64,000 nt of DNA from Pseudanabaena mucicola str. Chao 1806 (lineage in GTDB: Bacteria > Cyanobacteriota > Cyanobacteriia > Pseudanabaenales > Pseudanabaenaceae): NCBI RefSeq assembly GCF_030323025.1, contig NZ_CP097329.1:2652001-2716000 (forward strand), written 5' to 3'. A model generated the notes under the pieces. That model had not been told where the DNA came from, did not search any database, and saw only the letters and a program-made list of their open reading frames with translations. Shown piece after piece: positions 1 through 64,000 of the stretch; position 1 is the first letter of the stretch, and every line of letters begins with the position of its first letter. The translations under genes were made by a program, and so were the position numbers.

Positions 1-2
1 GA

Positions 3-1649
3 AAGCCAGCATACTCACTATCCTTTCCTTGGTTAGCAGTGGGCGGGCTAAACTTTACCATTGACCTCCAGATTTCTGATCTGAATATTGGCGCGATCGT
101 GTTGGTTGCAGGCATTAATCTTCTCGCTCAGATTTATGCAGTGGGTTACATGGAAATGGATTGGGGCTGGGGCAGATTCTTTGCTTTACTCGCACTCTTT
201 GAAGCAGGGATGTGTTCTTTAGTTCTTTGTAATTCCCTATTTTTCAGCTACGTCATTCTTGAAATCCTGACGCTAGGAACCTACTTGCTAGTTGGTATTT
301 GGTATAACCAATCTCTCGTAGTAACTGGTGCAAGGGATGCCTTTTTAACTAAGCGCGTTGGCGATTTATTCCTTTTAATGGGTGTAGTCGGTTTATTCCC
401 CCTCACAGGTACTTGGAACTTTACCGAGCTAGCAGAATGGGCAAAGACCACCGATATCAATCCGATGACCATTTCGCTTGTGACCCTTGCATTGATCGTT
501 GGTCCTATGGGTAAATGTGCTCAATTCCCTTTACATCTCTGGCTAGACGAAGCGATGGAAGGACCTTTACCGAGTACCATCCTGCGTAATTCCGTAGTTG
601 TAGCAACAGGTGCTTGGATCTTAGTTAAACTTCAGCCTCTCATTGCTATATCCCCTTTAACCCAGCAGGTAGTAATCGCCATTGGTGCAGCAACTGCTTT
701 CGGTACAGTCTTAATCTCTATCGCTCAAATTGATATCAAGCGATCGCTATCCTATTTGACCAGTGCCTTTATGGGACTGATCTTTATTGCCGTTGGTGTC
801 AATGACATTCACAGTGCCTATACACTGATCTTGTCTCATGCCTTAGCGATCGCACTACTATTTATGGCGATCGGCAGCATTATCTCCAACGTAATTACCC
901 AAGATTTGACTTTAAACGGTGGACTATGGAATCGTCGTCCCGTCTCTGGTCTGTGTTTCTTAGTCGGAACTCTTGGCTTGATTGCCTTCCCTCCCTTTGG
1001 TGGTTTCTGGGCAATGCTGGATTTAATTTCCGAACTTTGGCACAAGAACATCGCCCTCGCCGAACTCTTACTATTGATTAATGGACTAATTGCTTTCAGC
1101 TTAATGCGTGTATTCGGACTGATTTGGGGTGGTAAACCTAAGCAAATGACCGAAAGATCCGTAGAACCTCTATGGCTCATGGTTCTACCAATGACCTTTC
1201 TCGCAGGGATTGTTTTACACACACCACAAATGCTGACAGATTGGGGCATTATTCCTGACTTGGCAATCATCTTGAAACCTGAATCTTTGCTACTCCTAGG
1301 CTCAAGCAGCATGGGACTAGCAGCAGGTGCATATCTCTATCTCAATGAGAAAGTCAGCAAGCCAATTCAACTACCTTGGCAAGATCTCCAACAGTTCTTT
1401 GCCTACGACTTTTACACATCCAAACTCTATAAAGTCACAATTGTGGGATTGGTAGATAGCGTCTCCCATGCGATGTCCTGGTTCGATCGCTTTTTCGTTG
1501 ATGGAGTTGGCAACCTCTTTGGTCTTGCTACTCTATTCAGTGGTCAAAACCTACGCTACAGCACCTTTGGACAGTTACAACTCTATACGCTAACGATCAT
1601 GGTTGGTATTGGCGTTCTTCTGTTGTTGCTATTCAATCAGACTCTTTAA
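3..1649 (+). CDS. ndhF3: NAD(P)H-quinone oxidoreductase subunit F3, 5' partial
   Basis: Membrane antiporter-like subunit of the inducible NDH-1MS complex, which couples ferredoxin-driven proton pumping to CO2 hydration in thylakoids. The frame is open from base 3, so the true start lies upstream of the window; an internal GTG at 39 is not the start. About 548 residues are visible, and the usual length of roughly 610 implies some 60 missing N-terminal residues. The protein is almost entirely transmembrane helices, with the conserved MrpA/NuoL-type stretch KCAQFPLHLWLDEAMEGP and a later HALAIALLFMAIG helix. The F3 assignment, rather than F1 or F4, rests on the order ndhF3-ndhD3-cupA-cupS. It sits 29 bp before ndhD3 on the same strand, so it is probably co-transcribed. 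The promoter, normally controlled by the LysR-type regulator CcmR/NdhR, is outside the window. Confidence 0.93.
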   Translation, partial: KPAYSLSFPWLAVGGLNFTIDLQISDLNIGAIVLVAGINLLAQIYAVGYMEMDWGWGRFFALLALFEAGMCSLVLCNSLFFSYVILEILTLGTYLLVGIWYNQSLVVTGARDAFLTKRVGDLFLLMGVVGLFPLTGTWNFTELAEWAKTTDINPMTISLVTLALIVGPMGKCAQFPLHLWLDEAMEGPLPSTILRNSVVVATGAWILVKLQPLIAISPLTQQVVIAIGAATAFGTVLISIAQIDIKRSLSYLTSAFMGLIFIAVGVNDIHSAYTLILSHALAIALLFMAIGSIISNVITQDLTLNGGLWNRRPVSGLCFLVGTLGLIAFPPFGGFWAMLDLISELWHKNIALAELLLLINGLIAFSLMRVFGLIWGGKPKQMTERSVEPLWLMVLPMTFLAGIVLHTPQMLTDWGIIPDLAIILKPESLLLLGSSSMGLAAGAYLYLNEKVSKPIQLPWQDLQQFFAYDFYTSKLYKVTIVGLVDSVSHAMSWFDRFFVDGVGNLFGLATLFSGQNLRYSTFGQLQLYTLTIMVGIGVLLLLLFNQTL

Positions 1650-1678
1650 ATCTGGATCTTTCAATTGGATATAAAACT

Positions 1679-3196
1679 ATGCTTAGTGCGTTAATTTGGC
1701 TACCAGTAATCGGAGCTTTAGCGATCACCTTACTACCCCAAAGTCAATCAAAAAAAGGCGCAATTATCGTTGCAAGTGCCATCCTTATCCTCGATGTGTT
1801 ACTTCTCAAGCAATTTGATACTAATCTTGCGGCTTTCCAGCTATCCGAGAACCTACCTTGGCTCGAAAACATTGGCTTAAACTATAGCCTTGGAGTCGAT
1901 GGACTGTCTCTGCCTCTAGTTGCTCTCAATGGATTACTTACTTGGTTGATTATTTGTTTTTGCGAAAACCAAATCAAGGAGCGCTTCAAGCTTTTCCAAG
2001 TATTAATGCTATTAATTCATGCGGGTGTGAGTGGAGCGATGCTCTCAACTAACACCCTCTTGTTTGTCCTGTTTTATGAATTAGTATTAATTCCTCTATA
2101 TCTTATAATCGCAGTCTGGGGAGGCTTACAACGTAGCTATGCCGCTATGAAGTTTCTCATCTTCACCGCAGTCTCAGGCATACTCATATTAGCTGGCTTT
2201 TTGGCGTTAGGTTGGCTCACCGCTAATCCCACCCCAATTTTTGACTATTCCACCCTGCAAACCCTTTCCTTGCCCCTAGAAGTACAGATTACTTTGCTAG
2301 TAGTTCTGCTCTTAGGCTTCAGTATTAAGGCTCCCTTTGTGCCATTCCACAGTTGGTTGCCTGATACCTATGTGGAATCAGCAACTCCAACAGTAATGAT
2401 GCTTGGTGGAATCGTTGCGAAACTAGGAACCTATGGTCTATTCCGTTTTTGTGTAGGTCTTTTCCCCGATGCTTGGGCACTGTTGGCTCCCTATATCGCG
2501 ATCTGGGCAGGTTTAGGTGTCTTGTATGGCGCAATGGTGGCGATCTCTCAAAAAGATATCAAACGGATGGTAGCCTATAGCTCGATCGGTCATATGAGTT
2601 ATATTCTCTTGGCTGCTGCCGCCGCAACACCTCTAAGCCTCATCGGTGGTATTGGTCAGATGGTTAGTCATGGATTAGTTCTTGCCCTATTGTTCTATCT
2701 AGTTGGCGTAATCGAAGAGAAGGTTGGAACCAGAGATTTAGATTTACTCAATGGATTGCTTAATCCCTTACGTGGTCTGCCAACTACAAGTGCTCTGTTG
2801 ATTTTAGGTGGAATGGCGAGTGCAGGTATTCCTGGACTAGTTGGATTTATTGCTGAGTTTCTTGTCTTCCAAGGTACTTTTACCAAGTTCCCGATTCCGA
2901 CGATCTTCTCGATCATTGGCACTGGTTTAACGGCTGTTTATTTCGTGATTTTGCTCAATCGAACCTGTTTTGGCAAATTGGATAATGCTACGGCTTACTA
3001 TCCAAAAGTGAGTGGTCTCGAACAATTACCTGCCCTAATTTTGACTGGATTGATTATCTTCCTAGGAGTTCAACCTGTATGGCTAGTCAAATGGAGTGAA
3101 AAGGCTACCGTTAAGATTGCTGAGCAGTCCGAAAGTAAGCTCCTTGTTTCCCAAGTTCTAAACGAGTCCCTAACATCACCTCTGATAAAAAATTAA
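1679..3196 (+). CDS. ndhD3: NAD(P)H-quinone oxidoreductase subunit 4 (NdhD3)
   Basis: Proton-pumping NuoM/MrpD-like subunit paired with NdhF3 in the low-CO2-inducible NDH-1MS complex. It has 505 residues, the usual length for NdhD, and about 14 hydrophobic helices. The family signature SIKAPFVPFHSWLPD lies near residues 219-233, followed by YVESATPTVMMLGG. The lumen-side motif GVDGLSLPLVALNGLLTW is near residue 75. The start is ATG at 1679, 29 bp after the ndhF3 stop. An 88-bp gap separates it from cupA, with no strong hairpin, so I infer one operon. The D3 rather than D4 assignment comes from the cupA/cupS neighbours. Confidence 0.95.
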   Translation: MLSALIWLPVIGALAITLLPQSQSKKGAIIVASAILILDVLLLKQFDTNLAAFQLSENLPWLENIGLNYSLGVDGLSLPLVALNGLLTWLIICFCENQIKERFKLFQVLMLLIHAGVSGAMLSTNTLLFVLFYELVLIPLYLIIAVWGGLQRSYAAMKFLIFTAVSGILILAGFLALGWLTANPTPIFDYSTLQTLSLPLEVQITLLVVLLLGFSIKAPFVPFHSWLPDTYVESATPTVMMLGGIVAKLGTYGLFRFCVGLFPDAWALLAPYIAIWAGLGVLYGAMVAISQKDIKRMVAYSSIGHMSYILLAAAAATPLSLIGGIGQMVSHGLVLALLFYLVGVIEEKVGTRDLDLLNGLLNPLRGLPTTSALLILGGMASAGIPGLVGFIAEFLVFQGTFTKFPIPTIFSIIGTGLTAVYFVILLNRTCFGKLDNATAYYPKVSGLEQLPALILTGLIIFLGVQPVWLVKWSEKATVKIAEQSESKLLVSQVLNESLTSPLIKN

Positions 3197-3284
3197 TGCA
3201 CTAATTTACCGTAAAGCTTTTAGGTCGCAATTTGTATAGTGCTTGATTAATATTAGGAAAGATTGATATAGGAAAGATAAAACT

Positions 3285-4601
3285 ATGACAGCTACTTTAG
3301 TTCCACCAACCACACAACTACCTCCATCCAACCATCCCTATGCGGATGTCATCCATCGTCTAGAAGCAGGTGGCTCCATGCTCCCTGACACTCCCCAAAA
3401 TCTAATGCAAATAATCGGACTCTATAAGGCTTATGCCGTACCGATGGATTTCTATTGGCGTGATTTGCTTTACATAGCGGAGCAGGTATTTCTAGAGCCA
3501 CTGCCTGCATTTAAGTACTTTTTGCCTCAGGAATATCTCGATTTACGAAATCACTATGCAGGAGATGATGCTGATTGGCGCTTTTGGCGTGGTGAGGCGA
3601 CGGCTCATCCTGAGTTGTTAGAGTTTATGTCTAAGGGAGAACTGAATACGAAAATTCCTAAACTCTTCCATCATCTCTATCACGATCGCATCAATATGGA
3701 GTTTGCCGAAGAATGTATGCGAGCAATGTTTTGGCATCGCAATATGGGGGGTGAACTAGAGCCGTACATGGATTCGGAGGAATATCGCCAAAATGCAGAT
3801 CGTGCTATTCGCGCCTACTTCAAAAACAATCCGATCATGTTGGGGCTATATAAACTCTTTCCTGAGCTATTTTTAGAGCAATGCCGTCAATCCACCATGA
3901 CCTCAGTTTTAGGACTGTTCTGGGAAATCATGGCTCCTGTATTTTTCGAGATGTCTGATGTTTACGACGAAGGTGGTTTTAAAGGTGTACCCGATGCGAT
4001 GAATTTCTTGGTAAGTGGGATTTTTGCGATCGCTGGTCGTCCTATTTACCATCGTGTCAATATTCGAGGTGAGTGGTTTGAGATTGTGCCTAAATCTAAA
4101 GGATTCACTTGGTTGTATGAGGCAGCATTCCCCTATGTTGAAGCAGTGTTTTATCGCACTTCCCCTTTCCGTGGTACAAAGTCCTACAATGCTCAAGCGA
4201 ATGAAGTTCCCAAAGATCAGAATGATTTCCACTACGGAATTTTATATGCAGACAAATTCCCCGTAGGTTCAGCAGGCATCCCACCAACCTTGTTACATCA
4301 AGATATGTATCACTTCTTACCTCAGTACCTAGTGGACTACTACAAGCAATTTTGTCGTGGTGAAGATGACACTTTGATTCAATTAGGCGTGAGTTTTCAG
4401 CGATCGATGTACAACGTTACCTCAGCCGTAATTCAAGCAGGTAGAGCCGCATTTCTCTATCCTCTTGATGATCCTAATCCTAAGCATCTCTTAGCCAATC
4501 GCCATTATTTTGAGGGACAACTAAATCGCTTCTGTAACCCCAAGTATGAAATGGATAAGGCTGCGAGAATTGGCATGGTTCAAGATCAAAACTATCGTTA
4601 A
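3285..4601 (+). CDS. cupA: CO2 hydration protein CupA (ChpY)
   Basis: Carbonic-anhydrase-like subunit bound to NdhF3/NdhD3 at the tip of NDH-1MS. It converts CO2 to bicarbonate on the cytoplasmic face of the thylakoid. The length of 438 residues fits the family. The stretch [18 protein letters not shown] at 124-140 contains H130 and R135, the residues that I recall as zinc ligands in the published NDH-1MS structure, so the active site looks intact. There is no signal peptide or transmembrane helix. It lies third in the operon, and cupS follows after 34 bp. CupB, the constitutive paralogue, is the alternative; the fasciclin gene downstream and the F3/D3 genes upstream favour CupA. Confidence 0.94.
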
Positions 4602-4635
4602 TTACGCTAATTACGCTCAAACCCAAGAAATAACT

Positions 4636-5085
4636 ATGACTACCATCGTTGATATCGCTGTTAATAATGAAGGCTTCTCTACTCTTGTTACCGCAGTATC
4701 GGCAGCAAGCTTAGTTGAAGCATTACAAAGTCCAGGTCCTTTTACGGTATTTGCTCCCAATGATGCAGCTTTCGCTAAATTACCTCCTGGCACTATTACG
4801 ACCCTAGTGCAAAATATCCCTCAATTAGCCCGTATTCTCACCTACCATGTAGTTGCAGGCAAATACAAAAAAGAAGACTTAATTGGTGTAAAATCTCTAA
4901 TTTCCCTTGAGGGTTCTCAAATTGATCTGGATATTTCTGAGGAAGGATTTGAAGCAAATAACGCAACGGTGATTGCTGCGGATATTGAGGCTGATAATGG
5001 CGTTATTCATGTAATTGATACAGTTATGCTGATGCGTCCCCATTGGTTTTATCCAATTATGGAGTCTGGTAAAGTCGGCGTATAG
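4636..5085 (+). CDS. cupS: CupS, fasciclin-domain subunit of NDH-1MS
   Basis: Small soluble subunit that binds CupA/NdhF3 in the inducible CO2-uptake complex. I chose the ATG at 4636, giving 149 residues. The frame is open for 30 more codons into cupA, but the protein from this methionine already begins at the FAS1 fold (MTTIVDIAV), and those 30 codons overlap cupA. A single FAS1 domain covers almost the whole protein. Box H1 is seen as [16 protein letters not shown] (about residues 34-49) and box H2 as [11 protein letters not shown] near the end. No signal peptide is present, unlike secreted fasciclins, which fits a cytoplasmic subunit. The stop codon lies in the motif TATAGCGGTTT, which resembles the end of the miniature repeat found elsewhere in the window. 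Confidence 0.92.
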
Positions 5086-5160
5086 CGGTTTGAGTTCATC
5101 TGTGGCAAAATCAAACCTATTAGGACTTACGCAAAATGAACAAGGTTAGTCAAGCAATGT

Positions 5161-5197
5161 AATTGTGTTGCGGGCACGAAGCGCCCGCAACACAATT
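5161..5197. terminator. Perfect palindrome after the cup operon
   Basis: Two 15-base arms (5161-5175 and 5183-5197) are perfect reverse complements around a 7-base loop ACGAAGC. It lies 75 bp after cupS and could end operon transcription, but no T-run follows, so a mobile palindrome is equally possible. The rest of 5086-5364 is non-coding. It includes another palindromic stretch near 5229-5250 (AAGAACTCAAGTTCTT) that recurs inverted near 55.9 kb. Confidence 0.55.
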
Positions 5198-5225
5198 ATT
5201 CAAAAAATTACTTTGCAGCACTACC

Positions 5226-5290
5226 TAACCAAGAACTCAAGTTCTTGGCTCAAAGCTAAAGTTAGCTAAAGCGGACTCAAGAACTTTTGT
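5226..5290 (+). repeat. Dispersed repeat with AAGAACTCAAGTTCTTGG core, copy 1
   Basis: This block carries the palindromic core and then AAAGCTAAAGTTAGCTAAAGC, and it is matched in reverse orientation at about 55874-55930. Both copies lie close to a TAGGACTTAC motif (5120-5130 and 55794-55804). The pair looks like remnants of one small mobile or recombining element. Nothing suggests a coding role. Confidence 0.5.
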
Positions 5291-5364
5291 AGTCAACTTT
5301 TTGTAATATTAATGCCTAGCATTGATGTTTGACGATGGCATAAATTAAAAACTGGTGGCATAGT

Positions 5365-5973
5365 ATGGCACTCAAAATTGGTAGGGTTGAGGTTGGGCTG
5401 AGGTTATTGCTTTCTTTCACAACTATAGCGATCGCCCATGGGTACTTAGGTAGTTACATCAGTACATTCATCACTGATCATAATTACCCGATCGCAAGTT
5501 TATTATTGGGTTTAGCCGTTGCGGGAATATTTGCCATACCTCAAAGTTTAGGCGGTCTATTAGCGGCGATCGCCTCGGTGATCATTGTCTATTGGCAAGC
5601 AGGATTAATGCCTAGCCTCGTCACCTTGGGTGTATGTCTAGTATTGTACTGGTTAGGTTTTGCAGATCTGGGTTACAGTGCTAAACCTGACAAAAAACTT
5701 TCAATCATCGAAATTCTCTCGACAATAGTTACCTTTGCCCTCGCGATCGCCTTGACCATTTCCCTGTTGCAAATTCCATCAAGTTGGATTGCTAGTTTGG
5801 CGATCGGGTTACTCGCTGCGACGATCACCTTAATTGGTAAACAAATCCAGTACCTCGAATTAAGCACTATTAAAAATTTCATCATTTTGGGCATCCTTAC
5901 AAGTAGCAGTCTGGCGATCGGCTTTGTGGTTCGGACTATCTTTTATACCCCTAAGCCAACTGACTTTTTATAA
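5365..5973 (+). CDS. Multi-pass membrane protein of unknown function
   Basis: I do not recognise a family. The 202-residue product is strongly hydrophobic, with about six predicted helices separated by short polar loops; a charged loop SAKPDKKL lies near residue 110. No cofactor or catalytic motif is visible. It begins 280 bp after cupS on the same strand, with a palindrome between them, so co-transcription is uncertain. HIP1 sites inside the gene show native base composition rather than recent transfer. A role linked to inorganic carbon handling would be a guess from position only. Confidence 0.7.
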   Translation: MALKIGRVEVGLRLLLSFTTIAIAHGYLGSYISTFITDHNYPIASLLLGLAVAGIFAIPQSLGGLLAAIASVIIVYWQAGLMPSLVTLGVCLVLYWLGFADLGYSAKPDKKLSIIEILSTIVTFALAIALTISLLQIPSSWIASLAIGLLAATITLIGKQIQYLELSTIKNFIILGILTSSSLAIGFVVRTIFYTPKPTDFL

Positions 5974-6091
5974 ACTGGCAAACTTTTGTAGTGATGTTAG
6001 GCGCATTGTCAAGTGCTACCTATACTTTGACAGGGGGTAGAATTTATTTTCCAAAAAGGAAGAATGAAAGAGACGTTAACTGTATTCCAAG

Positions 6092-6870
6092 ATGCTCCGA
6101 CTAACATGTACCAAAGAAGAAATAGATGCGCTACATTACGAAAGATTCCATCATCCGCATCCACGAGTACAGAGAAAGATGGAAGCACTATACCTAAAAA
6201 GCCAGAAATACCCGCATAAGGAAATCACGCAACTACTAAGAATCAATGAACCCACACTGTTGAGCTATTTACGAGATTATAAAGAAGGAGGGATAAGCAA
6301 ACTCAAAAAACTAACCTTTAATCGTCCCCAGAGCGAACTAAAAAAGCATCAAGAAAGTTTAGAGATATATTTTCGAGAACATCCACCCAAAACACTGGCT
6401 CATGCAGCAGCAAAAATTACCGAGTTGACAGGGATTGTCCGTAGTCCAGAACAGGGGCGCCACTTTCTGAAATCGATGGGAATGAGTTGTCGTCGAGTTT
6501 GATGCTGCTGCTCACTTCATCATTGGAGCCTATTTAGGCTTTTTGTGGTGTTTTGAACGCTTGTTTGTCAATTCTGGGAAGGGAAGGCAGCGTTTTAATG
6601 TCCTTGGTGCGCTTAATGCCGTTACTCATGAACTAGTTACCGTGACTAATGACACTTATATCAATGCTCAATCCGTATGTGACTTACTTTATAAACTTGC
6701 GGCTCTGGGATTGAATATCCCCATTACTCTGGTCTTGGACAATGCTCGTTACCAAAAGTGTGCTTTAGTTGTTGAGTTAGCTTAGTCTTTAAATATCGAG
6801 CTTCTCTATTTGACAACATTACTCTCCAAACTTAAACTTGATTGAGCGCCTTGGGAAAGTTAAGGTATAG
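6092..6870 (+). pseudogene. IS630-family transposase, frameshifted and truncated
   Basis: Two frames together make an IS630 (Tc1/mariner-like) transposase. The first piece, 6092-6502, has the helix-turn-helix region (EITQLLRINEPTLLSYLRDY). The second, from about 6499, has the catalytic-core text GKGRQRFNVLGALNAVTHEL and VLDNARYQKCALVVELA. An in-frame stop at about 6783 then interrupts the expected SLNIELLYL stretch, which continues after it to roughly 6870. The C-terminal catalytic region is missing. At least one frameshift, one stop and a 3' truncation make it dead. It abuts the broken methyltransferase gene, which it probably destroyed. Confidence 0.85.
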
Positions 6871-6892
6871 GTGAGGTGATCGCTTGCCAATT

Positions 6893-7151
6893 TTAAGCTT
6901 CAGAGAGATCAATGCCCTGAGGATTAGCGATCGCTAATGCCAAGGTAGTTACACCCGAGCCACATCCAATATCGAGGATCGTCAAATCTTGGCGATCGCA
7001 AACCCGTTGCGTTTTGGCATACCAAGCCGTCACAAAAGAATGCAAAATCAAACCGCGATCGCCATCTCCCCCCCATTTGTGATGCAGGCAAATTAGGATA
7101 GGGCATTAAGTCAAATTGCTGACGAACTTTTTCATTGGGATCGATGTTCAT
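6893..7151 (-). pseudogene. SAM-dependent methyltransferase, 5' remnant with frameshift
   Basis: The reverse strand starts MNIDPNEKVRQQFDLMPYPN, a start typical of cyanobacterial class I methyltransferases. After a run of seven C (7068-7074, G on the coding strand) the reading continues in another frame as LILHSFVTAWYAKTQRV and then LTILDIGCGSGVTTLALA, which is motif I (SAM binding). The remnant stops at GIDLSEA, beside the dead IS630 element. A homopolymer slip and the IS insertion together explain the loss. It starts 81 bp from, and divergent to, the oxidoreductase-GtrA gene. Confidence 0.8.
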
Positions 7152-7231
7152 TTTATGGATATTTCCGTTGCTTAGTAATTTCTATTTTTTAATGACTATG
7201 GGGTAATATCTCAAAAACATTAGCAGAAGCG

Positions 7232-9130
7232 ATGGCAGTAAATTCAAAGACCCCACATACCTTTATTCTTGGTGCCGGTCCTGCAGGACTGGCGGCAGCT
7301 TATACTCTTGCTAAACACGATCAAACAGTCACAGTTATAGAGCGGGAATCACAAGTTGGGGGACTAGCCAAAAGTATTTATTTTCGTGATTTTATTCTCG
7401 ATTATGGACCACATCGTTTTTTTACCAAGCTGTCACCTGTGATCCAACTGTGGAATGAAGTATTAGAAAATGAGCAAGTTACAGTCAATCGTTTAACCAG
7501 AATATTTTATGGCGGTAAATATTTTCGCTATCCAATTCAAGCAAAAGAGGTTGTGTTTGCCTTAGGAATTCGCGAAACTTTCAATATTCTTTACTCATAT
7601 TTGCTAAGTCGGCTCATTCCTAATCATGCTCCTCAAAACTTTGCAGAATGGGTCATATCTAGATTTGGTAAGCGCTTGTTTAGTATTTTTTTTGAAGGCT
7701 ATACCGAAAAGCTTTGGGGAATTCCTTGTACTAAAATTGAGGCAGAATGGGCTGCCCAGCGCATCAAAGGTCTATCTCTCAGCAAAGCCATCCGTAATGC
7801 TGTTTTTGGTAATAATGGCAAAGTTAAGTCTTTAATTGATCAATTTCAGTTTCCCAGATTGGGGTCAGGACAACTATATGAAAAAATTTGCGATCGCCTC
7901 AATGCCCAAAAACAATCAGTTTTGATGAATACCGAAGTAATTAGTTGTCATCATGATGGTTCAAAAATCACTCATATTGTTTTACGTGATCGCCATACTG
8001 GTAAAGAGTCTGTCACCGATTGCAACTATGTTATTTCCTCAATTCCATTAAATTTGCTAGTAAAGCAAATGCAGCCATCCCCACCACCAGAAGTAATTGC
8101 TGCTGCCCAATCTTTAAAGTTTCGTAATACGATTCTAGTGTACTTAATTGTAGATAGTGAATCACTATTTCCTGATAATTGGTTATATATTAATGATGCC
8201 AAAGTGCGCTTAGGGAGAGTAACTAACTTCGCAAATTGGTCACCAGATATGTTGCCCCATTCAGCAAGGTCACAAACCCCTTTATGCTGTGAATATTGGT
8301 GTGATGGTAATGAATATATCTGGCAAGAATCTGAAGAGAGTTTAATGTTACTAGCAATTCAAGAACTGCGTCAAATTAAACTGTTGAATAATGAAACTGT
8401 AAGTGATGCTTTTGTATTGCGTTTACCCAAGACCTATCCAGTTTATACAGGGACATATCGTGAGGCAATTTCTACAATCCAAAGCTATTTATCTCAATTC
8501 TCTAATTTGCAACTAATTGGGCGGTATGGATCATTTAAGTATAATAATCAAGACCATAGTTTATTAATGGGAATTTGGGCAGCCGAAAATATTATTGGGC
8601 TATCTAAACATGATCTTTGGTCAGTCAACTCAGATACGGAATATGGAGAAGAGATGAATTTAGAGGTTAAGCAAACTAATGAATCTCAAGCCACAGAAAT
8701 GCAAGCCCCAAAAAATTGGTCAGCAAATTTGCAACAACTTAGCAGATATTTTGTGACAGGTGGGTTCGCTACTATTGTTGATGTCAGTATTTTTGCACTG
8801 TTACAGCGATTAGATATTTACTATGTATATGCCCTATGTATTAGCTATTTTTTTGGATTAACCACAAACTTCTGGTTGAGTCGCAGCTATGTTTTTGGTA
8901 TTTACTGGCAAAATAGCTGGCTGCAATATCTTGTATTTACGGTGATCGCTCTCAATAGTCTATTAGCAAATTTAGGAATGATTCAGCTATTGGTTAATGA
9001 ACTAAAATGGCAACCAATTCCTGCAAGGATTATTAGTACTGGTTGTATTGTCTTTCTAAGCTTTATTGGACATAAGTTATATTCCTTTAGCTCACAGCAA
9101 GATGTTCGCAGTTCTTCGGTGGTTAAATAA
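7232..9130 (+). CDS. FAD-dependent oxidoreductase (UDP-galactopyranose mutase-like) fused to GtrA-type flippase domain
   Basis: Residues 1-470 form a Rossmann flavoprotein of the protoporphyrinogen oxidase/UDP-galactopyranose mutase class. It shows the dinucleotide motif LGAGPAGLAAAYTLAK near residue 12, then E-containing VIERESQVGGLAKS, DYGPHRFFTK, and the late motif YREAISTIQSYLSQFSNLQL before a GRYGSFKYNNQDHSL flavin-contact region. Residues about 503-620 are a four-helix GtrA domain (LSRYFVTGGFATIVDVSIFA, then FGLTTNFWLSRSYVF), which normally moves polyprenyl-phosphate sugars across the membrane. A linker of about 30 polar residues joins them. I know both families, but their fusion is unusual. 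A multi-pass glycosyltransferase-like gene follows after 28 bp, so the enzyme likely modifies or supplies a sugar for export. The substrate cannot be read from the sequence. Confidence 0.82.
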   Translation: MAVNSKTPHTFILGAGPAGLAAAYTLAKHDQTVTVIERESQVGGLAKSIYFRDFILDYGPHRFFTKLSPVIQLWNEVLENEQVTVNRLTRIFYGGKYFRYPIQAKEVVFALGIRETFNILYSYLLSRLIPNHAPQNFAEWVISRFGKRLFSIFFEGYTEKLWGIPCTKIEAEWAAQRIKGLSLSKAIRNAVFGNNGKVKSLIDQFQFPRLGSGQLYEKICDRLNAQKQSVLMNTEVISCHHDGSKITHIVLRDRHTGKESVTDCNYVISSIPLNLLVKQMQPSPPPEVIAAAQSLKFRNTILVYLIVDSESLFPDNWLYINDAKVRLGRVTNFANWSPDMLPHSARSQTPLCCEYWCDGNEYIWQESEESLMLLAIQELRQIKLLNNETVSDAFVLRLPKTYPVYTGTYREAISTIQSYLSQFSNLQLIGRYGSFKYNNQDHSLLMGIWAAENIIGLSKHDLWSVNSDTEYGEEMNLEVKQTNESQATEMQAPKNWSANLQQLSRYFVTGGFATIVDVSIFALLQRLDIYYVYALCISYFFGLTTNFWLSRSYVFGIYWQNSWLQYLVFTVIALNSLLANLGMIQLLVNELKWQPIPARIISTGCIVFLSFIGHKLYSFSSQQDVRSSSVVK

Positions 9131-9158
9131 ATAATTAATTAAATAATTAAAAGTAAAT

Positions 9159-10337
9159 ATGGACTTCTTCAAAAAAAGAATAGATGAACTCCAAAAGTAT
9201 AAAATACCTATTTTTGTTTTTATATTTTTAGCTATAGTTTTAGGCTTAGCAACTCCATTTAACAGTGGTGACAATCCGCCAATATTATTAGCAAAGGAAC
9301 TTTTAGTAGGTAAGCCATATTTACCCGAAAAGATATCTTGGATCGAGATGTTGGAATGGCAAGGGCATCATTATATTGCCTATCCGCCGATGGTGACTTT
9401 TTTAGTTGTCCCCTATGTCTTACTAGGTGGTCAAAATTGGGGGGGGGCGCCTCTTAATTCCATCATGATTTTTGGTTCAGCAATTCTATTGTTTCTGTTA
9501 ATTAAGAAATTGCAGGGAATTAAACAATGGGCTTCCTTAGCGGCGATCGCCTATGTTCTTGGCACAACTAATTTACATTCAGCACATATTGGTAGTGTCT
9601 GGCTATTAATGCATAGTCAAGGAAATTTCTTTCTACTATTATCTCTATGGCTATTTATTAGCAAACGCGCCTATTTTTGGTCGGGACTGAGTTTAGCGAT
9701 CGCCTTTCAAGCCCGTTATGTAATTTTGGCGGCAATTCTGGTATTTCCCCTATATGCCTTAATTCAATTTCGTCCAGTTCCCACCATTCAGCAAGGGCGA
9801 AATTTCATCTTAGGAATATTACCACCATGCTTAATGTCTTGGGCTTTTCAATGGTGGACATTAGGTAATCCCTTCACATCTCCTTACACTATTGCATGGC
9901 AGCAATGGGGACTACCTGAATATATTTTCTCTCTTACTTATTTTCAGCGCAACTTTCAACTTTATTTCTGGGGAATGCCGACTGTATTAGATAAATTTCC
10001 CTATTTGCGATTTGAGGGGGATGGTCAAGCCATGTGGGTAATTAGTCCATTCCTACTAGGACTTTTATTTTTAAATTTTCGGTGTAGGTTTGTATGGGCT
10101 TTTTTGCCATCAGCAGTTGTGATGTTAATTGCTTATCTTTGTTATTTTCATACGGGATTTACTCAATATGGAACCCGTTATGTTCAAGATCTTTTTCCAC
10201 TTTTGATTCCACTTGCCTTTGCAGGATTTAGTCGCAAGAACTTATGGATACGCCGACTATTACCTATAGCGGTTTTGGTGGCTTGTTTAATAAATGCCTA
10301 TGCGGTATTGTTTACCCTTAATGTTAATCGTAGTTAA
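9159..10337 (+). CDS. Multi-pass membrane glycosyltransferase-like protein (GT-C fold)
   Basis: The product has 392 residues and about ten hydrophobic helices. An acidic first loop follows helix 1 (NSGDNPPILLAKELLVGKPY), as in polyprenyl-phosphate-sugar-dependent GT-C transferases (PMT/ArnT superfamily). Its layout and late motif TQYGTRYVQDLFPLL parallel RQFGYRYFLDYFPY in the protein at 14814-16355, so the two are probably distant paralogues. It begins 28 bp after the flavoprotein-GtrA gene and is likely co-transcribed with it. The presumed job is periplasmic sugar transfer. The acceptor and sugar are unknown. Confidence 0.7.
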   Translation: MDFFKKRIDELQKYKIPIFVFIFLAIVLGLATPFNSGDNPPILLAKELLVGKPYLPEKISWIEMLEWQGHHYIAYPPMVTFLVVPYVLLGGQNWGGAPLNSIMIFGSAILLFLLIKKLQGIKQWASLAAIAYVLGTTNLHSAHIGSVWLLMHSQGNFFLLLSLWLFISKRAYFWSGLSLAIAFQARYVILAAILVFPLYALIQFRPVPTIQQGRNFILGILPPCLMSWAFQWWTLGNPFTSPYTIAWQQWGLPEYIFSLTYFQRNFQLYFWGMPTVLDKFPYLRFEGDGQAMWVISPFLLGLLFLNFRCRFVWAFLPSAVVMLIAYLCYFHTGFTQYGTRYVQDLFPLLIPLAFAGFSRKNLWIRRLLPIAVLVACLINAYAVLFTLNVNRS

Positions 10338-10410
10338 ATTAATTAGAATTAAAATTTAGAACTTATTTCAACAGCGATAGTTATTTCAACAGCGATAGTT
10401 ATTTTTGATT

Positions 10411-10549
10411 TCAATAGAGATGTACTTTTTTATTCATGACTGTTTTGGGGATAGATTGCCAAGAATCACGACAAAAATCTTCTATTTCTAACCTAATAAC
10501 TTCATCTTCATAGCTTAGAAATACGGGATTTAAGTTATTTAGATTGGGA
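10411..10549 (-). pseudogene. C-terminal fragment of an unidentified protein
   Basis: About 44 codons are open on the reverse strand to a TGA at 10411. They include NPVFLSYEDEVIRLEIEDFC and DSWQSIPKTVMNKKVHLY. The fragment begins right at the outer end of a transposase remnant (near 10553), which suggests that an insertion removed the rest of the gene. I cannot assign a family. Just upstream, 10362-10397 holds a duplicated TTATTTCAACAGCGATAG unit. Confidence 0.35.
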
Positions 10550-10565
10550 GCACCCCAAGTTTGCC

Positions 10566-10720
10566 CTAAGTAGAAATACTTAGGGATGGAGAATTATTAA
10601 GAAAAGCAGTACGCAAGCGTAAGATTTTGGGAACATTACGTTGACTCCAAGAAGCACCAGCCAGTTTGACCCTGAAGCCAATTTGCTTAATCGCCGATTC
10701 CACCTTGCCCGAACCAATCG
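10566..10720 (-). pseudogene. ISKra4-type transposase, C-terminal remnant (inverted copy)
   Basis: The reverse strand reads IGSGKVESAIKQIGFRVKLA, then WSQRNVPKILRLRTAFLNN, and stops in the sequence around 10567. It differs from the stretch at 41600-41754 by only three bases in about 154, but in opposite orientation. The GSGxVES motif is typical of the ISKra4/ISL3-like transposase C-terminus; the exact family is uncertain. The rest of the gene is missing. Confidence 0.75.
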
Positions 10721-10790
10721 ATTTGCTATCCTCTTCGAGGATCGGTTCCATCTCTAGCTTCTAGACTTTACACACTTTGCTTGACAGTAG
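10721..10790 (+). mobile_element. Right-end fragment of an IS256 element
   Basis: This stretch matches the 3' end of the intact IS256 element (about 12947-13013). It holds the last transposase codons (FEDR), then TCTAGCTTCTAGACTTTACA and TTGACAGT. Only about 70 bp remain, joined directly to the inverted transposase remnant before it. From 10791 to 11120 I see no gene, only AT-rich spacer. Confidence 0.8.
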
Positions 10791-11120
10791 AGATCGCCGC
10801 GATTATGGTTAGATTTTTACCTTTGTTATGTGGTTTGCGACCATGCGCCCTTGTTCCTTTTTTTTGACCTTGTATAAGTCCTAGCCAGAGCTTAGGCAAG
10901 AACAAGACCCCTGCTATGGCGATTGGGCTGTATCATCGACCGATTTCGATGTTAGAGTTGCTGTCATTACGCGACTTTACTTCCCTCACTGGCTAACTGA
11001 CCAGTGCCGTTCAATATCTAATATAGAGAATTTAACAACTTGACATTTGTAATATTCTTTAAACAGATTAATGTAAATAGAAATTGATTGATTAAGTTGC
11101 ATTGCTCGTGTAAATATTAT

Positions 11121-11254
11121 GGCTCTTCTGGGTTCATGGGGATAAGCAAAGCTAATAGTATCCAAAAGCCTTTCTGAGCAAGAGTTATAGGCGTATCATG
11201 TCGCCAGTAATTGTATCGCATTTATACCATTTCTCCCTCAAACCCAGAAGAGCC
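11121..11254. mobile_element. Small inverted-repeat element, ISL3-like ends
   Basis: GGCTCTTCTGGGTT (11121-11134) is exactly inverted at 11241-11254, enclosing about 106 bp with no open frame. Ends starting GGCTCTT are typical of ISL3 elements, so this may be a miniature derivative or deletion remnant. No clear target duplication is visible. Confidence 0.5.
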
Positions 11255-11287
11255 GCTACATTACGAAAGATACCATCACCCGCATCG
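11255..11287 (+). mobile_element. Tiny IS630 fragment
   Basis: GCTACATTACGAAAGATACC and the following bases match the 5' coding region of the IS630 pseudogene (about 6130-6162) with only two or three differences over 33 bases. It abuts the end of the inverted-repeat element at 11254. Confidence 0.6.
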
Positions 11288-11341
11288 TTGTGTTTCAGAG
11301 TTTTTGTAAGGAAAACAGAAAAAAGCAAAAGGCAAAAGAAG

Positions 11342-11677
11342 TATGGTATTTGAAGCAGTCGAATGTCCAATTACAGAGATGGCAATCAATGGCAGTGGTA
11401 TCAGAGATACAGGCAGAGTACTAGGTATCAGTTCGACCACAGTGATCAACGAATAAAAAAACAGGAAGATATAGAAGTTGTCAACTATCGATTACTAGAG
11501 CAATTGGATGTAGAGACAATAGATGTCGATCTTTATCTATTTGAATCAGCAGAGATGGATGAAATGTGGAGTTTTGTTGGCAGTAAAAAACAGCAGAGAT
11601 AGTTATGGCATGCCACAGATCATATAAGTGGAGACGTTTTAGCCTATGCACTAGCACCACATCAAGATCAAGCTTTA
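11342..11677 (+). pseudogene. IS1-family transposase remnant
   Basis: Across two frames the sequence reads ITEMAINGSGIRDTGRVLGI, then RLLEQLDVETIDVDLYLFES, AEMDEMWSFVGSKKQQR, a stop in place of Trp, and LWHATDHISGDVLAYALAP. This is the central part of an IS1 transposase (MDEMWSFVGSK carries a catalytic Asp). One frameshift near 11450 and one nonsense change near 11600 kill it. It is cut at its 3' side by the miniature repeat and IS256 insertion that begin at 11676. Confidence 0.8.
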
Positions 11678-11690
11678 TAGCGGTTTTCAT
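11676..11690 (-). repeat. MITE-A, outer 15 bases split off by IS256
   Basis: TATAGCGGTTTTCAT is one terminus of the 105-bp two-hairpin element. The remainder lies at 13018-13115, beyond the IS256 insertion. GTTTTCAT occurs at both junctions (11683-11690 and 13018-13025) as an 8-bp target duplication. Confidence 0.85.
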
Positions 11691-13017
11691 GAGAGTGTAA
11701 ATTAAAGTGTGTAAAGTCTGGGATATATAGAGAGAGATGATCAAGACACACAATTACCAACAATAAAACCGATGAATATCCGCAAAGAATTGCTAGACGA
11801 ATTGCTGCAAGAATGTAAAACACCACCCGACCTATTCGGAGAAGGAGGAATCCTGAAACAACTAACCACCGCATTAGTGGAACGAGCATTAGAAGCAGAA
11901 TTATCAACGCATCTAGGGTACAAGAAGCACGAATCCAGACCAGAAGGACAAAGCAACAGTCGCAACGGCTATAGCCAGAAAAAAGTCCAAGGCGACTTTG
12001 GCGTAGCCGAAATTGCAGTACCACGCGATCGCAACGGAGAGTTTGAACCACAGATGGTAAAGAAAGGGCAAAGCCGCTTGTCAGGACTAGACGAGAAGAT
12101 CATTGCCCTATATGCCAGAGGGATGAGTGTCAGGGATATCCAGTCCCAGTTGCAAGAAATGTATGGTGTCGAGGTATCACCGACCCTGATTTCCAATGTC
12201 ACTGATGAAGTGATCGATGAGGTGAAACAATGGCAAAACCGTCCCCTTGATGCGGTTTATCCGATTGTATTTCTGGACTGTCTAGTCATCAAAGTGCGAG
12301 ACAATGGCAGGGTGATTAACAAGTCCCTGTACTTTGCCTTGGCGGTGAATATGGACGGATACAAGGAATTATTGGGTATGTGGATTTCACCGAATGAGGG
12401 TGCAAAATTCTGGTTATCGGTACTCACCGAAATTCGTAACCGTGGGGTCAAAGATATTTTGATTGCTTGCGTTGACGGTTTGACTGGTTTTCCCAATGCT
12501 ATCGAAACGGTATTTCCTAAAACGCAGGTGCAGTTGTGCATTGTCCACATGGTCAGAAACTCGGTTGCTTTTGTCCCTTGGCAACAACGCAAGCAGGTTT
12601 GTGCCGATCTCAAGGCGATTTATGCGGCGACGACGGAATCGGAGGCGGAGTTTAACCTTGAACTCTTTGCTGAAAAATGGGACAAACTATATCCCTCGAT
12701 CTCCAAATCTTGGCGCAGTCATTGGGCGAACATTATCCCCTTCTTTGCGTTTCCTCTTGAGATTCGCAAAGCAATTTATACGACTAATGCGATTGAGTCG
12801 ATGAATAGCAGTTTGCGGAAGGTGATTAAGTCTCAGCAGATTTTTCCGACCGATGAGGCTGCTTTCAAGCTGGTTTACTTGGCTATGCGGAATATTTCTA
12901 AGAAATGGACTATGCCCATTCGCGATTGGAAACCTGCTCTCAATCGCTTTGCGATCCTCTTCGAGGATCGGCTCCATCTCTAGCTTCTAGACTTTACACA
13001 TTTTACTTGACAGTCTC
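11691..13017 (+). mobile_element. Complete IS256-family insertion sequence
   Basis: The element is 1327 bp long with imperfect inverted ends. The left end GAGAGTGTAAATTAAAGTGT (11691-11710) pairs with the reverse complement of the right end near 12988-13017. It is flanked by an 8-bp direct duplication, GTTTTCAT, and encodes one full-length transposase. The clean duplication inside a recognisable target shows a recent insertion, and the copy may still be mobile. Confidence 0.92.
11772..12983 (+). CDS. IS256-family transposase (mutator type)
   Basis: Full-length DDE transposase of 403 residues, the usual family size. The N-terminal DNA-binding part has [20 protein letters not shown], and the helix-turn-helix region [17 protein letters not shown] follows. 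The catalytic acidic residues lie in [11 protein letters not shown] (Asp, about residue 169), [13 protein letters not shown] (Asp, about 235) and [14 protein letters not shown] (Glu, about 342). The mutator signature [11 protein letters not shown] precedes the Glu. There are no frameshifts or stops, so it is probably active. The start at 11772 is 81 bp inside the left end. Truncated relatives lie at 10721-10790 and 40931-41466. Confidence 0.95.
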
Positions 13018-13115
13018 GTTTTCATTTTGCCTACGGCAAAATGAAAACTCAAAACTCTTAACGGGACTGATTTTTTGTTTTCAAATGAGTACACACTCAT
13101 TTGAAAACCGCTATA
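13018..13115 (-). repeat. MITE-A, main part of the IS256-interrupted copy
   Basis: Reverse-complement relative of the intact copy at 40972-41076. It contains the hairpin CATTTTGCCTACGGCAAAATG, a spacer, the second hairpin AAATGAGTACACACTCATTT, and the terminus CCGCTATA. With the 15 bases before IS256 and one copy of the duplication removed, it is again 105 bp. The following 13116-13453 is AT-rich non-coding DNA in which I see no gene; it probably holds the promoter of the gtrA-like gene. Confidence 0.85.
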
Positions 13116-13453
13116 GTTAAACTGGTTGATCTCTTTAAACTATTTGGAATCAAACGATTCTTTAAATTGAACTCAAGCATTTAACTTCGTGAAATCAAAT
13201 TAAGCGTTTAGCTAGAAAGACTATTTGCTTTTCTAAATCCATTCTGTTTCACGATATTGTCATTGATTTATTTATCAATAAATAAGATTTTTCTATTCAT
13301 TCATATTTAGCTTCCCAACAACTCTGAAACATTATCTCCTCGTTCTACCAAATACATGATGACTAAATGAATTGCAGGGTGTGAATCTGATAATGAAATA
13401 GCCCTGTTTATTATCCTCAATTGATGGATACTTAGTCAAAGTCTAAAGAAAAT

Positions 13454-13861
13454 ATGATTCGATCGCTTATTTCAAAAATTAAAACAAAAATCAAAAAGAG
13501 TAGATTTATTAAATTTTTATTTGTGGGAATAATTAATACTATATTTGGGTATTCTGTTTTTGCAATATTGATTATACTAAAGCTCGATTATCAATATGCT
13601 TTACTTCTAGCGACAATTTGTGGGGTGATGTTCAATTTTAAAACTATAGGTACTTTAGTTTTTAAAACTAAAAACAATGAATTGATATTTCGATTTATTG
13701 GAGTGTATTGTGTAATCTATATATTAAATGTTGAACTCATTAAAATCTTTAATTCTTTTGGGATTAATATATTGATATCACAAGCAATATTAGTTCTACC
13801 GTTGGCAATAATTTCTTATGTTTTAAACAAAAAGTTTGTATTTAATGGCAATAACAAATGA
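13454..13861 (+). CDS. gtrA: GtrA family membrane protein
   Basis: Small four-helix protein of 135 residues, the standard GtrA length, thought to flip polyprenyl-phosphate-linked sugars to the outer face of the cytoplasmic membrane. FIKFLFVGIINTIFGYSVFA opens helix 1, and VLNKKFVF closes the domain as in the family. A lysine-rich N-terminus (KIKTKIKKSRF) follows the positive-inside pattern. It overlaps the next gene by 4 bp (ATGA), so the two are translationally coupled. It forms a gtrA-gtrB-gtrC-like trio with the next two genes. The region is markedly AT-rich compared with the cup operon, which may mean transfer. Confidence 0.85.
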   Translation: MIRSLISKIKTKIKKSRFIKFLFVGIINTIFGYSVFAILIILKLDYQYALLLATICGVMFNFKTIGTLVFKTKNNELIFRFIGVYCVIYILNVELIKIFNSFGINILISQAILVLPLAIISYVLNKKFVFNGNNK

Positions 13862-14814
13862 AGAAAATTAGTATAGTTACTCCTTGTTATAACGAAGAAA
13901 ATAATATTGATGATATTTATTTATGTGTAAAACAGCTTTTTACGCAACTAGAAAATTATAACTATGAACATCTATTTATAGATAATGCATCTACCGATCG
14001 CACGGTTGAAATTTTAAAAGAAATTGCGACAAAAGATGCAAATGTAAAAATCATTATTAATTGTAGAAATTTTGGGACTGTGCGTTCGATATATTATGCT
14101 CTTCTGCAAACTTCTGGTGACGCTGTAGTTTACCTGGCTGCGGATTTGCAAGAACCAACTCAATTGATCCCTGAATTTATCAAAAAATGGGAAGAGGGTT
14201 ATAAGGTTGTTAAGGGAATTAAAACTTCCAGCAAAGAAAACTTTTTGATGTACTCGTTAAGAAGTATTTATTATTATTTAATGAGTAAAATCTCTGACAC
14301 TGAAGTTACTAGTCATTTTACGGGATTTGGTCTTTACGATAAAAAGGTTATCGAAGTCCTGAGAGAAATTAATGATCCCTATCCATACTTTCGTGGTCTG
14401 CTAGAAGAGCTTGGCTTTTCTAATATCAAAATTCCTTACCAACAACAGCAACGCAAAAAAGGGAAAAGTAGTTACAATCTTTATCGTTACTTCGATGAGG
14501 CTATGCTTGGTGTTACCAGTCACTCTCGCATACCATTAAGATTAGCAACGATTATCGGGATGATCATGTCCTTTATTAGTTTGGTAGTTGCCATTGGTTA
14601 TATCATCGCCAAGCTTCTTTTTTGGCAAGCATTCCCCCTAGGTACAGCAACTGTTTCAGTTGGTTTGTTTTTACTTGCTTCTATTCAACTTTTTTTTATC
14701 GGTATTATTGGGGAATATATTGGATTGATCCATATGAGAATGCTCAAACGTCCGTTGGTGCTAGAAAGAGAGCGTATTAATTTTGAGGTTGTTACTAAGT
14801 CAGGAGATGAATAA
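13858..14814 (+). CDS. GT2 glycosyltransferase, GtrB/DPM-like polyprenyl-phosphate sugar synthase
   Basis: It transfers a sugar from a nucleotide donor to polyprenyl phosphate at the cytoplasmic face. The 318 residues begin with the GT-A fold (ISIVTPCYNEENNI, then FIDNASTDRTVEIL, and AADLQEPTQLIPEF with the metal-binding Asp). Two C-terminal transmembrane helices (about 228-255 and 265-295) match GtrB/ArnC. It overlaps gtrA by 4 bp and the following gene by 1 bp, so the three are one translational unit. The sugar is not predictable; glucose is common in the family. Confidence 0.87.
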   Translation: MKKISIVTPCYNEENNIDDIYLCVKQLFTQLENYNYEHLFIDNASTDRTVEILKEIATKDANVKIIINCRNFGTVRSIYYALLQTSGDAVVYLAADLQEPTQLIPEFIKKWEEGYKVVKGIKTSSKENFLMYSLRSIYYYLMSKISDTEVTSHFTGFGLYDKKVIEVLREINDPYPYFRGLLEELGFSNIKIPYQQQQRKKGKSSYNLYRYFDEAMLGVTSHSRIPLRLATIIGMIMSFISLVVAIGYIIAKLLFWQAFPLGTATVSVGLFLLASIQLFFIGIIGEYIGLIHMRMLKRPLVLERERINFEVVTKSGDE

Positions 14815-16355
14815 TGGAATGTCCATTATGTGAAAGTAAGAAATTTAAGCAATGTGGCACGATCGCTAATGGTGATTTTAAGTATCGTTGTGAAATTTGT
14901 AATAATATTTTTACTGCTTCCAATAGTCAGTCTTCATCTTCACTGGATATTAATTTTATAAAATCTTCTAGCAATCGTTTATTTAAGCGTAAACTTATCC
15001 TTTTTAAGTATCAATTTTCTAATTTGATCTCTAGATTTTATAGGCTAGTTGATGAACAAGATTTAACCGACAAACCAAATCAAATACTAAAAGAATCATC
15101 CGAGAAGGTTAATCGCGATCGCCTTGTTATTTCTGTAACTAACACAATATTTTCGGCAATGAGAAATAAATTTTTATACGGGTTTATCCTAGTTGGCATC
15201 TGTGCAGCGATCGCCTTTGGTGTGTCTTATTCCGTCAGTGGCAATTTTGAAGAAAGATATTTTTCGATGTTTTATGCCCAAGCGAATGCCTTTTTACAGG
15301 GCAGAATTGATGTAGGCGGTGATTGGACGCATGACATGATCCAGTTTGACGGCAAAATATTTTTAGGAATAGCGCCATTAAATGGATTCTTGATGGTTCC
15401 ATTTGTCTATTTATTTAAAGAAAAATTTACCGAAACTTGGTTTTCCTTTATTCTCTACACTTTGCTGCTTATTGTGCAGTTTATCTATGTAGAAAAGTTT
15501 GCAGCGCATCGAAATATTTGGCAACGTGGGCTGCTGTTTATTTTTTTGGCGTTAGGGACGATGATTCTACCCTGTGCGATTATTTCCACATCTTGGTTTA
15601 ATGCTGTACTTGGTAGCTGTCTCTTTCATTCATTGGCTTGGTTAATTTTGTACTACGCCACAAATCTTAAACATGATGTTCTGGCGATCGCCTTATTAGC
15701 GATCGCGGCGGCAGGTCGATATCACTTGGCAATATTATTACCAGTTTTCATCGCTAAGGCTTGGCTCAGTCGTCATCCTAAAAATTACAAAGCTTTATTG
15801 GCTTTATGTATTCCTGCTGTGATGTACATCGCCTTTGTGGCATGGTGGAACTGGGTGCGTTTCGGCTATCCCTTTTCCGTTGGGTACGATCGCATTACGG
15901 GAGCGTCCTTTTTTGAACCTAACATCCAAAAGTACGGAATGCATAGTCTAGCCTATGTTCTTCCCAATATTTATCATGGCATCATTGGCATTCCCAGACT
16001 GATCAGCCAATTTCCTTTTTTCCAAGTTGATGATCTAGGAAGTGGAACTCTGGCGGTTAGCCCTTTATTTATTTATATTTTTACGGATAAGAGTTGGGGC
16101 AATAATTTAGGGCGTAATTTGGCTTGGTTATGTATAGGAATAATTGCGATACCTATATTTAGTTATGTGTCAACGGGTTGGCGGCAGTTTGGCTATCGCT
16201 ATTTTTTAGATTATTTCCCTTATGTTTCTTTTTTACTGCTCAAAACCAAATTTAATGTTCTGCGTCCACTTCCCCTATTCTGTATTGCTATTTCCATCTG
16301 GTTTAACATCTTTGGTCCAATTATGTTTTTAAAGCCAGAAAAATTTGGGATGTAA
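14814..16355 (+). CDS. Multi-pass GT-C-like glycosyltransferase with N-terminal zinc ribbon
   Basis: The 513-residue protein starts with a small zinc-ribbon-like motif (C3, C6, C26, C29 in MECPLCESKK and YRCEICNN). A charged linker to about residue 115 and then about ten transmembrane helices follow. The membrane part resembles polyprenyl-phosphate-sugar transferases and the protein at 9159-10337, sharing a loop motif QFGYRYFLDYFPY near the end. Its place after gtrA and gtrB suggests the GtrC role, the acceptor-specific transferase. The zinc ribbon is unusual for such an enzyme. The 3' end overlaps the convergent transketolase gene by 35 bp. Confidence 0.72.
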   Translation: MECPLCESKKFKQCGTIANGDFKYRCEICNNIFTASNSQSSSSLDINFIKSSSNRLFKRKLILFKYQFSNLISRFYRLVDEQDLTDKPNQILKESSEKVNRDRLVISVTNTIFSAMRNKFLYGFILVGICAAIAFGVSYSVSGNFEERYFSMFYAQANAFLQGRIDVGGDWTHDMIQFDGKIFLGIAPLNGFLMVPFVYLFKEKFTETWFSFILYTLLLIVQFIYVEKFAAHRNIWQRGLLFIFLALGTMILPCAIISTSWFNAVLGSCLFHSLAWLILYYATNLKHDVLAIALLAIAAAGRYHLAILLPVFIAKAWLSRHPKNYKALLALCIPAVMYIAFVAWWNWVRFGYPFSVGYDRITGASFFEPNIQKYGMHSLAYVLPNIYHGIIGIPRLISQFPFFQVDDLGSGTLAVSPLFIYIFTDKSWGNNLGRNLAWLCIGIIAIPIFSYVSTGWRQFGYRYFLDYFPYVSFLLLKTKFNVLRPLPLFCIAISIWFNIFGPIMFLKPEKFGM

Positions 16356-17253
16356 CGGACTCAACATCTAGCTTATGCTCCTGCATTAGATACTGATAGC
16401 TTCCACAAAATTTTGAGAATCTGTCTTGAATGCCAATTCTACAAACTCTAGTCGGAGCATATTCGGCTGTAATTTCCGCGATCGCCGATCCTAGTCCTCC
16501 ATAGATCGAATGTTCTTCCAAAGTTACAATTATTTGATGAGATTGAGCGATCGCTACAACTTGCTCAATATTTAAGGGCTTAATCGAAGGCGCACTCCAA
16601 ACAGCAATATTATTAAACTTTTCACTAATCTTCTCACTAACTTTTTCACTAACCTCTATGGCTGTGGATACCATTGATCCAGTTGCAATAAAACATATTT
16701 GATTATTTCCCTGTTTTATGGGACATAGTTCTCCAAACTGAAAACTTGGCTGTGCAGCATGAATTGTTGGTAAATCTGATTTACCAATGCGTAGATAAAC
16801 GGGCTGAGGCGATCGCAAAGCTAATTCCATACATGCAGTCATTTCGTAGTGATCGGCGGGTGACAGGATCGTTATATTGGGAATCGCTCGTAACGCTGCA
16901 ATATCTTCTGTACTTTGGTGACTAGAACCAAGATTGCTGTAAACCACCCCTGCGCCATCACCGATCAATATTACTGGTAACTGCTCATAGCAAATATCTA
17001 GCTTAATTTGCTCCAGTACACGCATCGGCACAAATGAACTTAGCCCATAGACAATAGGTCGAAAACTACCCTTCGCTAAACCTGCGGCGACTCCCACCAT
17101 ATTCTGTTCCGCAACTCCAGCGTTTATATATTGGTCGGGACAGACTTGACGAAATTCATCAAATAGGGCGTAGCCATGATCTCCTGTTAGTAAAAGGATG
17201 CGGGGATCGGCTTGGGCGGCGGTCACTAAAGCTCGCGAAAAAGCATTTCTCAT
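16321..17253 (-). CDS. Transketolase-like protein, C-terminal subunit
   Basis: It carries the pyrimidine-binding and C-terminal domains of a split transketolase (310 residues). It contains the TPP-activating glutamate region DQYINAGVAEQNMVGVAAGL and the loop SSFVPMRVLEQIK. The partner N-terminal subunit is encoded just upstream, with 5 bp between them. Split transketolases of this size occur in sugar clusters, where they can transfer a two-carbon unit to a keto sugar rather than serve the pentose phosphate cycle. Being last in the CDP-sugar operon supports that inference. The gene overlaps the convergent glycosyltransferase gene by 35 bp. Confidence 0.88.
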   Translation of the reverse strand: MRNAFSRALVTAAQADPRILLLTGDHGYALFDEFRQVCPDQYINAGVAEQNMVGVAAGLAKGSFRPIVYGLSSFVPMRVLEQIKLDICYEQLPVILIGDGAGVVYSNLGSSHQSTEDIAALRAIPNITILSPADHYEMTACMELALRSPQPVYLRIGKSDLPTIHAAQPSFQFGELCPIKQGNNQICFIATGSMVSTAIEVSEKVSEKISEKFNNIAVWSAPSIKPLNIEQVVAIAQSHQIIVTLEEHSIYGGLGSAIAEITAEYAPTRVCRIGIQDRFSKFCGSYQYLMQEHKLDVESVTSQIFLALKT

Positions 17254-17258
17254 AATGG

Positions 17259-18071
17259 TTACTCTGAAGCTTGAAGTTCAGCGATCGCCGATTTGTAAGT
17301 TTCATCAGTGAGGCGAGTATAGTGCCATCGATTATCATTTTCCATGAATGATATGCCCTTACCCTTGACTGTATGAGCAACGATCGCCCTAGGTCTTGGG
17401 GAATTTAGCACCATTAGTTCATGAACTGTACGATCTATGGCTAGTTCATCATGACCATCAACTTCTCTAGTTTCAAACCCAAAGGCGCGAAACTTATCAG
17501 CAATATTACCAAGGCGCATCACTTCATTAGTTGTTCCCATAGCTTGATAGCCATTGTTATCGACAATCACCAGTAAATTGGATAATTCAAAATGAGCTGC
17601 GAAGAGTAAAGCTTCCCAGATAGACCCTTCGTTAATTTCGCCATCACCCGTGATCGCGAAGCAACGTTGATCAGTTTGATGGCGCTTGGCAGCTAGAGCT
17701 AAACCCACACCTACGGATAAACCATGTCCGAGCGAGCCAGAACTAACTTCCAATCCCCTTGCATGGCAGTCTGATAAGCCTTTCAATCCCGTACCATCAT
17801 GAAAATAATTTTGAATATCGCGATCAGTTAGCCAACCTAGCTCATGCATACAAGCATATTGCGCCATTACGCCATGCCCCTTGCTCAAAATCAAATAATC
17901 TCGCAATGCATCTTCAGGATTATTGTTAGCAAAATTGAGATGCGATCGATAAAGCACAGCTAGAATTTCAACTATAGAAAAAGCACAACCAATATGTACC
18001 GTCGAGCCAGCATAAGCCATGTTGAGTATAGTTTGCCTTAGCTTTTTCGCATCAAACCTAGCATCAAACAT
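17259..18071 (-). CDS. Transketolase-like protein, N-terminal (TPP-binding) subunit
   Basis: The 270 residues form the pyrophosphate-binding domain. The TPP motif starts GDGEINEGS and ends about 30 residues later in VDNNGYQAMG. The early STVHIGCAFSIVEILAVLY and LILSKGHG match transketolase N-domains (STVHIG replaces the usual GHPG). It overlaps the epimerase gene by 8 bp, so translation is coupled. Together with the downstream subunit it makes one functional enzyme. Confidence 0.9.
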   Translation of the reverse strand: MFDARFDAKKLRQTILNMAYAGSTVHIGCAFSIVEILAVLYRSHLNFANNNPEDALRDYLILSKGHGVMAQYACMHELGWLTDRDIQNYFHDGTGLKGLSDCHARGLEVSSGSLGHGLSVGVGLALAAKRHQTDQRCFAITGDGEINEGSIWEALLFAAHFELSNLLVIVDNNGYQAMGTTNEVMRLGNIADKFRAFGFETREVDGHDELAIDRTVHELMVLNSPRPRAIVAHTVKGKGISFMENDNRWHYTRLTDETYKSAIAELQASE

Positions 18072-19164
18072 AATTTAAAAAACTGCAAATTGTTCTTGTA
18101 AAGCCATCTTCAATGGATGTTGTTGGTCTCCATCCTAAATTTCCAACTTTAGTAATATCTGGACAATTTCTGGAAACATTACTTCTGAGATATTCTCGAT
18201 CATTAGCAACCATATTCTTAATTACCTTTAAATTCTTATCAGGAAATAGATTAATGAGTCTATTTGCTAAATCAAAAACACTAATTTCACATTGATCGTT
18301 ACCAATATTATAAGCTTGTCCATTTTCACCTTTAAGCAATACTGTAAAAAAGCCAATTGTCGCATCCGCAATATAACAAAATGCTCTAGTTGCTGTGCCA
18401 TCACTATTGATCTGAATATCTCGATCATTAATTATATCAGCCACAAAATCTGCATAGACCCTGCCATCATCTAAACTCATCCCAAATCCGTAGGTGTGAA
18501 ATGGTCGGACAATTTTGGTTGGTAATCCATATTGATGAAACCAAGATACACACATTGTTTCTGCCATTCTTTTGCTCTCGGCATAGCATGAACGTAGATT
18601 TGTGGGATCTAAATATCCATATTGATCTTCTTTAGTTGGTATCTGAGAATCATCAACTTGACCATATACTTCACCACTGCTAAAAAATAAAAACCCTTTT
18701 AGTTGATGCTCATGAGCTAAAGTCAACAAATTATGAGTTCCTAATAGATTCGCGTTAAGTGTGCCAACTGGATCTTTTGTATAATATTTAGGACTAGCCT
18801 GACTCGCTGCATGAATAATATAATCAATCGTCTCAATATAATCTATGGGATTACATACATCTTGTACTAAAATTTTAAAATCAATCCTATCTTGATATTT
18901 AGAAAATCTATTTAAGGCTTTATTTCTATTTCTCACAAGTCCAATAACTTGGATATTTAGATTTTTGATACTATTTAAATATAATAGTGATTCCACAATA
19001 TAAGCTGGCAAAAAACCATTTGCACCTGATATTAAAACCGTTGAATTTTTAAGATTTTCCCAAGGCAAATCAGTAGAAATAATTCTTATCAAATCTTCTT
19101 GAATAATATTTTTCTCATTTTTTTTCTCATTTTTTTTCTCATTATTTATAATATTTCTATTCAT
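18064..19164 (-). CDS. NAD-dependent epimerase/dehydratase (extended SDR)
   Basis: A 366-residue extended short-chain dehydrogenase. The nucleotide-binding motif appears as [19 protein letters not shown] near residue 45, with Pro in place of the third Gly. The catalytic pair is in [10 protein letters not shown] (YxxxK), and a serine lies upstream in [10 protein letters not shown]. It resembles UDP-glucuronate decarboxylase-type epimerases. In this operon it probably reduces or epimerises the CDP-keto-deoxysugar. The N-terminus has a tandem [10 protein letters not shown] repeat encoded by repeated TTTTTTCTCAT units (19101-19142), a likely slippage site. It overlaps rfbH by 8 bp. Confidence 0.85.
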
Positions 19165-20521
19165 TGCCTAAATTCTCAATAAAATCATGAACAACTGAGG
19201 ATATATAGTTAAGCATTTCCACAGTTAAACTGGGAAATAATCCTAACCAAAAGGAATTTTGCATGACGCGATCGCTATTACACAAATTTCCAACAACTCT
19301 GTAGGATAAATCTTGATATGCAGGTTGTTTAGTTAAATTTCCCCCAAATAATAGTCGCGTTCCTATTTTCTTTTTCTCTAAATATTGAACTAAATCATTG
19401 CGTGTAAATGGAGCATTATCTTTAACTGAAATTAAAAAACCAAACCAACTAGGCTTAGAATTGAATGTTGCTTCAGGTAATATCAAAAAGTCTTGCAAAT
19501 CCTCTAGTTTTTGCTTCAGAAAATCAAAATTTTCTCGGCGCTTAGTAATAAAACTAGGTAACTTATCTAATTGAGCTAAACCAATAGCCGCCTGCATATC
19601 GGTCATTTTGAGATTAAACCCAAGATGAGAATAGGTATATTTATGATCATAGCCAAAGGGTAAATCTCCCAATTGCCACTCAAAACGCTTGTTACAAGTA
19701 TTATCAACTCCAGTCGCACACCAGCAATCTCTCCCCCAGTCGCGAAAAGATTCAACAATTTTTTTGAGTTTTGTGTCATTGGTCAAAACTGCGCCGCCTT
19801 CCCCCATAGTCATGTGATGGGCTGGATAAAAACTTACTGTCGATAAATGTCCAAAAGTTCCAGTTCTCTTTCCATTATAGAGAGAGCCTACCGCATCACA
19901 ATTGTCTTCAACTAACCAGAGATCGTGTTTTTGGGCAAAGGCAATTACTGCATCAATATCAAAGGGATTACCCAAAGTATGGGCGAGCATAATTGCACGG
20001 GTTTTGGATGAAAGAGCCGCTTCTAATTGTGATATGTCGATTTCATAGTTAGGAAACTGAATATCTACAAATACAGGGACTAATTGATTTTGAAAAATAG
20101 GATTAACGGTTGTTGGAAAACCTGCAGCGACTGTAATCACTTCATCACCTGTCTTTAATCTCTGTTCACCCAACTTTGGAGAAGTTAGCGCTGTAATTGC
20201 TAATAGATTTGCCGAAGATCCAGAATTTACTAATAGACAATGTTTCACCCCAATCCATGCAGCAAAACGCTTTTCAAATTCGGCGGCATAGCGCCCAGTA
20301 GTTAACCAAAAATCAAGGGATGCATCAACTAAATTGAGTATTTCTGCTTCATCAAATACTTTCCCTGAGACAGGAATATAGGTTTCACCAGCGATAAATT
20401 CTTTTGTAGAAAATTTGTATTGATAATAATTTATAACCGATGCAAAAACTTGCGATCGCAAAGCTTGTTCTTGTTCATCAGAGTTACTAATAAGTGGAGA
20501 ATGTGAATTTGAGATTGTCAT
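19157..20521 (-). CDS. rfbH: CDP-4-dehydro-6-deoxyglucose 3-dehydratase (E1, RfbH type)
   Basis: PMP-dependent iron-sulfur dehydratase that removes the C3 hydroxyl of CDP-4-keto-6-deoxyglucose. At 454 residues it has the DegT/DnrJ/EryC1 aminotransferase fold, but the usual PLP lysine is replaced by His in [16 protein letters not shown] (about residue 236), the hallmark of E1. Cysteines for the [2Fe-2S] cluster are visible in EDNCDAVG and [12 protein letters not shown]. Family knowledge says a separate E3 reductase is needed; none is in the window. It sits 7 bp after rfbG and overlaps the epimerase, in one operon with rfbF. Confidence 0.93.
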
Positions 20522-20528
20522 CTAGATT

Positions 20529-21521
20529 TTATTGATATTTATTTAATTGTGGCTGTAAAAAATCTGTATACCAAGTGATCGCTTCTTGTAAGCCTTCTTC
20601 CAATGAGTAACATGAACTCCAATTTAAAAGTTTTCTTGCCTTAGCTGCTGACAAATACTGATGCTCGATTTCATTTTTAGCTTGATTAGAAATCTCTGGC
20701 TGTAAATATTCTTTACCCATCAGAGTTAAAATTCTATGAACAATATCGATCACAGATATTTGTAATTCATTGCTAAAGTTAAAAGCTTCGCCTAAAATTT
20801 CAGGACGATCCATATTTTCGGCTAGATAGAGATAGGCAAGGACTCCATCTTTTACATAAAAATAATCTCGAATATAGTTGCCGTTACTGCGAATTATCAC
20901 TGGGCGATCGCTTAAAGCTGAACGAATTGTATCAGGAATAATCCGATTAAAATTAAGATCACCGCCGCCATAAAAATTGCCACAACGAGTCACACAAACA
21001 GGGAGATTATAACTTTTGTAATAAGTCTGACAAATGAGATCGGCGCAGCTTTTGGAAACATCATAGGGATGATCTCCCTGTAAAGGTGTAGTTTCGTCAT
21101 AGGGCATATTTTTTTGAGCGCCGTAAGCCTTATCACTAGAAGCAGCGATAATTCGTCCCACAGTGCCAACACGCCGACAGGCTTCCAAAACATTCCATGT
21201 GCCTTTGATATTGGCTTCAAAGGTGGATAATGGTTCCCGATTAGCTACTCCCACAATAGTTTGGGCTGCTAAATGAAATACGGTTTCCACTTCATATTCA
21301 TTGATGGTGCGCTCTAGGACTGATATATCTTCGACTTTGCCATAGACTGTAACCATTCTCTTTTCTAATCCCATTTGGAACAATCTCGATTGAGGAGTCC
21401 AGTCTCTTATGAGTCCGACTACTTTTGCGCCGCGATCGACTAGTTCTTGAGTCATCCAACTGCCTAAAAAGCCAGTACAGCCTGTGACTAAAACGGATCG
21501 ATTTTGCCAAAAGTTATTCAT
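20529..21521 (-). CDS. rfbG: CDP-glucose 4,6-dehydratase
   Basis: Converts CDP-glucose to CDP-4-keto-6-deoxyglucose with bound NAD. I chose ATG at 21521 ([14 protein letters not shown], 330 residues). This start overlaps the rfbF stop as ATGA, the usual coupled arrangement, while the longer open frame would overlap rfbF by 40 bp. [14 protein letters not shown] is the Rossmann motif, and the catalytic YxxxK lies in [11 protein letters not shown] near residue 157. It is second in the CDP-sugar operon. Confidence 0.94.
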
Positions 21522-22297
21522 AACCAGACCTTCCAAGGTGCATTCTTGCTTGCCCACAACTCATTCAAATATTTATATTCCCGATAGGTGTCCATGGCAT
21601 AGAAGAATCCATGATGTCTATATGCCATCAGTTGCCCATTCTTAGCAAGATTCTCCAATGGTTCCTGTTCTAAAATGCAATCCAAACCTCCCAAATAATT
21701 GAAAACTTCGCGATTGAATACAAAAAAACCGACACTTGCCCACCCATCAATTTGAGGCTTTTCGGTGAAGTCTAACACTTCTTCGCGATCGCTAATATTC
21801 AGAATGCCAAATCGTGAGAAGGGGCGGACAGTGGTGACAGTAGCAATTTTGCCATGACTCCGATGAAATTCAAGCAAGGCAGGAATGTCAATATCCGCAA
21901 CGCCATCTCCATAGCTGACTATAAATATCTCATCATCGATATATTTGCTGACTAGTTTTAATCGCCCGCCCGTCATCGTCTCTAAGCCAGTATCCGCCAA
22001 TGTCACGGCAAAATCTTGATCACTGTGCATATGATATTGCACTTGCAATTGTTGACCTAAGCGAATTGTGAAGTCATTATTCATGGCTTCGTAATTCAGG
22101 AAGTATTCCTTAATCATATTGCCGCGATATCCTAAACAGAGGACGAAATCACTTAAACCATAATGGGCAAATAGTTTCATAATGTGCCAGAGAATCGGTC
22201 TTCCCCCAATCTCAACTAGTGGTTTAGGACGATATTCAGTTTCTTCTCGCAGTCTTGTACCCTGTCCGCCACAAAATAAGATAACTTTCATTTGCAC
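21518..22297 (-). CDS. rfbF: Glucose-1-phosphate cytidylyltransferase
   Basis: Makes CDP-glucose from CTP and glucose-1-phosphate, the entry step to CDP-deoxysugars. The 259-residue length is standard. The nucleotidyltransferase signature [19 protein letters not shown] is at residues 7-25, and [16 protein letters not shown] carries the metal-binding Asp. It is the first gene of a six-gene reverse-strand operon that runs to 16321. About 180 bp separate it from a divergent gene at 22479, where the operon promoter should lie. Confidence 0.95.
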
Positions 22298-22478
22298 TCA
22301 CCCTCCATCAGTTCCTGATTTTATCGCAGTCGTATTCAAAGTACAGCGCTTTAATCTGTTATAGAGTTTTTCAAGAAAGCATGGCTATATAGGCTTAGTT
22401 TCCCACCTATCCCTGCTTAGTCAACCAATGCCAAGAGAATATTACAATAATGCTGGTCTTGTAAGATGAGTTGTAGCA

Positions 22479-23102
22479 GTGAATAAAAAAAGTTTAATCA
22501 CCATATTTTTTATCCTTATAACGATTTTTAGTATTTGGATTACTTTCACTCATATCGACTGGTTGAATCAAATTCAGGCGATCGCCCAAGAATCGGGAAT
22601 ATGGGGCTATGCGTTTTTTGTGATTACTTACGCGATCGCTACGTTACTTATCTTACCCGTGACCGCTTTTAATATTGCAGGTGGAGCACTCTATGGTGGT
22701 ATTGAGGGTTTATTAATAACATCCCTAGGAGCATTACTTTCAGCATTACTGGGTTTTATCTTGGCGCGATCGCTAAACTTTAGTGCTGATGATGAGCGTT
22801 GGGCAAAGATTAGCCAAAAGCTTGAGGATGGTGGTATTGCTTACTCCTTTGCCGCGAGACTACTGCCGATCATTCCCTATGGAGTAGTTAGTTTTGCCGC
22901 AGGCTTGAGTCCGATTAAGCGTCGTGATTATTTAATAGGAACTTTACTGGGTACACCATTGGGAATTGCCCCTTTTGTATTTTTGGGGAGTACAGGGGTA
23001 CAAATGGGAACTAGTGATGATGTGCTACCTTTATTGGCTAGTAGCATGGGGCTAGCGGTGTTGATTGCAGTAGGCACATGGTACAAATCCAGCCAAAACT
23101 GA
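22479..23102 (+). CDS. TVP38/TMEM64 (VTT-domain, DedA-like) membrane protein
   Basis: A 207-residue membrane protein with a VTT/SNARE-associated domain. The family core is seen as NIAGGALYGGIEGLLITSLG, then ALLGFILARS, and the second half PYGVVSFAAGLSPIKRRDYL with the typical GT(x)LGxxP stretch GTLLGTPLGIAPFVFLG. DedA-type proteins are linked to lipid-carrier or phospholipid translocation and membrane homeostasis. It starts with GTG in TTGTAGCAGTGAAT. A terminator-like hairpin follows. Confidence 0.88.
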   Translation: MNKKSLITIFFILITIFSIWITFTHIDWLNQIQAIAQESGIWGYAFFVITYAIATLLILPVTAFNIAGGALYGGIEGLLITSLGALLSALLGFILARSLNFSADDERWAKISQKLEDGGIAYSFAARLLPIIPYGVVSFAAGLSPIKRRDYLIGTLLGTPLGIAPFVFLGSTGVQMGTSDDVLPLLASSMGLAVLIAVGTWYKSSQN

Positions 23103-23107
23103 ATCCC

Positions 23108-23140
23108 AAATTAAAAAATGGCTCTGCCATTTTTTAATTT
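23108..23140. terminator. Stem-loop after the VTT-domain gene
   Basis: Arms of 15 bases (23108-23122 and 23126-23140) are exact complements around the loop TCT, with A-rich and T-rich outer stems suited to a bidirectional rho-independent terminator. It is 6 bp after the stop at 23102. Confidence 0.7.
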
Positions 23141-23170
23141 CAAAACCTTTACGGACTCTACAGGAAGATT

Positions 23171-24595
23171 ATGCCAAACTTAGATAATATTCTCAATCAG
23201 AATGTTGATAGCCTTGACCAAAGCCGATCGCTAAGATGGGATTGGTATCTAGTAGCAGGAAGTCTAGGGATTTTCGCACTCGCCTTATTTCTGCATTTTT
23301 GGCAATTAGGCACAATCCCCTATCCTGTTTTTGATGAATCTCTATTTGGTCAATATGCTAAGGAATACCTAGAAGGTAATCCCACTTGGGAAGGACATCC
23401 GCCACTGGGCAAATATTTCATTATGTTGGGGATTTTGCTGTTTGGAGAACATGAATTTGGCTATCGGATTTTTGGGGCAAGCTTTGGCTCCATTCTGCCT
23501 TTACTGATGATTGGCATGGTTTATCGTCTGACTTACCAACGCAATTTAGCCCTTTTGTCAGGATTCTTTTTATTAAGCGATGGATTGTTTTTAGTTGAGT
23601 CGCGCTTCGCTCTCATTAATGTTTTTTTAGTTTCCTTTGGTTTGGCATCACAAATATTTTTGTTGGCAGGATTGGGTCAGAGAGGGAAATTACGCACATT
23701 TTTACTCTGTTGTGCAGGGCTTATGCTAGGTGCAACTGCTTCTGTAAAGTGGAATGGGCTAGGATTTAGTCTCTTGCTATTTTTAGTAGTCCTGTGGGTA
23801 TGGGCGATCGCAAAGTTCTTTCCCAAAAAACTTTCGCGGTTAGGTATCCTTGCCGAAATCACAAAATTGCATTGGTGGCAATATCTCCTGTGTTTTGGAG
23901 TCATGCCGATCGCCTTCTATTCAGTACAGTGGATTCCTCTATTTATGCTAAATCCTGGAGGCATAGAGCCAGAAAGTGGTTTTGGAGCAATTCATTCCTT
24001 TTGGCTATCTTTTGTGAGAGTCCATGAACATATTCTTTGGTGGCATTCTACCGATGTGATGATGAATAATGATCCAGAGCATCCCTCCCATCCTTACTGT
24101 TCATTAGCATTTTCTTGGGCAGTTTTGGCAAGACCTGTTGGCTACTACTTTCAAGAGCGTGATGGATATTTCACAGTAGTTCAAGGGCTTGGCAACCCCC
24201 TTTTGTGGTGGCTCTCAACTTTGACCATAGTTGGTATCAGCATTGCTTCAGTTTTGCCAAAATTGCGACAATTCGCAAATATTGGGATTACCAATTATTT
24301 GCTGTTAGGATATTTCTCGAATTATGTACCTTGGCTAATAGTCAAGCGATGCCTATTTGTCTATCACTATATGTCTTCAGCGATGTTTAGCTTTGTGGCT
24401 TTAGCATGGCTAGTCTGTCAAATCTTTACCCAAAAAGGACTAATCCGCTATCTCGGTTATGGCATTATTGCCACCGTGATCATCAGCCAACTCTTCTTTA
24501 TGCCAATTTGGTTAGGACTTCCCATTCTTCCTGAAGATTTCTATCATCGCATTTGGTTTATGCCACACAGTTTGCCAGGTTTTAACTGGATTTGA
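23171..24595 (+). CDS. Dolichyl-phosphate-mannose-protein mannosyltransferase-like (PMT/GT39)
   Basis: A 474-residue integral membrane glycosyltransferase of the GT-C type. Loop 1 carries VFDESLFGQYAKEYLEG with the catalytic Asp-Glu pair, followed by PTWEGHPPLGKYFIM, which is typical of PMT proteins. About ten helices follow. An HEHILWWHSTD motif near residue 286 recalls the PMT His-rich luminal loop. It probably transfers a lipid-linked mannose or related sugar to secreted proteins or glycans. It converges on and overlaps the GT2 gene at 24544 by 52 bp. Confidence 0.85.
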   Translation: MPNLDNILNQNVDSLDQSRSLRWDWYLVAGSLGIFALALFLHFWQLGTIPYPVFDESLFGQYAKEYLEGNPTWEGHPPLGKYFIMLGILLFGEHEFGYRIFGASFGSILPLLMIGMVYRLTYQRNLALLSGFFLLSDGLFLVESRFALINVFLVSFGLASQIFLLAGLGQRGKLRTFLLCCAGLMLGATASVKWNGLGFSLLLFLVVLWVWAIAKFFPKKLSRLGILAEITKLHWWQYLLCFGVMPIAFYSVQWIPLFMLNPGGIEPESGFGAIHSFWLSFVRVHEHILWWHSTDVMMNNDPEHPSHPYCSLAFSWAVLARPVGYYFQERDGYFTVVQGLGNPLLWWLSTLTIVGISIASVLPKLRQFANIGITNYLLLGYFSNYVPWLIVKRCLFVYHYMSSAMFSFVALAWLVCQIFTQKGLIRYLGYGIIATVIISQLFFMPIWLGLPILPEDFYHRIWFMPHSLPGFNWI

Positions 24596-25317
24596 GCCGA
24601 TTCTCGACAGGATTGCTTCAGTTGCCAACATTCCCAAAACATCTTGAGAATAACTTTGATATTTGCACCTGTAGCGACACCAAATTTGCGGGGGAAGTGC
24701 TGCACGGGTAACTCGATAATTGGTGCAATATTTGGTAATTGCTGCAATCTCATAAGAAACTCAGCGCTAAATAAAGCCCCGTCGGATGTGATTGGTTTCA
24801 CGGATTGGTAAATGGTGCGAGGAAATAGTTTAAAGGCGCAGTCAATATCTCTAACCTTAAGTCCCAGTACCCATTGAATGAACTGGTGATATAGCCAAGC
24901 ATTAAGCGATCGCAAAAATGCATCAGCACGTTTTGCCCGATAGCCAATCACGATCTGTGAATTGGGTTGAGAGTTGCCGATATATGGCATAAACCGATCT
25001 AGATCGCTAATGTCAAACTGTCCATCGCCATCGGTCAAGAAAATATATTCATGGAGCGCACGATCAAATCCACTGCGTAAAGCAGCGCCATAACCGAGAT
25101 TTTGAGGATGATTAATCAGACGAATCTGAGGGTTTTGCTTAGCAAGATCACTCACGATCGCAGGGGTGGCATCGCTAGAGCCGTCATTCACGACAATAAT
25201 CTCATAGCAAATCTGGCGATCGCTTAAGTAGTTCACTGCCGAGGCGATCACCTGACCAATATTTTCGGCTTCGTTATAGGCAGGAAATACTACAGATATA
25301 GATAGAGAAGGTTTCAT
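24544..25317 (-). CDS. GT2 glycosyltransferase, dolichyl-phosphate mannose synthase-like
   Basis: A 257-residue GT-A enzyme. SISVVFPAYNEAENIGQVI is the N-terminal strand and loop, IIVVNDGSSDATPAIV follows, and FLTDGDGQFDISDLDRF holds the metal-binding DGDGQ. No C-terminal membrane helices are present, like soluble DPM1. It probably loads a sugar on polyprenyl phosphate for the adjacent GT-C-type enzymes. It lies 32 bp downstream of the gene at 25350-26657 and is co-oriented with it. Confidence 0.88.
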   Translation of the reverse strand: MKPSLSISVVFPAYNEAENIGQVIASAVNYLSDRQICYEIIVVNDGSSDATPAIVSDLAKQNPQIRLINHPQNLGYGAALRSGFDRALHEYIFLTDGDGQFDISDLDRFMPYIGNSQPNSQIVIGYRAKRADAFLRSLNAWLYHQFIQWVLGLKVRDIDCAFKLFPRTIYQSVKPITSDGALFSAEFLMRLQQLPNIAPIIELPVQHFPRKFGVATGANIKVILKMFWECWQLKQSCRESAQIQLKPGKLCGINQMR

Positions 25318-25349
25318 GATGACGACTCACGGTGAAGAAAGCGAATGGC

Positions 25350-26657
25350 TTAAGGAATGACAGCAGGTGCTGATGCTAATGGTTGTGGACGAAATGTGTA
25401 GGATAAAATCACTAAAAACAAAATCACATTGACGGCACTCACTGTATAGACTACGCTTTGCAACCACATTTCGGGAATTGCATAAAACAAGTCTTCATAG
25501 TTGTATCGCAAGTAGGCATAGCCCACATTTGCTGCGCCCGTAATTGTCAAGCCCCAATAGATCCACTTAATCGCAGGAATTAAGGCGATCGCGATCACCA
25601 AAAAGCCAAGACCATAAAGCATATAGCGCTCATGCATTCTTGTCGGCAACATAAAAAATCCGAACAGCATGATGGAGATCGCGATGATTTGAGCCGTAAA
25701 TCTTGGAGTCGTAGAATCGGACGCAGTAAAGTGATGTTGCTGATAGAGAAATACACCCAACCAGATCAGGAGTATGCCCAAAAATATCAAACCAATTACC
25801 TTATAGCTAATTCCCAAAAATGTCGTATAGTCCCTGATCCAATTTGCCCAGCCCCAAAAATTAAAAGCATTCACCGAAGCAAAACTATAGTAATCGGCAG
25901 TCCCCTTGAGGAGTTTATATAGCGAAAAAAATGGTTTGCTAATATTGATTGTTTCGGGAGAGCCAATTCCGTAAAAGGGCAAAATGATTAACCAAATTAG
26001 TCCTAGTCCACCACCAGCGATCGCCGTCCATTTCCACCAAACTTGCCGAAACCATTGCGAAAGTACTAAGAATGGTGCAAAGAAAAGCCCTTGCGGTTTG
26101 ATGATGATCATTACCGCAATTAATAAACCCGACCTAATCACGTAATTTTGTTGAATCAGATAAAAAGCTAATAACATCAAAAAATTCATCAAGCCATCCA
26201 CCTGTCCCCAAACTCCTGACACAAATAACATCAAGGGATTAAAAGCATAAAGCAGACCGAGCTTATGAGCCGTAGCTTCAGTGGTATGTGGTTTTAAGAT
26301 CTCGGTGATCAATAAAGCGGAGCCAATATCTGCCAATACGGGCGGTAATTTAATCAGCACCATCAACAGCAAGCCATCGGTATGACTAAAATTTGGGTCA
26401 AAAAACTGGAAAATTTTGCCGATCATCCATAACACATAAAGATAGGTGGGCGGATAGTCGCAGTTGGTGGAGTAATTATAGAAATTAGCAAATCCCTGCT
26501 GCACCATAGTGATCGCCCAATCCTTATAAAGATTCATATCTACCCAAAAGGCGATCGGTAAGCTGATTAAGAAGAGGTGTAAGGCTAGGGCGATCGCTAA
26601 TCCTAGATAAAATCTTGGTACATCTAGTTTGAGAGTGGGGGTAGACATGTTGGTCAT
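25350..26657 (-). CDS. Multi-pass membrane mannosyltransferase-like protein (GT-C; GT87/PIG-M-like)
   Basis: A 435-residue protein with about ten helices. After helix 1 the loop VDMNLYKDWAITMVQQGFANF and the motif CDYPPTYLYVLWMIG match polyprenyl-phosphate-mannose-dependent GT-C transferases. Later, VWGQVDGLMNFLMLLA and PTRMHERYMLYGLGF are typical of this group (the MHERY box). Start choice is open: MTNM or, two codons later, another ATG. It probably uses the lipid-linked sugar made by the downstream GT2 gene. Confidence 0.82.
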   Translation of the reverse strand: MTNMSTPTLKLDVPRFYLGLAIALALHLFLISLPIAFWVDMNLYKDWAITMVQQGFANFYNYSTNCDYPPTYLYVLWMIGKIFQFFDPNFSHTDGLLLMVLIKLPPVLADIGSALLITEILKPHTTEATAHKLGLLYAFNPLMLFVSGVWGQVDGLMNFLMLLAFYLIQQNYVIRSGLLIAVMIIIKPQGLFFAPFLVLSQWFRQVWWKWTAIAGGGLGLIWLIILPFYGIGSPETINISKPFFSLYKLLKGTADYYSFASVNAFNFWGWANWIRDYTTFLGISYKVIGLIFLGILLIWLGVFLYQQHHFTASDSTTPRFTAQIIAISIMLFGFFMLPTRMHERYMLYGLGFLVIAIALIPAIKWIYWGLTITGAANVGYAYLRYNYEDLFYAIPEMWLQSVVYTVSAVNVILFLVILSYTFRPQPLASAPAVIP

Positions 26658-26713
26658 TGGTGGCTCAGAAAGCTAATCATCTTGGCACTAGACAAGTAAT
26701 ATAGCAAACCCCT

Positions 26714-26750
26714 CAAGAGAAAGGCGGCGCATCGCGCCGCCTTTCTCTTG
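26714..26750. terminator. Perfect 17-bp stem, 3-base loop
   Basis: CAAGAGAAAGGCGGCGC (26714-26730) is exactly complementary to 26734-26750 around ATC. It lies between the divergent glycosyltransferase and hpsA genes, so it is not at a 3' end. It may be a mobile palindrome or a regulatory cruciform rather than a terminator. Confidence 0.5.
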
Positions 26751-26855
26751 ATTTCAAGAGCGTCTCAATGGGAAACCTCATTCACAAAACAAAATATTTG
26801 CAATTTTTACAACTTGCTTGGGTAATATATTTCAGTCAGGTTGGTAGAAACTTTT

Positions 26856-29800
26856 ATGTCCGACTCTAAGCAAAGCCGCAAACTCAATCGTTTTTTTGCC
26901 GAATTTCTCGCCAAGATTAGAAAATGGTTAAATAAAATCGGTAGCCCAATTCGGATTAGTCGTCGCTTTATCCGCCTTTTACTCAATGGTAGTAGTGGCA
27001 AAAAACGCAAAGCGGGCGGTTTCATCTTACCAACTGTGACCATGGTGACTCTAGTTACCACTTTGCTGGTGGTATCGACAGTGGCGCGATCAACAGATCG
27101 CGCTCGCGAAGCATCAAACACTAGAGTCGAACAAGTTTATCGCAGCGCTAATACCGCCATTCTCGATCGCGCCAGAGCAAAAATTAGCGCCCTCCTCGAA
27201 GATCCCACACTCCCTGGCGGTACTCCACCTGAGTCTTCACTCTATCAGGCAATTACTCAGGACAAAGGTAACTACACCTTTGCCGATGAAGTGCGTCTGC
27301 AACTTGCCGACCCCGCAGCAAATGCATCTAGTACTGCGGTTGACTGGTTCCCATTGGGTACATCTCTCCTTTCTAACAATGATGTTGTCAGTACTGCTTG
27401 GAAATTTCCAGTTGACACCGATGCCAATGGCAAATTTGACTCCTTCGCTATTTACAGCATTCTCTTCCGTTCCACACCACGCAATTTAGCCACTAACCTC
27501 AATACTCGAGCAGTAAGCCCGATCGAAGTTCGTACACCGCCAATGGATAATGGGGTTGTAAGTGGTGCTTGTGTAAATGCTGCTAGTACTGGTGCTAGTA
27601 CGACAGAGGGTTGGGTAACGACATCGGATAACATTCTCAAAAAGAGTTTCTTTGTATATGCACTGACTGTTCCTATTACCACACCACTTAATGATCCTAG
27701 TAGCCCTTTAACTACCGCCGAACAAACTAGTGGTAACTTTGAAGTCTATAGTGGTAATCCCTCTTTTAGCGCTCTGGAATTACAACAAGACCGTGGGCGA
27801 ACGCCACAAAACAATAATGCGGTCTGGTTTGAAGGTGACTTAGAACTCTCACGTCCTGCTGCCTTTGATTTAAATGGTAGAATCTACACCTCTGGAAACT
27901 TGATGCTAGGATCTGGTGGCGCACCAATTAGGCTATTTCAGGTTAGTAGCCCCAACTCCTGCTATTACAAAGAAGACAATAGTAAAATCCTAGTAGCTGG
28001 TAACGTCGTTGAAGGTGATGCTCTAGCAGTTGACGGCTCCCTCAGTGATAGTGCTGCTAATGGCAATAATGCCACGGTAGCAGTACACTTGTTCCGAGGA
28101 GTGGGGGTAGATCCTGCTAATGGTTTCGGTCCGAGTACAGTTATTGGTGGTCCTGGTTCGAATACTGGAGATGGCATCGGACAATTCAAATTAATTAATA
28201 ACACAACGCAGAGTCTTGCGGATAATGACTCGAATCGTGGGCGTGATGTTGCTTTTAATGACTTTGCTTTTAATGTCCGTGTAAATGCTCTAGTTAATCT
28301 GGCTGATGCGACCTTTTCTGCAACCAATGATGTTGTTAATCCTACTCCACCCATCACAGACCAAAGTGTTCTAACTAACGATCCTCGCTCTGTCAAGTTA
28401 GATATTGTTTCTCGTATTAAGGACGAAGGTTTAACTACGCAGGCTGACTTTAGGGCGGCGCGACTAAAAGCTCTGGATGCCTATTTCAGACTAAGGCTTC
28501 GTAAAGTTCCTTTTCGAGAAGTGCCATATGGAGCTGACAATACTGTGATTTATGGCTTAATCACACCAGCTATTACTGACATTGCAACACCCAGTGGTAA
28601 TGAATGGCAGCCTCCACTGGAATGGATGATTCCGGCTTATTCCAATACCACTCCGATTACCTCTGGATCAACAGCAGATATTCTAGCTGGTAAGGCTTTA
28701 CGTCAAGGCACTTCTGGTACAGTGCCAACCACTCTTCCAACCGCTGTCAACAAAATTGGAGACTTGACCTTAAATACGGCTGCATCAATTGCTGCTCTTC
28801 CAGCTACCAAGCCCGAAGATCAGAAGGTAACCTTTGAGCAGTTCTTAGGCGATCGCGTTTTAGTGGGGAATAACCTACCAGCCCTATGGCTCAAAAATGA
28901 AGTTACTACCAATCGCTACGTTTCAAACACCGAGCCTTACAATCTCTCGACTGACAGTTCCATCTTTTGGAATGGAACTGAAACTGCGGCAGCTATTCCC
29001 AACTCTGCTCGCTATCGTTTTACTCAAGCTAGTTCACTTAAGTCTTTGGGGGTATCAGATCGTGGTGGTTTCTGGGAACTCAATGCTGCTGATGACCCTG
29101 GGGTTGATGCTAATGGTGGATCTACTCCTACCGCAGTGCCAGTTAGTGGTGGACTGAGAGTAGTTACTAGTGCTGGCGTATACAGCCGCATACCAACTCA
29201 AACATTTTTGCCTGCGCCACCTGCTCTTCTCGATAATCCTATTACTTCTAATGACACCACTTCCTCTTCACCTGAACCCGACGAGCGTTATAGGTTGAAC
29301 GAGGCGAATTTCACTGTGGTTTGGAGTGATGCGATGCCCATGACTGGTTCCGTAAATTGGGATGGAACCGCTTATCGTCCTTGGAATTGGACAGCAGGTC
29401 GCTGGGCAAATAGTACAGATCCAACAACTGTAACTATTGATAGCATCGGTACTACTGCCCCTAACCCTGATAATCGTAAAGGTGACTTGCAGATGCGCGC
29501 ATCTGCTGTCTATCACTACAAAACCTCGACCTATGCCCCATCGACCCCCACTACCTATCAAACACCGATCGCCTGCGTCAGCAGCTACTACGACCCGACT
29601 AACTCTGTAACTGCCCAAGATGCGAGTACTTCTGGCGGGCGATCGAATAATGGATATACCTACACAGTGGGTACTACTGCTGCTGGCATCACTAGTGGAA
29701 TTACGTTTAATAGTTCCACTGGATTATTTACAGTAGCTACTGGTGGCGATGATCCTGCTTCATCTACGGCTTCTTTACAAGCAAAATTGTCCTATCAAGC

Positions 29801-32800
29801 TAACTTGATGTTCCCCAATGGTCGATTAGTCAATGAGCCTCTGCGGAATGCCTTAATTAAAGTTGCGGCAAGCCAGACACTGTCATTGCAAGACCAGTCG
29901 GCTTTGGATTCGACTCTTTGCTCCTTACAGATCCTTGACGGAACGCTCACAAGGAATCCAGCTAATTTCCCAAATTTTGCAGTTAAGGAATCTGCATTCT
30001 TAGATGGTCGTGAAGTCAAGGCTCTCAATCAAGATGAGTCATTGACAACGGCTACCCAGCGAAAAGATCTCTATGATCTTCAAATAGAACAGCGCGAACC
30101 GCTTGAAATTCGTGTCACCGATCTGGATATGAATATCTTGAGAGGGCAACAACCGATAACAAGTCCTATTAACGGTGGTCCTAATGGTTTAGCCACTGAT
30201 TATTTACTTCCCTATAGCGGTGTTGTCTATGCAACTCGTGATGACGCATTGCAGGATCTGAGCTATTTCTCTGGTAGTCCCACCAAGATGAGTGACAGAA
30301 AATCACTTAGTTCCACAGATTTTGTCCTTGATCCAACACGTCGCCCCAATGGAATTCGTCTGATTAATGGTCAGCGTCTCTGGCGTGGTACTGGAGGCAC
30401 ACAACCAAGTTACACCGCAGCAACACGGGGTGAGAAGGGCTTGATTTTAGTCTCTAATGATCCTGTGTATGTCAAGGGAGACTTTAATCTGCACACGCAA
30501 GAGGAATTCACAACAGCACTGACAACGAACTGGAGTAACTTCTATACTCGGACTGCTGCTAATTTAAACCCCGACTTTGCTTATCGTCCAGGACAGGCTC
30601 TAGCACCTAATGGCGATGAGTGGCGACCTGCAACGGTGATTGCTGATGGTATTACGGTACAGTCTGGTAGTTTTCAAGAGGGATTCCGAAGCCAAGGTGA
30701 CTATGACCTTCGTAATAACCGCAATACATCAACTATTGTTAATTGGGCAAATCGGAGTTTTACGACTAAATTAACCAGTCAAACCGTTGGTTTGGGTAGT
30801 AGTGCTTTGGCGGAGCGTCAAGATCTCCCTGTGATCAAGCGCCTCAGCATGGGCTTTTTGAATAATAACTTTGTCACTAGTTCCAAATGGTTGCGTGATG
30901 CAGCAGTAGCAGACGTAGGAACAGGTACTACGGGTACATTCCCTAATTTTACCAACAATGGCACTGTAACCACAGCTTCTAATGTGGTTGAAAATCTCTG
31001 GCCAGGGCTAGTTAATACACTACCATCTAGTATTACTACTCACAGTTATCTATCTAACGGTGTTACTCCCGTACAACGTCGTGTGATCTTTGGGGAATAT
31101 GGCATGGAGATATGCCGTAAGGTTCCTGCGTCGGAATGTACTTTTAGTGATTGGGTTAAGGATAGAGCTGGTACGACGGCTCTGCCTAGTCGCGCTGGCA
31201 CTGCGGTGACACCAACGACTGCACCTCGCTATATTGATCCTGCGGATGAGCGTTTCCCTCGTCGTCTCTCCTTCTTGCGCTATGACGACATCTATAAGGA
31301 TGGCAACAAAGCGCTAATCATGGCATCAAGTCCTTGTCCTACCCTAGCTAACTGGTGGCCGATGCCTATTGGAGTGGTCAATGGTAATACCGCAGCAACT
31401 GCGACTGCAAATGCTGGTTTTACCTATCCACAGGTAATGGGTGATCGTACTACGCCATTTAATGCATCTTCTGCTAACTCTACTTCCTATGGTAATGTTG
31501 GCTGCCCTGCGGCACAACCTATAATCAGGTTTGATAATAATACTGATCTGTTACGCACTGAAGGTAGAAGACTTTATCGACTGCCTCAACATCCTGCGAA
31601 TAATGCGGCAGGAGATCCCTTGAGTGCTTCTCCACCTGTTGGTGGGAGTGTAGAGAGCACGGGTGATTTCCAGCATCCACCGCTCAGACTAGGTGATAAT
31701 ATTCCAACTGATTACCCCGCAGCTCCAACAGCCCTTTCAACTGCATCTGACTACGTGTATGGACCACCACCAGTGGGAGAAGTTAATAGATCGCCGATCG
31801 CCGCTAACGGTGATCTACCTGCACCTGTATTTGTTAGTACTCCTCCAGATTCGAATCCTGTTCTTACTACTACCTCCACACCACCGTCACCACCGTTATG
31901 GGAAGCTTCTCCTTATCGAAATGTTGTTCGGAGTATCCCCCCTGCAACTGGATTTGGGGGGCTGACCACTGACGATGTCTCTGGTAACAATACAATAACT
32001 CCTGCTACCGCTCCTCCCTTCAACTTAACCTTTAGTAACAACGCAGTTTATCGCCCTATTACATTTAGAGTCGATGTTGATAATCCCAACTCGGTTAATA
32101 ACATTGGGACTATCTCGCCTGCTAATCCCATAACTGTCGAAATTTCGACAGAAGATCCTTTACTTACCACCTTACCCTCAGCAGCAGCTACTACCACAGG
32201 TAAATCTCAACTTGCTAGACGAGGAAATTATCTTGGTACGGGCGCGACAGGCTTGCAGCCTCAAGTTAAAAACTCTTTTTCGTCCGCGCTTAACTTCACT
32301 CCTCCTTTTACACCTGTAAATAGAATTGGTGACGAAGAAACCCCACTTACTAGTCGCGGAGCAACCTCTGGCGTAGACTATCTCTCGACGATTTATCGAT
32401 GGAATGGGACAACATGGGTTCCTGCTGACTACAAAGCCACCCCTTCTGTTGCAGGTGCTACTCAGGTTCTCAAGTTCCCTGATACCACAAATCCTCAATG
32501 CTCGACGATCACTACTGCTACAACTCAGTGCTGGCAATGGGTAACAGTTTTAGTAGTGCGTGACAACGCTAATGAAGAAGAAGAAAGGTTCCGTGTGAAG
32601 CTTGCAAATCCAAATACTCCGGGTACAGGCGCAATCCTAAGAACTACAACTCCTAACACAGCTACAAATAGTACCTGGGATTATCGCTGGGTTAGAATTG
32701 AGAATGATGATGAACCTGGAGCAGGTGGTGGGTTTGGTACACCAACACCAATACCAACACCTGGACCAACACGAACACCAACACCATCAACACCAACACC

Positions 32801-35540
32801 ATCAACACCTGGACCATCACGAACACCAACTGGAACAGGAACACCTGGACCATCACCATCACCATCACCATCACCATCACCATCACCATCACCATCACCA
32901 TCACCATCACCATCACCATCACCATCACCATCAGCAACACCATCGCCAACGCCAACGCCAGATTTTAGTGGAGGTTTTCTCTTTCCCAGAAAGTTCTTTT
33001 TTAGTAACTCAGGCGTACCATTTTCGGCTATCTTGCCGCGTAAACCTGTGTCAAGCACATTAGCTGCAGCCTATCCCGCAGCACCAGTGCCTTCACCAAC
33101 GCCTGCGGTCGGAAATTATCCATTCCCTACCTACACTGCCAATAACTATTCCTTTGCTGCAAACGTCAATGGTAATAGTGTTTGGGGTGAGGATTTGAAT
33201 AACAACAATACGTTGGATGCAGGTGAAGATACTAATAGTAACGGTGTTTTAGATCGTGATGTATTTCCTTCAATAGCTCCTGATGGAACTCCTGTAATCG
33301 ATTCGACATCTCTGACTCAAAATGGTCAGATTCCGATGCTGCCTGGTATGTCTAAGGTTGCACCTCAAGCGGTTGCGCGATCGCTCTGGTATAGAACAGC
33401 ATCTTCAGGTGGTACTGGAACTCTTGCAAATAATTCTCCAACTGGAGATAGCAGCACTGTCCGATATAGCCTCTTAAACAATGGCGGTACTTCTACTTAC
33501 CTAAATTTATTTATCTACAACACTAGCTATGACTCAACCGTAGCCGATCCCACAGCATCGGGTACATTCAATCCTAATCAGCCAGCGCCATTAATCTTGC
33601 CTGCAACGGTTTGTATTGACACAACCACTGGTTTAGTTGACAAAACCTGTGCTAGCACGCCAACATACCTCAGCCTCAATGCACCAGTCAACAATGTATT
33701 CCCCAATAACAGTGTTGAGAATCAACCTGCATCTTCATTTACCGTGTGCGGTGTCACGGGTAGGTCTAGAAGATATCAAGCCTATGAGCAACGTGGAGCT
33801 AGTGTAGGGGCTGACTTTACGGGTAATACTTGTCCAACTAATCGGGGTAATCCGCGTCAGGCGATCGTTACTTTTGCATCTGGTTTAAGTGCAACCAACT
33901 TCACTACTGGTACTGCTGTATCTCTAAGTGGTACTGCTCCTAATTTCACAGTGAATGCAGCTAGTAGCACTAAAGTCAATGTCCTAGATTTGACGGCAGC
34001 CAATTTCACGTCCTTCCTACGTGAGGATAGTAATGGCAACGGTATTCTTGATCCAGGAGAAGATCTTAACGGTAATGGCATTTTGGATAGAGTTGCTACT
34101 CTAACCTTAAATGCCAATGGTAATCCCGATCCTACGTTCTTGCTGCGAGCGCCCGACTCCGATGTCACCATTGATGGTTTGTATGTCAGGTTGAATGGTG
34201 TTGATCCCAATAAAGTCTTTTGGCTATTCCCCAGAACTGGTCCAACAGCTCTGACGATTGGGCGATCGGCTGCAACTATTGCAACTATCGGTCAAAACAA
34301 TAATCCAACTGTATTAGTTGGTAACTTCATCGGTACAATGCCTGCTACTGGTGGTACAAAGGCTAACTCCACAGGGCTAAACATCGGACCTACCTATGGT
34401 GGTAAGGGAGTTTCGATTAGAAGTGCAAGATTCCTTGGTTTTAGAGCAGTTACAATCGCTACAGCACAGTCCGCAACAGAGTTAGCCGCAGCACCTGCTT
34501 CGCCCCCAGGTCCCGCAGCGATCGGTGTTGACGGTTCTGCCTTGGTCACCGCAATGACTACGGTCGATCAGCCAATGGTTGTTCCTGTTACTCAACTTCA
34601 CTCTCCAATTACGCAAACGGTTGCATCGGCTACCGATGGAGTCACTATGCCGCAACCTAATATCGCCACTGAAAGAACTATAAAAGGTATCAACGGGATA
34701 CCTTTAACGAGTGGGACTATTGATGGAACTGGTCAATGGATGCAACGAGCCAGTGCTGCTACGGTTAATATTTACTTTGTGGCAGGTAACACACCTTCAC
34801 GCTCCTATGTGCAATACACCCCCAGCATAACTGCGGTAAATCAAAACACAATCTATACAGGTGAGTCAGGTGGAGGTTTAAATAACTTTGTCAGGTTCCT
34901 GGAGAACTGGAGAGGACAAAACTTAAATATTTCAGGTGGATTTATTCAAAATACTCGCAGTGTATTTGCCACTGCACCATTCTCTCCTAATTCTCCTTTT
35001 ACGACTCTGTCCACTACTGGATGTACTTCTTCCTTAACCTATGCAACTCGTAATACCTGCTTTGATGCCAGCAGTGATATTCAGACTTGGTTTTTGAATC
35101 CTTCAAGTACTACAACAGTTGCTCATTCTCTTAGCAACTTTACAAAGTATTACCAATCCACGATACCCCAAGCAATTCCCTTCTACGCGCCACCAAATAG
35201 AAAATGGGGATTTGATGTGGGCTTGCTAGTTCAACAGCCTGACTTGTTTGCACAACGCTTCTCGCAAGCATTGCCTAATTTCAATGAGTTCTTTAGAGAA
35301 GCACCTACAACAGATCCTTGGGTACAAACGATGCTTTGTGCCTTGCAGCCTGCACCAGCATCGCTTAGCACAAGTAATCCTACAATTGTTACCGATCCTA
35401 ATGCAATTAACTCAGGCTTTGAGCAACGGGTAGGTACTAAGCCTCCCAACTACACAGCCTATGCTTTAGGTAAGAATGAAAGAGCGTCTGCGGGTTGCCC
35501 AGCGACAGCTCCAGCCTTGACTTATAATCCTGCTAGTTAG
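26856..35540 (+). CDS. hpsA: Hormogonium polysaccharide biosynthesis protein HpsA, very large
   Basis: HpsA proteins are needed for hormogonium polysaccharide and gliding in Nostoc and occur beside pseudopilin genes, as here. I chose ATG at 26856 ([11 protein letters not shown], 2894 residues) over the TTG five codons upstream. A basic leader precedes the pilin-like hydrophobic segment [19 protein letters not shown] (about 53-72) and the family stretch [20 protein letters not shown]. Further on lie a Calx-beta-like region (about 1728-1951), a Pro-Ser repeat (about 1985-2025), two acidic calcium-loop-like motifs ([14 protein letters not shown] near 2113, [14 protein letters not shown] near 2390) and a long secreted-type tail. 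It looks about twice the usual family length. The product is probably anchored at, or exported across, the inner membrane. Confidence 0.85.
32851..32932 (+). repeat. Hexanucleotide CCATCA tandem repeat inside hpsA
   Basis: About 14 near-perfect copies of CCATCA encode a (Pro-Ser)n run. It is flanked by related CCAACA/ACACCA units encoding Thr-Pro repeats (about 32735-32850). Changes in copy number keep the frame, so the linker between the Calx-beta-like region and the C-terminal half could vary in length among cells. The long His and Met runs in other frames are shadows of this repeat. Confidence 0.9.
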
Positions 35541-35588
35541 TATTAATTGTTAAAGATGCTACTTTTATATAGTGTTTTTCAATCAAGT

Positions 35589-35639
35589 GAAGTATAGGTT
35601 TGTTTCACCGCCTTTGGCGGTGAAACAAACCTGTACTTC
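35589..35639. terminator. Long stem-loop between hpsA and hpsB
   Basis: Arms of 24 bases (35589-35612 and 35616-35639) pair with one mismatch around the loop TTT. The inner stem is AGGTTTGTTTCACCGCC. It is 48 bp after the hpsA stop and could lower read-through into hpsB. The rest of 35541-35811 is non-coding and includes a short GCTGAGCGAAGTCGAAGC motif. Confidence 0.6.
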
Positions 35640-35811
35640 ACCAGACTGGTAACGAACTTGCTGTGGAAACCCTCGGTTAAGTTAGCTGAGCGAAGTCGAA
35701 GCTGTAACTTTATGCGAAATATTTATATTTGGGTAATATTGTATTAGCGCTAGAATCTAAGGCAAATTTGACAAACTAGTATTAGCTGCTCCTAATTTAA
35801 GGTGATCCACT

Positions 35812-36513
35812 ATGCGAAAAATAAATACTCGTTTATTCCTGATCAAGTATTTGCTGTCGAACCAATCAGGCTTTTCGCTACTAGAAGCACTGATGGCGGT
35901 AGTAGTTGTCAGCATTCTTATGACTGCAATTTTGCCGATGATTATTTTGTCAACAGCAACGCGGGTGCAATCACGGCGGGTTGACCTCGCAACTCAGGCA
36001 GCCCGTGGCTATGTTGATGGGGTACGTTCTGGAACAATCAACATTATTGATCCAACACCAGCTTTCCCAGCAACATTCATTAACGACAATGCTGTAGACT
36101 CAGCCCGCAATCAGTATTTTCAAAATGTAGCTGCACCAAGTAGTGTTAATATTGCGAGCTTGAATGGGATTCAGGGAATTAAGGTTGATACTAATGGCAA
36201 TGGCTTTAACGTGACAGATCCGCAAGACTTAGTAATTCAGCCGATGCGGACAGGTGGTACAGATTTGGCAACACAGGGTTTTTATATGCAGGTACGAGTA
36301 TATCGGGCTGATGCATTTACACAGGATGCTACAGGTAATTTGAATGGAATTCAAGCGGGGCTAACATTGCAAACAGGAAATGGCGATACTTGTCCAAATG
36401 GTCGCGGAATTGTTACTAGTACAGGTGGTGGCAAAAATTGTCCATTAGTAGTGATGAGGGTTGATATTAATCCATCGACAAGTACAATGAACCAGATTAA
36501 GAATCGTTTATAA
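35812..36513 (+). CDS. hpsB: Hormogonium polysaccharide secretion pseudopilin HpsB
   Basis: A prepilin-like protein of 233 residues. The processing site and helix read NQSGFSLLEALMAVVVVSIL (about 18-37) with the conserved Glu at mature position 5, so prepilin peptidase should cut after the Gly. A globular part follows, including a cysteine pair (DTCPNGRG and GGKNCPLV). By place after hpsA it is HpsB. I take ATG at 35812. It is followed by hpsC after 87 bp. Confidence 0.85.
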   Translation: MRKINTRLFLIKYLLSNQSGFSLLEALMAVVVVSILMTAILPMIILSTATRVQSRRVDLATQAARGYVDGVRSGTINIIDPTPAFPATFINDNAVDSARNQYFQNVAAPSSVNIASLNGIQGIKVDTNGNGFNVTDPQDLVIQPMRTGGTDLATQGFYMQVRVYRADAFTQDATGNLNGIQAGLTLQTGNGDTCPNGRGIVTSTGGGKNCPLVVMRVDINPSTSTMNQIKNRL

Positions 36514-36600
36514 ATGTGAATATTGTTTCTAAGTCTGTATATTTCTGTTCTTCTTAAATGTTGTTAATTATAACTTCTATCCTAATTCTCGTGCACTGCC

Positions 36601-37917
36601 ATGATATTCTCAATTCACAAGCTATTCAGGGCTAATCGTTCACATCGGAAATTCCAACGCGATCGCCTTGGACGATTGAAGTTTGAGTTAAAGATATTTT
36701 TAAAACGTTTGATAGGTAGGTTATTTGCATTCGGCGATCGCATGACTGCGAGGGTAAAAGGTTTTACTTTAATCGAACTGCTGATATCGATGCTAATAGC
36801 ATCGGTAATTATCAGTACTTTGCTCGCCTTTACGGTCAATATTATGGAAACCGATCGCAAAGAGCAAGCAAAAGTAGAATCGCAGTCGGACGTGCAAGCG
36901 GCTCTGAACTATATAGCCGATGATATGCAGGAAACAGTCTATATCTATAACGCTGACAGCTTAAATGCAAACAGTCCAAATGGTATCCAAGATCAACTTC
37001 CCGCTTTTGCTAATAGTAGACCTATTTTGGTTTTTTGGAAGCGAAAATATTATGCGCCTACGGATACCGTAAATGTGGGTGGGGGAAACACCAAAGCCGT
37101 AGGGTGTTTGGAGTATGGCACAACTACAACCAATGGAACATGCAACCCCAATGCACCAATCGGTTCTGGGAAGTATGCTTATTCACTTGTTGCATACTAT
37201 CTTATCTACGATAATGCTACTGGAGCAAATGCAACTTGGTCAAATGCCGCCAGATTAGGTCGATGGGAACTGAACGATGGTATTCGCGCATCTTGCCAAT
37301 TGAGTGATATTACTACCTGTGCTGAGCCAAGACCATATGATCGGATTGATGTTACACCACCAACAGCGATCCCATTTTCTAGTAAGGTCAACTATTGGTC
37401 TGTTCCCGATGCGGGGTTTGCTCCATTTGCATCTACTGGTGGTACGGTAGATGCACTTATGAATAAATGGACTAAGGCTCCAGCAGCATATGCTACTACT
37501 GCGCCAACGGTTTTGATCGACTTCCTTGATGACTCGCCTTACTCTGCTGATCAAGATGATGGAACTTTGGGCAATACCCCAGCAGGCAATCCAGTAGTTG
37601 ATATCCCAATCAGAGCGAATGTCGCAGGAGTTCCAGTAGGCTCTCCTTCAACTAATGCTGACTGTATGTCGAGTGATGTTGGCACTGGTGGTCCTTCTGC
37701 TTCGCAAAGAATTCCGAATTCTTTTGCTGGTATGCCTAGTAGTTTTTATGTATGCGTGAATTCAGCTCAAAACGTTGCAAGGATCTACTTAAGAGCAAAT
37801 ACTCTTGCGAGATTGAGACCTAACCAAGCTGAAACCCAAAGAAGAGTTTTTGATTCGACCTATTTGTCAACAGGTAATATTAGAGCTTTTGGTCGCGGTA
37901 AGGTTTTCGCTCAGTAG
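36601..37917 (+). CDS. hpsC: Hormogonium polysaccharide secretion pseudopilin HpsC
   Basis: Prepilin-like protein of 438 residues with a type III signal: VKGFTLIELLISMLIASVII, cleavage after Gly and Glu5 conserved. The leader is long (about 52 residues) if translation starts at 36601; an in-frame ATG at 36742 (MTARVKGFTL) would give a normal short leader, and I cannot exclude it. After the helix comes QSDVQAALNYIADDMQETVY, typical of PulJ/GspJ-like minor pilins, then a large Cys-containing globular domain. Third in the hps cluster. Confidence 0.84.
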   Translation: MIFSIHKLFRANRSHRKFQRDRLGRLKFELKIFLKRLIGRLFAFGDRMTARVKGFTLIELLISMLIASVIISTLLAFTVNIMETDRKEQAKVESQSDVQAALNYIADDMQETVYIYNADSLNANSPNGIQDQLPAFANSRPILVFWKRKYYAPTDTVNVGGGNTKAVGCLEYGTTTTNGTCNPNAPIGSGKYAYSLVAYYLIYDNATGANATWSNAARLGRWELNDGIRASCQLSDITTCAEPRPYDRIDVTPPTAIPFSSKVNYWSVPDAGFAPFASTGGTVDALMNKWTKAPAAYATTAPTVLIDFLDDSPYSADQDDGTLGNTPAGNPVVDIPIRANVAGVPVGSPSTNADCMSSDVGTGGPSASQRIPNSFAGMPSSFYVCVNSAQNVARIYLRANTLARLRPNQAETQRRVFDSTYLSTGNIRAFGRGKVFAQ

Positions 37918-37988
37918 TCTTGATGAAGTCTGAGTCACTGGTAAAATGACAGTCTTTGGGTCTTATAGCGTTTTCAGGAGGTATACAA

Positions 37989-38552
37989 ATGCTGTGGCTA
38001 TCTAAAAAGCGAAATAATCAAAAATTACTACTGTGGATATTATTGCAGGATCGCGATCGCGGTTTTACGTTGGTTGAACTTCTAGTCATAGTTGTGATTG
38101 TTGGTGTTTTATCCGCGATCGTTGCCCCAGGGTGGCTGGGTTTTGTGAATAATAATCGCCTCAGTGCCTCTCAAAGCCGTGTATTTAGCGCAATAAAAGA
38201 TGCTCAATCTATAGCGAAGCGAAGCGGTACTGCGGTTGATTTTACAATTGGCAATGATCCTACTAATGGGGCTTATGTAGTCACTAGTAGATCTCAAGCT
38301 CAATATCTAGAGCAAGGTGTACAGGTTCTATCTGTTACTAAAAATTCTCCACCACCTGCAGTTCCGTTGCCCTTAACTATTTCTTTTAATTCACAAGGTT
38401 TACCTACAGGCATCACTGGTAATTCCACATTCAATGATTTCCCTTTAACGATTACCCTAAATATTGCCAATACGCCTAATCGTAAGCGTTGTACGACAAT
38501 CACTACAATTTTAGGTTCTATGAAATCAGGCATAGATACTGATTGCCCTTAA
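37989..38552 (+). CDS. FimT/GspH-like pseudopilin of the hps cluster
   Basis: A 187-residue minor pilin-like protein. I chose ATG at 37989 because AGGAGG at 37976-37981 sits 7 bases before it; the longer frame uses a TTG with no ribosome site. The prepilin motif is RDRGFTLVELLVIVVIVGVL, followed by WLGFVNNNRLSASQSRVFSA, a FimT/GspH signature. A disulfide is possible between the two late cysteines (RKRCTT and DTDCP). It is about 40% alike by eye to the next gene, so the two arose by tandem duplication. In the Nostoc scheme it may be HpsD. Confidence 0.82.
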   Translation: MLWLSKKRNNQKLLLWILLQDRDRGFTLVELLVIVVIVGVLSAIVAPGWLGFVNNNRLSASQSRVFSAIKDAQSIAKRSGTAVDFTIGNDPTNGAYVVTSRSQAQYLEQGVQVLSVTKNSPPPAVPLPLTISFNSQGLPTGITGNSTFNDFPLTITLNIANTPNRKRCTTITTILGSMKSGIDTDCP

Positions 38553-38650
38553 TAAAAAATATTAGATAACCGTATTTTAAATGCAAATAGTCTGATAATT
38601 TGTTAAACTGATAATTATCCGATAATTGCACTTAAAAATCGCAAAATCTT

Positions 38651-39244
38651 ATGTTATGGGCTGTAAGAAAATATCGCCAAAGGAAACGCGATCGCTATAG
38701 TAAAAATCTTGGTTTTACACTGATTGAAATCTTAGTGGTTTTAACAATCATCGGTATCCTTGCCGCGATCGCTGCACCATCTTGGTTAGGTTTTGTCAGT
38801 AATCAAAGATTAAACACAGCCCAAAGCCGAGCCTATAGTGTGATGCGCTTAGCTCAGAGCAATGCTAAACGTAGCAACACTATGTGGCAAGCAACTTTTA
38901 GAAATACGCCCACTGTGTCTCAATATGCAGTGCATCCCACGCCTACGACAACTACCAATCAAGCATATTGGGATAATCTGCCTTGGCAAAATTTTGATGA
39001 TGGGGTGCGAATTGTTGATAACAACGAACCACAGCCACGGACAACCTTAACAAAACTGACGGCAATTCCTGAACCTGATGTATATCGTGTGCAGTTTACA
39101 TCTCAGGGTCATCCTAATGGACTTGGGGAATTAGGTCGCATTACCTTTGCTGCAAGAATTGGCGATCGCAAAAAATGTGTGATTATTTCGACATTACTCG
39201 GTTCATTACGCCAAGCGGAAAATACGGCTTGTAATCAAACTTAA
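38651..39244 (+). CDS. FimT/GspH-like pseudopilin, tandem paralogue
   Basis: A 197-residue prepilin-like protein. NLGFTLIEILVVLTIIGILAA is the signal and helix, and SWLGFVSNQRLNTAQSRAYS repeats the motif of the preceding protein. The C-terminal RKKCVIISTLLGSLRQAEN also matches RKRCTTITTILGSMKSGID there. It is the last gene of the hps run, ended by a strong stem-loop. Probably a minor pseudopilin of the polysaccharide export machine. Confidence 0.82.
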   Translation: MLWAVRKYRQRKRDRYSKNLGFTLIEILVVLTIIGILAAIAAPSWLGFVSNQRLNTAQSRAYSVMRLAQSNAKRSNTMWQATFRNTPTVSQYAVHPTPTTTTNQAYWDNLPWQNFDDGVRIVDNNEPQPRTTLTKLTAIPEPDVYRVQFTSQGHPNGLGELGRITFAARIGDRKKCVIISTLLGSLRQAENTACNQT

Positions 39245-39253
39245 CGTGAGTTT

Positions 39254-39300
39254 GATAATGTCATTTGTGCGGCGCAAAGCGCCGCACAAATGACATTATC
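39254..39300. terminator. Perfect 22-bp stem, 3-base loop, between convergent genes
   Basis: 39254-39275 is exactly complementary to 39279-39300 around AAA; the core is TTTGTGCGGCGC. It separates the last pilin gene from the convergent gene ending at 39296. That gene's stop codon lies inside the right arm, so the palindrome probably arrived later and trimmed the gene. Confidence 0.75.
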
Positions 39301-40006
39301 TCTTTCTCGGTTTAGGAATAACTGTTTCAATGGGTAAATCTTCGCTGAGTAGATAAGTAACTGCTTTCTCGCTGAGCAGTATAGCTTTAGAAAGTAGCGA
39401 TCGCGCAGTGTTGTATTCAGGTAAGTACAGTTTCAGGATTTTGTGTTTAATTAGGTGGGATTGGGGCAAAAATTTATTTCTCGCATTACGCCATTCGGCA
39501 TCAGAGCGACAAAATAGGCGCAGGGCTAGATCTACGGTCGGTTGGCGACAATTGGTATCGTCATTATTTAAAAAAGTGTAGAGTCTCTCATAGCGGCGGC
39601 TGATTTCGGGGGCAAGACAGAGAATCAGTAAATCACGCTCGAAGTGACTTAGTTCTAAGCGATCGCATAGGGTAGGAATTGCTAAACGAATATTTTGGTG
39701 ACGACTTGCCTCAATGCGATCGCCATAGCGTCCGAGGGGATGCTGATTTTGAGGAGTTTGTGGCGGAACGAGGCTACCGCCTTTGGAAGGATCGATCGCA
39801 ATAAAGCCTTTCCACCAATGACTGGTTGAGCGATCGACGGGTGACTTGGCAACGCGATCAATTTCTTGATTGCTTTGGCGTTGCTTGGAGAGCGATCGCA
39901 TTAATACGCGATCGAGCCAAGCCAGTTCTGCCTTGAGATATGACCAGTTATCGGCAAAAGGCTGCACGTCAGGAAAAGTAGGAACTTCACCTGTTTCTGC
40001 AATCAT
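39296..40006 (-). CDS. N-terminal (winged-helix) domain of a cyanobacterial AAA+ protein, ATPase domain absent
   Basis: The 236 residues match, from memory, the N-terminal region that precedes the ATPase module in a family of cyanobacterial AAA+ proteins. I see DRLELSHFERDLLILCLAPE, then RRYERLYTFLNNDD, PTVDLALRLFC, and SHLIKHKILKLYL. No Walker A or B follows, because the frame stops at 39296 inside the palindrome 39254-39300. Either this domain works alone or the palindrome truncated a longer gene. Its start overlaps the permease gene by 4 bp (ATGA), so they are co-translated. Confidence 0.7.
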   Translation of the reverse strand: MIAETGEVPTFPDVQPFADNWSYLKAELAWLDRVLMRSLSKQRQSNQEIDRVAKSPVDRSTSHWWKGFIAIDPSKGGSLVPPQTPQNQHPLGRYGDRIEASRHQNIRLAIPTLCDRLELSHFERDLLILCLAPEISRRYERLYTFLNNDDTNCRQPTVDLALRLFCRSDAEWRNARNKFLPQSHLIKHKILKLYLPEYNTARSLLSKAILLSEKAVTYLLSEDLPIETVIPKPRKR

Positions 40007-40887
40007 GCTACGCCTCGGCGCAATGTTCCACGGATGAATACACCCACGAATATACCAAAACTGAGTAAAGCGATCGCCGCCTTAGCGATCGACATATCAC
40101 CCCAAGGCGCAGTAAATATCACACTATCCCAAGCCCAAGTACTATGGCTATACACATAACGAATCGGCTCGATCGCCCAAGATAGAGGATTGATGCTTGC
40201 GATCCATTGCAACCAAGTGGGCATGAAACCAAGGGGCGCGAGGGCTGTGCTGGAAAATAACAAAGGTAAATTGACTAAGAAAATAAAGGCAAGCATTTCT
40301 TGATGTCCAGGCATGGCAAACGCAAGCCCTAGGCTGAGCATCGTGAAGTCCACAATTAAGAGAATTAAGATTAACGCCATGACAGCTAAGCCGCTAATAC
40401 TGGGAAAACCTGCTCCCATGAAGCCACTGACGGAAACGATCGCGATCGTTTGCACCATGCTCAACACAATAATAAAAATTGCGGAAGCAGTAATAATCGA
40501 AAATCGCGAGGCAAGTGGTGCGACTAAGATACGGTTGAGGAACCCAAATTCGCGATCGAATAGCATCGGTAAGCCTGAGTTGAGCGCACTACTAAAGGCT
40601 GTAAACACAATGATTCCCGCCGCCAAAAACTGCACATAGGTTTGACCATCGCCCACTAAACCTTTGGGCAAACCACTAAACAATGCGCCGAACAAGAGTA
40701 ACCACATTAGAGGTTGCAATACCCCAGCGATCAGGGTTGTGGGTCGGCGGCGTAGTTGAATAAATAATCTTGTGGTCAAAGCCACCACTTCTTGACGAAA
40801 ATCCGCAGTCCAAGAATTAGGAGGAGTAACAAATTGCTGAGGCTGTGATTCTTGTTTTTGTAAAGGAGGAAGGGAAGTCTGAGTCAT
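40003..40887 (-). CDS. ABC-2 type transporter permease
   Basis: A 294-residue membrane component with six helices of the ABC-2 family. It shows LIAGVLQPLMWLLLFGALFS, a FLAAGIIVFTAFSSALNSGL stretch, then DREFGFLNRILVAPLASRFS (the conserved cytoplasmic loop), and INPLSWAIEPIRY near the end, characteristic of drug/polysaccharide exporter permeases. The cognate ATPase, normally directly upstream, is not in the window; upstream is IS debris from 40931. It is coupled by overlap to the AAA N-domain protein. The substrate is unknown. Confidence 0.87.
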   Translation of the reverse strand: MTQTSLPPLQKQESQPQQFVTPPNSWTADFRQEVVALTTRLFIQLRRRPTTLIAGVLQPLMWLLLFGALFSGLPKGLVGDGQTYVQFLAAGIIVFTAFSSALNSGLPMLFDREFGFLNRILVAPLASRFSIITASAIFIIVLSMVQTIAIVSVSGFMGAGFPSISGLAVMALILILLIVDFTMLSLGLAFAMPGHQEMLAFIFLVNLPLLFSSTALAPLGFMPTWLQWIASINPLSWAIEPIRYVYSHSTWAWDSVIFTAPWGDMSIAKAAIALLSFGIFVGVFIRGTLRRGVA

Positions 40888-40930
40888 ATGATTATTTGGA
40901 CACCGCTACAACCATCATAACGTTTAATCT

Positions 40931-41466
40931 GAGGGTGCAAAATTCTGGTTGTCAGTACTTACCGAAATTCATATAGCGGTTTTCAAATGAGTGTGTACTC
41001 ATTTGAAAACAAAAAATCAGTCCCATTAAGAGTTTTGAGTTTTCATTTTGCCTACGGCAAAATGAAAACCGCTATATTTCCCAAAACTCAGGTGCAATTA
41101 TGCATTGTCCACATGGTCAGAAACTCAGTCGCTTTTGTCTCATGGCAACATCGCAAGCAAATTTGTGCTGACCTCAAGGCGATTTACAGTGCGGCAGCCG
41201 AATCGGATGCTGAGTTTAACCTTGAACTCTTGGCTGAGAAGTGGGACAAGCAATATCCCTCGATCTCCAAGTCTTGGCGCAGTCATTGGGCGAATATTAT
41301 CCCCTTCTTTGCTTTCCCTCCTGAGATTCGCAGGGCGATTTATACCACAAAGGCACTTGAGTCGATGAATAGCAGTTTGCGGAAGGTGATTAAATCTCAA
41401 CAGATTTTCCCCTCAGATGAGGCTGTTTTCAAGCTGGTTTATTTGGCGATGCGGAATATTTCCTAG
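40931..41466 (+). pseudogene. IS256 transposase remnant interrupted by MITE-A
   Basis: 40931-40971 matches the middle of the intact IS256 transposase (GAGGGTGCAAAATTCTGGTT). The MITE-A element follows (40972-41076) in place of about 60 bp, and homology resumes at 41077 with [20 protein letters not shown] and runs to YLAMRNIS. The Glu motif reads [14 protein letters not shown]. The 5' half and the last 25 codons are missing. At 41466 it is joined to an ISKra4-type remnant. Confidence 0.85.
40972..41076 (+). repeat. MITE-A, intact 105-bp two-hairpin miniature element
   Basis: Terminal inverted repeats TATAGCGGTTTTCA and TGAAAACCGCTATA enclose two adjacent hairpins. One has arms GTTTTCAAATGAGT (loop GTGT), and the other has arms GTTTTCATTTTGCC (loop TAC). 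An AT-rich spacer of about 27 bases lies between them. The ends begin and finish with TA, consistent with a TA-duplicating (IS630/Tc1-type) mobiliser. Another copy lies at 11676-11690 plus 13018-13115, and a decayed one at 58422-58505. Confidence 0.85.
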
Positions 41467-41757
41467 CATGGTGCTGTTGAGTCAGCTTTGCGTTGTTTGT
41501 CTCCCATCAAACAACATCAATCCCAATGTTTTCAAAATTACTTGCGGAAGCATCACCAACGTTTACCTGATTATCAACTCTATCAACAACTGGGCTTACC
41601 GATTGGTTCGGGCAAGGTGGAATCGACGATTAAGCAAATTGGCTTCAGGGTCAAACTGGCTGGTGCTTCTTGGAGTCAACGTAATGTTCCCAAGATCTTA
41701 CGCTTGCGTACTGCTTTTCTTAATAATTCTCCCTCCCTAAGTATTTCTACTTAGCAC
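41467..41757 (+). pseudogene. ISKra4-type transposase, C-terminal remnant
   Basis: It reads GAVESALRCLSPIKQHQSQC in frame after the IS256 remnant's stop, then LPDYQLYQQLGLPIGSGKVE and STIKQIGFRVKLAGASWSQR, ending with a TAG near 41754. The final 154 bp are nearly identical, inverted, to 10567-10720. It has no start and no catalytic N-terminal half. 41758-41919 is non-coding and holds nothing I recognise. Confidence 0.75.
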
Positions 41758-41919
41758 AAACTTGGAGTGTTCCCGGACAAAGTGGCTGGAAAACTTGAGT
41801 TAAATTGATTTTTTCCCCAAGACTCGGCTTTAGAAAAATCTCGATTTGAGTTGTTTAAACCAAATAAGCTTGCTGGTGTTGTCATTACTCTATGCTTATG
41901 CTGACAAAATTAGAAATAT

Positions 41920-41996
41920 CGCCTCTTCTAACCACAAATTAAGATCGCGATCGCCCAGCATTGTTTTTTGCTCAATAGTCTTGGTTATAGGTTTAG
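41920..41996 (-). repeat. DUF29 gene-start repeat, copy 1
   Basis: The reverse strand reads TKTIEQKTMLGDRDLNLWLE, matching the first codons of the DUF29 gene at 47676, but the start is ATA instead of ATG and the homology stops after about 25 codons. It abuts the hepT stop codon at 41993. Confidence 0.8.
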
Positions 41997-42349
41997 CTTG
42001 ATGGCTTCTCTATGAGCTTTTCCAGTTTTGGCAAAATTGGCGGTAAGTTTCTATGAATTGTTTGCCAGACAATAGAAAGATTTACTTGAAAATACTCATG
42101 AGCCATTACGTTACGCATATCACTCATCTTACGCCCAGGAATTGTTGGATCGAGTGATTGAATCTCCTCTGGTATGTTTGTGGATGCTTCACCGATAATT
42201 ACAAAGCTGTATAGCACAGACTGCACAACCATTTTATTCTTACTAAATTCCTCAAAGGTCATCCCTTGTGTAAACTGCTCGATATCTTGAACGGCTTGCA
42301 AAATATCTGTGATTCTTAATCTCCAATCTCTAGAGGGCATAGATCGCAT
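41993..42349 (-). CDS. hepT: HEPN-domain toxin HepT (DUF86)
   Basis: Predicted RNase-type toxin of the HepT/MntA (type VII) system. The 118 residues are helical, and the catalytic HEPN motif R-x4-H-x-Y is in MSDMRNVMAHEYFQ (about residues 78-91). QSVLYSFVIIGEASTNIPEE is the usual dimer-interface helix. It overlaps mntA by 20 bp and follows it on the reverse strand. In known pairs the antitoxin AMPylates the motif tyrosine, which is present here. Confidence 0.92.
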   Translation of the reverse strand: MRSMPSRDWRLRITDILQAVQDIEQFTQGMTFEEFSKNKMVVQSVLYSFVIIGEASTNIPEEIQSLDPTIPGRKMSDMRNVMAHEYFQVNLSIVWQTIHRNLPPILPKLEKLIEKPSS

Positions 42350-42653
42350 CCTTGAGTACTGGTTCCCTTAAATGCTCTTTTAATGATTCTTCCATTCCTA
42401 AATCAATTTTGCAATGGAATAGATCTTCAAGAAAATATTGCACTTCAAACAGTTCAAAGAATGAGGGAGCGCTAACAAATTCAACTAAAAAATCAATATC
42501 ACTATCAGGTCTAGCCTCGTCTCTTGCGACAGAGCCAAATAATCGCAAAGACTTTACGCCTAGTTTTTTTAGTTCATGGCGATGCATGGAGAGGGTTTGA
42601 AGAACATCTGAACGAGTGAGTGATTTTATTTTCTTCTCAATATTTTGGGTCAT
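42330..42653 (-). CDS. mntA: MntA-type nucleotidyltransferase antitoxin
   Basis: A 107-residue minimal nucleotidyltransferase. The signature is LFGSVARDEARPDSDIDFLV, giving G-S plus D-x-D for metal and ATP binding, with a third acidic position likely in HCKIDLGME. It neutralises HepT by AMPylation in characterised systems. The gene starts ahead of hepT and overlaps it by 20 bp. Confidence 0.92.
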   Translation of the reverse strand: MTQNIEKKIKSLTRSDVLQTLSMHRHELKKLGVKSLRLFGSVARDEARPDSDIDFLVEFVSAPSFFELFEVQYFLEDLFHCKIDLGMEESLKEHLREPVLKDAIYAL

Positions 42654-42665
42654 TAGATTATCTGC

Positions 42666-42895
42666 AATATATCGCTATTCGGCATTTGTTTGATTGCTTC
42701 TAAAATTTGAGTTTTAATCATAGTTTTTTGAATAATTTAGGGTGAAAAACCGCCTCTTCTAACCACAAATTAAGATCGCGATCGTATAGCGTGGATTTTT
42801 GTTCAATGGCTTGAGTCATAGGTTTAGGCGATGCGATACAGCATTTATCAAGTATATCCCAAAGAAACAAGGGGCTTAAGCCCCTTGCCTGAGTG
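42666..42895 (-). repeat. Composite repeat: antitoxin start, DUF29 start and hairpin leader, copy 2
   Basis: On the reverse strand, in order, are a leader with CAAGGGGCTTAAGCCCCTTG (42868-42887), then MTQAIEQKSTLYDRDLNLWL with an intact ATG (about 25 codons of DUF29), and then, about 40 bp on, the start MIKTQILEAIKQMPNSD of the small antitoxin gene at 43796, soon broken. The same order recurs at 49435-49675. Confidence 0.82.
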
Positions 42896-42903
42896 CATCA
42901 TTC

Positions 42904-43164
42904 CTAGAAAAACTTTTCGTAGTCATCATGGCTACCAATCCAAAACCATGTCACAGCATCACCTTCTAGAATTCCTAATGCACGATAATTCCTCGTTATT
43001 CTCACAGACCAAATAGACTCTTCCGTATTAATACATTTAAAATGGAGAGAGGGATGAAATGAATTTTCCGCCCATAGGCGATAGGCTTTCCTTGTACTTT
43101 GTCTAACATCTTCATTTAGCTTTCTATATTCAAGCCAAAAGGAAGGTAAAGTGAAAGATCTCAT
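42904..43164 (-). CDS. RelE/ParE-superfamily toxin
   Basis: An 86-residue protein with the RelE/ParE fold pattern. It shows SFWLEYRKLNEDVRQSTRKA for the N-terminal helices, SVRITRNYRALGILEG for the central strands, and the end VTWFWIGSHDDYEKFF, very typical of this superfamily. Mode of action (ribosome-dependent mRNase or gyrase) cannot be told from sequence alone. Its start overlaps the upstream antitoxin gene by 4 bp. Confidence 0.88.
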   Translation of the reverse strand: MRSFTLPSFWLEYRKLNEDVRQSTRKAYRLWAENSFHPSLHFKCINTEESIWSVRITRNYRALGILEGDAVTWFWIGSHDDYEKFF

Positions 43165-43391
43165 AGTTGGTCGTAGTCAAGAGGAACAGCTTTTCCTTGA
43201 GTGATTTCTTGTTTCGCAAGACGTGCTGCTGCAACTAGCTTTGATTGGGTCTTTGCAAAGGATTTCTCCCATTTAATTTCATCTTGCAAATCGTTGATGT
43301 ATTCTCTCAGATGCTCTGTAACTCTTTCCTGTAAGCTAACAGGCAGAGTTTCCATTATTTTAACTAGAGTTGTAATTTGTGGTGAAGACAT
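43161..43391 (-). CDS. Antitoxin partner of the RelE/ParE-type toxin
   Basis: A 76-residue, largely helical, charged protein (LQERVTEHLREYINDLQDEI, then KLVAAARLAKQEITQGKAVP). The C-terminus PLDYDQL is typical of small antitoxins paired with HigB/ParE-like toxins in cyanobacteria. The ATGA overlap with the toxin gene supports pairing. No clear DNA-binding motif is visible to me. Confidence 0.82.
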   Translation of the reverse strand: MSSPQITTLVKIMETLPVSLQERVTEHLREYINDLQDEIKWEKSFAKTQSKLVAAARLAKQEITQGKAVPLDYDQL

Positions 43392-43408
43392 ATTTTTAAA
43401 GTACTTAA

Positions 43409-43537
43409 TTAGAAGTGGATAGATATGCTGTAAATTGCTAGTAGTTCTATTAATTGACGGACTGTAATGCGGAGGTTGCGAATACAGGGTTGTCCATTCA
43501 TTCGTTTAGGGTTGACAATAATGCGATCGAGTTTCAT
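43409..43537 (-). pseudogene. DUF433 protein, N-terminal remnant
   Basis: The reverse strand reads MKLDRIIVNPKRMNGQPCIR and NLRITVRQLIELLAIY, the classic beginning of a DUF433 (VapB-like antitoxin) protein, then stops at 43409 after 42 codons instead of about 75-110. The C-terminal half is lost next to the antitoxin gene at 43391. Its toxin partner is absent. Confidence 0.75.
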
Positions 43538-43598
43538 AGGAGTTATTCAACTACTTTTGATACTATTTTAGCCTTAGTTATTAATCTTCAAAACAACG

Positions 43599-43796
43599 CT
43601 AAAATTTATCGACAAACTCAGTTAGGTTGCTATTTTCAGCATAGAAGGGGCGCATGATTTCAGCAGCTTCTCTTAGGCTAAGTTTTTCTGGTTTGTCTAT
43701 GTCTTGCCGCAGCAGCTTTAAGGCAAATTCGATTACCTCTAGGCGATCGCTATTTGGCATTTGTTTGATTGCTTCTAAAATTTGAGTTTTAATCAT
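43599..43796 (-). CDS. Small antitoxin-like protein
   Basis: A 65-residue protein: MIKTQILEAIKQMPNSDRLE, then VIEFALKLLRQDI and REAAEIMRPFYAENSNLTEF. The first part resembles short VapB/DUF2281-type antitoxins, which often start with helices of this kind. No intact toxin gene follows; only the truncated DUF433 frame and a spacer. The first 17-20 codons recur at 42666-42720 and 49438-49492 as fragments. Confidence 0.6.
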   Translation of the reverse strand: MIKTQILEAIKQMPNSDRLEVIEFALKLLRQDIDKPEKLSLREAAEIMRPFYAENSNLTEFVDKF

Positions 43797-43845
43797 AGGG
43801 TTATACCTGATTATCTACTGTGTAAAAGGGGGCGAGCATTAGGAT

Positions 43846-45042
43846 TTACTCTATTGGAAAGCTGGGAATGATGCGATCAATTTCTTGCATTATTTCCATT
43901 GTTTCTCTCAGGGCAACGACAACTTTTTGATAATGGAGAATATCATCAAAGGATAAATTACGTTTAGCTTTTTTACGATCCTTTAGCCATTTATCAAGAA
44001 CTTGATATCCACCAATTTTAAATTCCCATACTTCTTTTTCAATCTTTTCAAAGTATTGGTCTTTATTGATATAAATTTGCTTTTCTATCGTTTTATAGGT
44101 AACTTCGGTGACAGCGTTATCTCCTTTGCCGCCCATTTTGGTGATTAGTTTATTAAGTTTTTTAGATTTCATCAGATGCAAATCAACTAACGCTTGACCT
44201 TTTTCGCAAAGGTTTTGGAATAGTTGTTTATTACTAGTAAGTGGTACGCGGGGAAAGTCGATTTTTAGAAATTCGGCATAGCGCGATCGGTAGGTTGGGC
44301 TATGAAAGATCGCGTAAATATAGTAAAAAATTTCTTCAGGAGTGGGGATATAGCCAAGTTTAGATCCGAGTACAGCTAAAAATTCTGGTGATAAATTAGT
44401 GGGTGGCTCCTCTAATAAACTACCTTGTTGATGATCTAAATCTGGATGAAGATAAAGAGGAAATATATTTGCATTATCGGCAGAAGAAACAATACTTTTA
44501 TCAGCAATTAAATCAGTTACAAAAAATTGACTATTAATATTTTCCCTAGTCCGTCTAATTGTAATCAATCCGAGATTGGGTAACTGAAATTGTTGATTAA
44601 GATTAGTTCTTGCTCTTTCTAATACATGATGACAGTATAAAATCGCTCGCTGATCGAATGGTCGATATTGTGCCATTTTCCAATCTTTATCGACAATTTT
44701 ACCAACCCATCGTTTCATCTTAGACAAAGATTTATCAGTATGGATTAAGTTACTATTTTCGAGTTCAATATTAATTTTTCGCTTTAAGTCACTAACGGAA
44801 AAGTCATACAAAAACTCATCATCACCGCTAGTAATTCCCATTGACTGAAAGCCAAAAATGCTTGTGAGTTGCCATCCTTGTTCATATTCTTCTCGAAAGT
44901 TTTCGCTTTGAGGAATAAAAAGATAAAATGGTGAATTGGGGGAAATTTTTTTCCATTCAACAGTATTAACATCATTTTCTAAGAGATAGCTATACTTAGT
45001 TTGTCGTGAACCCCAGAGATGCGCGTGATAAATTTTAGCCAC
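43846..45042 (-). CDS. Type IIG-like restriction-modification enzyme, C-terminal half
   Basis: 398 residues that align, from memory, with the part after the methyltransferase domain of large type IIG/ISP-like enzymes. The start AKIYHAHLWGSRQTKYSYLL is a family landmark (YHAxLWG) normally found mid-protein. RPFDQRAILYCHHVLERAR and EEIFYYIYAIFHSPTYRSRY follow and belong to the target-recognition half. A GTG at 45042 is the reported start; the frame is open a further eight codons upstream (SKSGILE) to a stop. The N-terminal half is the gene at 45292-47172, with an unrelated 67-codon gene between, so the enzyme is split. Confidence 0.82.
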   Translation of the reverse strand: MAKIYHAHLWGSRQTKYSYLLENDVNTVEWKKISPNSPFYLFIPQSENFREEYEQGWQLTSIFGFQSMGITSGDDEFLYDFSVSDLKRKINIELENSNLIHTDKSLSKMKRWVGKIVDKDWKMAQYRPFDQRAILYCHHVLERARTNLNQQFQLPNLGLITIRRTRENINSQFFVTDLIADKSIVSSADNANIFPLYLHPDLDHQQGSLLEEPPTNLSPEFLAVLGSKLGYIPTPEEIFYYIYAIFHSPTYRSRYAEFLKIDFPRVPLTSNKQLFQNLCEKGQALVDLHLMKSKKLNKLITKMGGKGDNAVTEVTYKTIEKQIYINKDQYFEKIEKEVWEFKIGGYQVLDKWLKDRKKAKRNLSFDDILHYQKVVVALRETMEIMQEIDRIIPSFPIE

Positions 45043-45073
45043 TTCAAGTATTCCTGATTTACTTTGTCACCTT

Positions 45074-45277
45074 TTACAAATGTTGCCATGCTTCATCCTC
45101 TTCTGGTGTTAGCCAATCTTCTGCTAAAACTGACTCACTCAACAAACTAATTTCCAACTGCTCTGTTTGAATTCTTTTTGATTCAATAAACATCAAAAAA
45201 TCTAAAACCTCTTGAAGTGTAGTCTCAGAAGCTTTTTCAATTCTTTCTAATAATCTTTCTTTAATATGTATAGTCAT
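45074..45277 (-). CDS. DUF2281-type small antitoxin-like protein
   Basis: 67 residues: MTIHIKERLLERIEKASETT, then LQEVLDFLMFIESKR and the acidic end LTPEEDEAWQHL. The EVLDFLxFIxSK helix resembles DUF2281/VapB-like antitoxins. It lies exactly between the two halves of the split restriction enzyme, 14 bp after one half and 31 bp before the other, in the same direction. No toxin partner is adjacent. I infer insertion of an antitoxin cassette into the enzyme gene. Confidence 0.65.
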   Translation of the reverse strand: MTIHIKERLLERIEKASETTLQEVLDFLMFIESKRIQTEQLEISLLSESVLAEDWLTPEEDEAWQHL

Positions 45278-45291
45278 AATTACTCACTTGT

Positions 45292-47172
45292 TTATTTCCC
45301 TTGAGGATATTTAACCATAATAGCAACAGCCACACCTTGCTGAATATCAAAGACATTTTTATCTGGCGAACCATCGGGCGCAACCTCCTTTTTCTTGCTA
45401 TTACCATGCAAATCCATGACGTAAATCTCGTCAAAAGTCTTATCTAAACTTTGGCGCATCCCTCGAAATGTGGGATTATCCAGATAGCCGTGATTGGTGA
45501 TAAAAGCAAGAATTCCTGAACCAGTGCGATCGATCCGCCATTGCCCAAACCTGATGAACTTCACATAATCATCCTGCAAACCTTTAGGATTTCGCTCATC
45601 CAATGGCAAACCATCAACTTGATAATAGTCGCGCACCAATCCACTAATCCAATCTCCTGTATTTGTCGATTGATAGGAATAGGGAGGATTACCCACAATC
45701 ACCATTACAGGGGTATCTCGCTTAATCACTGAAGCCTCATTTGCTTCCTGAGCCACAAATTGACCAAAGAGAATCTCTGACTTTTTCAGCGCTTCATCCA
45801 GAGTATTTGTAAGATAGATTCCCAAACGCTGCTTTCCTTTAAACTTATAGCCAAGTTCTTGAAGTTGTAAACCAAGTTTTAAATGGGCGATCGCATAGGG
45901 AGCCATCAATAACTCAAAACCAAACAAGCGATCCAACAAATTTTCGCTGACATAGCTATCCCACTGATTCGCCATCCCCATCTCTTCTAGATTGCGATAA
46001 ATCTGCTTCACCAACTCATACAAAAAAGTCCCCGTCCCCGTTGCAGGATCGAGAATCTGCACTCTCGGCTTATTAGTTACAGGATCTCTCGTATTATCCG
46101 CAAGTCCCAAGGGTAAATCGAACTTCTCCTTGAGAATGGCATCAATCGATCGCACTATAAACGAAACTAATGGCTCAGGCGTGTAATAAACACCACGACT
46201 CTTTCGCAAGGCGGCATTATAAGCAGCTAGAAACGTCTCATAGAAATGGACAATGGGATCTTCCTGACGAGTGCGCCGTCCAAAATCCTCAAGAATACTG
46301 CCCATATCCACTTGAGAGAGCAATAGCACTAGATCATCGATCGCCCAATCAATTTTACTAACCGCATCCGTTTCCACAATCGTATTAAACAATCGCTTCA
46401 GAAATGGATTAGTTGCAGGAATATAAGTTCCAGCCGTGCGTCTTGTAAATACATCTTTGCCCCCTTTTTCAAGGGGGGCAGGGGGGATCATTTGAGCATG
46501 ACCGACTCGCGCCGCAAATAATCCATAAGATATTGTTTGAGCATACATATCTGCAAAATCAGGATCGCTCAAATCAGGAAGCAACACCTCACTAAAGCCA
46601 TGTTTCAGTTGATGCAGTTCACCCTTATTATCCTCTTCATCAAGAGCCGTTGTTGTCGCCAATCTGATCGCTTTAGTTAATCGTGCCATCTGCCGCGCCA
46701 AATCTTCGGGCTTACTGATTATCTCGCCCGAATAGTTGAGAAATTGATCGAGTAAAGCTGCAATTTTGTCAGCATTCTTAATTTGAAGTTTGCCATCCCC
46801 AGAATTTGTTGAAAGATCTGCAAGAACCTCAGTCTGTCTACATTTCCCCTCGACATACCAGCGAAACTCTAAATAATTGGTTAGTACCAAGTTGGGAAAA
46901 GCTTCTAAATAGCGCTGCAACTGCTCAGTTTTCTCAATTTGCTTTAAATCAAGTCCAACATCTTTCGCCTCGATATAGCCAACCAATAACTCACGCCGCT
47001 TTACCGTAAAGTCTGGAATCCCTGCTTTATTGCCTTTTTCTTCAATTACCGCATCAATCCCATGCAAAGGATCGTCAATCAAATTTTTTAAAGCAGGATA
47101 ATGACTACGCTCACTACCCTTTTGTAGATTCTTCTGAATCAATTTGAGATAGGTATCAAAAGGCAACGACAT
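45292..47172 (-). CDS. Type IIG-like restriction-modification enzyme, N-terminal half (nuclease and N6-adenine methyltransferase)
   Basis: 626 residues. The N-terminal domain (about 30-110) is PD-(D/E)XK-like: AGIPDFTVKRRELLVGYIEA with the acidic and EAK residues. A helical linker leads to the methyltransferase with motif I LDPATGTGTFLYELVKQIY (about residue 363) and motif IV IVGNPPYSYQ (about 495). The protein ends AVAIMVKYPQGK, where family members run on into the target-recognition half, here encoded separately at 43846-45042. An in-frame palindromic repeat adds residues IPPAPLEKGGKD near residue 230. Confidence 0.85.
   Translation of the reverse strand: MSLPFDTYLKLIQKNLQKGSERSHYPALKNLIDDPLHGIDAVIEEKGNKAGIPDFTVKRRELLVGYIEAKDVGLDLKQIEKTEQLQRYLEAFPNLVLTNYLEFRWYVEGKCRQTEVLADLSTNSGDGKLQIKNADKIAALLDQFLNYSGEIISKPEDLARQMARLTKAIRLATTTALDEEDNKGELHQLKHGFSEVLLPDLSDPDFADMYAQTISYGLFAARVGHAQMIPPAPLEKGGKDVFTRRTAGTYIPATNPFLKRLFNTIVETDAVSKIDWAIDDLVLLLSQVDMGSILEDFGRRTRQEDPIVHFYETFLAAYNAALRKSRGVYYTPEPLVSFIVRSIDAILKEKFDLPLGLADNTRDPVTNKPRVQILDPATGTGTFLYELVKQIYRNLEEMGMANQWDSYVSENLLDRLFGFELLMAPYAIAHLKLGLQLQELGYKFKGKQRLGIYLTNTLDEALKKSEILFGQFVAQEANEASVIKRDTPVMVIVGNPPYSYQSTNTGDWISGLVRDYYQVDGLPLDERNPKGLQDDYVKFIRFGQWRIDRTGSGILAFITNHGYLDNPTFRGMRQSLDKTFDEIYVMDLHGNSKKKEVAPDGSPDKNVFDIQQGVAVAIMVKYPQGK
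46459..46489. repeat. GC-rich palindrome inserted in frame in the restriction gene
   Basis: GCCCCCTTTTTCAAGGGGGG with the following CAGGGGGGATCA is a common mobile palindrome type. Here it lies inside the coding region and is read through as IPPAPLEKGGKD without breaking the frame. Confidence 0.6.
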
Positions 47173-47205
47173 TAGTTCAGCTTTTTAATTTGGTTTAACT
47201 TTACA

Positions 47206-47676
47206 TTAGACTTCTTCCCAAAAGTCAACATTGAGTATAGCGTCAATATCGCGGCTAAACTGCCATGTATTAGGAAAATTGACAGACTTATAATCTGGAT
47301 CTGAGCGCATTAACTTGAGTGCATCATCAAAAGCATCTTGAAACAACTCAGGACTGTTTGCATAGTTCTTGAGGCTAGGTGACTGTCTCAGGATTTTGTA
47401 GATTTCCATCCTTGTTCTATTAATAGTTCTAACCCACCCTGCATAGTCATATTCGCTTTTGACATAGAGCCGCTTGAGTAAATGCTCTAGCAAAGTAGTT
47501 AATCTATTTTCTAACTCGCGCCTATCCCTGCCAGCCAAACCCTCTAACTCCTCAATTAAGTTTTCGACATCTAGATTTTGAAAATCACCAGCTTTTAAAT
47601 TCGCGATCGCCTCTTCTAACCACAAATTAAGATCGCGATCGTATAGTGTGGATTTTTGCTCAATAGTCTGGGTCAT
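47206..47676 (-). CDS. DUF29 family protein
   Basis: A 156-residue soluble helical protein. MTQTIEQKSTLYDRDLNLWL is the start, NLDVENLIEELEGLAGRDRR and ELENRLTTLLEHLLKRLY are DUF29 landmarks, and the tail FPNTWQFSRDIDAILNVDFW is typical. Function is not established; DUF29 genes are abundant in cyanobacteria and often lie near toxin-antitoxin genes. It is the only full-length member here, while four fragments of its start lie nearby. Confidence 0.88.
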   Translation of the reverse strand: MTQTIEQKSTLYDRDLNLWLEEAIANLKAGDFQNLDVENLIEELEGLAGRDRRELENRLTTLLEHLLKRLYVKSEYDYAGWVRTINRTRMEIYKILRQSPSLKNYANSPELFQDAFDDALKLMRSDPDYKSVNFPNTWQFSRDIDAILNVDFWEEV

Positions 47677-47765
47677 AGGTTTAGGCGATGCGATACAGCA
47701 TTTATCAAGTATATCCCAAAGAACAAGGGGCTTAAGCCCCTTGCCTGAATCTAATTACTCAATCC
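47608..47765 (-). repeat. DUF29 start plus hairpin leader, copy 3 (intact gene)
   Basis: The reference copy of the repeat. It has the first 25 DUF29 codons, then the upstream region with TTAGGCGATGCGATACAGCA and the palindrome CAAGGGGCTTAAGCCCCTTG (47724-47743). The palindrome lies about 50-70 bp before the start codon, so it could be a leader hairpin that affects expression. Confidence 0.8.
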
Positions 47766-47784
47766 AATCAAAATAATCCACGAT

Positions 47785-48294
47785 TTACTGGAATACTGTG
47801 ATCGCATCTTTAATCCTAATCATGAGAGTCATCTCATCAATAGGCGAAACCGTAAACCCACATTTCTCATAAAAAAGCTTCGCATTCTCAGAAATAGCAT
47901 GCACAAGGATAGCGCGTATTCCCGCTATCTCAGACGCTTGTAGAGTTCTTAAAATTGCGTCCTTTAGCAAGGCACGACCAAGCCCCTTGCCCTGCCAACT
48001 GCGATCAATTGCTAACCTTCCAATCACCATTACAGGAATCGGATCGGGCATATTACGCCGCACCTTACCCGTAGCGACAGATTGAAACACTGAGCCATTA
48101 GCGAGGCAATAGAAACCAATCACAACATCACCATTACACAGGACATAGGTACGCGAAGCACCTTCTATTTCATTTTTGATCGCTCTATTCTTTAACCAGT
48201 CATCTAATTGACTATTGCCAGAGTCAAAACCCTTAATCTGGTGAGATAAATTAAGCTTTTCAGGCGATCGCAAATTATCTAAACTCATTCCCAC
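47785..48294 (-). CDS. GNAT acetyltransferase toxin (TacT/AtaT-like)
   Basis: 169 residues with the GNAT fold. The acetyl-CoA motif is seen in DRSWQGKGLGRALLKDAILR (Q-x-x-G-x-G, about 97-116), and NAKLFYEKCGFTVSP gives the late strand. The N-terminal LSHQIKGFDSGNSQLDDWLK is characteristic of the tRNA-acetylating toxin group paired with DUF1778. Such toxins acetylate aminoacyl-tRNA to block translation. It overlaps the antitoxin gene by 10 bp. Confidence 0.92.
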   Translation of the reverse strand: MGMSLDNLRSPEKLNLSHQIKGFDSGNSQLDDWLKNRAIKNEIEGASRTYVLCNGDVVIGFYCLANGSVFQSVATGKVRRNMPDPIPVMVIGRLAIDRSWQGKGLGRALLKDAILRTLQASEIAGIRAILVHAISENAKLFYEKCGFTVSPIDEMTLMIRIKDAITVFQ

Positions 48295-48581
48295 GGAGAT
48301 TTATTTGTTAGTAACTTCTGTAACTTTGGATTTGGTTGAGGAACTCCATCCAATAATGCTGTAAATTCCTGATACTTCGATGGGTCTAAATCAAAGAAAG
48401 CCCAATCTAAAAGAACATCTTGTGCTTTCTGATATGCTGACTCAAGCATAAACTCAGAGCGCGTTTTACCCTGTACTTCCGCAGCACGATCAATGATATT
48501 CCGTTGCTCTTGTTTCACACGGATGTTAATCGTGACATCACGATTTTGGCTAGATGTGATGTTATCTATTGAAGTAGACAT
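48285..48581 (-). CDS. DUF1778-type ribbon-helix-helix antitoxin
   Basis: 98 residues. The N-terminus RDVTINIRVKQEQRNIIDRA is a ribbon-helix-helix DNA-binding domain, and the C-terminus (DWAFFDLDPSKYQEFTALLD) is the toxin-binding tail that ends PWE. It should bind the GNAT toxin and repress the operon. An AATATTGTGTATATACAATG palindrome-like stretch lies just upstream (48617-48636) and is a candidate operator. Confidence 0.9.
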   Translation of the reverse strand: MSTSIDNITSSQNRDVTINIRVKQEQRNIIDRAAEVQGKTRSEFMLESAYQKAQDVLLDWAFFDLDPSKYQEFTALLDGVPQPNPKLQKLLTNKSPWE

Positions 48582-48616
48582 AGGAATTTGCCTAACATAA
48601 ATACTTCTTTAATTCT

Positions 48617-48650
48617 AATATTGTGTATATACAATGTCAACACATTGTCG
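48617..48650. promoter_or_regulatory. Candidate operator of the GNAT/DUF1778 pair
   Basis: CATTGTATATACACAATA on the reverse strand is an imperfect palindrome (ATTGTaTATacACAAT), and ACATTGT recurs 12 bp away at 48644. It lies 36-70 bp upstream of the antitoxin start, where RHH antitoxins usually bind. This is inference from position and symmetry. Confidence 0.45.
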
Positions 48651-48668
48651 AATTTCATGAAAAGAGAT

Positions 48669-48770
48669 CGCCTCTTCTAACCACAAATTAAGGTCGCGAT
48701 CGTACAGCGTTGTTTTTTGTTAAATTTAGACAATAGTCTTTATTATCAGTTTAAGCGATGCGATGGCATA
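48669..48770 (-). repeat. DUF29 gene-start repeat, copy 4 (decayed)
   Basis: CGCCTCTTCTAACCACAAAT, then AGGTCGCGATCGTACAGCGT, matches the reference copy on the same strand. Beyond that it is rearranged, and the start codon region is lost; GCGATGCGATGGCAT near 48755 is a trace of the leader. It separates the GNAT/DUF1778 pair from the divergent gene at 48818. Confidence 0.7.
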
Positions 48771-48817
48771 ATAGGCTTAAGTGATTCAAGGATTTATCAG
48801 TGAAGAATTAAAAATAT

Positions 48818-49426
48818 ATGTCTAAAATTCCGATACTCCAACCCGATCAATCCTATACTTTTCGATACTACTTCGAGATGTCCTATGGTGCGGACGAAAT
48901 TCTGGCTGAATTTGGATATACATTTGCTAGTGATCGTATTCCATTACCTAAAACAGAAGAAACTCTAAACTGGGTTCCCGAATTACGCGATCGTATCGAA
49001 TCTTTCTTACCCCATATTCGACTTACTAGTGAAACTGCTCGGCGTGAAACCCTCGTCGCTCCTTTATTACTTGCTGTTACAGTCCATTGCGATTGTCAAT
49101 TAAGAATTGAATATCCATTAAATGTAAATAATTGGCTAAAAGGTTATCTAGATTACCTTGTACGTTCTGCTCATAATTTATTGGTTGTAGAGGCTAAGAA
49201 TGATGATCTTACCAAAGGGTTTACTCAACTAGCAGTAGAATTAATTGCGCTCGCTGAAGCTGAAGAGCAGAATGAACTCTATGGAGCCGTGACGATTGGT
49301 AATGTTTGGCAGTTTGGATACTTAGATGCAAAATTGAAAAAGGTAGTACAGATTACTTCGCTGTATCGGATTCCCGAGGATATCGAAGAATTAGCTCAAA
49401 TTTTGGTTGGTATTATAAATCAATAA
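48818..49426 (+). CDS. PD-(D/E)XK nuclease-like protein of unknown role
   Basis: 202 residues. GYLDYLVRSAHNLLVVEAKN (about 108-127) gives an Asp and then E-x-K on the next strand, and KGFTQLAVELIALAEAEEQN supplies a following helix with a Gln. This is the core of the restriction-endonuclease-like fold. The N-terminal half (DQSYTFRYYFEMSYGADEIL) is typical of a cyanobacterial hypothetical family. Whether it cuts nucleic acid is unknown. It is the only forward gene in the toxin-antitoxin island. Confidence 0.65.
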   Translation: MSKIPILQPDQSYTFRYYFEMSYGADEILAEFGYTFASDRIPLPKTEETLNWVPELRDRIESFLPHIRLTSETARRETLVAPLLLAVTVHCDCQLRIEYPLNVNNWLKGYLDYLVRSAHNLLVVEAKNDDLTKGFTQLAVELIALAEAEEQNELYGAVTIGNVWQFGYLDAKLKKVVQITSLYRIPEDIEELAQILVGIINQ

Positions 49427-49434
49427 AAGCAATA

Positions 49435-49675
49435 GAAGCGATCGCTATTTGGCATTTGTTTAATTGCTTCTAAAATTTGAGTTTTAATCATAGTTTTTTA
49501 AATAAGCTAGAATAAAAAATCGCCTCTTCTAACCACAAATTAAGATCGCGATCGCACAGCGTAGATTTTTGTTCGATAGTCTGGGTCATAGGTTTAGGCG
49601 ATGCGATACAGCATTTCTTAAGTATATCTCAAAGAACAAGGGGCTTAAGCCCCTTGTCTGAATCTAATTACTCAA
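49435..49675 (-). repeat. Composite repeat, copy 5
   Basis: Same order and orientation as 42666-42895: leader with CAAGGGGCTTAAGCCCCTTG (49637-49656), DUF29 start with intact ATG and about 25 codons, then the antitoxin start MIKTQILEAIKQMPNSD (49438-49492). It abuts the putA-type gene stop at 49668. Confidence 0.82.
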
Positions 49676-52600
49676 TACCATCAAGAGGCGCAAAGCCTTG
49701 ACGCTGAGTGTTTTCAGTGATTGACCTTGGCTCTAAGAACTGCAATAGATAATCGCGTCCGCCAGCTTTGGAACCGATGCCGCTTAGCTTGAAACCACCG
49801 AAGGGATGGCGATCTACCAATGCACCAGTGATGCCGCGATTGATGTAGAGATTGCCCACTTCAAACTCGCGATAGGCGCGTTCGATATGGGAAGGAGTGC
49901 GTGAATATAAGCCACCCGTGAGCGCGAAGTCAGTGCCATTCGCGATCGCTAAAGCCTCATCAAAACTATTCGCCTTGATTACCGCCAATACGGGACCAAA
50001 GATTTCCTCTTGGGCGATCACACTTTCAGGATCGACATCGCCAAAAATCGTTGGTGGCACATAGAAACCGTGATTGGGAACTTCTCCCTCAAAGGCAAGT
50101 TTGGCGGTTTCTTTGCCCTTGGCGATGTAGTTGAGAATGTTCTGCTGGGCGGCTCCGTCGATTACAGCGCTGAATTTGGTGTCAGGGAGATGGGCTTCAC
50201 CCACTTTTAGCGATCGCGTAGCTTCCACCAGACGCTCTAGGAAGTTGTCGTAAACGGGTGCGAGGACGATCGCTCTGGAACAAGCGGAACATTTTTGACC
50301 AGCAAAACCGAAGGCGGAGTTCATAACGCCCACTACGGCTTGATCGAGGTCGGCGCTTTCATCGATGATGATGCCATTTTTACCGCCCATTTCGGCAATG
50401 ACGCGCTTCATATGCTTCTGTTTGGGTCGCAAAATGGAAGCTTCGGTGACGATTTGACAGCCGACTTGTTGCGAACCTGTGAAGGCGATCAGATGCACAT
50501 CGGGATGTTTGACCAAGTGGGAACCAACGGTGGAACCTTTGGCGGGAAGGTAGGTGAATACGCCTGTGGGTAAACCTGCGGCTTGCAAGACTTCGGCAAT
50601 TTTTGCGCCAATTACTGAGGACTGCTCGGCAGGTTTGAGAATGACGGTATTTCCTGCGGCGATCGCACCTACGCTCATACCCAAGGCGATCGCAAAGGGA
50701 AAGTTCCAAGGCGAAATCACGACCACTACGCCGCGAGGCTGATAGATGTAAGTATTGTCTTCCCCTGGGAGATTGCGTTGGACTCCCGATTCGAGACGTT
50801 CCATTTCTTTAGCATAATAGCGGCAGAAGTCGATCGCTTCGGAGACTTCGCCATCACCTTCACGAATCGGTTTGGCAACTTCCCAACAGATCCATGCAAT
50901 TAATTCTTCTCGTTTCTCCTCCATGATGTCGGCAGCTTTGCGAAGAATATCTCCCCGTTCTTTAGCACTGAGTTTCTTCCATGATGCGAAGGCATTTTTA
51001 GCAACTTGAACAGCTTCTTCCGCTTGTTCGATGCTGGCTAGTCCGATTTTGCCGACGACTTGCGAAGAGTTTGCAGGGTTGACCGATTCCACATAGTTAT
51101 CGGTTTGCACAGCTTGACCATTGATGATCGGCAAATAGGTTTTTCCAAGTTGGCGGCGAACCTGTTGTAAAGCAGTTTGGGCAGTTTCCCTCTCTTCATT
51201 AATCGCATAGTCGCGATCGCTAGAATTGACAAAGCCATCAAAAATATTCAGAGCAGGTGCGCCATTGTAATTCGCATCCCGTTCCGTCATCGCAGGTGCA
51301 GCAATTAATTTACCAACATCAACGCCTTCACCACTAATTCTTAAAAAAGAACTATTGGCGGTGTTTTCCAACAGGCGGCGAATCAGGTAAGACATCCCAG
51401 GGATCAAGTCACCAAAGGGGCAGTAAACACGCACTCGATAACCCATATCGGCGATCGCTTTCGCAAATTTGTCGCCCATGCCATAGAGGCACTGAGTTTC
51501 AAAGGCGCGACTAGGAATATTTAGGGTTTGGACGATGGCAACGGCCTTAGCAAGCGATCTGGCATTATGGCTACCGATCGCCGCATAGAGATATTGATGA
51601 TTTTCTAAGAGAATCTGAATCAAGCGCTCGTAATTGGCATCAGTGGAAACTTTATCAGAGAAGACTGGCAAAGCCCAACCCTGTTGATAGGAACGAATCG
51701 TTTCCCGATCCCAATAGGCTCCCTTAACGAGACGCACCGTCACAGGCTTACCGCGTTGTTTTGCCCATTCGACTAGTTCTAATAAGTCCTGCTCACTGTC
51801 GCGCAAATAGCCTTGCAACGTAATTCCCACATCTGTGCGATCGCGAAATTCTGGTTCCATTAAAACTTGTTTGAGAATCTGCAAAGTGAGCGATTTAAAC
51901 TCATACTGCTCCATATCAAAATGGATGCCACAGCCTAAAGCTTGAGCTTTACGCAATAAAATTCTGGCTGGTTCGCTGACTTTCTCGGTAGTTTTTACGG
52001 GATCGAGAGGATCGAATTGGGAATAGAAAGCACTCAATTTCACAGAAACTTGAACCCGTTTTAGTTCTTCACCATCGGCTTTATCAATCTGGTCAATTAA
52101 GTCCCAAGCCTTCGCCTTAACAGATAAATCCTCCATCATTGCAATATAGCGATTGAGATATTCATCTGCCTCCACTTCGCTAATCACTGCCTCACCGAGC
52201 AAATCCATCGTAAAAGCAAAGCGATCGCGCCGCAGTTTCTCAATGGATTTAGTCGCCTCTGACAAGTTCTCACCGCAGATATAGCGCTTAGCGAGGGTTG
52301 CCACTGCGGTTGAGAGGGTCGTTGCCGCCGCTGTTGCAGGAATCGAATTTGGGTTATCGGTACTGAAATTCAATAAGGCCCGCAGCGCAGGAACTTCCAC
52401 CGCATCACTGGCGAGATATTCCTGCATATGCCTTGCAATCTCCGCCTTACTTTGCAGTGCAGGTAAGCAATCGATCAAACGAAATAATTGCACCCGTAAG
52501 CCTTCATTTTCCATTGTCCAAGCCATCAGCTTGTCATCAAGGCGCAATTCATCCTTAAGTTGCGATAATTTCGACCAAAAAGAACCTTTCTCATTACCAC

Positions 52601-52703
52601 TTAAAATCTTCTTTGCAATTTCCTGTGTCTTTACTTCATATTTTGAGAAATCTAGGGAATTATCAAAATTTTTACCTGCTTGCTGCGTTTGGCTAACCAC
52701 GAC
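49668..52703 (-). CDS. putA: Bifunctional proline dehydrogenase / L-glutamate gamma-semialdehyde dehydrogenase
   Basis: Oxidises proline to glutamate in two steps (FAD-linked, then NAD-linked). From the GTG at 52703 (MVVSQTQQAG) it has 1011 residues; a TTG seven codons upstream gives the longer frame. I recall cyanobacterial relatives starting with MVV. The proline dehydrogenase domain (about 110-450) has VSVKLSAFYSQFDPLDP and VTVRLVKGAYWDRE. The aldehyde dehydrogenase domain (about 520-1000) has VVVISPWNFPFAIALGMSVG, the Glu motif VIAEMGGKNGIII and the Cys motif FGFAGQKCSACSRA. There is no N-terminal DNA-binding domain, so it is not a self-repressing PutA. Confidence 0.94.
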   Translation of the reverse strand, partial: VVVSQTQQAGKNFDNSLDFSKYEVKTQEIAKKILSGNEKGSFWSKLSQLKDELRLDDKLMAWTMENEGLRVQLFRLIDCLPALQSKAEIARHMQEYLASDAVEVPALRALLNFSTDNPNSIPATAAATTLSTAVATLAKRYICGENLSEATKSIEKLRRDRFAFTMDLLGEAVISEVEADEYLNRYIAMMEDLSVKAKAWDLIDQIDKADGEELKRVQVSVKLSAFYSQFDPLDPVKTTEKVSEPARILLRKAQALGCGIHFDMEQYEFKSLTLQILKQVLMEPEFRDRTDVGITLQGYLRDSEQDLLELVEWAKQRGKPVTVRLVKGAYWDRETIRSYQQGWALPVFSDKVSTDANYERLIQILLENHQYLYAAIGSHNARSLAKAVAIVQTLNIPSRAFETQCLYGMGDKFAKAIADMGYRVRVYCPFGDLIPGMSYLIRRLLENTANSSFLRISGEGVDVGKLIAAPAMTERDANYNGAPALNIFDGFVNSSDRDYAINEERETAQTALQQVRRQLGKTYLPIINGQAVQTDNYVESVNPANSSQVVGKIGLASIEQAEEAVQVAKNAFASWKKLSAKERGDILRKAADIMEEKREELIAWICWEVAKPIREGDGEVSEAIDFCRYYAKEMERLESGVQRNLPGEDNTYIYQPRGVVVVISPWNFPFAIALGMSVGAIAAGNTVILKPAEQSSVIGAKIAEVLQAAGLPTGVFTYLPAKGSTVGSHLVKHPDVHLIAFTGSQQVGCQIVTEASILRPKQKHMKRVIAEMGGKNGIIIDESADLDQAVVGVMNSAFGFAGQKCSACSRAIVLAPVYDNFLERLVEATRSLKVGEAHLPDTKFSAVIDGAAQQNILNYIAKGKETAKLAFEGEVPNHGFYVPPTIFGDVDPESVIAQEEIFGPVLAVIKANSFDEALAIANGTDFALTGGLYSRTPSHIERAYREFEVGNLYINRGITGALVDRHPFGGFKLSGIGSKAGGRDYLLQFLEPRSITENTQRQGFAPLDGIE

Positions 52704-53023
52704 CTTTGTCCATAATCCTTGCAATCAATTAGTATAGCTAGCAACTATCCTGAACTTATTTTAAGCTTTTTTAGTTAAAGCTAGAAATTTAGAGGTATTA
52801 ATTCGCTCTATATAAGAGTTAGCAGCGATCACTCAAGTTTAAAAGTTAAATTAAATTGTAGAGAAGCCATGACAAAAAAAGAGATGATGTTAAGTAGATT
52901 GCGGATATTTGCAACTTAGTTATAGCGAGTTGTACCTACTTGAAAACCAGAAATGTTGTTGAAAGTGTTCTGAAGCGATACTTTAAAACATATTTCTTTA
53001 CTACCTAAAGTCTCAATAGGTTT

Positions 53024-53126
53024 TAAGTAGCTAGACATAAGTAAACTAAAAACCGAGGTTTTGTTCCGCCCGCTACGCGGGCGGAACAAAACCTCGGTTT
53101 GGGTTTTAATTAAGTTGAGCTATTTA
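53024..53126 (+). repeat. MITE-B, copy 1
   Basis: About 103 bp. The outer ends TAAGTAGCTAGACATAAGTA and (reverse complement of the other side) TAAATAGCTCAACTTAATTA are related inverted repeats. The core palindrome has arms reading AACCGAGGTTTTGTTCCGCC around CGCTACGCG. Other copies are at 59756-59862 (inverted) and 60944-61048. The remaining 52725-53023 and 53127-53229 contain no gene I can support. Confidence 0.8.
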
Positions 53127-53229
53127 TACCGATTAGAAAATCCTGAAAGTCTAACTCTTTAGAATGAGATTTCAGACTATAGCTCTTTCAAGCACTGCAC
53201 TACCAAATATCTACCCGTGGAATTGCAGA

Positions 53230-55443
53230 TTATTTAATTGATAAGAGAGCGCCCTGAAAGTTACTTTCGTCGGTTATGGAACCTTTGGTGTCTGCACCAC
53301 GCAAATCTGCACCACGCAAATCTGCACCACGTAAATCTGCCCACTTTAGATCTGCATATTGTAAATTTGCGCCACGTAAATCTGCGCCACGCATATTGGC
53401 ATATTGGAAGTTTGTATGACTGCAATTACTGCCATTTAGAGCCACACCACTAAAATCTACCTGCGGTAATTCCACTTTAGCAAGGTAAGCACCACGCAAA
53501 TTTAAACCTGCAAAGTTACGTTGTCCAGTTTGATATTGAATGATTAATGTATTAGCGTTAATAGAATTAACATTAGCGATCGCTTCTGCTCCTAATGGAA
53601 CTAGCGCACTGCTACGAAGTGGTTCCATTGACAATCCATTCAAAGATGTATTTTGAGCATTGCGATCGCCTAATTCCTCAATAATCCTTAAGACCCCAAT
53701 GATTTGTCCGTTAGAGTCATGTACGAGAACCGTAGACATACTAATGCTAAGCCAACTACCATCTTGAATTTCAATATCCATATGCACTCTATCAAGGGGG
53801 CTACCAGCTAAAGTGTCAAGAATTGCAGTCTGTAATTCTGTTACTTGTGTTGAATTGGGATAACCCATGATTAAGGTATTTAACGCAAAGAGTTTTTCGG
53901 CAGCGGCATTGCAGAGCAGGATTTTCCCCTCAGGATTGATGATATCGATCGCGACGGGGACAGATTTTATTACCGCTTTTAAAAGCTCATTTGTCCGTTG
54001 GAGGCTTAATTCTGCTTCCCCTTTTTCACTGATATCAATGCATATACCATCAGCTATGGGTTGACCTGACTCTGTAAGATAGTAGCGTGCGATATTTTGT
54101 ACCCATTTCACCTCTCCCGAAATAGTAATAATCCGAAACTCATGGCGGAAATTAGCAAGTTTATCAAATCCGCCCTTAATCAGCGCTTTAAATTGATCCA
54201 AATCTTCAGGATGAATAAAGTCTATTAGCTCATAAGGATTAGAGAGGATATATCTAGGAGCAATACCCAATAAATCAACTAATCCATCACTAATGAATGG
54301 CATAGAAATACTTCCATCGGGATTCATAACCAGACGATAGACGATTGCAGGCATACTTGAAGTGATCGCATCCAATCTTATTTTACTTTCCTGCAATGCT
54401 GATTCTGCGCGTTTGCGTTCCGTAATGTCACGGGAGTTAATTACTAAGCCTTGGACATTAGGATCTTGCAAAAGGTTGCAGCACACTGACTCTAGATAAA
54501 CCCAGTTACCATTGATATGTTGATAGCGCATCACAATTGGGGTAGATACAGACATTTCATCAACTGATTGCGTGAGAAAACTTTGAAAATTCGGTAAGTC
54601 TTCGGGGTGAATAAATTTCACAAACTTCTTATCGATCACATCTTCAGGCATATAGCCTAGTGCTTTAATAATGGCAGGACTGCAATAGTGAATCGTCGTA
54701 TCTATATCAAGAATATTAACGATATCCGAAGAATGCTGCATGATAGCCCTAAGTTTGGCTTCATTACGAGCAAGACTCCGAGAAATCCGTCTTTGTTCTT
54801 CTCTTTCTACGCGGATCTGACGATCCATAAGATTGAGTTTGGCATTCATTTCAGCAACGCGAATCTCTAAACGTTGATGTGACTGTTGGAGCTTTTCTAC
54901 TTCCTGTTTGCGTTGGGTGATGTCTTGAACCCACCAACGCATTCCTGTGACCTTTCCATCAAGGGCACGAATGCTAATGATCTTAAAGCTAGCATCAAAG
55001 GGCTGTCCTGAGGGAAATCGCATCCGAAAGTCTAGGCTTTTAATATTTTGCCCGCGTTGAAGTTGCTCAATCAGATTTTGAAATTGATCTTTGTAGGATG
55101 GATAGACGAAATTCGCTAGATTTTTGCCAATGATATGGAAACCAAACATCAAGGTTGCAGCAAAGTTAGCTTCGGTGATATCACCATTAACATCAGTGAC
55201 AAAATATCCATCTGGGGCAAAGTCAAACAATTCTCGATATCGATCTAGTTCCCCTGCAACCGATCTCTGTGAAGTTTCTAGTTCTGTTAAGCTAGATTGC
55301 AGAGCAAGAACCGCTTTTTTTAAGGAAATGTTCTTTACTTCAATTTCGGCAGGAGTTGATACGGGTGATGTTACAATATGCTCCAGATCTTGCAGTTGCT
55401 GAATCGATGTTGCAAGCAATTCGAGACAAAGGTGCATTCCCAT
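53230..55443 (-). CDS. Multi-PAS sensor protein with C-terminal pentapeptide repeats
   Basis: 737 residues from ATG at 55443 (a TTG two codons upstream is possible). Four PAS domains are visible: ELFDFAPDGYFVTDVNGDIT (about 72), IMQHSSDIVNILDIDTTIHY (about 235), MPAIVYRLVMNPDGSISMPF (about 362) and IKSVPVAIDIINPEGKILLC (about 488). A coiled coil of about 45 residues follows PAS1. The end (about 645-725) is pentapeptide repeats, A(D/N)LRG type. No kinase, GGDEF, EAL or methyl-accepting domain follows, so output is probably by protein contact. It is cytoplasmic, with no membrane helices. Confidence 0.85.
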   Translation of the reverse strand: MGMHLCLELLATSIQQLQDLEHIVTSPVSTPAEIEVKNISLKKAVLALQSSLTELETSQRSVAGELDRYRELFDFAPDGYFVTDVNGDITEANFAATLMFGFHIIGKNLANFVYPSYKDQFQNLIEQLQRGQNIKSLDFRMRFPSGQPFDASFKIISIRALDGKVTGMRWWVQDITQRKQEVEKLQQSHQRLEIRVAEMNAKLNLMDRQIRVEREEQRRISRSLARNEAKLRAIMQHSSDIVNILDIDTTIHYCSPAIIKALGYMPEDVIDKKFVKFIHPEDLPNFQSFLTQSVDEMSVSTPIVMRYQHINGNWVYLESVCCNLLQDPNVQGLVINSRDITERKRAESALQESKIRLDAITSSMPAIVYRLVMNPDGSISMPFISDGLVDLLGIAPRYILSNPYELIDFIHPEDLDQFKALIKGGFDKLANFRHEFRIITISGEVKWVQNIARYYLTESGQPIADGICIDISEKGEAELSLQRTNELLKAVIKSVPVAIDIINPEGKILLCNAAAEKLFALNTLIMGYPNSTQVTELQTAILDTLAGSPLDRVHMDIEIQDGSWLSISMSTVLVHDSNGQIIGVLRIIEELGDRNAQNTSLNGLSMEPLRSSALVPLGAEAIANVNSINANTLIIQYQTGQRNFAGLNLRGAYLAKVELPQVDFSGVALNGSNCSHTNFQYANMRGADLRGANLQYADLKWADLRGADLRGADLRGADTKGSITDESNFQGALLSIK

Positions 55444-55606
55444 ATACAATCGATGTGTGAGTCAGTCATATAAGGCTTATATTAACATAGAGTTATTTTT
55501 CCCATTAGATTAAGGGTGTAAAATGCTCTTCCGCAAATGATATTATCCATATCTAGGATTTTGCATATCTGTAAGACATAGCAATTTAGGTTTTCTGATT
55601 TATACT

Positions 55607-55756
55607 CTGATGTTACGTGGAACAAATATCACCCTCACCCCCCTGCCCCCTCTCCCATCAAGGGAGAGGGGGAGCTAGACTAATTTCTTGTTCCTCTCTC
55701 CCTTAATGGGAGAGGGGCTAGGGGTGAGGGTCTTAGAAACTTCCACGTAACATCAG
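55607..55756. repeat. MITE-C with perfect 16-bp ends and 7-bp target duplication
   Basis: CTGATGTTACGTGGAA (55607-55622) is exactly inverted at 55741-55756. Directly outside, TTATACT is duplicated (55600-55606 and 55757-55763). Inside are nested GC-rich palindromes built from CCCTCACCCC and CCCTCTCCCATCAAGGGAGA. No frame is open. The sharp ends mark a recent or well-kept insertion. Confidence 0.88.
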
Positions 55757-55873
55757 TTATACTGTCTACCTGCTCTAGTTAATCCATTAGTATTAGGACT
55801 TACCGATTAGCCCAGTAATAAATTATGGGTTGAAAGCTTAAAACCACTGAAACGGGTTGATTATAGAGTTTCC

Positions 55874-55930
55874 TTAGTCTGCTTTAGCTAACTTGAGCTT
55901 TCAGCCAAGAACTTGAGTTCTTGGTTATTT
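55874..55930 (-). repeat. Dispersed repeat with AAGAACTCAAGTTCTTGG core, copy 2
   Basis: Reverse-strand match to 5226-5290. It ends beside the stop of the cyclase gene at 55937. A TTAGGACTTAC motif at 55794-55804 may be the other boundary. The rest of 55764-55936 holds nothing I recognise. Confidence 0.5.
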
Positions 55931-55936
55931 AGCATC

Positions 55937-58282
55937 CTATATATTTGTTATATTTGTTTGCCATTTCAGCCATGCTTTGAGGTGATCGGGAACTGTGGTG
56001 AAATGTACGTAAATTTGTCTAATGGGGTGTGATTGTTGTTTAGGAATTGTGGAATTATCCAGATCGCTTTCTAAGACTAAATCTCCAGTAACTGACTGAT
56101 CTAAGAACGCTGCCTGATTTGAGTGTTGATGTTTTAAGACTTTGGCATAGATTTCACCTTCAATCTCGGTCTTGTGAGTAGGCTCTTCTAAGGATTTTGG
56201 TACAGAAACTTGAAGATGAATTTTGAGGTTTGATAATACAGGTATATCCTGATCGGCAAAAATTTCTGCACCATAGGGTGATAGTCTTCGCAATTCTCCT
56301 GCAAAGATATCCGTACCAAGATGTTTCTCTTCTAAAATACGGAAGATTACTGGGATTGGAGTTTCTAATATTTGGAGAGATTCATTAATAGAAGGAAGTT
56401 CAAGATTATAAGTACTGCCAATTCCACAAACATCATAAATGGAAATAGGGTGAGATACTCCCTTAGGCTCCACTTGCATTGAGCCATTAGTTTTCACGAT
56501 ATCTTGTATTTCGTTATAGGTGGTTTCCGAAATTAAAATCTGTCCACCCACGGTATAGGATTCGATTCTTGCGGTGAGATTAACATGACTACCGACAACG
56601 GCATATTTAGCGCGAGACTGGGAACCAATATTTCCAGCAACTACTTCACCTGTGTTAATACCAATTCCCATCGCGATTTCAGGTAAGTTCATCTGAGTAA
56701 GCCTTTCATTAACAGCTCGCATAGCTAGTTGCATGGCAATTGCACTGGCGACCGCACGCGCCGCATCATCCTCACGATAAATGGGCGCACCAAACAATAC
56801 TAAAATCGCGTCACCAATAAATTCATCGATTGTGCCTTCATAGGTTGTGATTGCGTCTGTCATCGTTCCTAGAAAAACATTAAGAATTTCCACGACCTGT
56901 TCGGGGGGCATCTTTTCGGAAATTGTAGAAAAGCCGCGCAGGTCACACATGAGAATTGTCACTTTGCGGCGATCTCCTCCCAATTTCAAACCTTCAGGGG
57001 TTTCTAGTAAACTCTTAACGACTGCATCTGTTAAGTAACGGCTAAAGTAAGTCCGAATCTGTGCGGCGGTGATTGCCAAATAGCTAGTCACGATTACGCC
57101 ACCTCCCACGAAGCCAATCATGGCAGGCGCAAACGGTAACCACCAACCATAGGCAAAGGCAATAAAACAAGTCGCGAATAGGCTACTACCGACGATCAAG
57201 ACGCTGAGCGATCGCCCAATTAACACTTGAAGTTCACGATTCTGGGTTTTGACATTACGCCATTGCCAAATCAAAAGTGCACCTGCTAAAGACCAAACTA
57301 CTATCCACAATCCTTCCCAAGGTTTTTCCCAAGTCAGAATTCGTGAGCGTCCGTCAAGGGTGCTACTGAGAATATGGCTCACTATTTGGGTATGGACTTC
57401 AATCCCTGAAGTGAAAATGCGGGTACTACCAAGTCCGCTATCAAGGGGAGTGAAAAACCAATCCCTTAAACTGACAGCAGTTACGCCAATCATAACCACG
57501 CGATCACGCAATAAATCAGGAGCAATCCTTCCTTCGAGAACATCCGCCATCCGCACTATCCGAAAACCTTGCAATGATCGACGGTAGTTAATAATAAATT
57601 GATGTCCACCTACATCGACATGGCTATAACCACCATCACTACTGCGTAATCTAGGGGGATTGAGGGCTTGCTCAAAGGGAACTACTTTTTCTCCATCAAG
57701 GTATAGTAGCGCTATCTGCAAACTAAAACTTGTGGCAATTTTGCCATCAGGTAACCCTAAAGCCATTAATCCTCTACGAATCCTGCCATCGGCATCAACG
57801 GGAAGATTAATTGCACCAATTTGTTCAGCAGGAAGGGCTGGAGGTGGCTCGATGTTAGAACTAGTGATCGCAAAATTAGAACTTACTAAATCGGCAATTT
57901 TGGTTGCCCCAACCAGGTTTGGTGTACTTTTAAATAAGGATGCTAATTGTGAATAGCCAGTCCCAACGGGCTTATCACGGGCAAGATCTAAACCAATTGC
58001 ACGGGGTTTTTGTTGTCGAACCTTGTCTAATAATTGAGCTAGCAAAGCATCATCAATCGGCCAAGCATATTGTCGGACATCGGCTTCATCAATGCCAATA
58101 ATCACAATTCGACTGTCTGTAGTCTCAGGCGATCGCCATCGAAAAAACTGATCGAGCATCGCTAACTCAACTGGCTCTAGTGCCCCAATGAGTCGTAATC
58201 CGATTACAACCAAAGAAATAGCGGGTGTAGTGATCGCCACACCACGCCATTTCCATAGAAAATTTTTGAAGTGCCCAGCCAT
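55937..58282 (-). CDS. CHASE2-domain class III nucleotide cyclase
   Basis: 781 residues. After one N-terminal helix (about 16-36) comes an extracytoplasmic CHASE2 sensor (about 45-300) with IVIIGIDEADVRQYAWPIDD. Three helices follow (about 325-415), and a class III cyclase domain (about 440-620) contains TILMCDLRGFSTISEKMPPE (metal Asp), IDEFIGDAILVLFGAP (second metal Asp) and VGSHVNLTARIES (catalytic Asn and Arg). The usual adenine-selecting Lys is Glu in DEFIGD, so the product could be cGMP rather than cAMP. A C-terminal piece, GELRRLSPYGAEIFADQDIP (about 675), looks PilZ-like. It is a membrane signal transducer; the ligand is unknown. Confidence 0.88.
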   Translation of the reverse strand: MAGHFKNFLWKWRGVAITTPAISLVVIGLRLIGALEPVELAMLDQFFRWRSPETTDSRIVIIGIDEADVRQYAWPIDDALLAQLLDKVRQQKPRAIGLDLARDKPVGTGYSQLASLFKSTPNLVGATKIADLVSSNFAITSSNIEPPPALPAEQIGAINLPVDADGRIRRGLMALGLPDGKIATSFSLQIALLYLDGEKVVPFEQALNPPRLRSSDGGYSHVDVGGHQFIINYRRSLQGFRIVRMADVLEGRIAPDLLRDRVVMIGVTAVSLRDWFFTPLDSGLGSTRIFTSGIEVHTQIVSHILSSTLDGRSRILTWEKPWEGLWIVVWSLAGALLIWQWRNVKTQNRELQVLIGRSLSVLIVGSSLFATCFIAFAYGWWLPFAPAMIGFVGGGVIVTSYLAITAAQIRTYFSRYLTDAVVKSLLETPEGLKLGGDRRKVTILMCDLRGFSTISEKMPPEQVVEILNVFLGTMTDAITTYEGTIDEFIGDAILVLFGAPIYREDDAARAVASAIAMQLAMRAVNERLTQMNLPEIAMGIGINTGEVVAGNIGSQSRAKYAVVGSHVNLTARIESYTVGGQILISETTYNEIQDIVKTNGSMQVEPKGVSHPISIYDVCGIGSTYNLELPSINESLQILETPIPVIFRILEEKHLGTDIFAGELRRLSPYGAEIFADQDIPVLSNLKIHLQVSVPKSLEEPTHKTEIEGEIYAKVLKHQHSNQAAFLDQSVTGDLVLESDLDNSTIPKQQSHPIRQIYVHFTTVPDHLKAWLKWQTNITNI

Positions 58283-58421
58283 GCTAAAGTTCCTAATACA
58301 GCAGTTCCCAAATGGGGTAATTTGCTGGACATAATTTTAAAACCAGAGTCAAAACCCTTAGCATACAGGTTGTGTATTTCAAAGGTTTTGGGGTTTTACA
58401 TTTAATTGCACCCAGATAATT

Positions 58422-58505
58422 GCACACTTATTTGAAAACAGAGAAATAATCCTCAAAAGGAGGTTGAGTTTTCATTTTGCCTACGGCAAAATGAAAACCA
58501 CTATA
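58422..58505 (+). repeat. MITE-A, decayed copy
   Basis: It keeps the hairpin CATTTTGCCTACGGCAAAATG and the end GAAAACCACTATA but has diverged over the other half (GCACACTTATTTGAAAACA versus GTGTACTCATTTGAAAACA in the intact copy). It lies just before the DUF928 stop at 58509, between two reverse-strand genes. Confidence 0.7.
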
Positions 58506-58508
58506 GAT

Positions 58509-59324
58509 CTAATTTTTAGAAGAGGTCACACCTGATTTCTGTAAGACAAAATTAGCTTTAGTAACAAGGTCTTGAATCGTTGGCTTCGCCTGATCTGGAG
58601 GAGATGAGGGCTGAGTATTCTGGTCTTTAAACGCAACATTTAACATTTCAACCCATACACTTCTCACTTCCAAATTTTTAGGCACAGACGTTTGGGCTTC
58701 TGCTAATACTTGCAGCATATCAAACCAAATCCCTTCTTTAGCCAAAGATGCAGCTCGATCTATTGCCTTAGATGATTTTGATAGTTCCTCTACCAATTGC
58801 TTGCTTGGTAAAACCCGACGTAGCGATCCCTCAATAATTGTCAAGTTTTGGAGATCACTGAATTGCATACTCCATATATATACTTGACCAACTTCCAGAC
58901 TTGGCGCGTCATCGGGTAACTTGAATGCAATGATTCCTTCGTCATTATTAATCTCAAACTTCCTTTCATAGACTTTGTTCTGTTTTGATAAAGCAGCATC
59001 TTTATCCTTGTAAAGTCTAAATTTTGCTAATCCCCGAAATTTAGGAATTCGCAAATAAATTGTAGGTTGTTCGGAAATAGTTTGCGGAACTGGGGGGATA
59101 ACGATGCTCAACTGGGGTGTCAATGCAACGAATTGATTACCAGAACGCTTAGCTCCTGCTGCGGAAGTAAGAGGAGAGTCGAGATTGCTTGGTGGAATAT
59201 ATGTTACTCGGCGGGATTGAGCCTGAGCTTCAGAGTTAAAGAACCATAAAGGTGTAACGATGCTAGTGCTGGTAATTAAGCAAGAACAAACTGATGCTAT
59301 GAAGATTTTTTTTGATAAAGACAT
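58509..59324 (-). CDS. DUF928 domain exported protein
   Basis: 271 residues. An N-terminal signal peptide is seen (KKIFIASVCSCLITSTSIVT, cleavage probably after AQAQS). The DUF928 core (about 75-200) has LSIVIPPVPQTISEQPTIYL, KFRLYKDKDAALSKQNKVYE and VGQVYIWSMQFSDLQNLTII. Many cyanobacterial DUF928 genes lie next to CHASE2 proteins, as here: it is 226 bp upstream of the cyclase on the same strand. I infer a joint periplasmic sensing role, but no ligand is known. Confidence 0.88.
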   Translation of the reverse strand: MSLSKKIFIASVCSCLITSTSIVTPLWFFNSEAQAQSRRVTYIPPSNLDSPLTSAAGAKRSGNQFVALTPQLSIVIPPVPQTISEQPTIYLRIPKFRGLAKFRLYKDKDAALSKQNKVYERKFEINNDEGIIAFKLPDDAPSLEVGQVYIWSMQFSDLQNLTIIEGSLRRVLPSKQLVEELSKSSKAIDRAASLAKEGIWFDMLQVLAEAQTSVPKNLEVRSVWVEMLNVAFKDQNTQPSSPPDQAKPTIQDLVTKANFVLQKSGVTSSKN

Positions 59325-59755
59325 GATGCGATCGCCTCCAGAAAAAGTGCTCTATACAATTAATCTATAGATTTATGTCCTAAGCCTCAGTGTGCTCAAG
59401 ATCATAACCTTGAGATCCTAAATAGTAAGAATGCATTCTCTACAAAAAAGTTGCTTCAGACATTCGACTTAACATTACATTAGGAACATGCAGAAAAGAT
59501 TTTTGTAGTATGACCTCTCTGATCCATAGACAATTGGAGTCCTTATAGCAATCTTAAATGATCTGTGAGTAGCGTAAGTTTCGCTTAGCTAGGATAAGAC
59601 GATAGCTGAACTAAACCGATGATGGTCACAACTGAGTGGAGACTACTATATTAAACAGCATAACCGTCATAGCATTTCCCTGTCTAGTAAAGTAAGTTTT
59701 TTCCTACCTCCATCGGGGAATCAGACTTCTATACCTTGCTTGTTTTAAAAAAGCT

Positions 59756-59862
59756 CTAAGTAGCTCAACTTAATTAAAACCCAAACCGAGAGTTATGTTC
59801 CGCCCGCGTAGCAGGCGGAACATAACTTTCGGTTTCTAGTTTACTTATGTCTAGCTACTTAG
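59756..59862 (-). repeat. MITE-B, copy 2 (inverted)
   Basis: CTAAGTAGCTCAACTTAATT at one end and the reverse complement of CTAAGTAGCTAGACATAAGT at the other frame the central palindrome GTTCCGCCCGC/GCAGGCGGAAC. Compared with copies 1 and 3 it is turned around. It lies 78 bp upstream of petN, so it may influence that promoter. 59325-59755 holds no gene I can see. Confidence 0.8.
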
Positions 59863-59940
59863 CAACTTTAGTTATTTCCCTTAAGTACAGAAAAGCGTAT
59901 TATAGTATTTAGAAGAATTTATTTAAATCGTTACAAAAAT

Positions 59941-60030
59941 ATGGATATCTTGTCATTTGGTTGGTTTAGCTTGCTCGGTATGTTCACCCTATCGATCGCT
60001 TTTGTTGTCTGGGGACGTAACGGGCTATAA
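59941..60030 (+). CDS. petN: Cytochrome b6-f complex subunit VIII (PetN)
   Basis: A 29-residue single-helix subunit of the cytochrome b6f complex in thylakoids, needed for its assembly. The product is [20 protein letters not shown] followed by FVVWGRNGL. The start MDIL, the Trp-containing helix and the end VVWGRNG are diagnostic. It is too short for ordinary ORF cut-offs. It stands alone, followed by a hairpin terminator at 60056-60078. Confidence 0.96.
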
Positions 60031-60055
60031 AATTTTTTGAGATAAATTCCGTATG

Positions 60056-60078
60056 AAAGGGGTGCATTGCGCCCCTTT
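60056..60078. terminator. Rho-independent terminator between petN and the XRE-GrpE gene
   Basis: AAAGGGGTGC (60056-60065) pairs with GCGCCCCTTT (60069-60078), allowing one G-T pair, around ATT, and TATTCTATT follows. It serves petN, and possibly the convergent gene ending at 60082. Confidence 0.8.
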
Positions 60079-60081
60079 ATT

Positions 60082-60735
60082 CTATTCAGTATCTGTACCT
60101 TTGATGATGACTATAGCGCGATACAACAACTTCTCCCCTTGCATATAGCCAATATAGCGAATAATCACAGGTGTCCCTACTGCAATTTCATCATTACCTT
60201 CCATCAATTGATGCCTTTGCGGATCGTAGGCGACCTCTGCCCCAACAGCACCGATCACAGAAATCTCCCATCTTTGTAAAAGTGTATCTAAAGGACGTAA
60301 TAGGGGCAGGATATTTTTAGCCAGCATATTCGGATTTTGCTGAGCGGCATAGGCAGCCGATGGCAATTGCAGCAGCAGAGATTCCAAGTGCTGAAGAGTT
60401 TCCCTTTCAAAATGCGATCGCAATTCCTTTTGTTGATTTGCTAGGGTTTGCTGTAAACGTTGATATTCGTCACGCAAAGCTGTGATTACCGAAACATTAG
60501 ATTCCCTATCAGTAGAGAAATCATAGTTAATAAAGTTGTCAATCAACTCTGTCAGATCGATTTGTAAAATAGAGGCTAACTTGGCTAAGTCGGCATATTT
60601 TAATGTTTTGGCATCTCCTTTTCGTAGGGTATCGATCGCCCGACGTGAGACACCTGTGCGTTCACTTAATAACTGAAAGCTAGATACACCAGCTAAATGC
60701 ATATATTGACGTAATATTTCCGTGCGATCACTCAT
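60082..60735 (-). CDS. XRE-type helix-turn-helix protein fused to a GrpE-like domain
   Basis: 217 residues. The N-terminal HTH (about 10-65) reads FQLLSERTGVSRRAIDTLRK and LKYADLAKLASILQIDLTEL. A long coiled coil follows (about 80-125, ALRDEYQRLQQTLANQQKEL). The C-terminal part, LLRPLDTLLQRWEISVIGAV and GAEVAYDPQRHQLMEG, resembles the beta domain and helix of GrpE nucleotide-exchange factors. It lacks the acidic GrpE N-terminus. A role in regulating, or responding to, DnaK is inferred, not shown. A second, separate grpE is expected elsewhere in the genome. Confidence 0.75.
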   Translation of the reverse strand: MSDRTEILRQYMHLAGVSSFQLLSERTGVSRRAIDTLRKGDAKTLKYADLAKLASILQIDLTELIDNFINYDFSTDRESNVSVITALRDEYQRLQQTLANQQKELRSHFERETLQHLESLLLQLPSAAYAAQQNPNMLAKNILPLLRPLDTLLQRWEISVIGAVGAEVAYDPQRHQLMEGNDEIAVGTPVIIRYIGYMQGEKLLYRAIVIIKGTDTE

Positions 60736-60943
60736 AGTTTTATTAGAATTTATAAAAATCTTATAGAGCTTTGCTTAGCAATGCTCTTTCTCAACTCAGG
60801 TTTGTAGTTTTCATATCTCTGAACCGTGTTAGCTTAGACTCCGATCAGTGAGCATTGGCTGAGCAAAACCGAAGCCACAGATACTTTAATTAATAGTAAA
60901 TCCCCCTAATGTCGGCTGAGCAAAGTCGAAACCAAAGATACAT

Positions 60944-61048
60944 TAAGTAGCTAGACATAAGTAGACTAAAAACCGAGAGTTTTGTTCCTTCCACGTAGCG
61001 GGCGGAACAAACTCTGGTTTTAGGTTTTAATTAAGTCGAGCTACTTAG
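60944..61048 (+). repeat. MITE-B, copy 3
   Basis: Same orientation as copy 1, with the ends TAAGTAGCTAGACATAAGTA and GAGCTACTTAG and a partly decayed central palindrome (GTTCCTTCCACGTAGC). It touches the pseudouridine synthase stop at 61050. Just upstream, 60850-60930 contains a doubled GGCTGAGCAAA...GAAxCCAxAGATAC unit. No gene lies in 60736-61049. Confidence 0.75.
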
Positions 61049-61049
61049 C

Positions 61050-62720
61050 TCAAAAAGGAACAGGGATTTGCAAATGGATTAATTTCTGCGATCGCGGATG
61101 TCTCAAAGTTAACTCCCGTGCATGGAGATGGAGACGACTTGTTGATACCTGACAACCATAGAGGCGATCGCCTAGAATTGGTATTCCTAAACCTCGTGGA
61201 TCGGCAGAGTGCAATCGTAATTGATGGGTACGTCCTGTTAAAGGAATAAACTCTAGGCGTGAATAATGTCCTTCATATCCCAATAGACGAAACTTGGTCA
61301 CACTTGGTTTGCCACGTTGAAAATTCACTTGTTGAAACGGTCGATTTTCAGGGTTACCCCATAAAGGTAAATCGATTATCCCATGCTTACTCACAACCAT
61401 ACCTGATAAAACCGCCTCATAGATTTTGGAGACTTCTCGCTTCTGGAATTGCTCACTCACATTACGAAGAGATTCTAAATCGAGAGCAAATAATAAAATC
61501 CCTGAAGTTTGGCGATCTAAACGATGTACTGGATAGAATTCTCTTTTATTACCAAACGATTGACGTAATCGGCTTAATACACTGTCTTGCGTATCTAAAT
61601 ATCGTCCAGGAATGGAGAGAAGTTCGGGAGGTTTCGCGATCGCCATTAAGTGATCATCTTCATAAATAATTTGGAGATTTGACGATACACAATCTCCAAA
61701 TATAGGCAGGGATGGGGAAGAACGTCTTCCTGATAGCAGAAATCCCATCAAAGGCTGACATCGCTCTGTACAAGCACCATAAAACTCGCCCTGGATTTTG
61801 TAGCCATCGGGTGAAGGATGACCCCACCAAAATTCTGCCATCGCTAAAGGCTTTAAGTCGTGGGTTGCCGCATAGTGCAACAATTTGGGAGCGCAACAGT
61901 CTCCTATTCCTGTCGGCATTGCTCCTTCGGTAATGATTTCTCGCAGCGATCGCGTTTCCCCTGTAAAGTTAGTTAAAACATAGGCATTGTGCATCTGAGT
62001 TTGCAAAGTCCGCGATAACTCCCGTCGTTGTTGTTTCAGAGCTTGCATTTTTGCCTCAGTCCTAGCAATCACCTTTTGTAAAGGTGAGAGAACTAAATCT
62101 CGATCGCGTTTAAAATTGCGTCTTGCCATCTTTTCCTGTTGGCTTTCCTTGTCTAACTCTTTGAGAGCAGCTTCTAATTCTGCGCCTGTTAACGATGTTA
62201 GTAATCGTGATCGTTTAATTTGCCTTTCCTGTTTAGATAACTGATGGCGATCGCGCAAGACCTGTAACTGTGATGCATATGCTTGTGATTTTTGTTCATA
62301 TTCCCAATGTTCGGGAATTTCGCTTAGTTCAATTAATTCTTGTTTGATTGCCGCTAATTTATTTAAAGTAATTGATTCTGCAATGGCAATTTTCTCGCGT
62401 CCTGCAATTGGTGGAACCCAGCCTTCAATTTGGCTTTTGCTATTGAGTAGACCAGAAAAAGCTTTGAGAACTAATTTTTCACCCATTGCTGATTCCACTA
62501 TTAACACACCATACATTTTGCCTTCTGTGCTATTTGGATAAATCTGTCCCAATGCTTGCATCAGTTTTTTGGCAATCACCTCCGCCTGCAAAGTCCGTGG
62601 CAGCCGCAATAGTTCCCCACTATAGGGACAAATCCCCTCATAACAATAGCTCACGACTTGATCGCTATCTGGAGCAAGTATGATGTCAGAAGCATCTAAT
62701 ATTTCTTCGATATGAGTCAC
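61050..62720 (-). CDS. RluA-family pseudouridine synthase with long N-terminal extension
   Basis: Isomerises uridine in rRNA or tRNA. The C-terminal catalytic domain (about 330-556) has [20 protein letters not shown], the signature [16 protein letters not shown] with the catalytic Asp (about residue 401), and [20 protein letters not shown]. The first 330 residues are an extension with a coiled coil (about 150-240) and a Cys-containing segment ([20 protein letters not shown]) found in cyanobacterial RluA relatives. The start at 62720 is GTG and overlaps the divergent selO start by 9 bp, so a later start is possible. The position modified is unknown. Confidence 0.88.
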
Positions 62721-64000
62721 CCTAGTAACCCTTTCCTTAATCTCAAATACGAACCTGCGATCGAATCCTTAGCAGATTATCATGATGTTGTAACTGCTGC
62801 TGAATTTCCCCTTCACAAACTACGTTGGCGTAATAATGATGTGTTGCCAACTTTAGGACTAGAACCTTCTCAAGTTAGCGATGATGACTTTATCGAATCC
62901 TTTGGACATTTCCAAGCAGTGCGTCCATTTCTAGCCTTACGTTATCACGGTTATCAATTTGGCGAATATAATCCCCAACTCGGTGATGGACGCGGCTTTA
63001 TTTATGGACAAGTGCGTGGCATTGACGGTGAACTCTATGATTTTGGCACTAAAGGCTCAGGGAGAACTCCCTACTCTCGTACTGCGGATGGGCGACTCAC
63101 CCTCAAAGGAGGTGTAAGAGAAATCATTGCTTCAGAAGCATTACATCGTATGGGTGTCAAAACTTCCCGATGCTTTAGTTTAATTGAAACTGGTGAAGAA
63201 CTATGGCGTGGCGATGAACCTTCACCCACCCGATCCTCAGTAATGATACGCTTTTCTCGATCGCATATTCGTTTCGGTACATTCGAGCGTCTACACTGGA
63301 TCAGGCGCGATGACCTTACCCGTAAACTTCTCGATCACGTTTTACAAATTTATTATCCACATATCTGGGGAAAACAAAATCAAGATAGTATCTTCTATTT
63401 GGAATTAGTAGAACGAGTTGCGACCCTCTGTGCCCAATGGATGGTAGCGGGTTTTTGTCACGCAGTCCTAAATACTGACAATATGTCGATTACGGGTGAA
63501 AGCTTTGATTATGGACCTTTTGCCTTCATTCCCGCCTATGATCCCCGATTTACCGCCGCCTATTTTGACTATGCAGGTCGCTATAGCTACGCCAACCAAC
63601 CTGCCGCTTGCTATTGGAACCTAGAAAAATTGCAAGATCCCCTCAGCGTGATTATGGATAAAGATGATTTGCAATCCTCATTACAGAAATTCAAAGATTT
63701 CTATCGGGTTACCTATTGCGATATGATGCTGAAGCGTTTGGGATTCACCAATCTTTCTGAGCCTGAAACTGAGGATTTAATCGGTACAACTTTAAAATTA
63801 TTATCCAATATCCAAGCGATCGGTTATAACCAATTCTTTGTCAAACTCCGTCAAGACTTCCAACCTAACTGGCGTGAAGATGCTCATAATATTTTTGCTA
63901 ACCATGATTGGGAAATTACCGAAGAACAATTACCCCTATTAGCAAAATGGCGTGAAGTCTATCATCAATTACTGATCCGCCAACCGATTACAGAGTTAGC
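62712..64000 (+). CDS. selO: Protein adenylyltransferase SelO (YdiU family), 3' partial
   Basis: Pseudokinase-fold enzyme that AMPylates proteins on Ser, Thr or Tyr. The visible 429 codons from ATG 62712 ([20 protein letters not shown]) run off the window. Landmarks are FAVRP-like [20 protein letters not shown], the glycine-rich [20 protein letters not shown] with the ATP-contacting Lys and Arg, [20 protein letters not shown], and the catalytic-loop-like [20 protein letters not shown] followed by DYGPF. Family proteins are about 480-550 residues, so the C-terminus is missing. It is divergent from the RluA-type gene, with overlapping 5' ends. Confidence 0.93.

Follow-up and report, generated by a model that had tools for sequence, protein, structure and literature searches.

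The window, the whole 64-kb stretch of Pseudanabaena mucicola DNA analysed here, contains three copies of a short element, MITE-A (Table 1). Copy 1 is the intact 105-bp unit described in the original prediction, with perfect 14-bp inverted ends and two hairpins, A and B, separated by a 28-nt spacer. It lies within the remnant of an IS256-family transposase, and 72 bp of that target (IS positions 749-820) are absent between the two remnant pieces that flank it. Because this part of the target has been replaced, the site is not a clean example of insertion; the conspecific genome G058 is occupied at the same site, with identical flanks (L004/L108). Copy 2, in the opposite orientation, had been reported as two separated pieces, and we found it to be complete and interrupted by an IS256-family insertion sequence (IS), which is flanked by the 8-bp duplication GTTTTCAT (11683-11690 and 13018-13025). 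The nesting is reciprocal, with an IS256-family IS inside MITE copy 2 and MITE copy 1 inside an IS256-family remnant. Copy 3, previously listed as a decayed copy from 58422, does exist as a truncated relic, with an alignment that begins at 58426 and lacks the left 25 bp of the element.

Table 1. MITE-A copies, their component parts and associated insertion sequences, in window coordinates (last row: positions in the genome G000)
Feature	Position	Strand	Remarks
MITE-A copy 1, intact, 105 bp including TA at either end	40972-41076	+	Occupied in G058 too
Left terminal inverted repeat TATAGCGGTTTTCA, 14 bp	40972-40985	+	IS630-family IS match runs to 20 bp (TATAGCGGTTTTCAAATGAG)
Right terminal inverted repeat TGAAAACCGCTATA, 14 bp	41063-41076	-	
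Hairpin A, GTTTTCAAATGAGT-GTGT-ACTCATTTGAAAAC, 14-bp arms, 4-nt loop	40979-41010	+	ACAC in other copies
Hairpin B, GTTTTCATTTTGCC-TAC-GGCAAAATGAAAAC, 14-bp arms, 3-nt loop	41039-41069	+	GTA in other copies
Left piece of IS256-family transposase remnant around copy 1	40930-40973	+	91% to IS positions 705-748
Right piece of IS256-family remnant around copy 1	41075-41462	+	87% to IS positions 821-1208
MITE-A copy 2, terminal segment of 15 bp	11676-11690	-	11683-11690 is the IS256 target duplication GTTTTCAT
IS256-family insertion sequence splitting copy 2	11691-13017	+	
MITE-A copy 2, other 98 bp, 95.9% to copy 1	13018-13115	-	Opens with the second GTTTTCAT
MITE-A copy 3, truncated relic, element positions 26-105	58426-58505	+	84% identity
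Fragment of partner IS630-family IS, 96 bp	10789-10887	-	90% identical; 25 aa of transposase
Example sites of other flipping hairpin families in G000 segments	2013098, 2797048, 354187, 1820348		

Across the window, the 14-mer end occurs at eight sites with at most two mismatches, against 0.78 on average over 50 mononucleotide shuffles. Strings resembling TATAGCGG at 5081, 10265, 30213 and 37964 showed no hairpin of this kind within the 40 bases inspected. Remnants of IS630-type transposases had also been noted, at 6.1 and 11.3 kb; such remnants are present, but their actual places are about 6.57-6.82 and 10.79-10.89 kb. The former (6570-6818) is a transposase fragment of a different IS630 lineage, with a stop and only a weak end-like string within 1.5 kb, and the latter belongs to the partner IS described below.

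The genome from which the window derives (G000) is a single contig of 4.53 Mb and carries at least 57 copies of MITE-A of 100 bp or more, from a set of 59 distinct copies examined. A search with the 105-bp unit, in which 40 of 147 first-look candidates were scored, returned at least 119 matches (internal cross-matches included), of which at least 41 are full-length. The ends of these copies are sharp: 56 of the 57 start with TAT and end with ATA, and the flanks are unconserved, with the commonest base reaching at most 26 of 57 at each of eight positions outside either end. Over the whole genome, the 14-mer end was found at 191 sites with at most one mismatch, versus 6 for a reversed-pattern control. 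When 58 genomes were searched, all 25 from the genus Pseudanabaena (its own genome included) gave matches, the best in G006 and G007 being merely 46-50 bp long, and none of the 33 genomes outside the genus did. MITE-A is thus multi-copy in its genome and its genus, in line with the original prediction, and is a genuine MITE: short, non-coding, bounded by terminal inverted repeats (TIRs), multi-copy and sharp-ended at unrelated sites.

Searches with the 20-bp end found it in 85 stretches of the named collection, and the 80 listed come from Pseudanabaena or uncultured cyanobacteria with two exceptions, one Phormidium tenue record and one contig of a Flavobacteriaceae MAG (L233). The latter was rejected as a MITE-A locus: at 1e-30 it matches none of the other loci compared, and is therefore probably a chance 20-mer. 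Spread by viruses was likewise considered and set aside, as viral_contigs held no exact match to the 20-bp end. Hairpin A also occurs alone, in 46-bp elements with complete ends that represent a very small offshoot of the family (G000 1724530, 2252318 and 3706885; G058 C4:32586 and C41:32397); by eye, one of these G000 sites has a G058 equivalent that agrees in both flanks, and another agrees with G058 in a single flank. The sole candidate for a solo hairpin B, L172, proved to be part of a longer copy. At this locus (L172 1501-1606) the stem of hairpin B is extended outward over CCGCTATA, as might arise if template switching had copied the stem. The copies at L119 (G058 C144, about 28.8 kb) and L007 (G000 2778882) have one flank in common and differ in the other, so one side has been rearranged between the two genomes; a second, overlapping alignment at L119 may be an artefact of the hairpins.

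We next consider occupied and empty sites. Twenty-three copies had no partner in the other genome. Two of them had imperfect ends and were set aside; of the other 21, 10 sites were tested by joining their flanks. MITE-A is absent from G058 at two of these (L005 versus L173, L137 versus L199), and a third site, occupied in G058 (L158), is empty in G000 (L174). At a fourth (L128), both genomes are occupied and the relatives L175, L200, L176 and L177 are empty, a fifth empty relative (L178) having given no row. Only these 4 of the 10 tested sites bear on duplication, since four others (L001, L017, L133 and L140) are occupied in both G000 and G058 and two (L104 and L012) have no counterpart among the matches listed. 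All four informative sites read the same way, with a single TA when empty and TA[TAGCGG...CCGCTA]TA when occupied, the duplication that the original prediction had proposed to look for. The L158 insertion was seen independently in a long alignment, where the two flanking blocks share 2 bp in G000 and are separated by 101 bp in G058. MITE-A therefore inserts at TA, duplicating it, and its presence differs between two conspecific genomes, which diverge by 0.45% over 294 kb aligned. The single-TA empty sites indicate that MITE-A was gained at three sites since G000 and G058 split; precise loss at those three sites is a less likely alternative.

An IS with the same 20-21-bp ends was found, and it belongs to the IS630 family. 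In the sister species G023, this IS (L074; 1,022 bp) carries TATAGCGGTTTTCAAATGAGC at either end and comprises two frames that overlap, the N-terminal one carrying HTH_Tnp_IS630 and the C-terminal one DDE_3; the DDE_3 frame exceeds the NCBIfam IS630 cut-off, and Sleeping Beauty is the only solved-structure match. The overlap suggests that the two frames may be joined by programmed frameshifting. G023 contains seven matches with a stop-free 238-aa open frame, and ends were read in two of them (L074 and L097). At the hairpin-B end, however, MITE-A retains only 14 bp of the IS end. G000 itself has 14 DDE_3 matches, three of which bear MITE ends as their own (L059 on both sides, L061 and L072 on one side), and a fourth (L071) has only a MITE copy nearby. 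No intact matching IS was seen in G000, where L059 is interrupted and L061 and L072 are truncated, so MITE-A looks orphaned in this genome, and another transposase may serve it there. In the damaged L059 (G000, about 997.5-998.6 kb), the right end passes into MITE sequence, namely the spacer and hairpin B, and at the matching G058 site (L077) the loop of that hairpin is flipped.

The partner IS, intact in the sister species and only damaged in G000, is the likely source of transposase for MITE-A, and the agreement of ends and TA target supports the earlier reading of IS630/Tc1-type mobilisation, with movement by this transposase probable from that agreement. The enzyme would recognise the 20-21-bp ends and cut and paste the element, which could have originated from an IS by an internal deletion that left only the left 20 bp and a composite right end like that of L059; less probably, the events ran in the opposite order. 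The hairpins would not be needed for explaining transposition. A close parallel is ISY100 (ISTcSa) of Synechocystis PCC 6803, which the available part of its description presents as another cyanobacterial IS630-family element, roughly 1 kb long, that has short TIRs and duplicates TA on insertion, and whose mini-elements are as mobile as the complete IS when they retain 30 bp from either end (PMC2170065). The Pseudanabaena IS differs in its ends (TATAGCGGTTTTCAAATGAG) and in a transposase split over two overlapping frames, and a two-hairpin MITE is not described in that part of PMC2170065. Like prokaryotic MITEs in general, as covered in the accessible portion of a review (PMC10969869) whose reference list includes work on the cyanobacterial Nezha, MITE-A is short, non-coding, TIR-bounded, multi-copy and probably mobilised in trans; it stands apart through its TA duplication, its ends of IS630 type and the full hairpin present at either end. 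The main text of that review uses none of the terms IS630, hairpin and Pseudanabaena.

The original prediction, correct in identifying an IS630-type MITE, had missed that the hairpin tips of this element invert. Loop orientation varies between copies, hairpin B carrying TAC or GTA and hairpin A GTGT or ACAC, and all four combinations are found (9/6/4/3) among 22 otherwise identical G000 copies. Comparison of 35 orthologous G000/G058 copies, defined by both flanks being at least 97% identical over at least 100 bp adjoining the element, revealed 10 B tips and one A tip inverted in place; the pair L138/L114, which may represent a flip plus a substitution, was scored as unflipped. In L024/L159 the inversion is exact and carries along a stem base made asymmetric by a mismatch, which marks it as genuine inversion rather than the product of point mutation.

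Flipping extends well beyond MITE-A. We compared perfect hairpins with arms of at least 7 bp and loops of 3-15 nt between nine G000 segments (400 kb) and G058, and of 558 such hairpins 52 were flipped, 314 identical and 150 unlocated in G058, the rest either differing otherwise (37) or having self-complementary loops (5). Flipping depended on arm length: 3 flipped versus 214 identical for arms of 7-9 bp (3/217), 2 versus 22 for arms of 10-11 bp, and 47 versus 78 for arms of at least 12 bp (47/125 scorable; Fisher p ~3e-20 against arms of 7-9 bp). The 47 comprise 37 exact and 10 inexact flips, a few of the inexact ones being weak (one at 1 versus 2 mismatches); in repeated families, a hairpin may sometimes have been assigned to the wrong copy. 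The full tally of 178 hairpins with arms of at least 12 bp further includes 15 with other differences, 37 unlocated and 1 with a symmetrical loop, so that 47 of 141 located hairpins were flipped. Within this class, 3-nt loops were flipped and identical in equal number (33 versus 33), the value expected under full randomisation, and longer loops gave 14 versus 45. The flipped spacers are 3-13 nt long and spread over many unrelated sequences, a pattern that would ill suit an invertible switch (inverton), in which a single site-specific recombinase acts on inverted repeats around a spacer. Further dispersed families of hairpins, with the cores GTGGTGCGGGC, GTTGCGGGCGC and GTTTTGTTCCGCCCGC, recur in G000 and flip too (example sites in Table 1).

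The same comparison in Escherichia coli (K-12 MG1655 versus REL606, 150 kb each) gave no flips, with 113 hairpins of arm length 7-9 and 12 of arm length 10 or more unchanged; as only two had arms of at least 12 bp, this control is underpowered and gives no ground for saying that E. coli is different. The idea that hairpins are tolerated through loss of the hairpin nuclease SbcCD is not supported, a search for SbcD having returned two matches over the cut-off in G000. A limited literature search found no publication on genome-wide hairpin flipping in a cyanobacterium. MITE-A is a new sequence of a known kind; the greater surprise is that hairpin flipping is close to saturation within a bacterial species.

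Several other accounts of these observations deserve consideration. Two adjacent hairpins near both ends and a high copy number would also fit a two-hairpin REP/BIME or IS200/IS605 (PATE) element, moved as a single strand by a hairpin-recognising Y1 (HUH) transposase. Such an element would insert without duplication, and MITE-A has symmetrical TIRs and duplicates TA, a combination not known from Y1 elements; moreover, the transposase with the same ends is of the DDE_3/IS630 type. On the strength of the TA duplication and this DDE transposase we reject a REP/IS200-type origin as scarcely credible. The loop flips, in turn, might be attributed to the transposase or to gene conversion from other MITE copies, for which donors are at hand, both loop states being present in many copies. 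Yet hairpins other than those of MITE-A flip as often (39 flipped versus 63 identical with arms of at least 12 bp, and 27 versus 27 with 3-nt loops), as do those with an arm not seen elsewhere in 464 kb (25 versus 38, compared with 22 versus 40 for the others). This uniqueness check covered roughly one tenth of the genome, and the 'unique' hairpins include at least one (4040288) that resembles a repeated family, which leaves conversion some room; we nonetheless regard transposase action or conversion as quite unlikely. Errors of sequencing or assembly could be suspected because G058 is most likely a metagenome-assembled genome. Lengths of up to 20 nt should be spanned by ordinary reads and by assembly k-mers, and hairpins whose arm and loop together fall within 20 nt flip equally often (15 versus 16 for arms of 12-17 bp with 3-nt loops); moreover, G000, a single contig, has both loop states in copies that are otherwise the same. 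We therefore hold an artefact to be very improbable.

Stem covariation raises a further question, whether the hairpins are under selection as an RNA element (a terminator, stabiliser or processing signal) in a domesticated MITE; the original prediction had raised a role as an RNA structure. In an alignment of 25 of 29 available genus loci (four partial ones omitted; 22 genomes, three of them represented twice), 12 of 35 stem pairs had changed on both sides, the corresponding figures being 2.2 for shuffles and 2-8 for slid controls. Ten of the 12 covarying pairs fall in the two hairpins, and the end helix is less reliable than these, since the first or last seven columns are flank-derived in four alignment rows. 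This covariation across the genus is strong and is what an RNA element would be expected to show. Against it, the window contains no Rfam match at gathering thresholds, the insertion polymorphism shows mobility, and loop flipping, seen here at many hairpins, can homogenise arms and so generate covariation without selection, as set out in the available parts of PMC8794818 and PMC8604942. Given the flips, stem covariation need not mean selection on RNA, and we consider a selected RNA element unlikely, if not negligibly so.

We favour instead, with high confidence, the reading that MITE-A is a non-autonomous IS630 (Tc1/mariner-type) mini-transposon of Pseudanabaena whose hairpin tips flip, probably through template switching. 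Tip inversion is part of a wider process, whose dependence on arm length is shown by the comparison above. The arm-length threshold, the preference for tight loops and the lack of a common sequence point to formation of a hairpin or cruciform followed by template switching, and from this pattern template switching during replication is the best explanation for the flips. It would invert loops, copy one arm onto the other and so keep stems perfect, and the stems of MITE-A are probably repaired in this way. In the portions available, the literature on template-switch mutation describes switching between inverted repeats that homogenises arms and inverts spacers (PMC8604942) and loop inversion with stem repair (PMC8794818), and thus predicts both inversion of loops and homogenisation of arms. 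The scale differs: the available part of PMC8794818 reports few loop inversions in the histories of RNA genes (69 with the loop-inversion-only pattern), whereas Pseudanabaena appears near equilibrium within one species.

On balance, we lean towards the view that hairpins with arms of at least 12 bp and 3-nt loops have been randomised between the conspecific genomes (33 flipped versus 33 identical), about two orders of magnitude above the per-base difference of 0.45%, and that the same process repairs stems, so that those of MITE-A stay perfect and covary without RNA selection. Kelchner and Wendel (1996) is reportedly the work cited for minute inversions at chloroplast hairpins. These inversions, according to the accessible part of PMC2903610, resemble those of the MITE-A hairpins: within a species, non-coding stretches flanked by inverted arms change orientation. 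The Pseudanabaena case differs in concerning a free-living cyanobacterium, a mobile element and many sampled hairpins, with about 50% inversion for 3-nt loops.

Collectively, MITE-A represents a well-supported cyanobacterial IS630-type MITE, with a partner IS, empty sites and within-species differences in presence and absence. If long hairpins do undergo near-saturated loop inversion within a species, mutation alone would be enough to keep stems perfect, which would caution against taking covariation as proof of RNA; alignments and SNP counts between strains would likewise contain false substitutions, with one flipped loop reading as several. Such inversion would also constitute a bacterial counterpart of the minute inversions of chloroplasts, bringing a plastid phenomenon into a free-living cyanobacterium in which it would be open to study.
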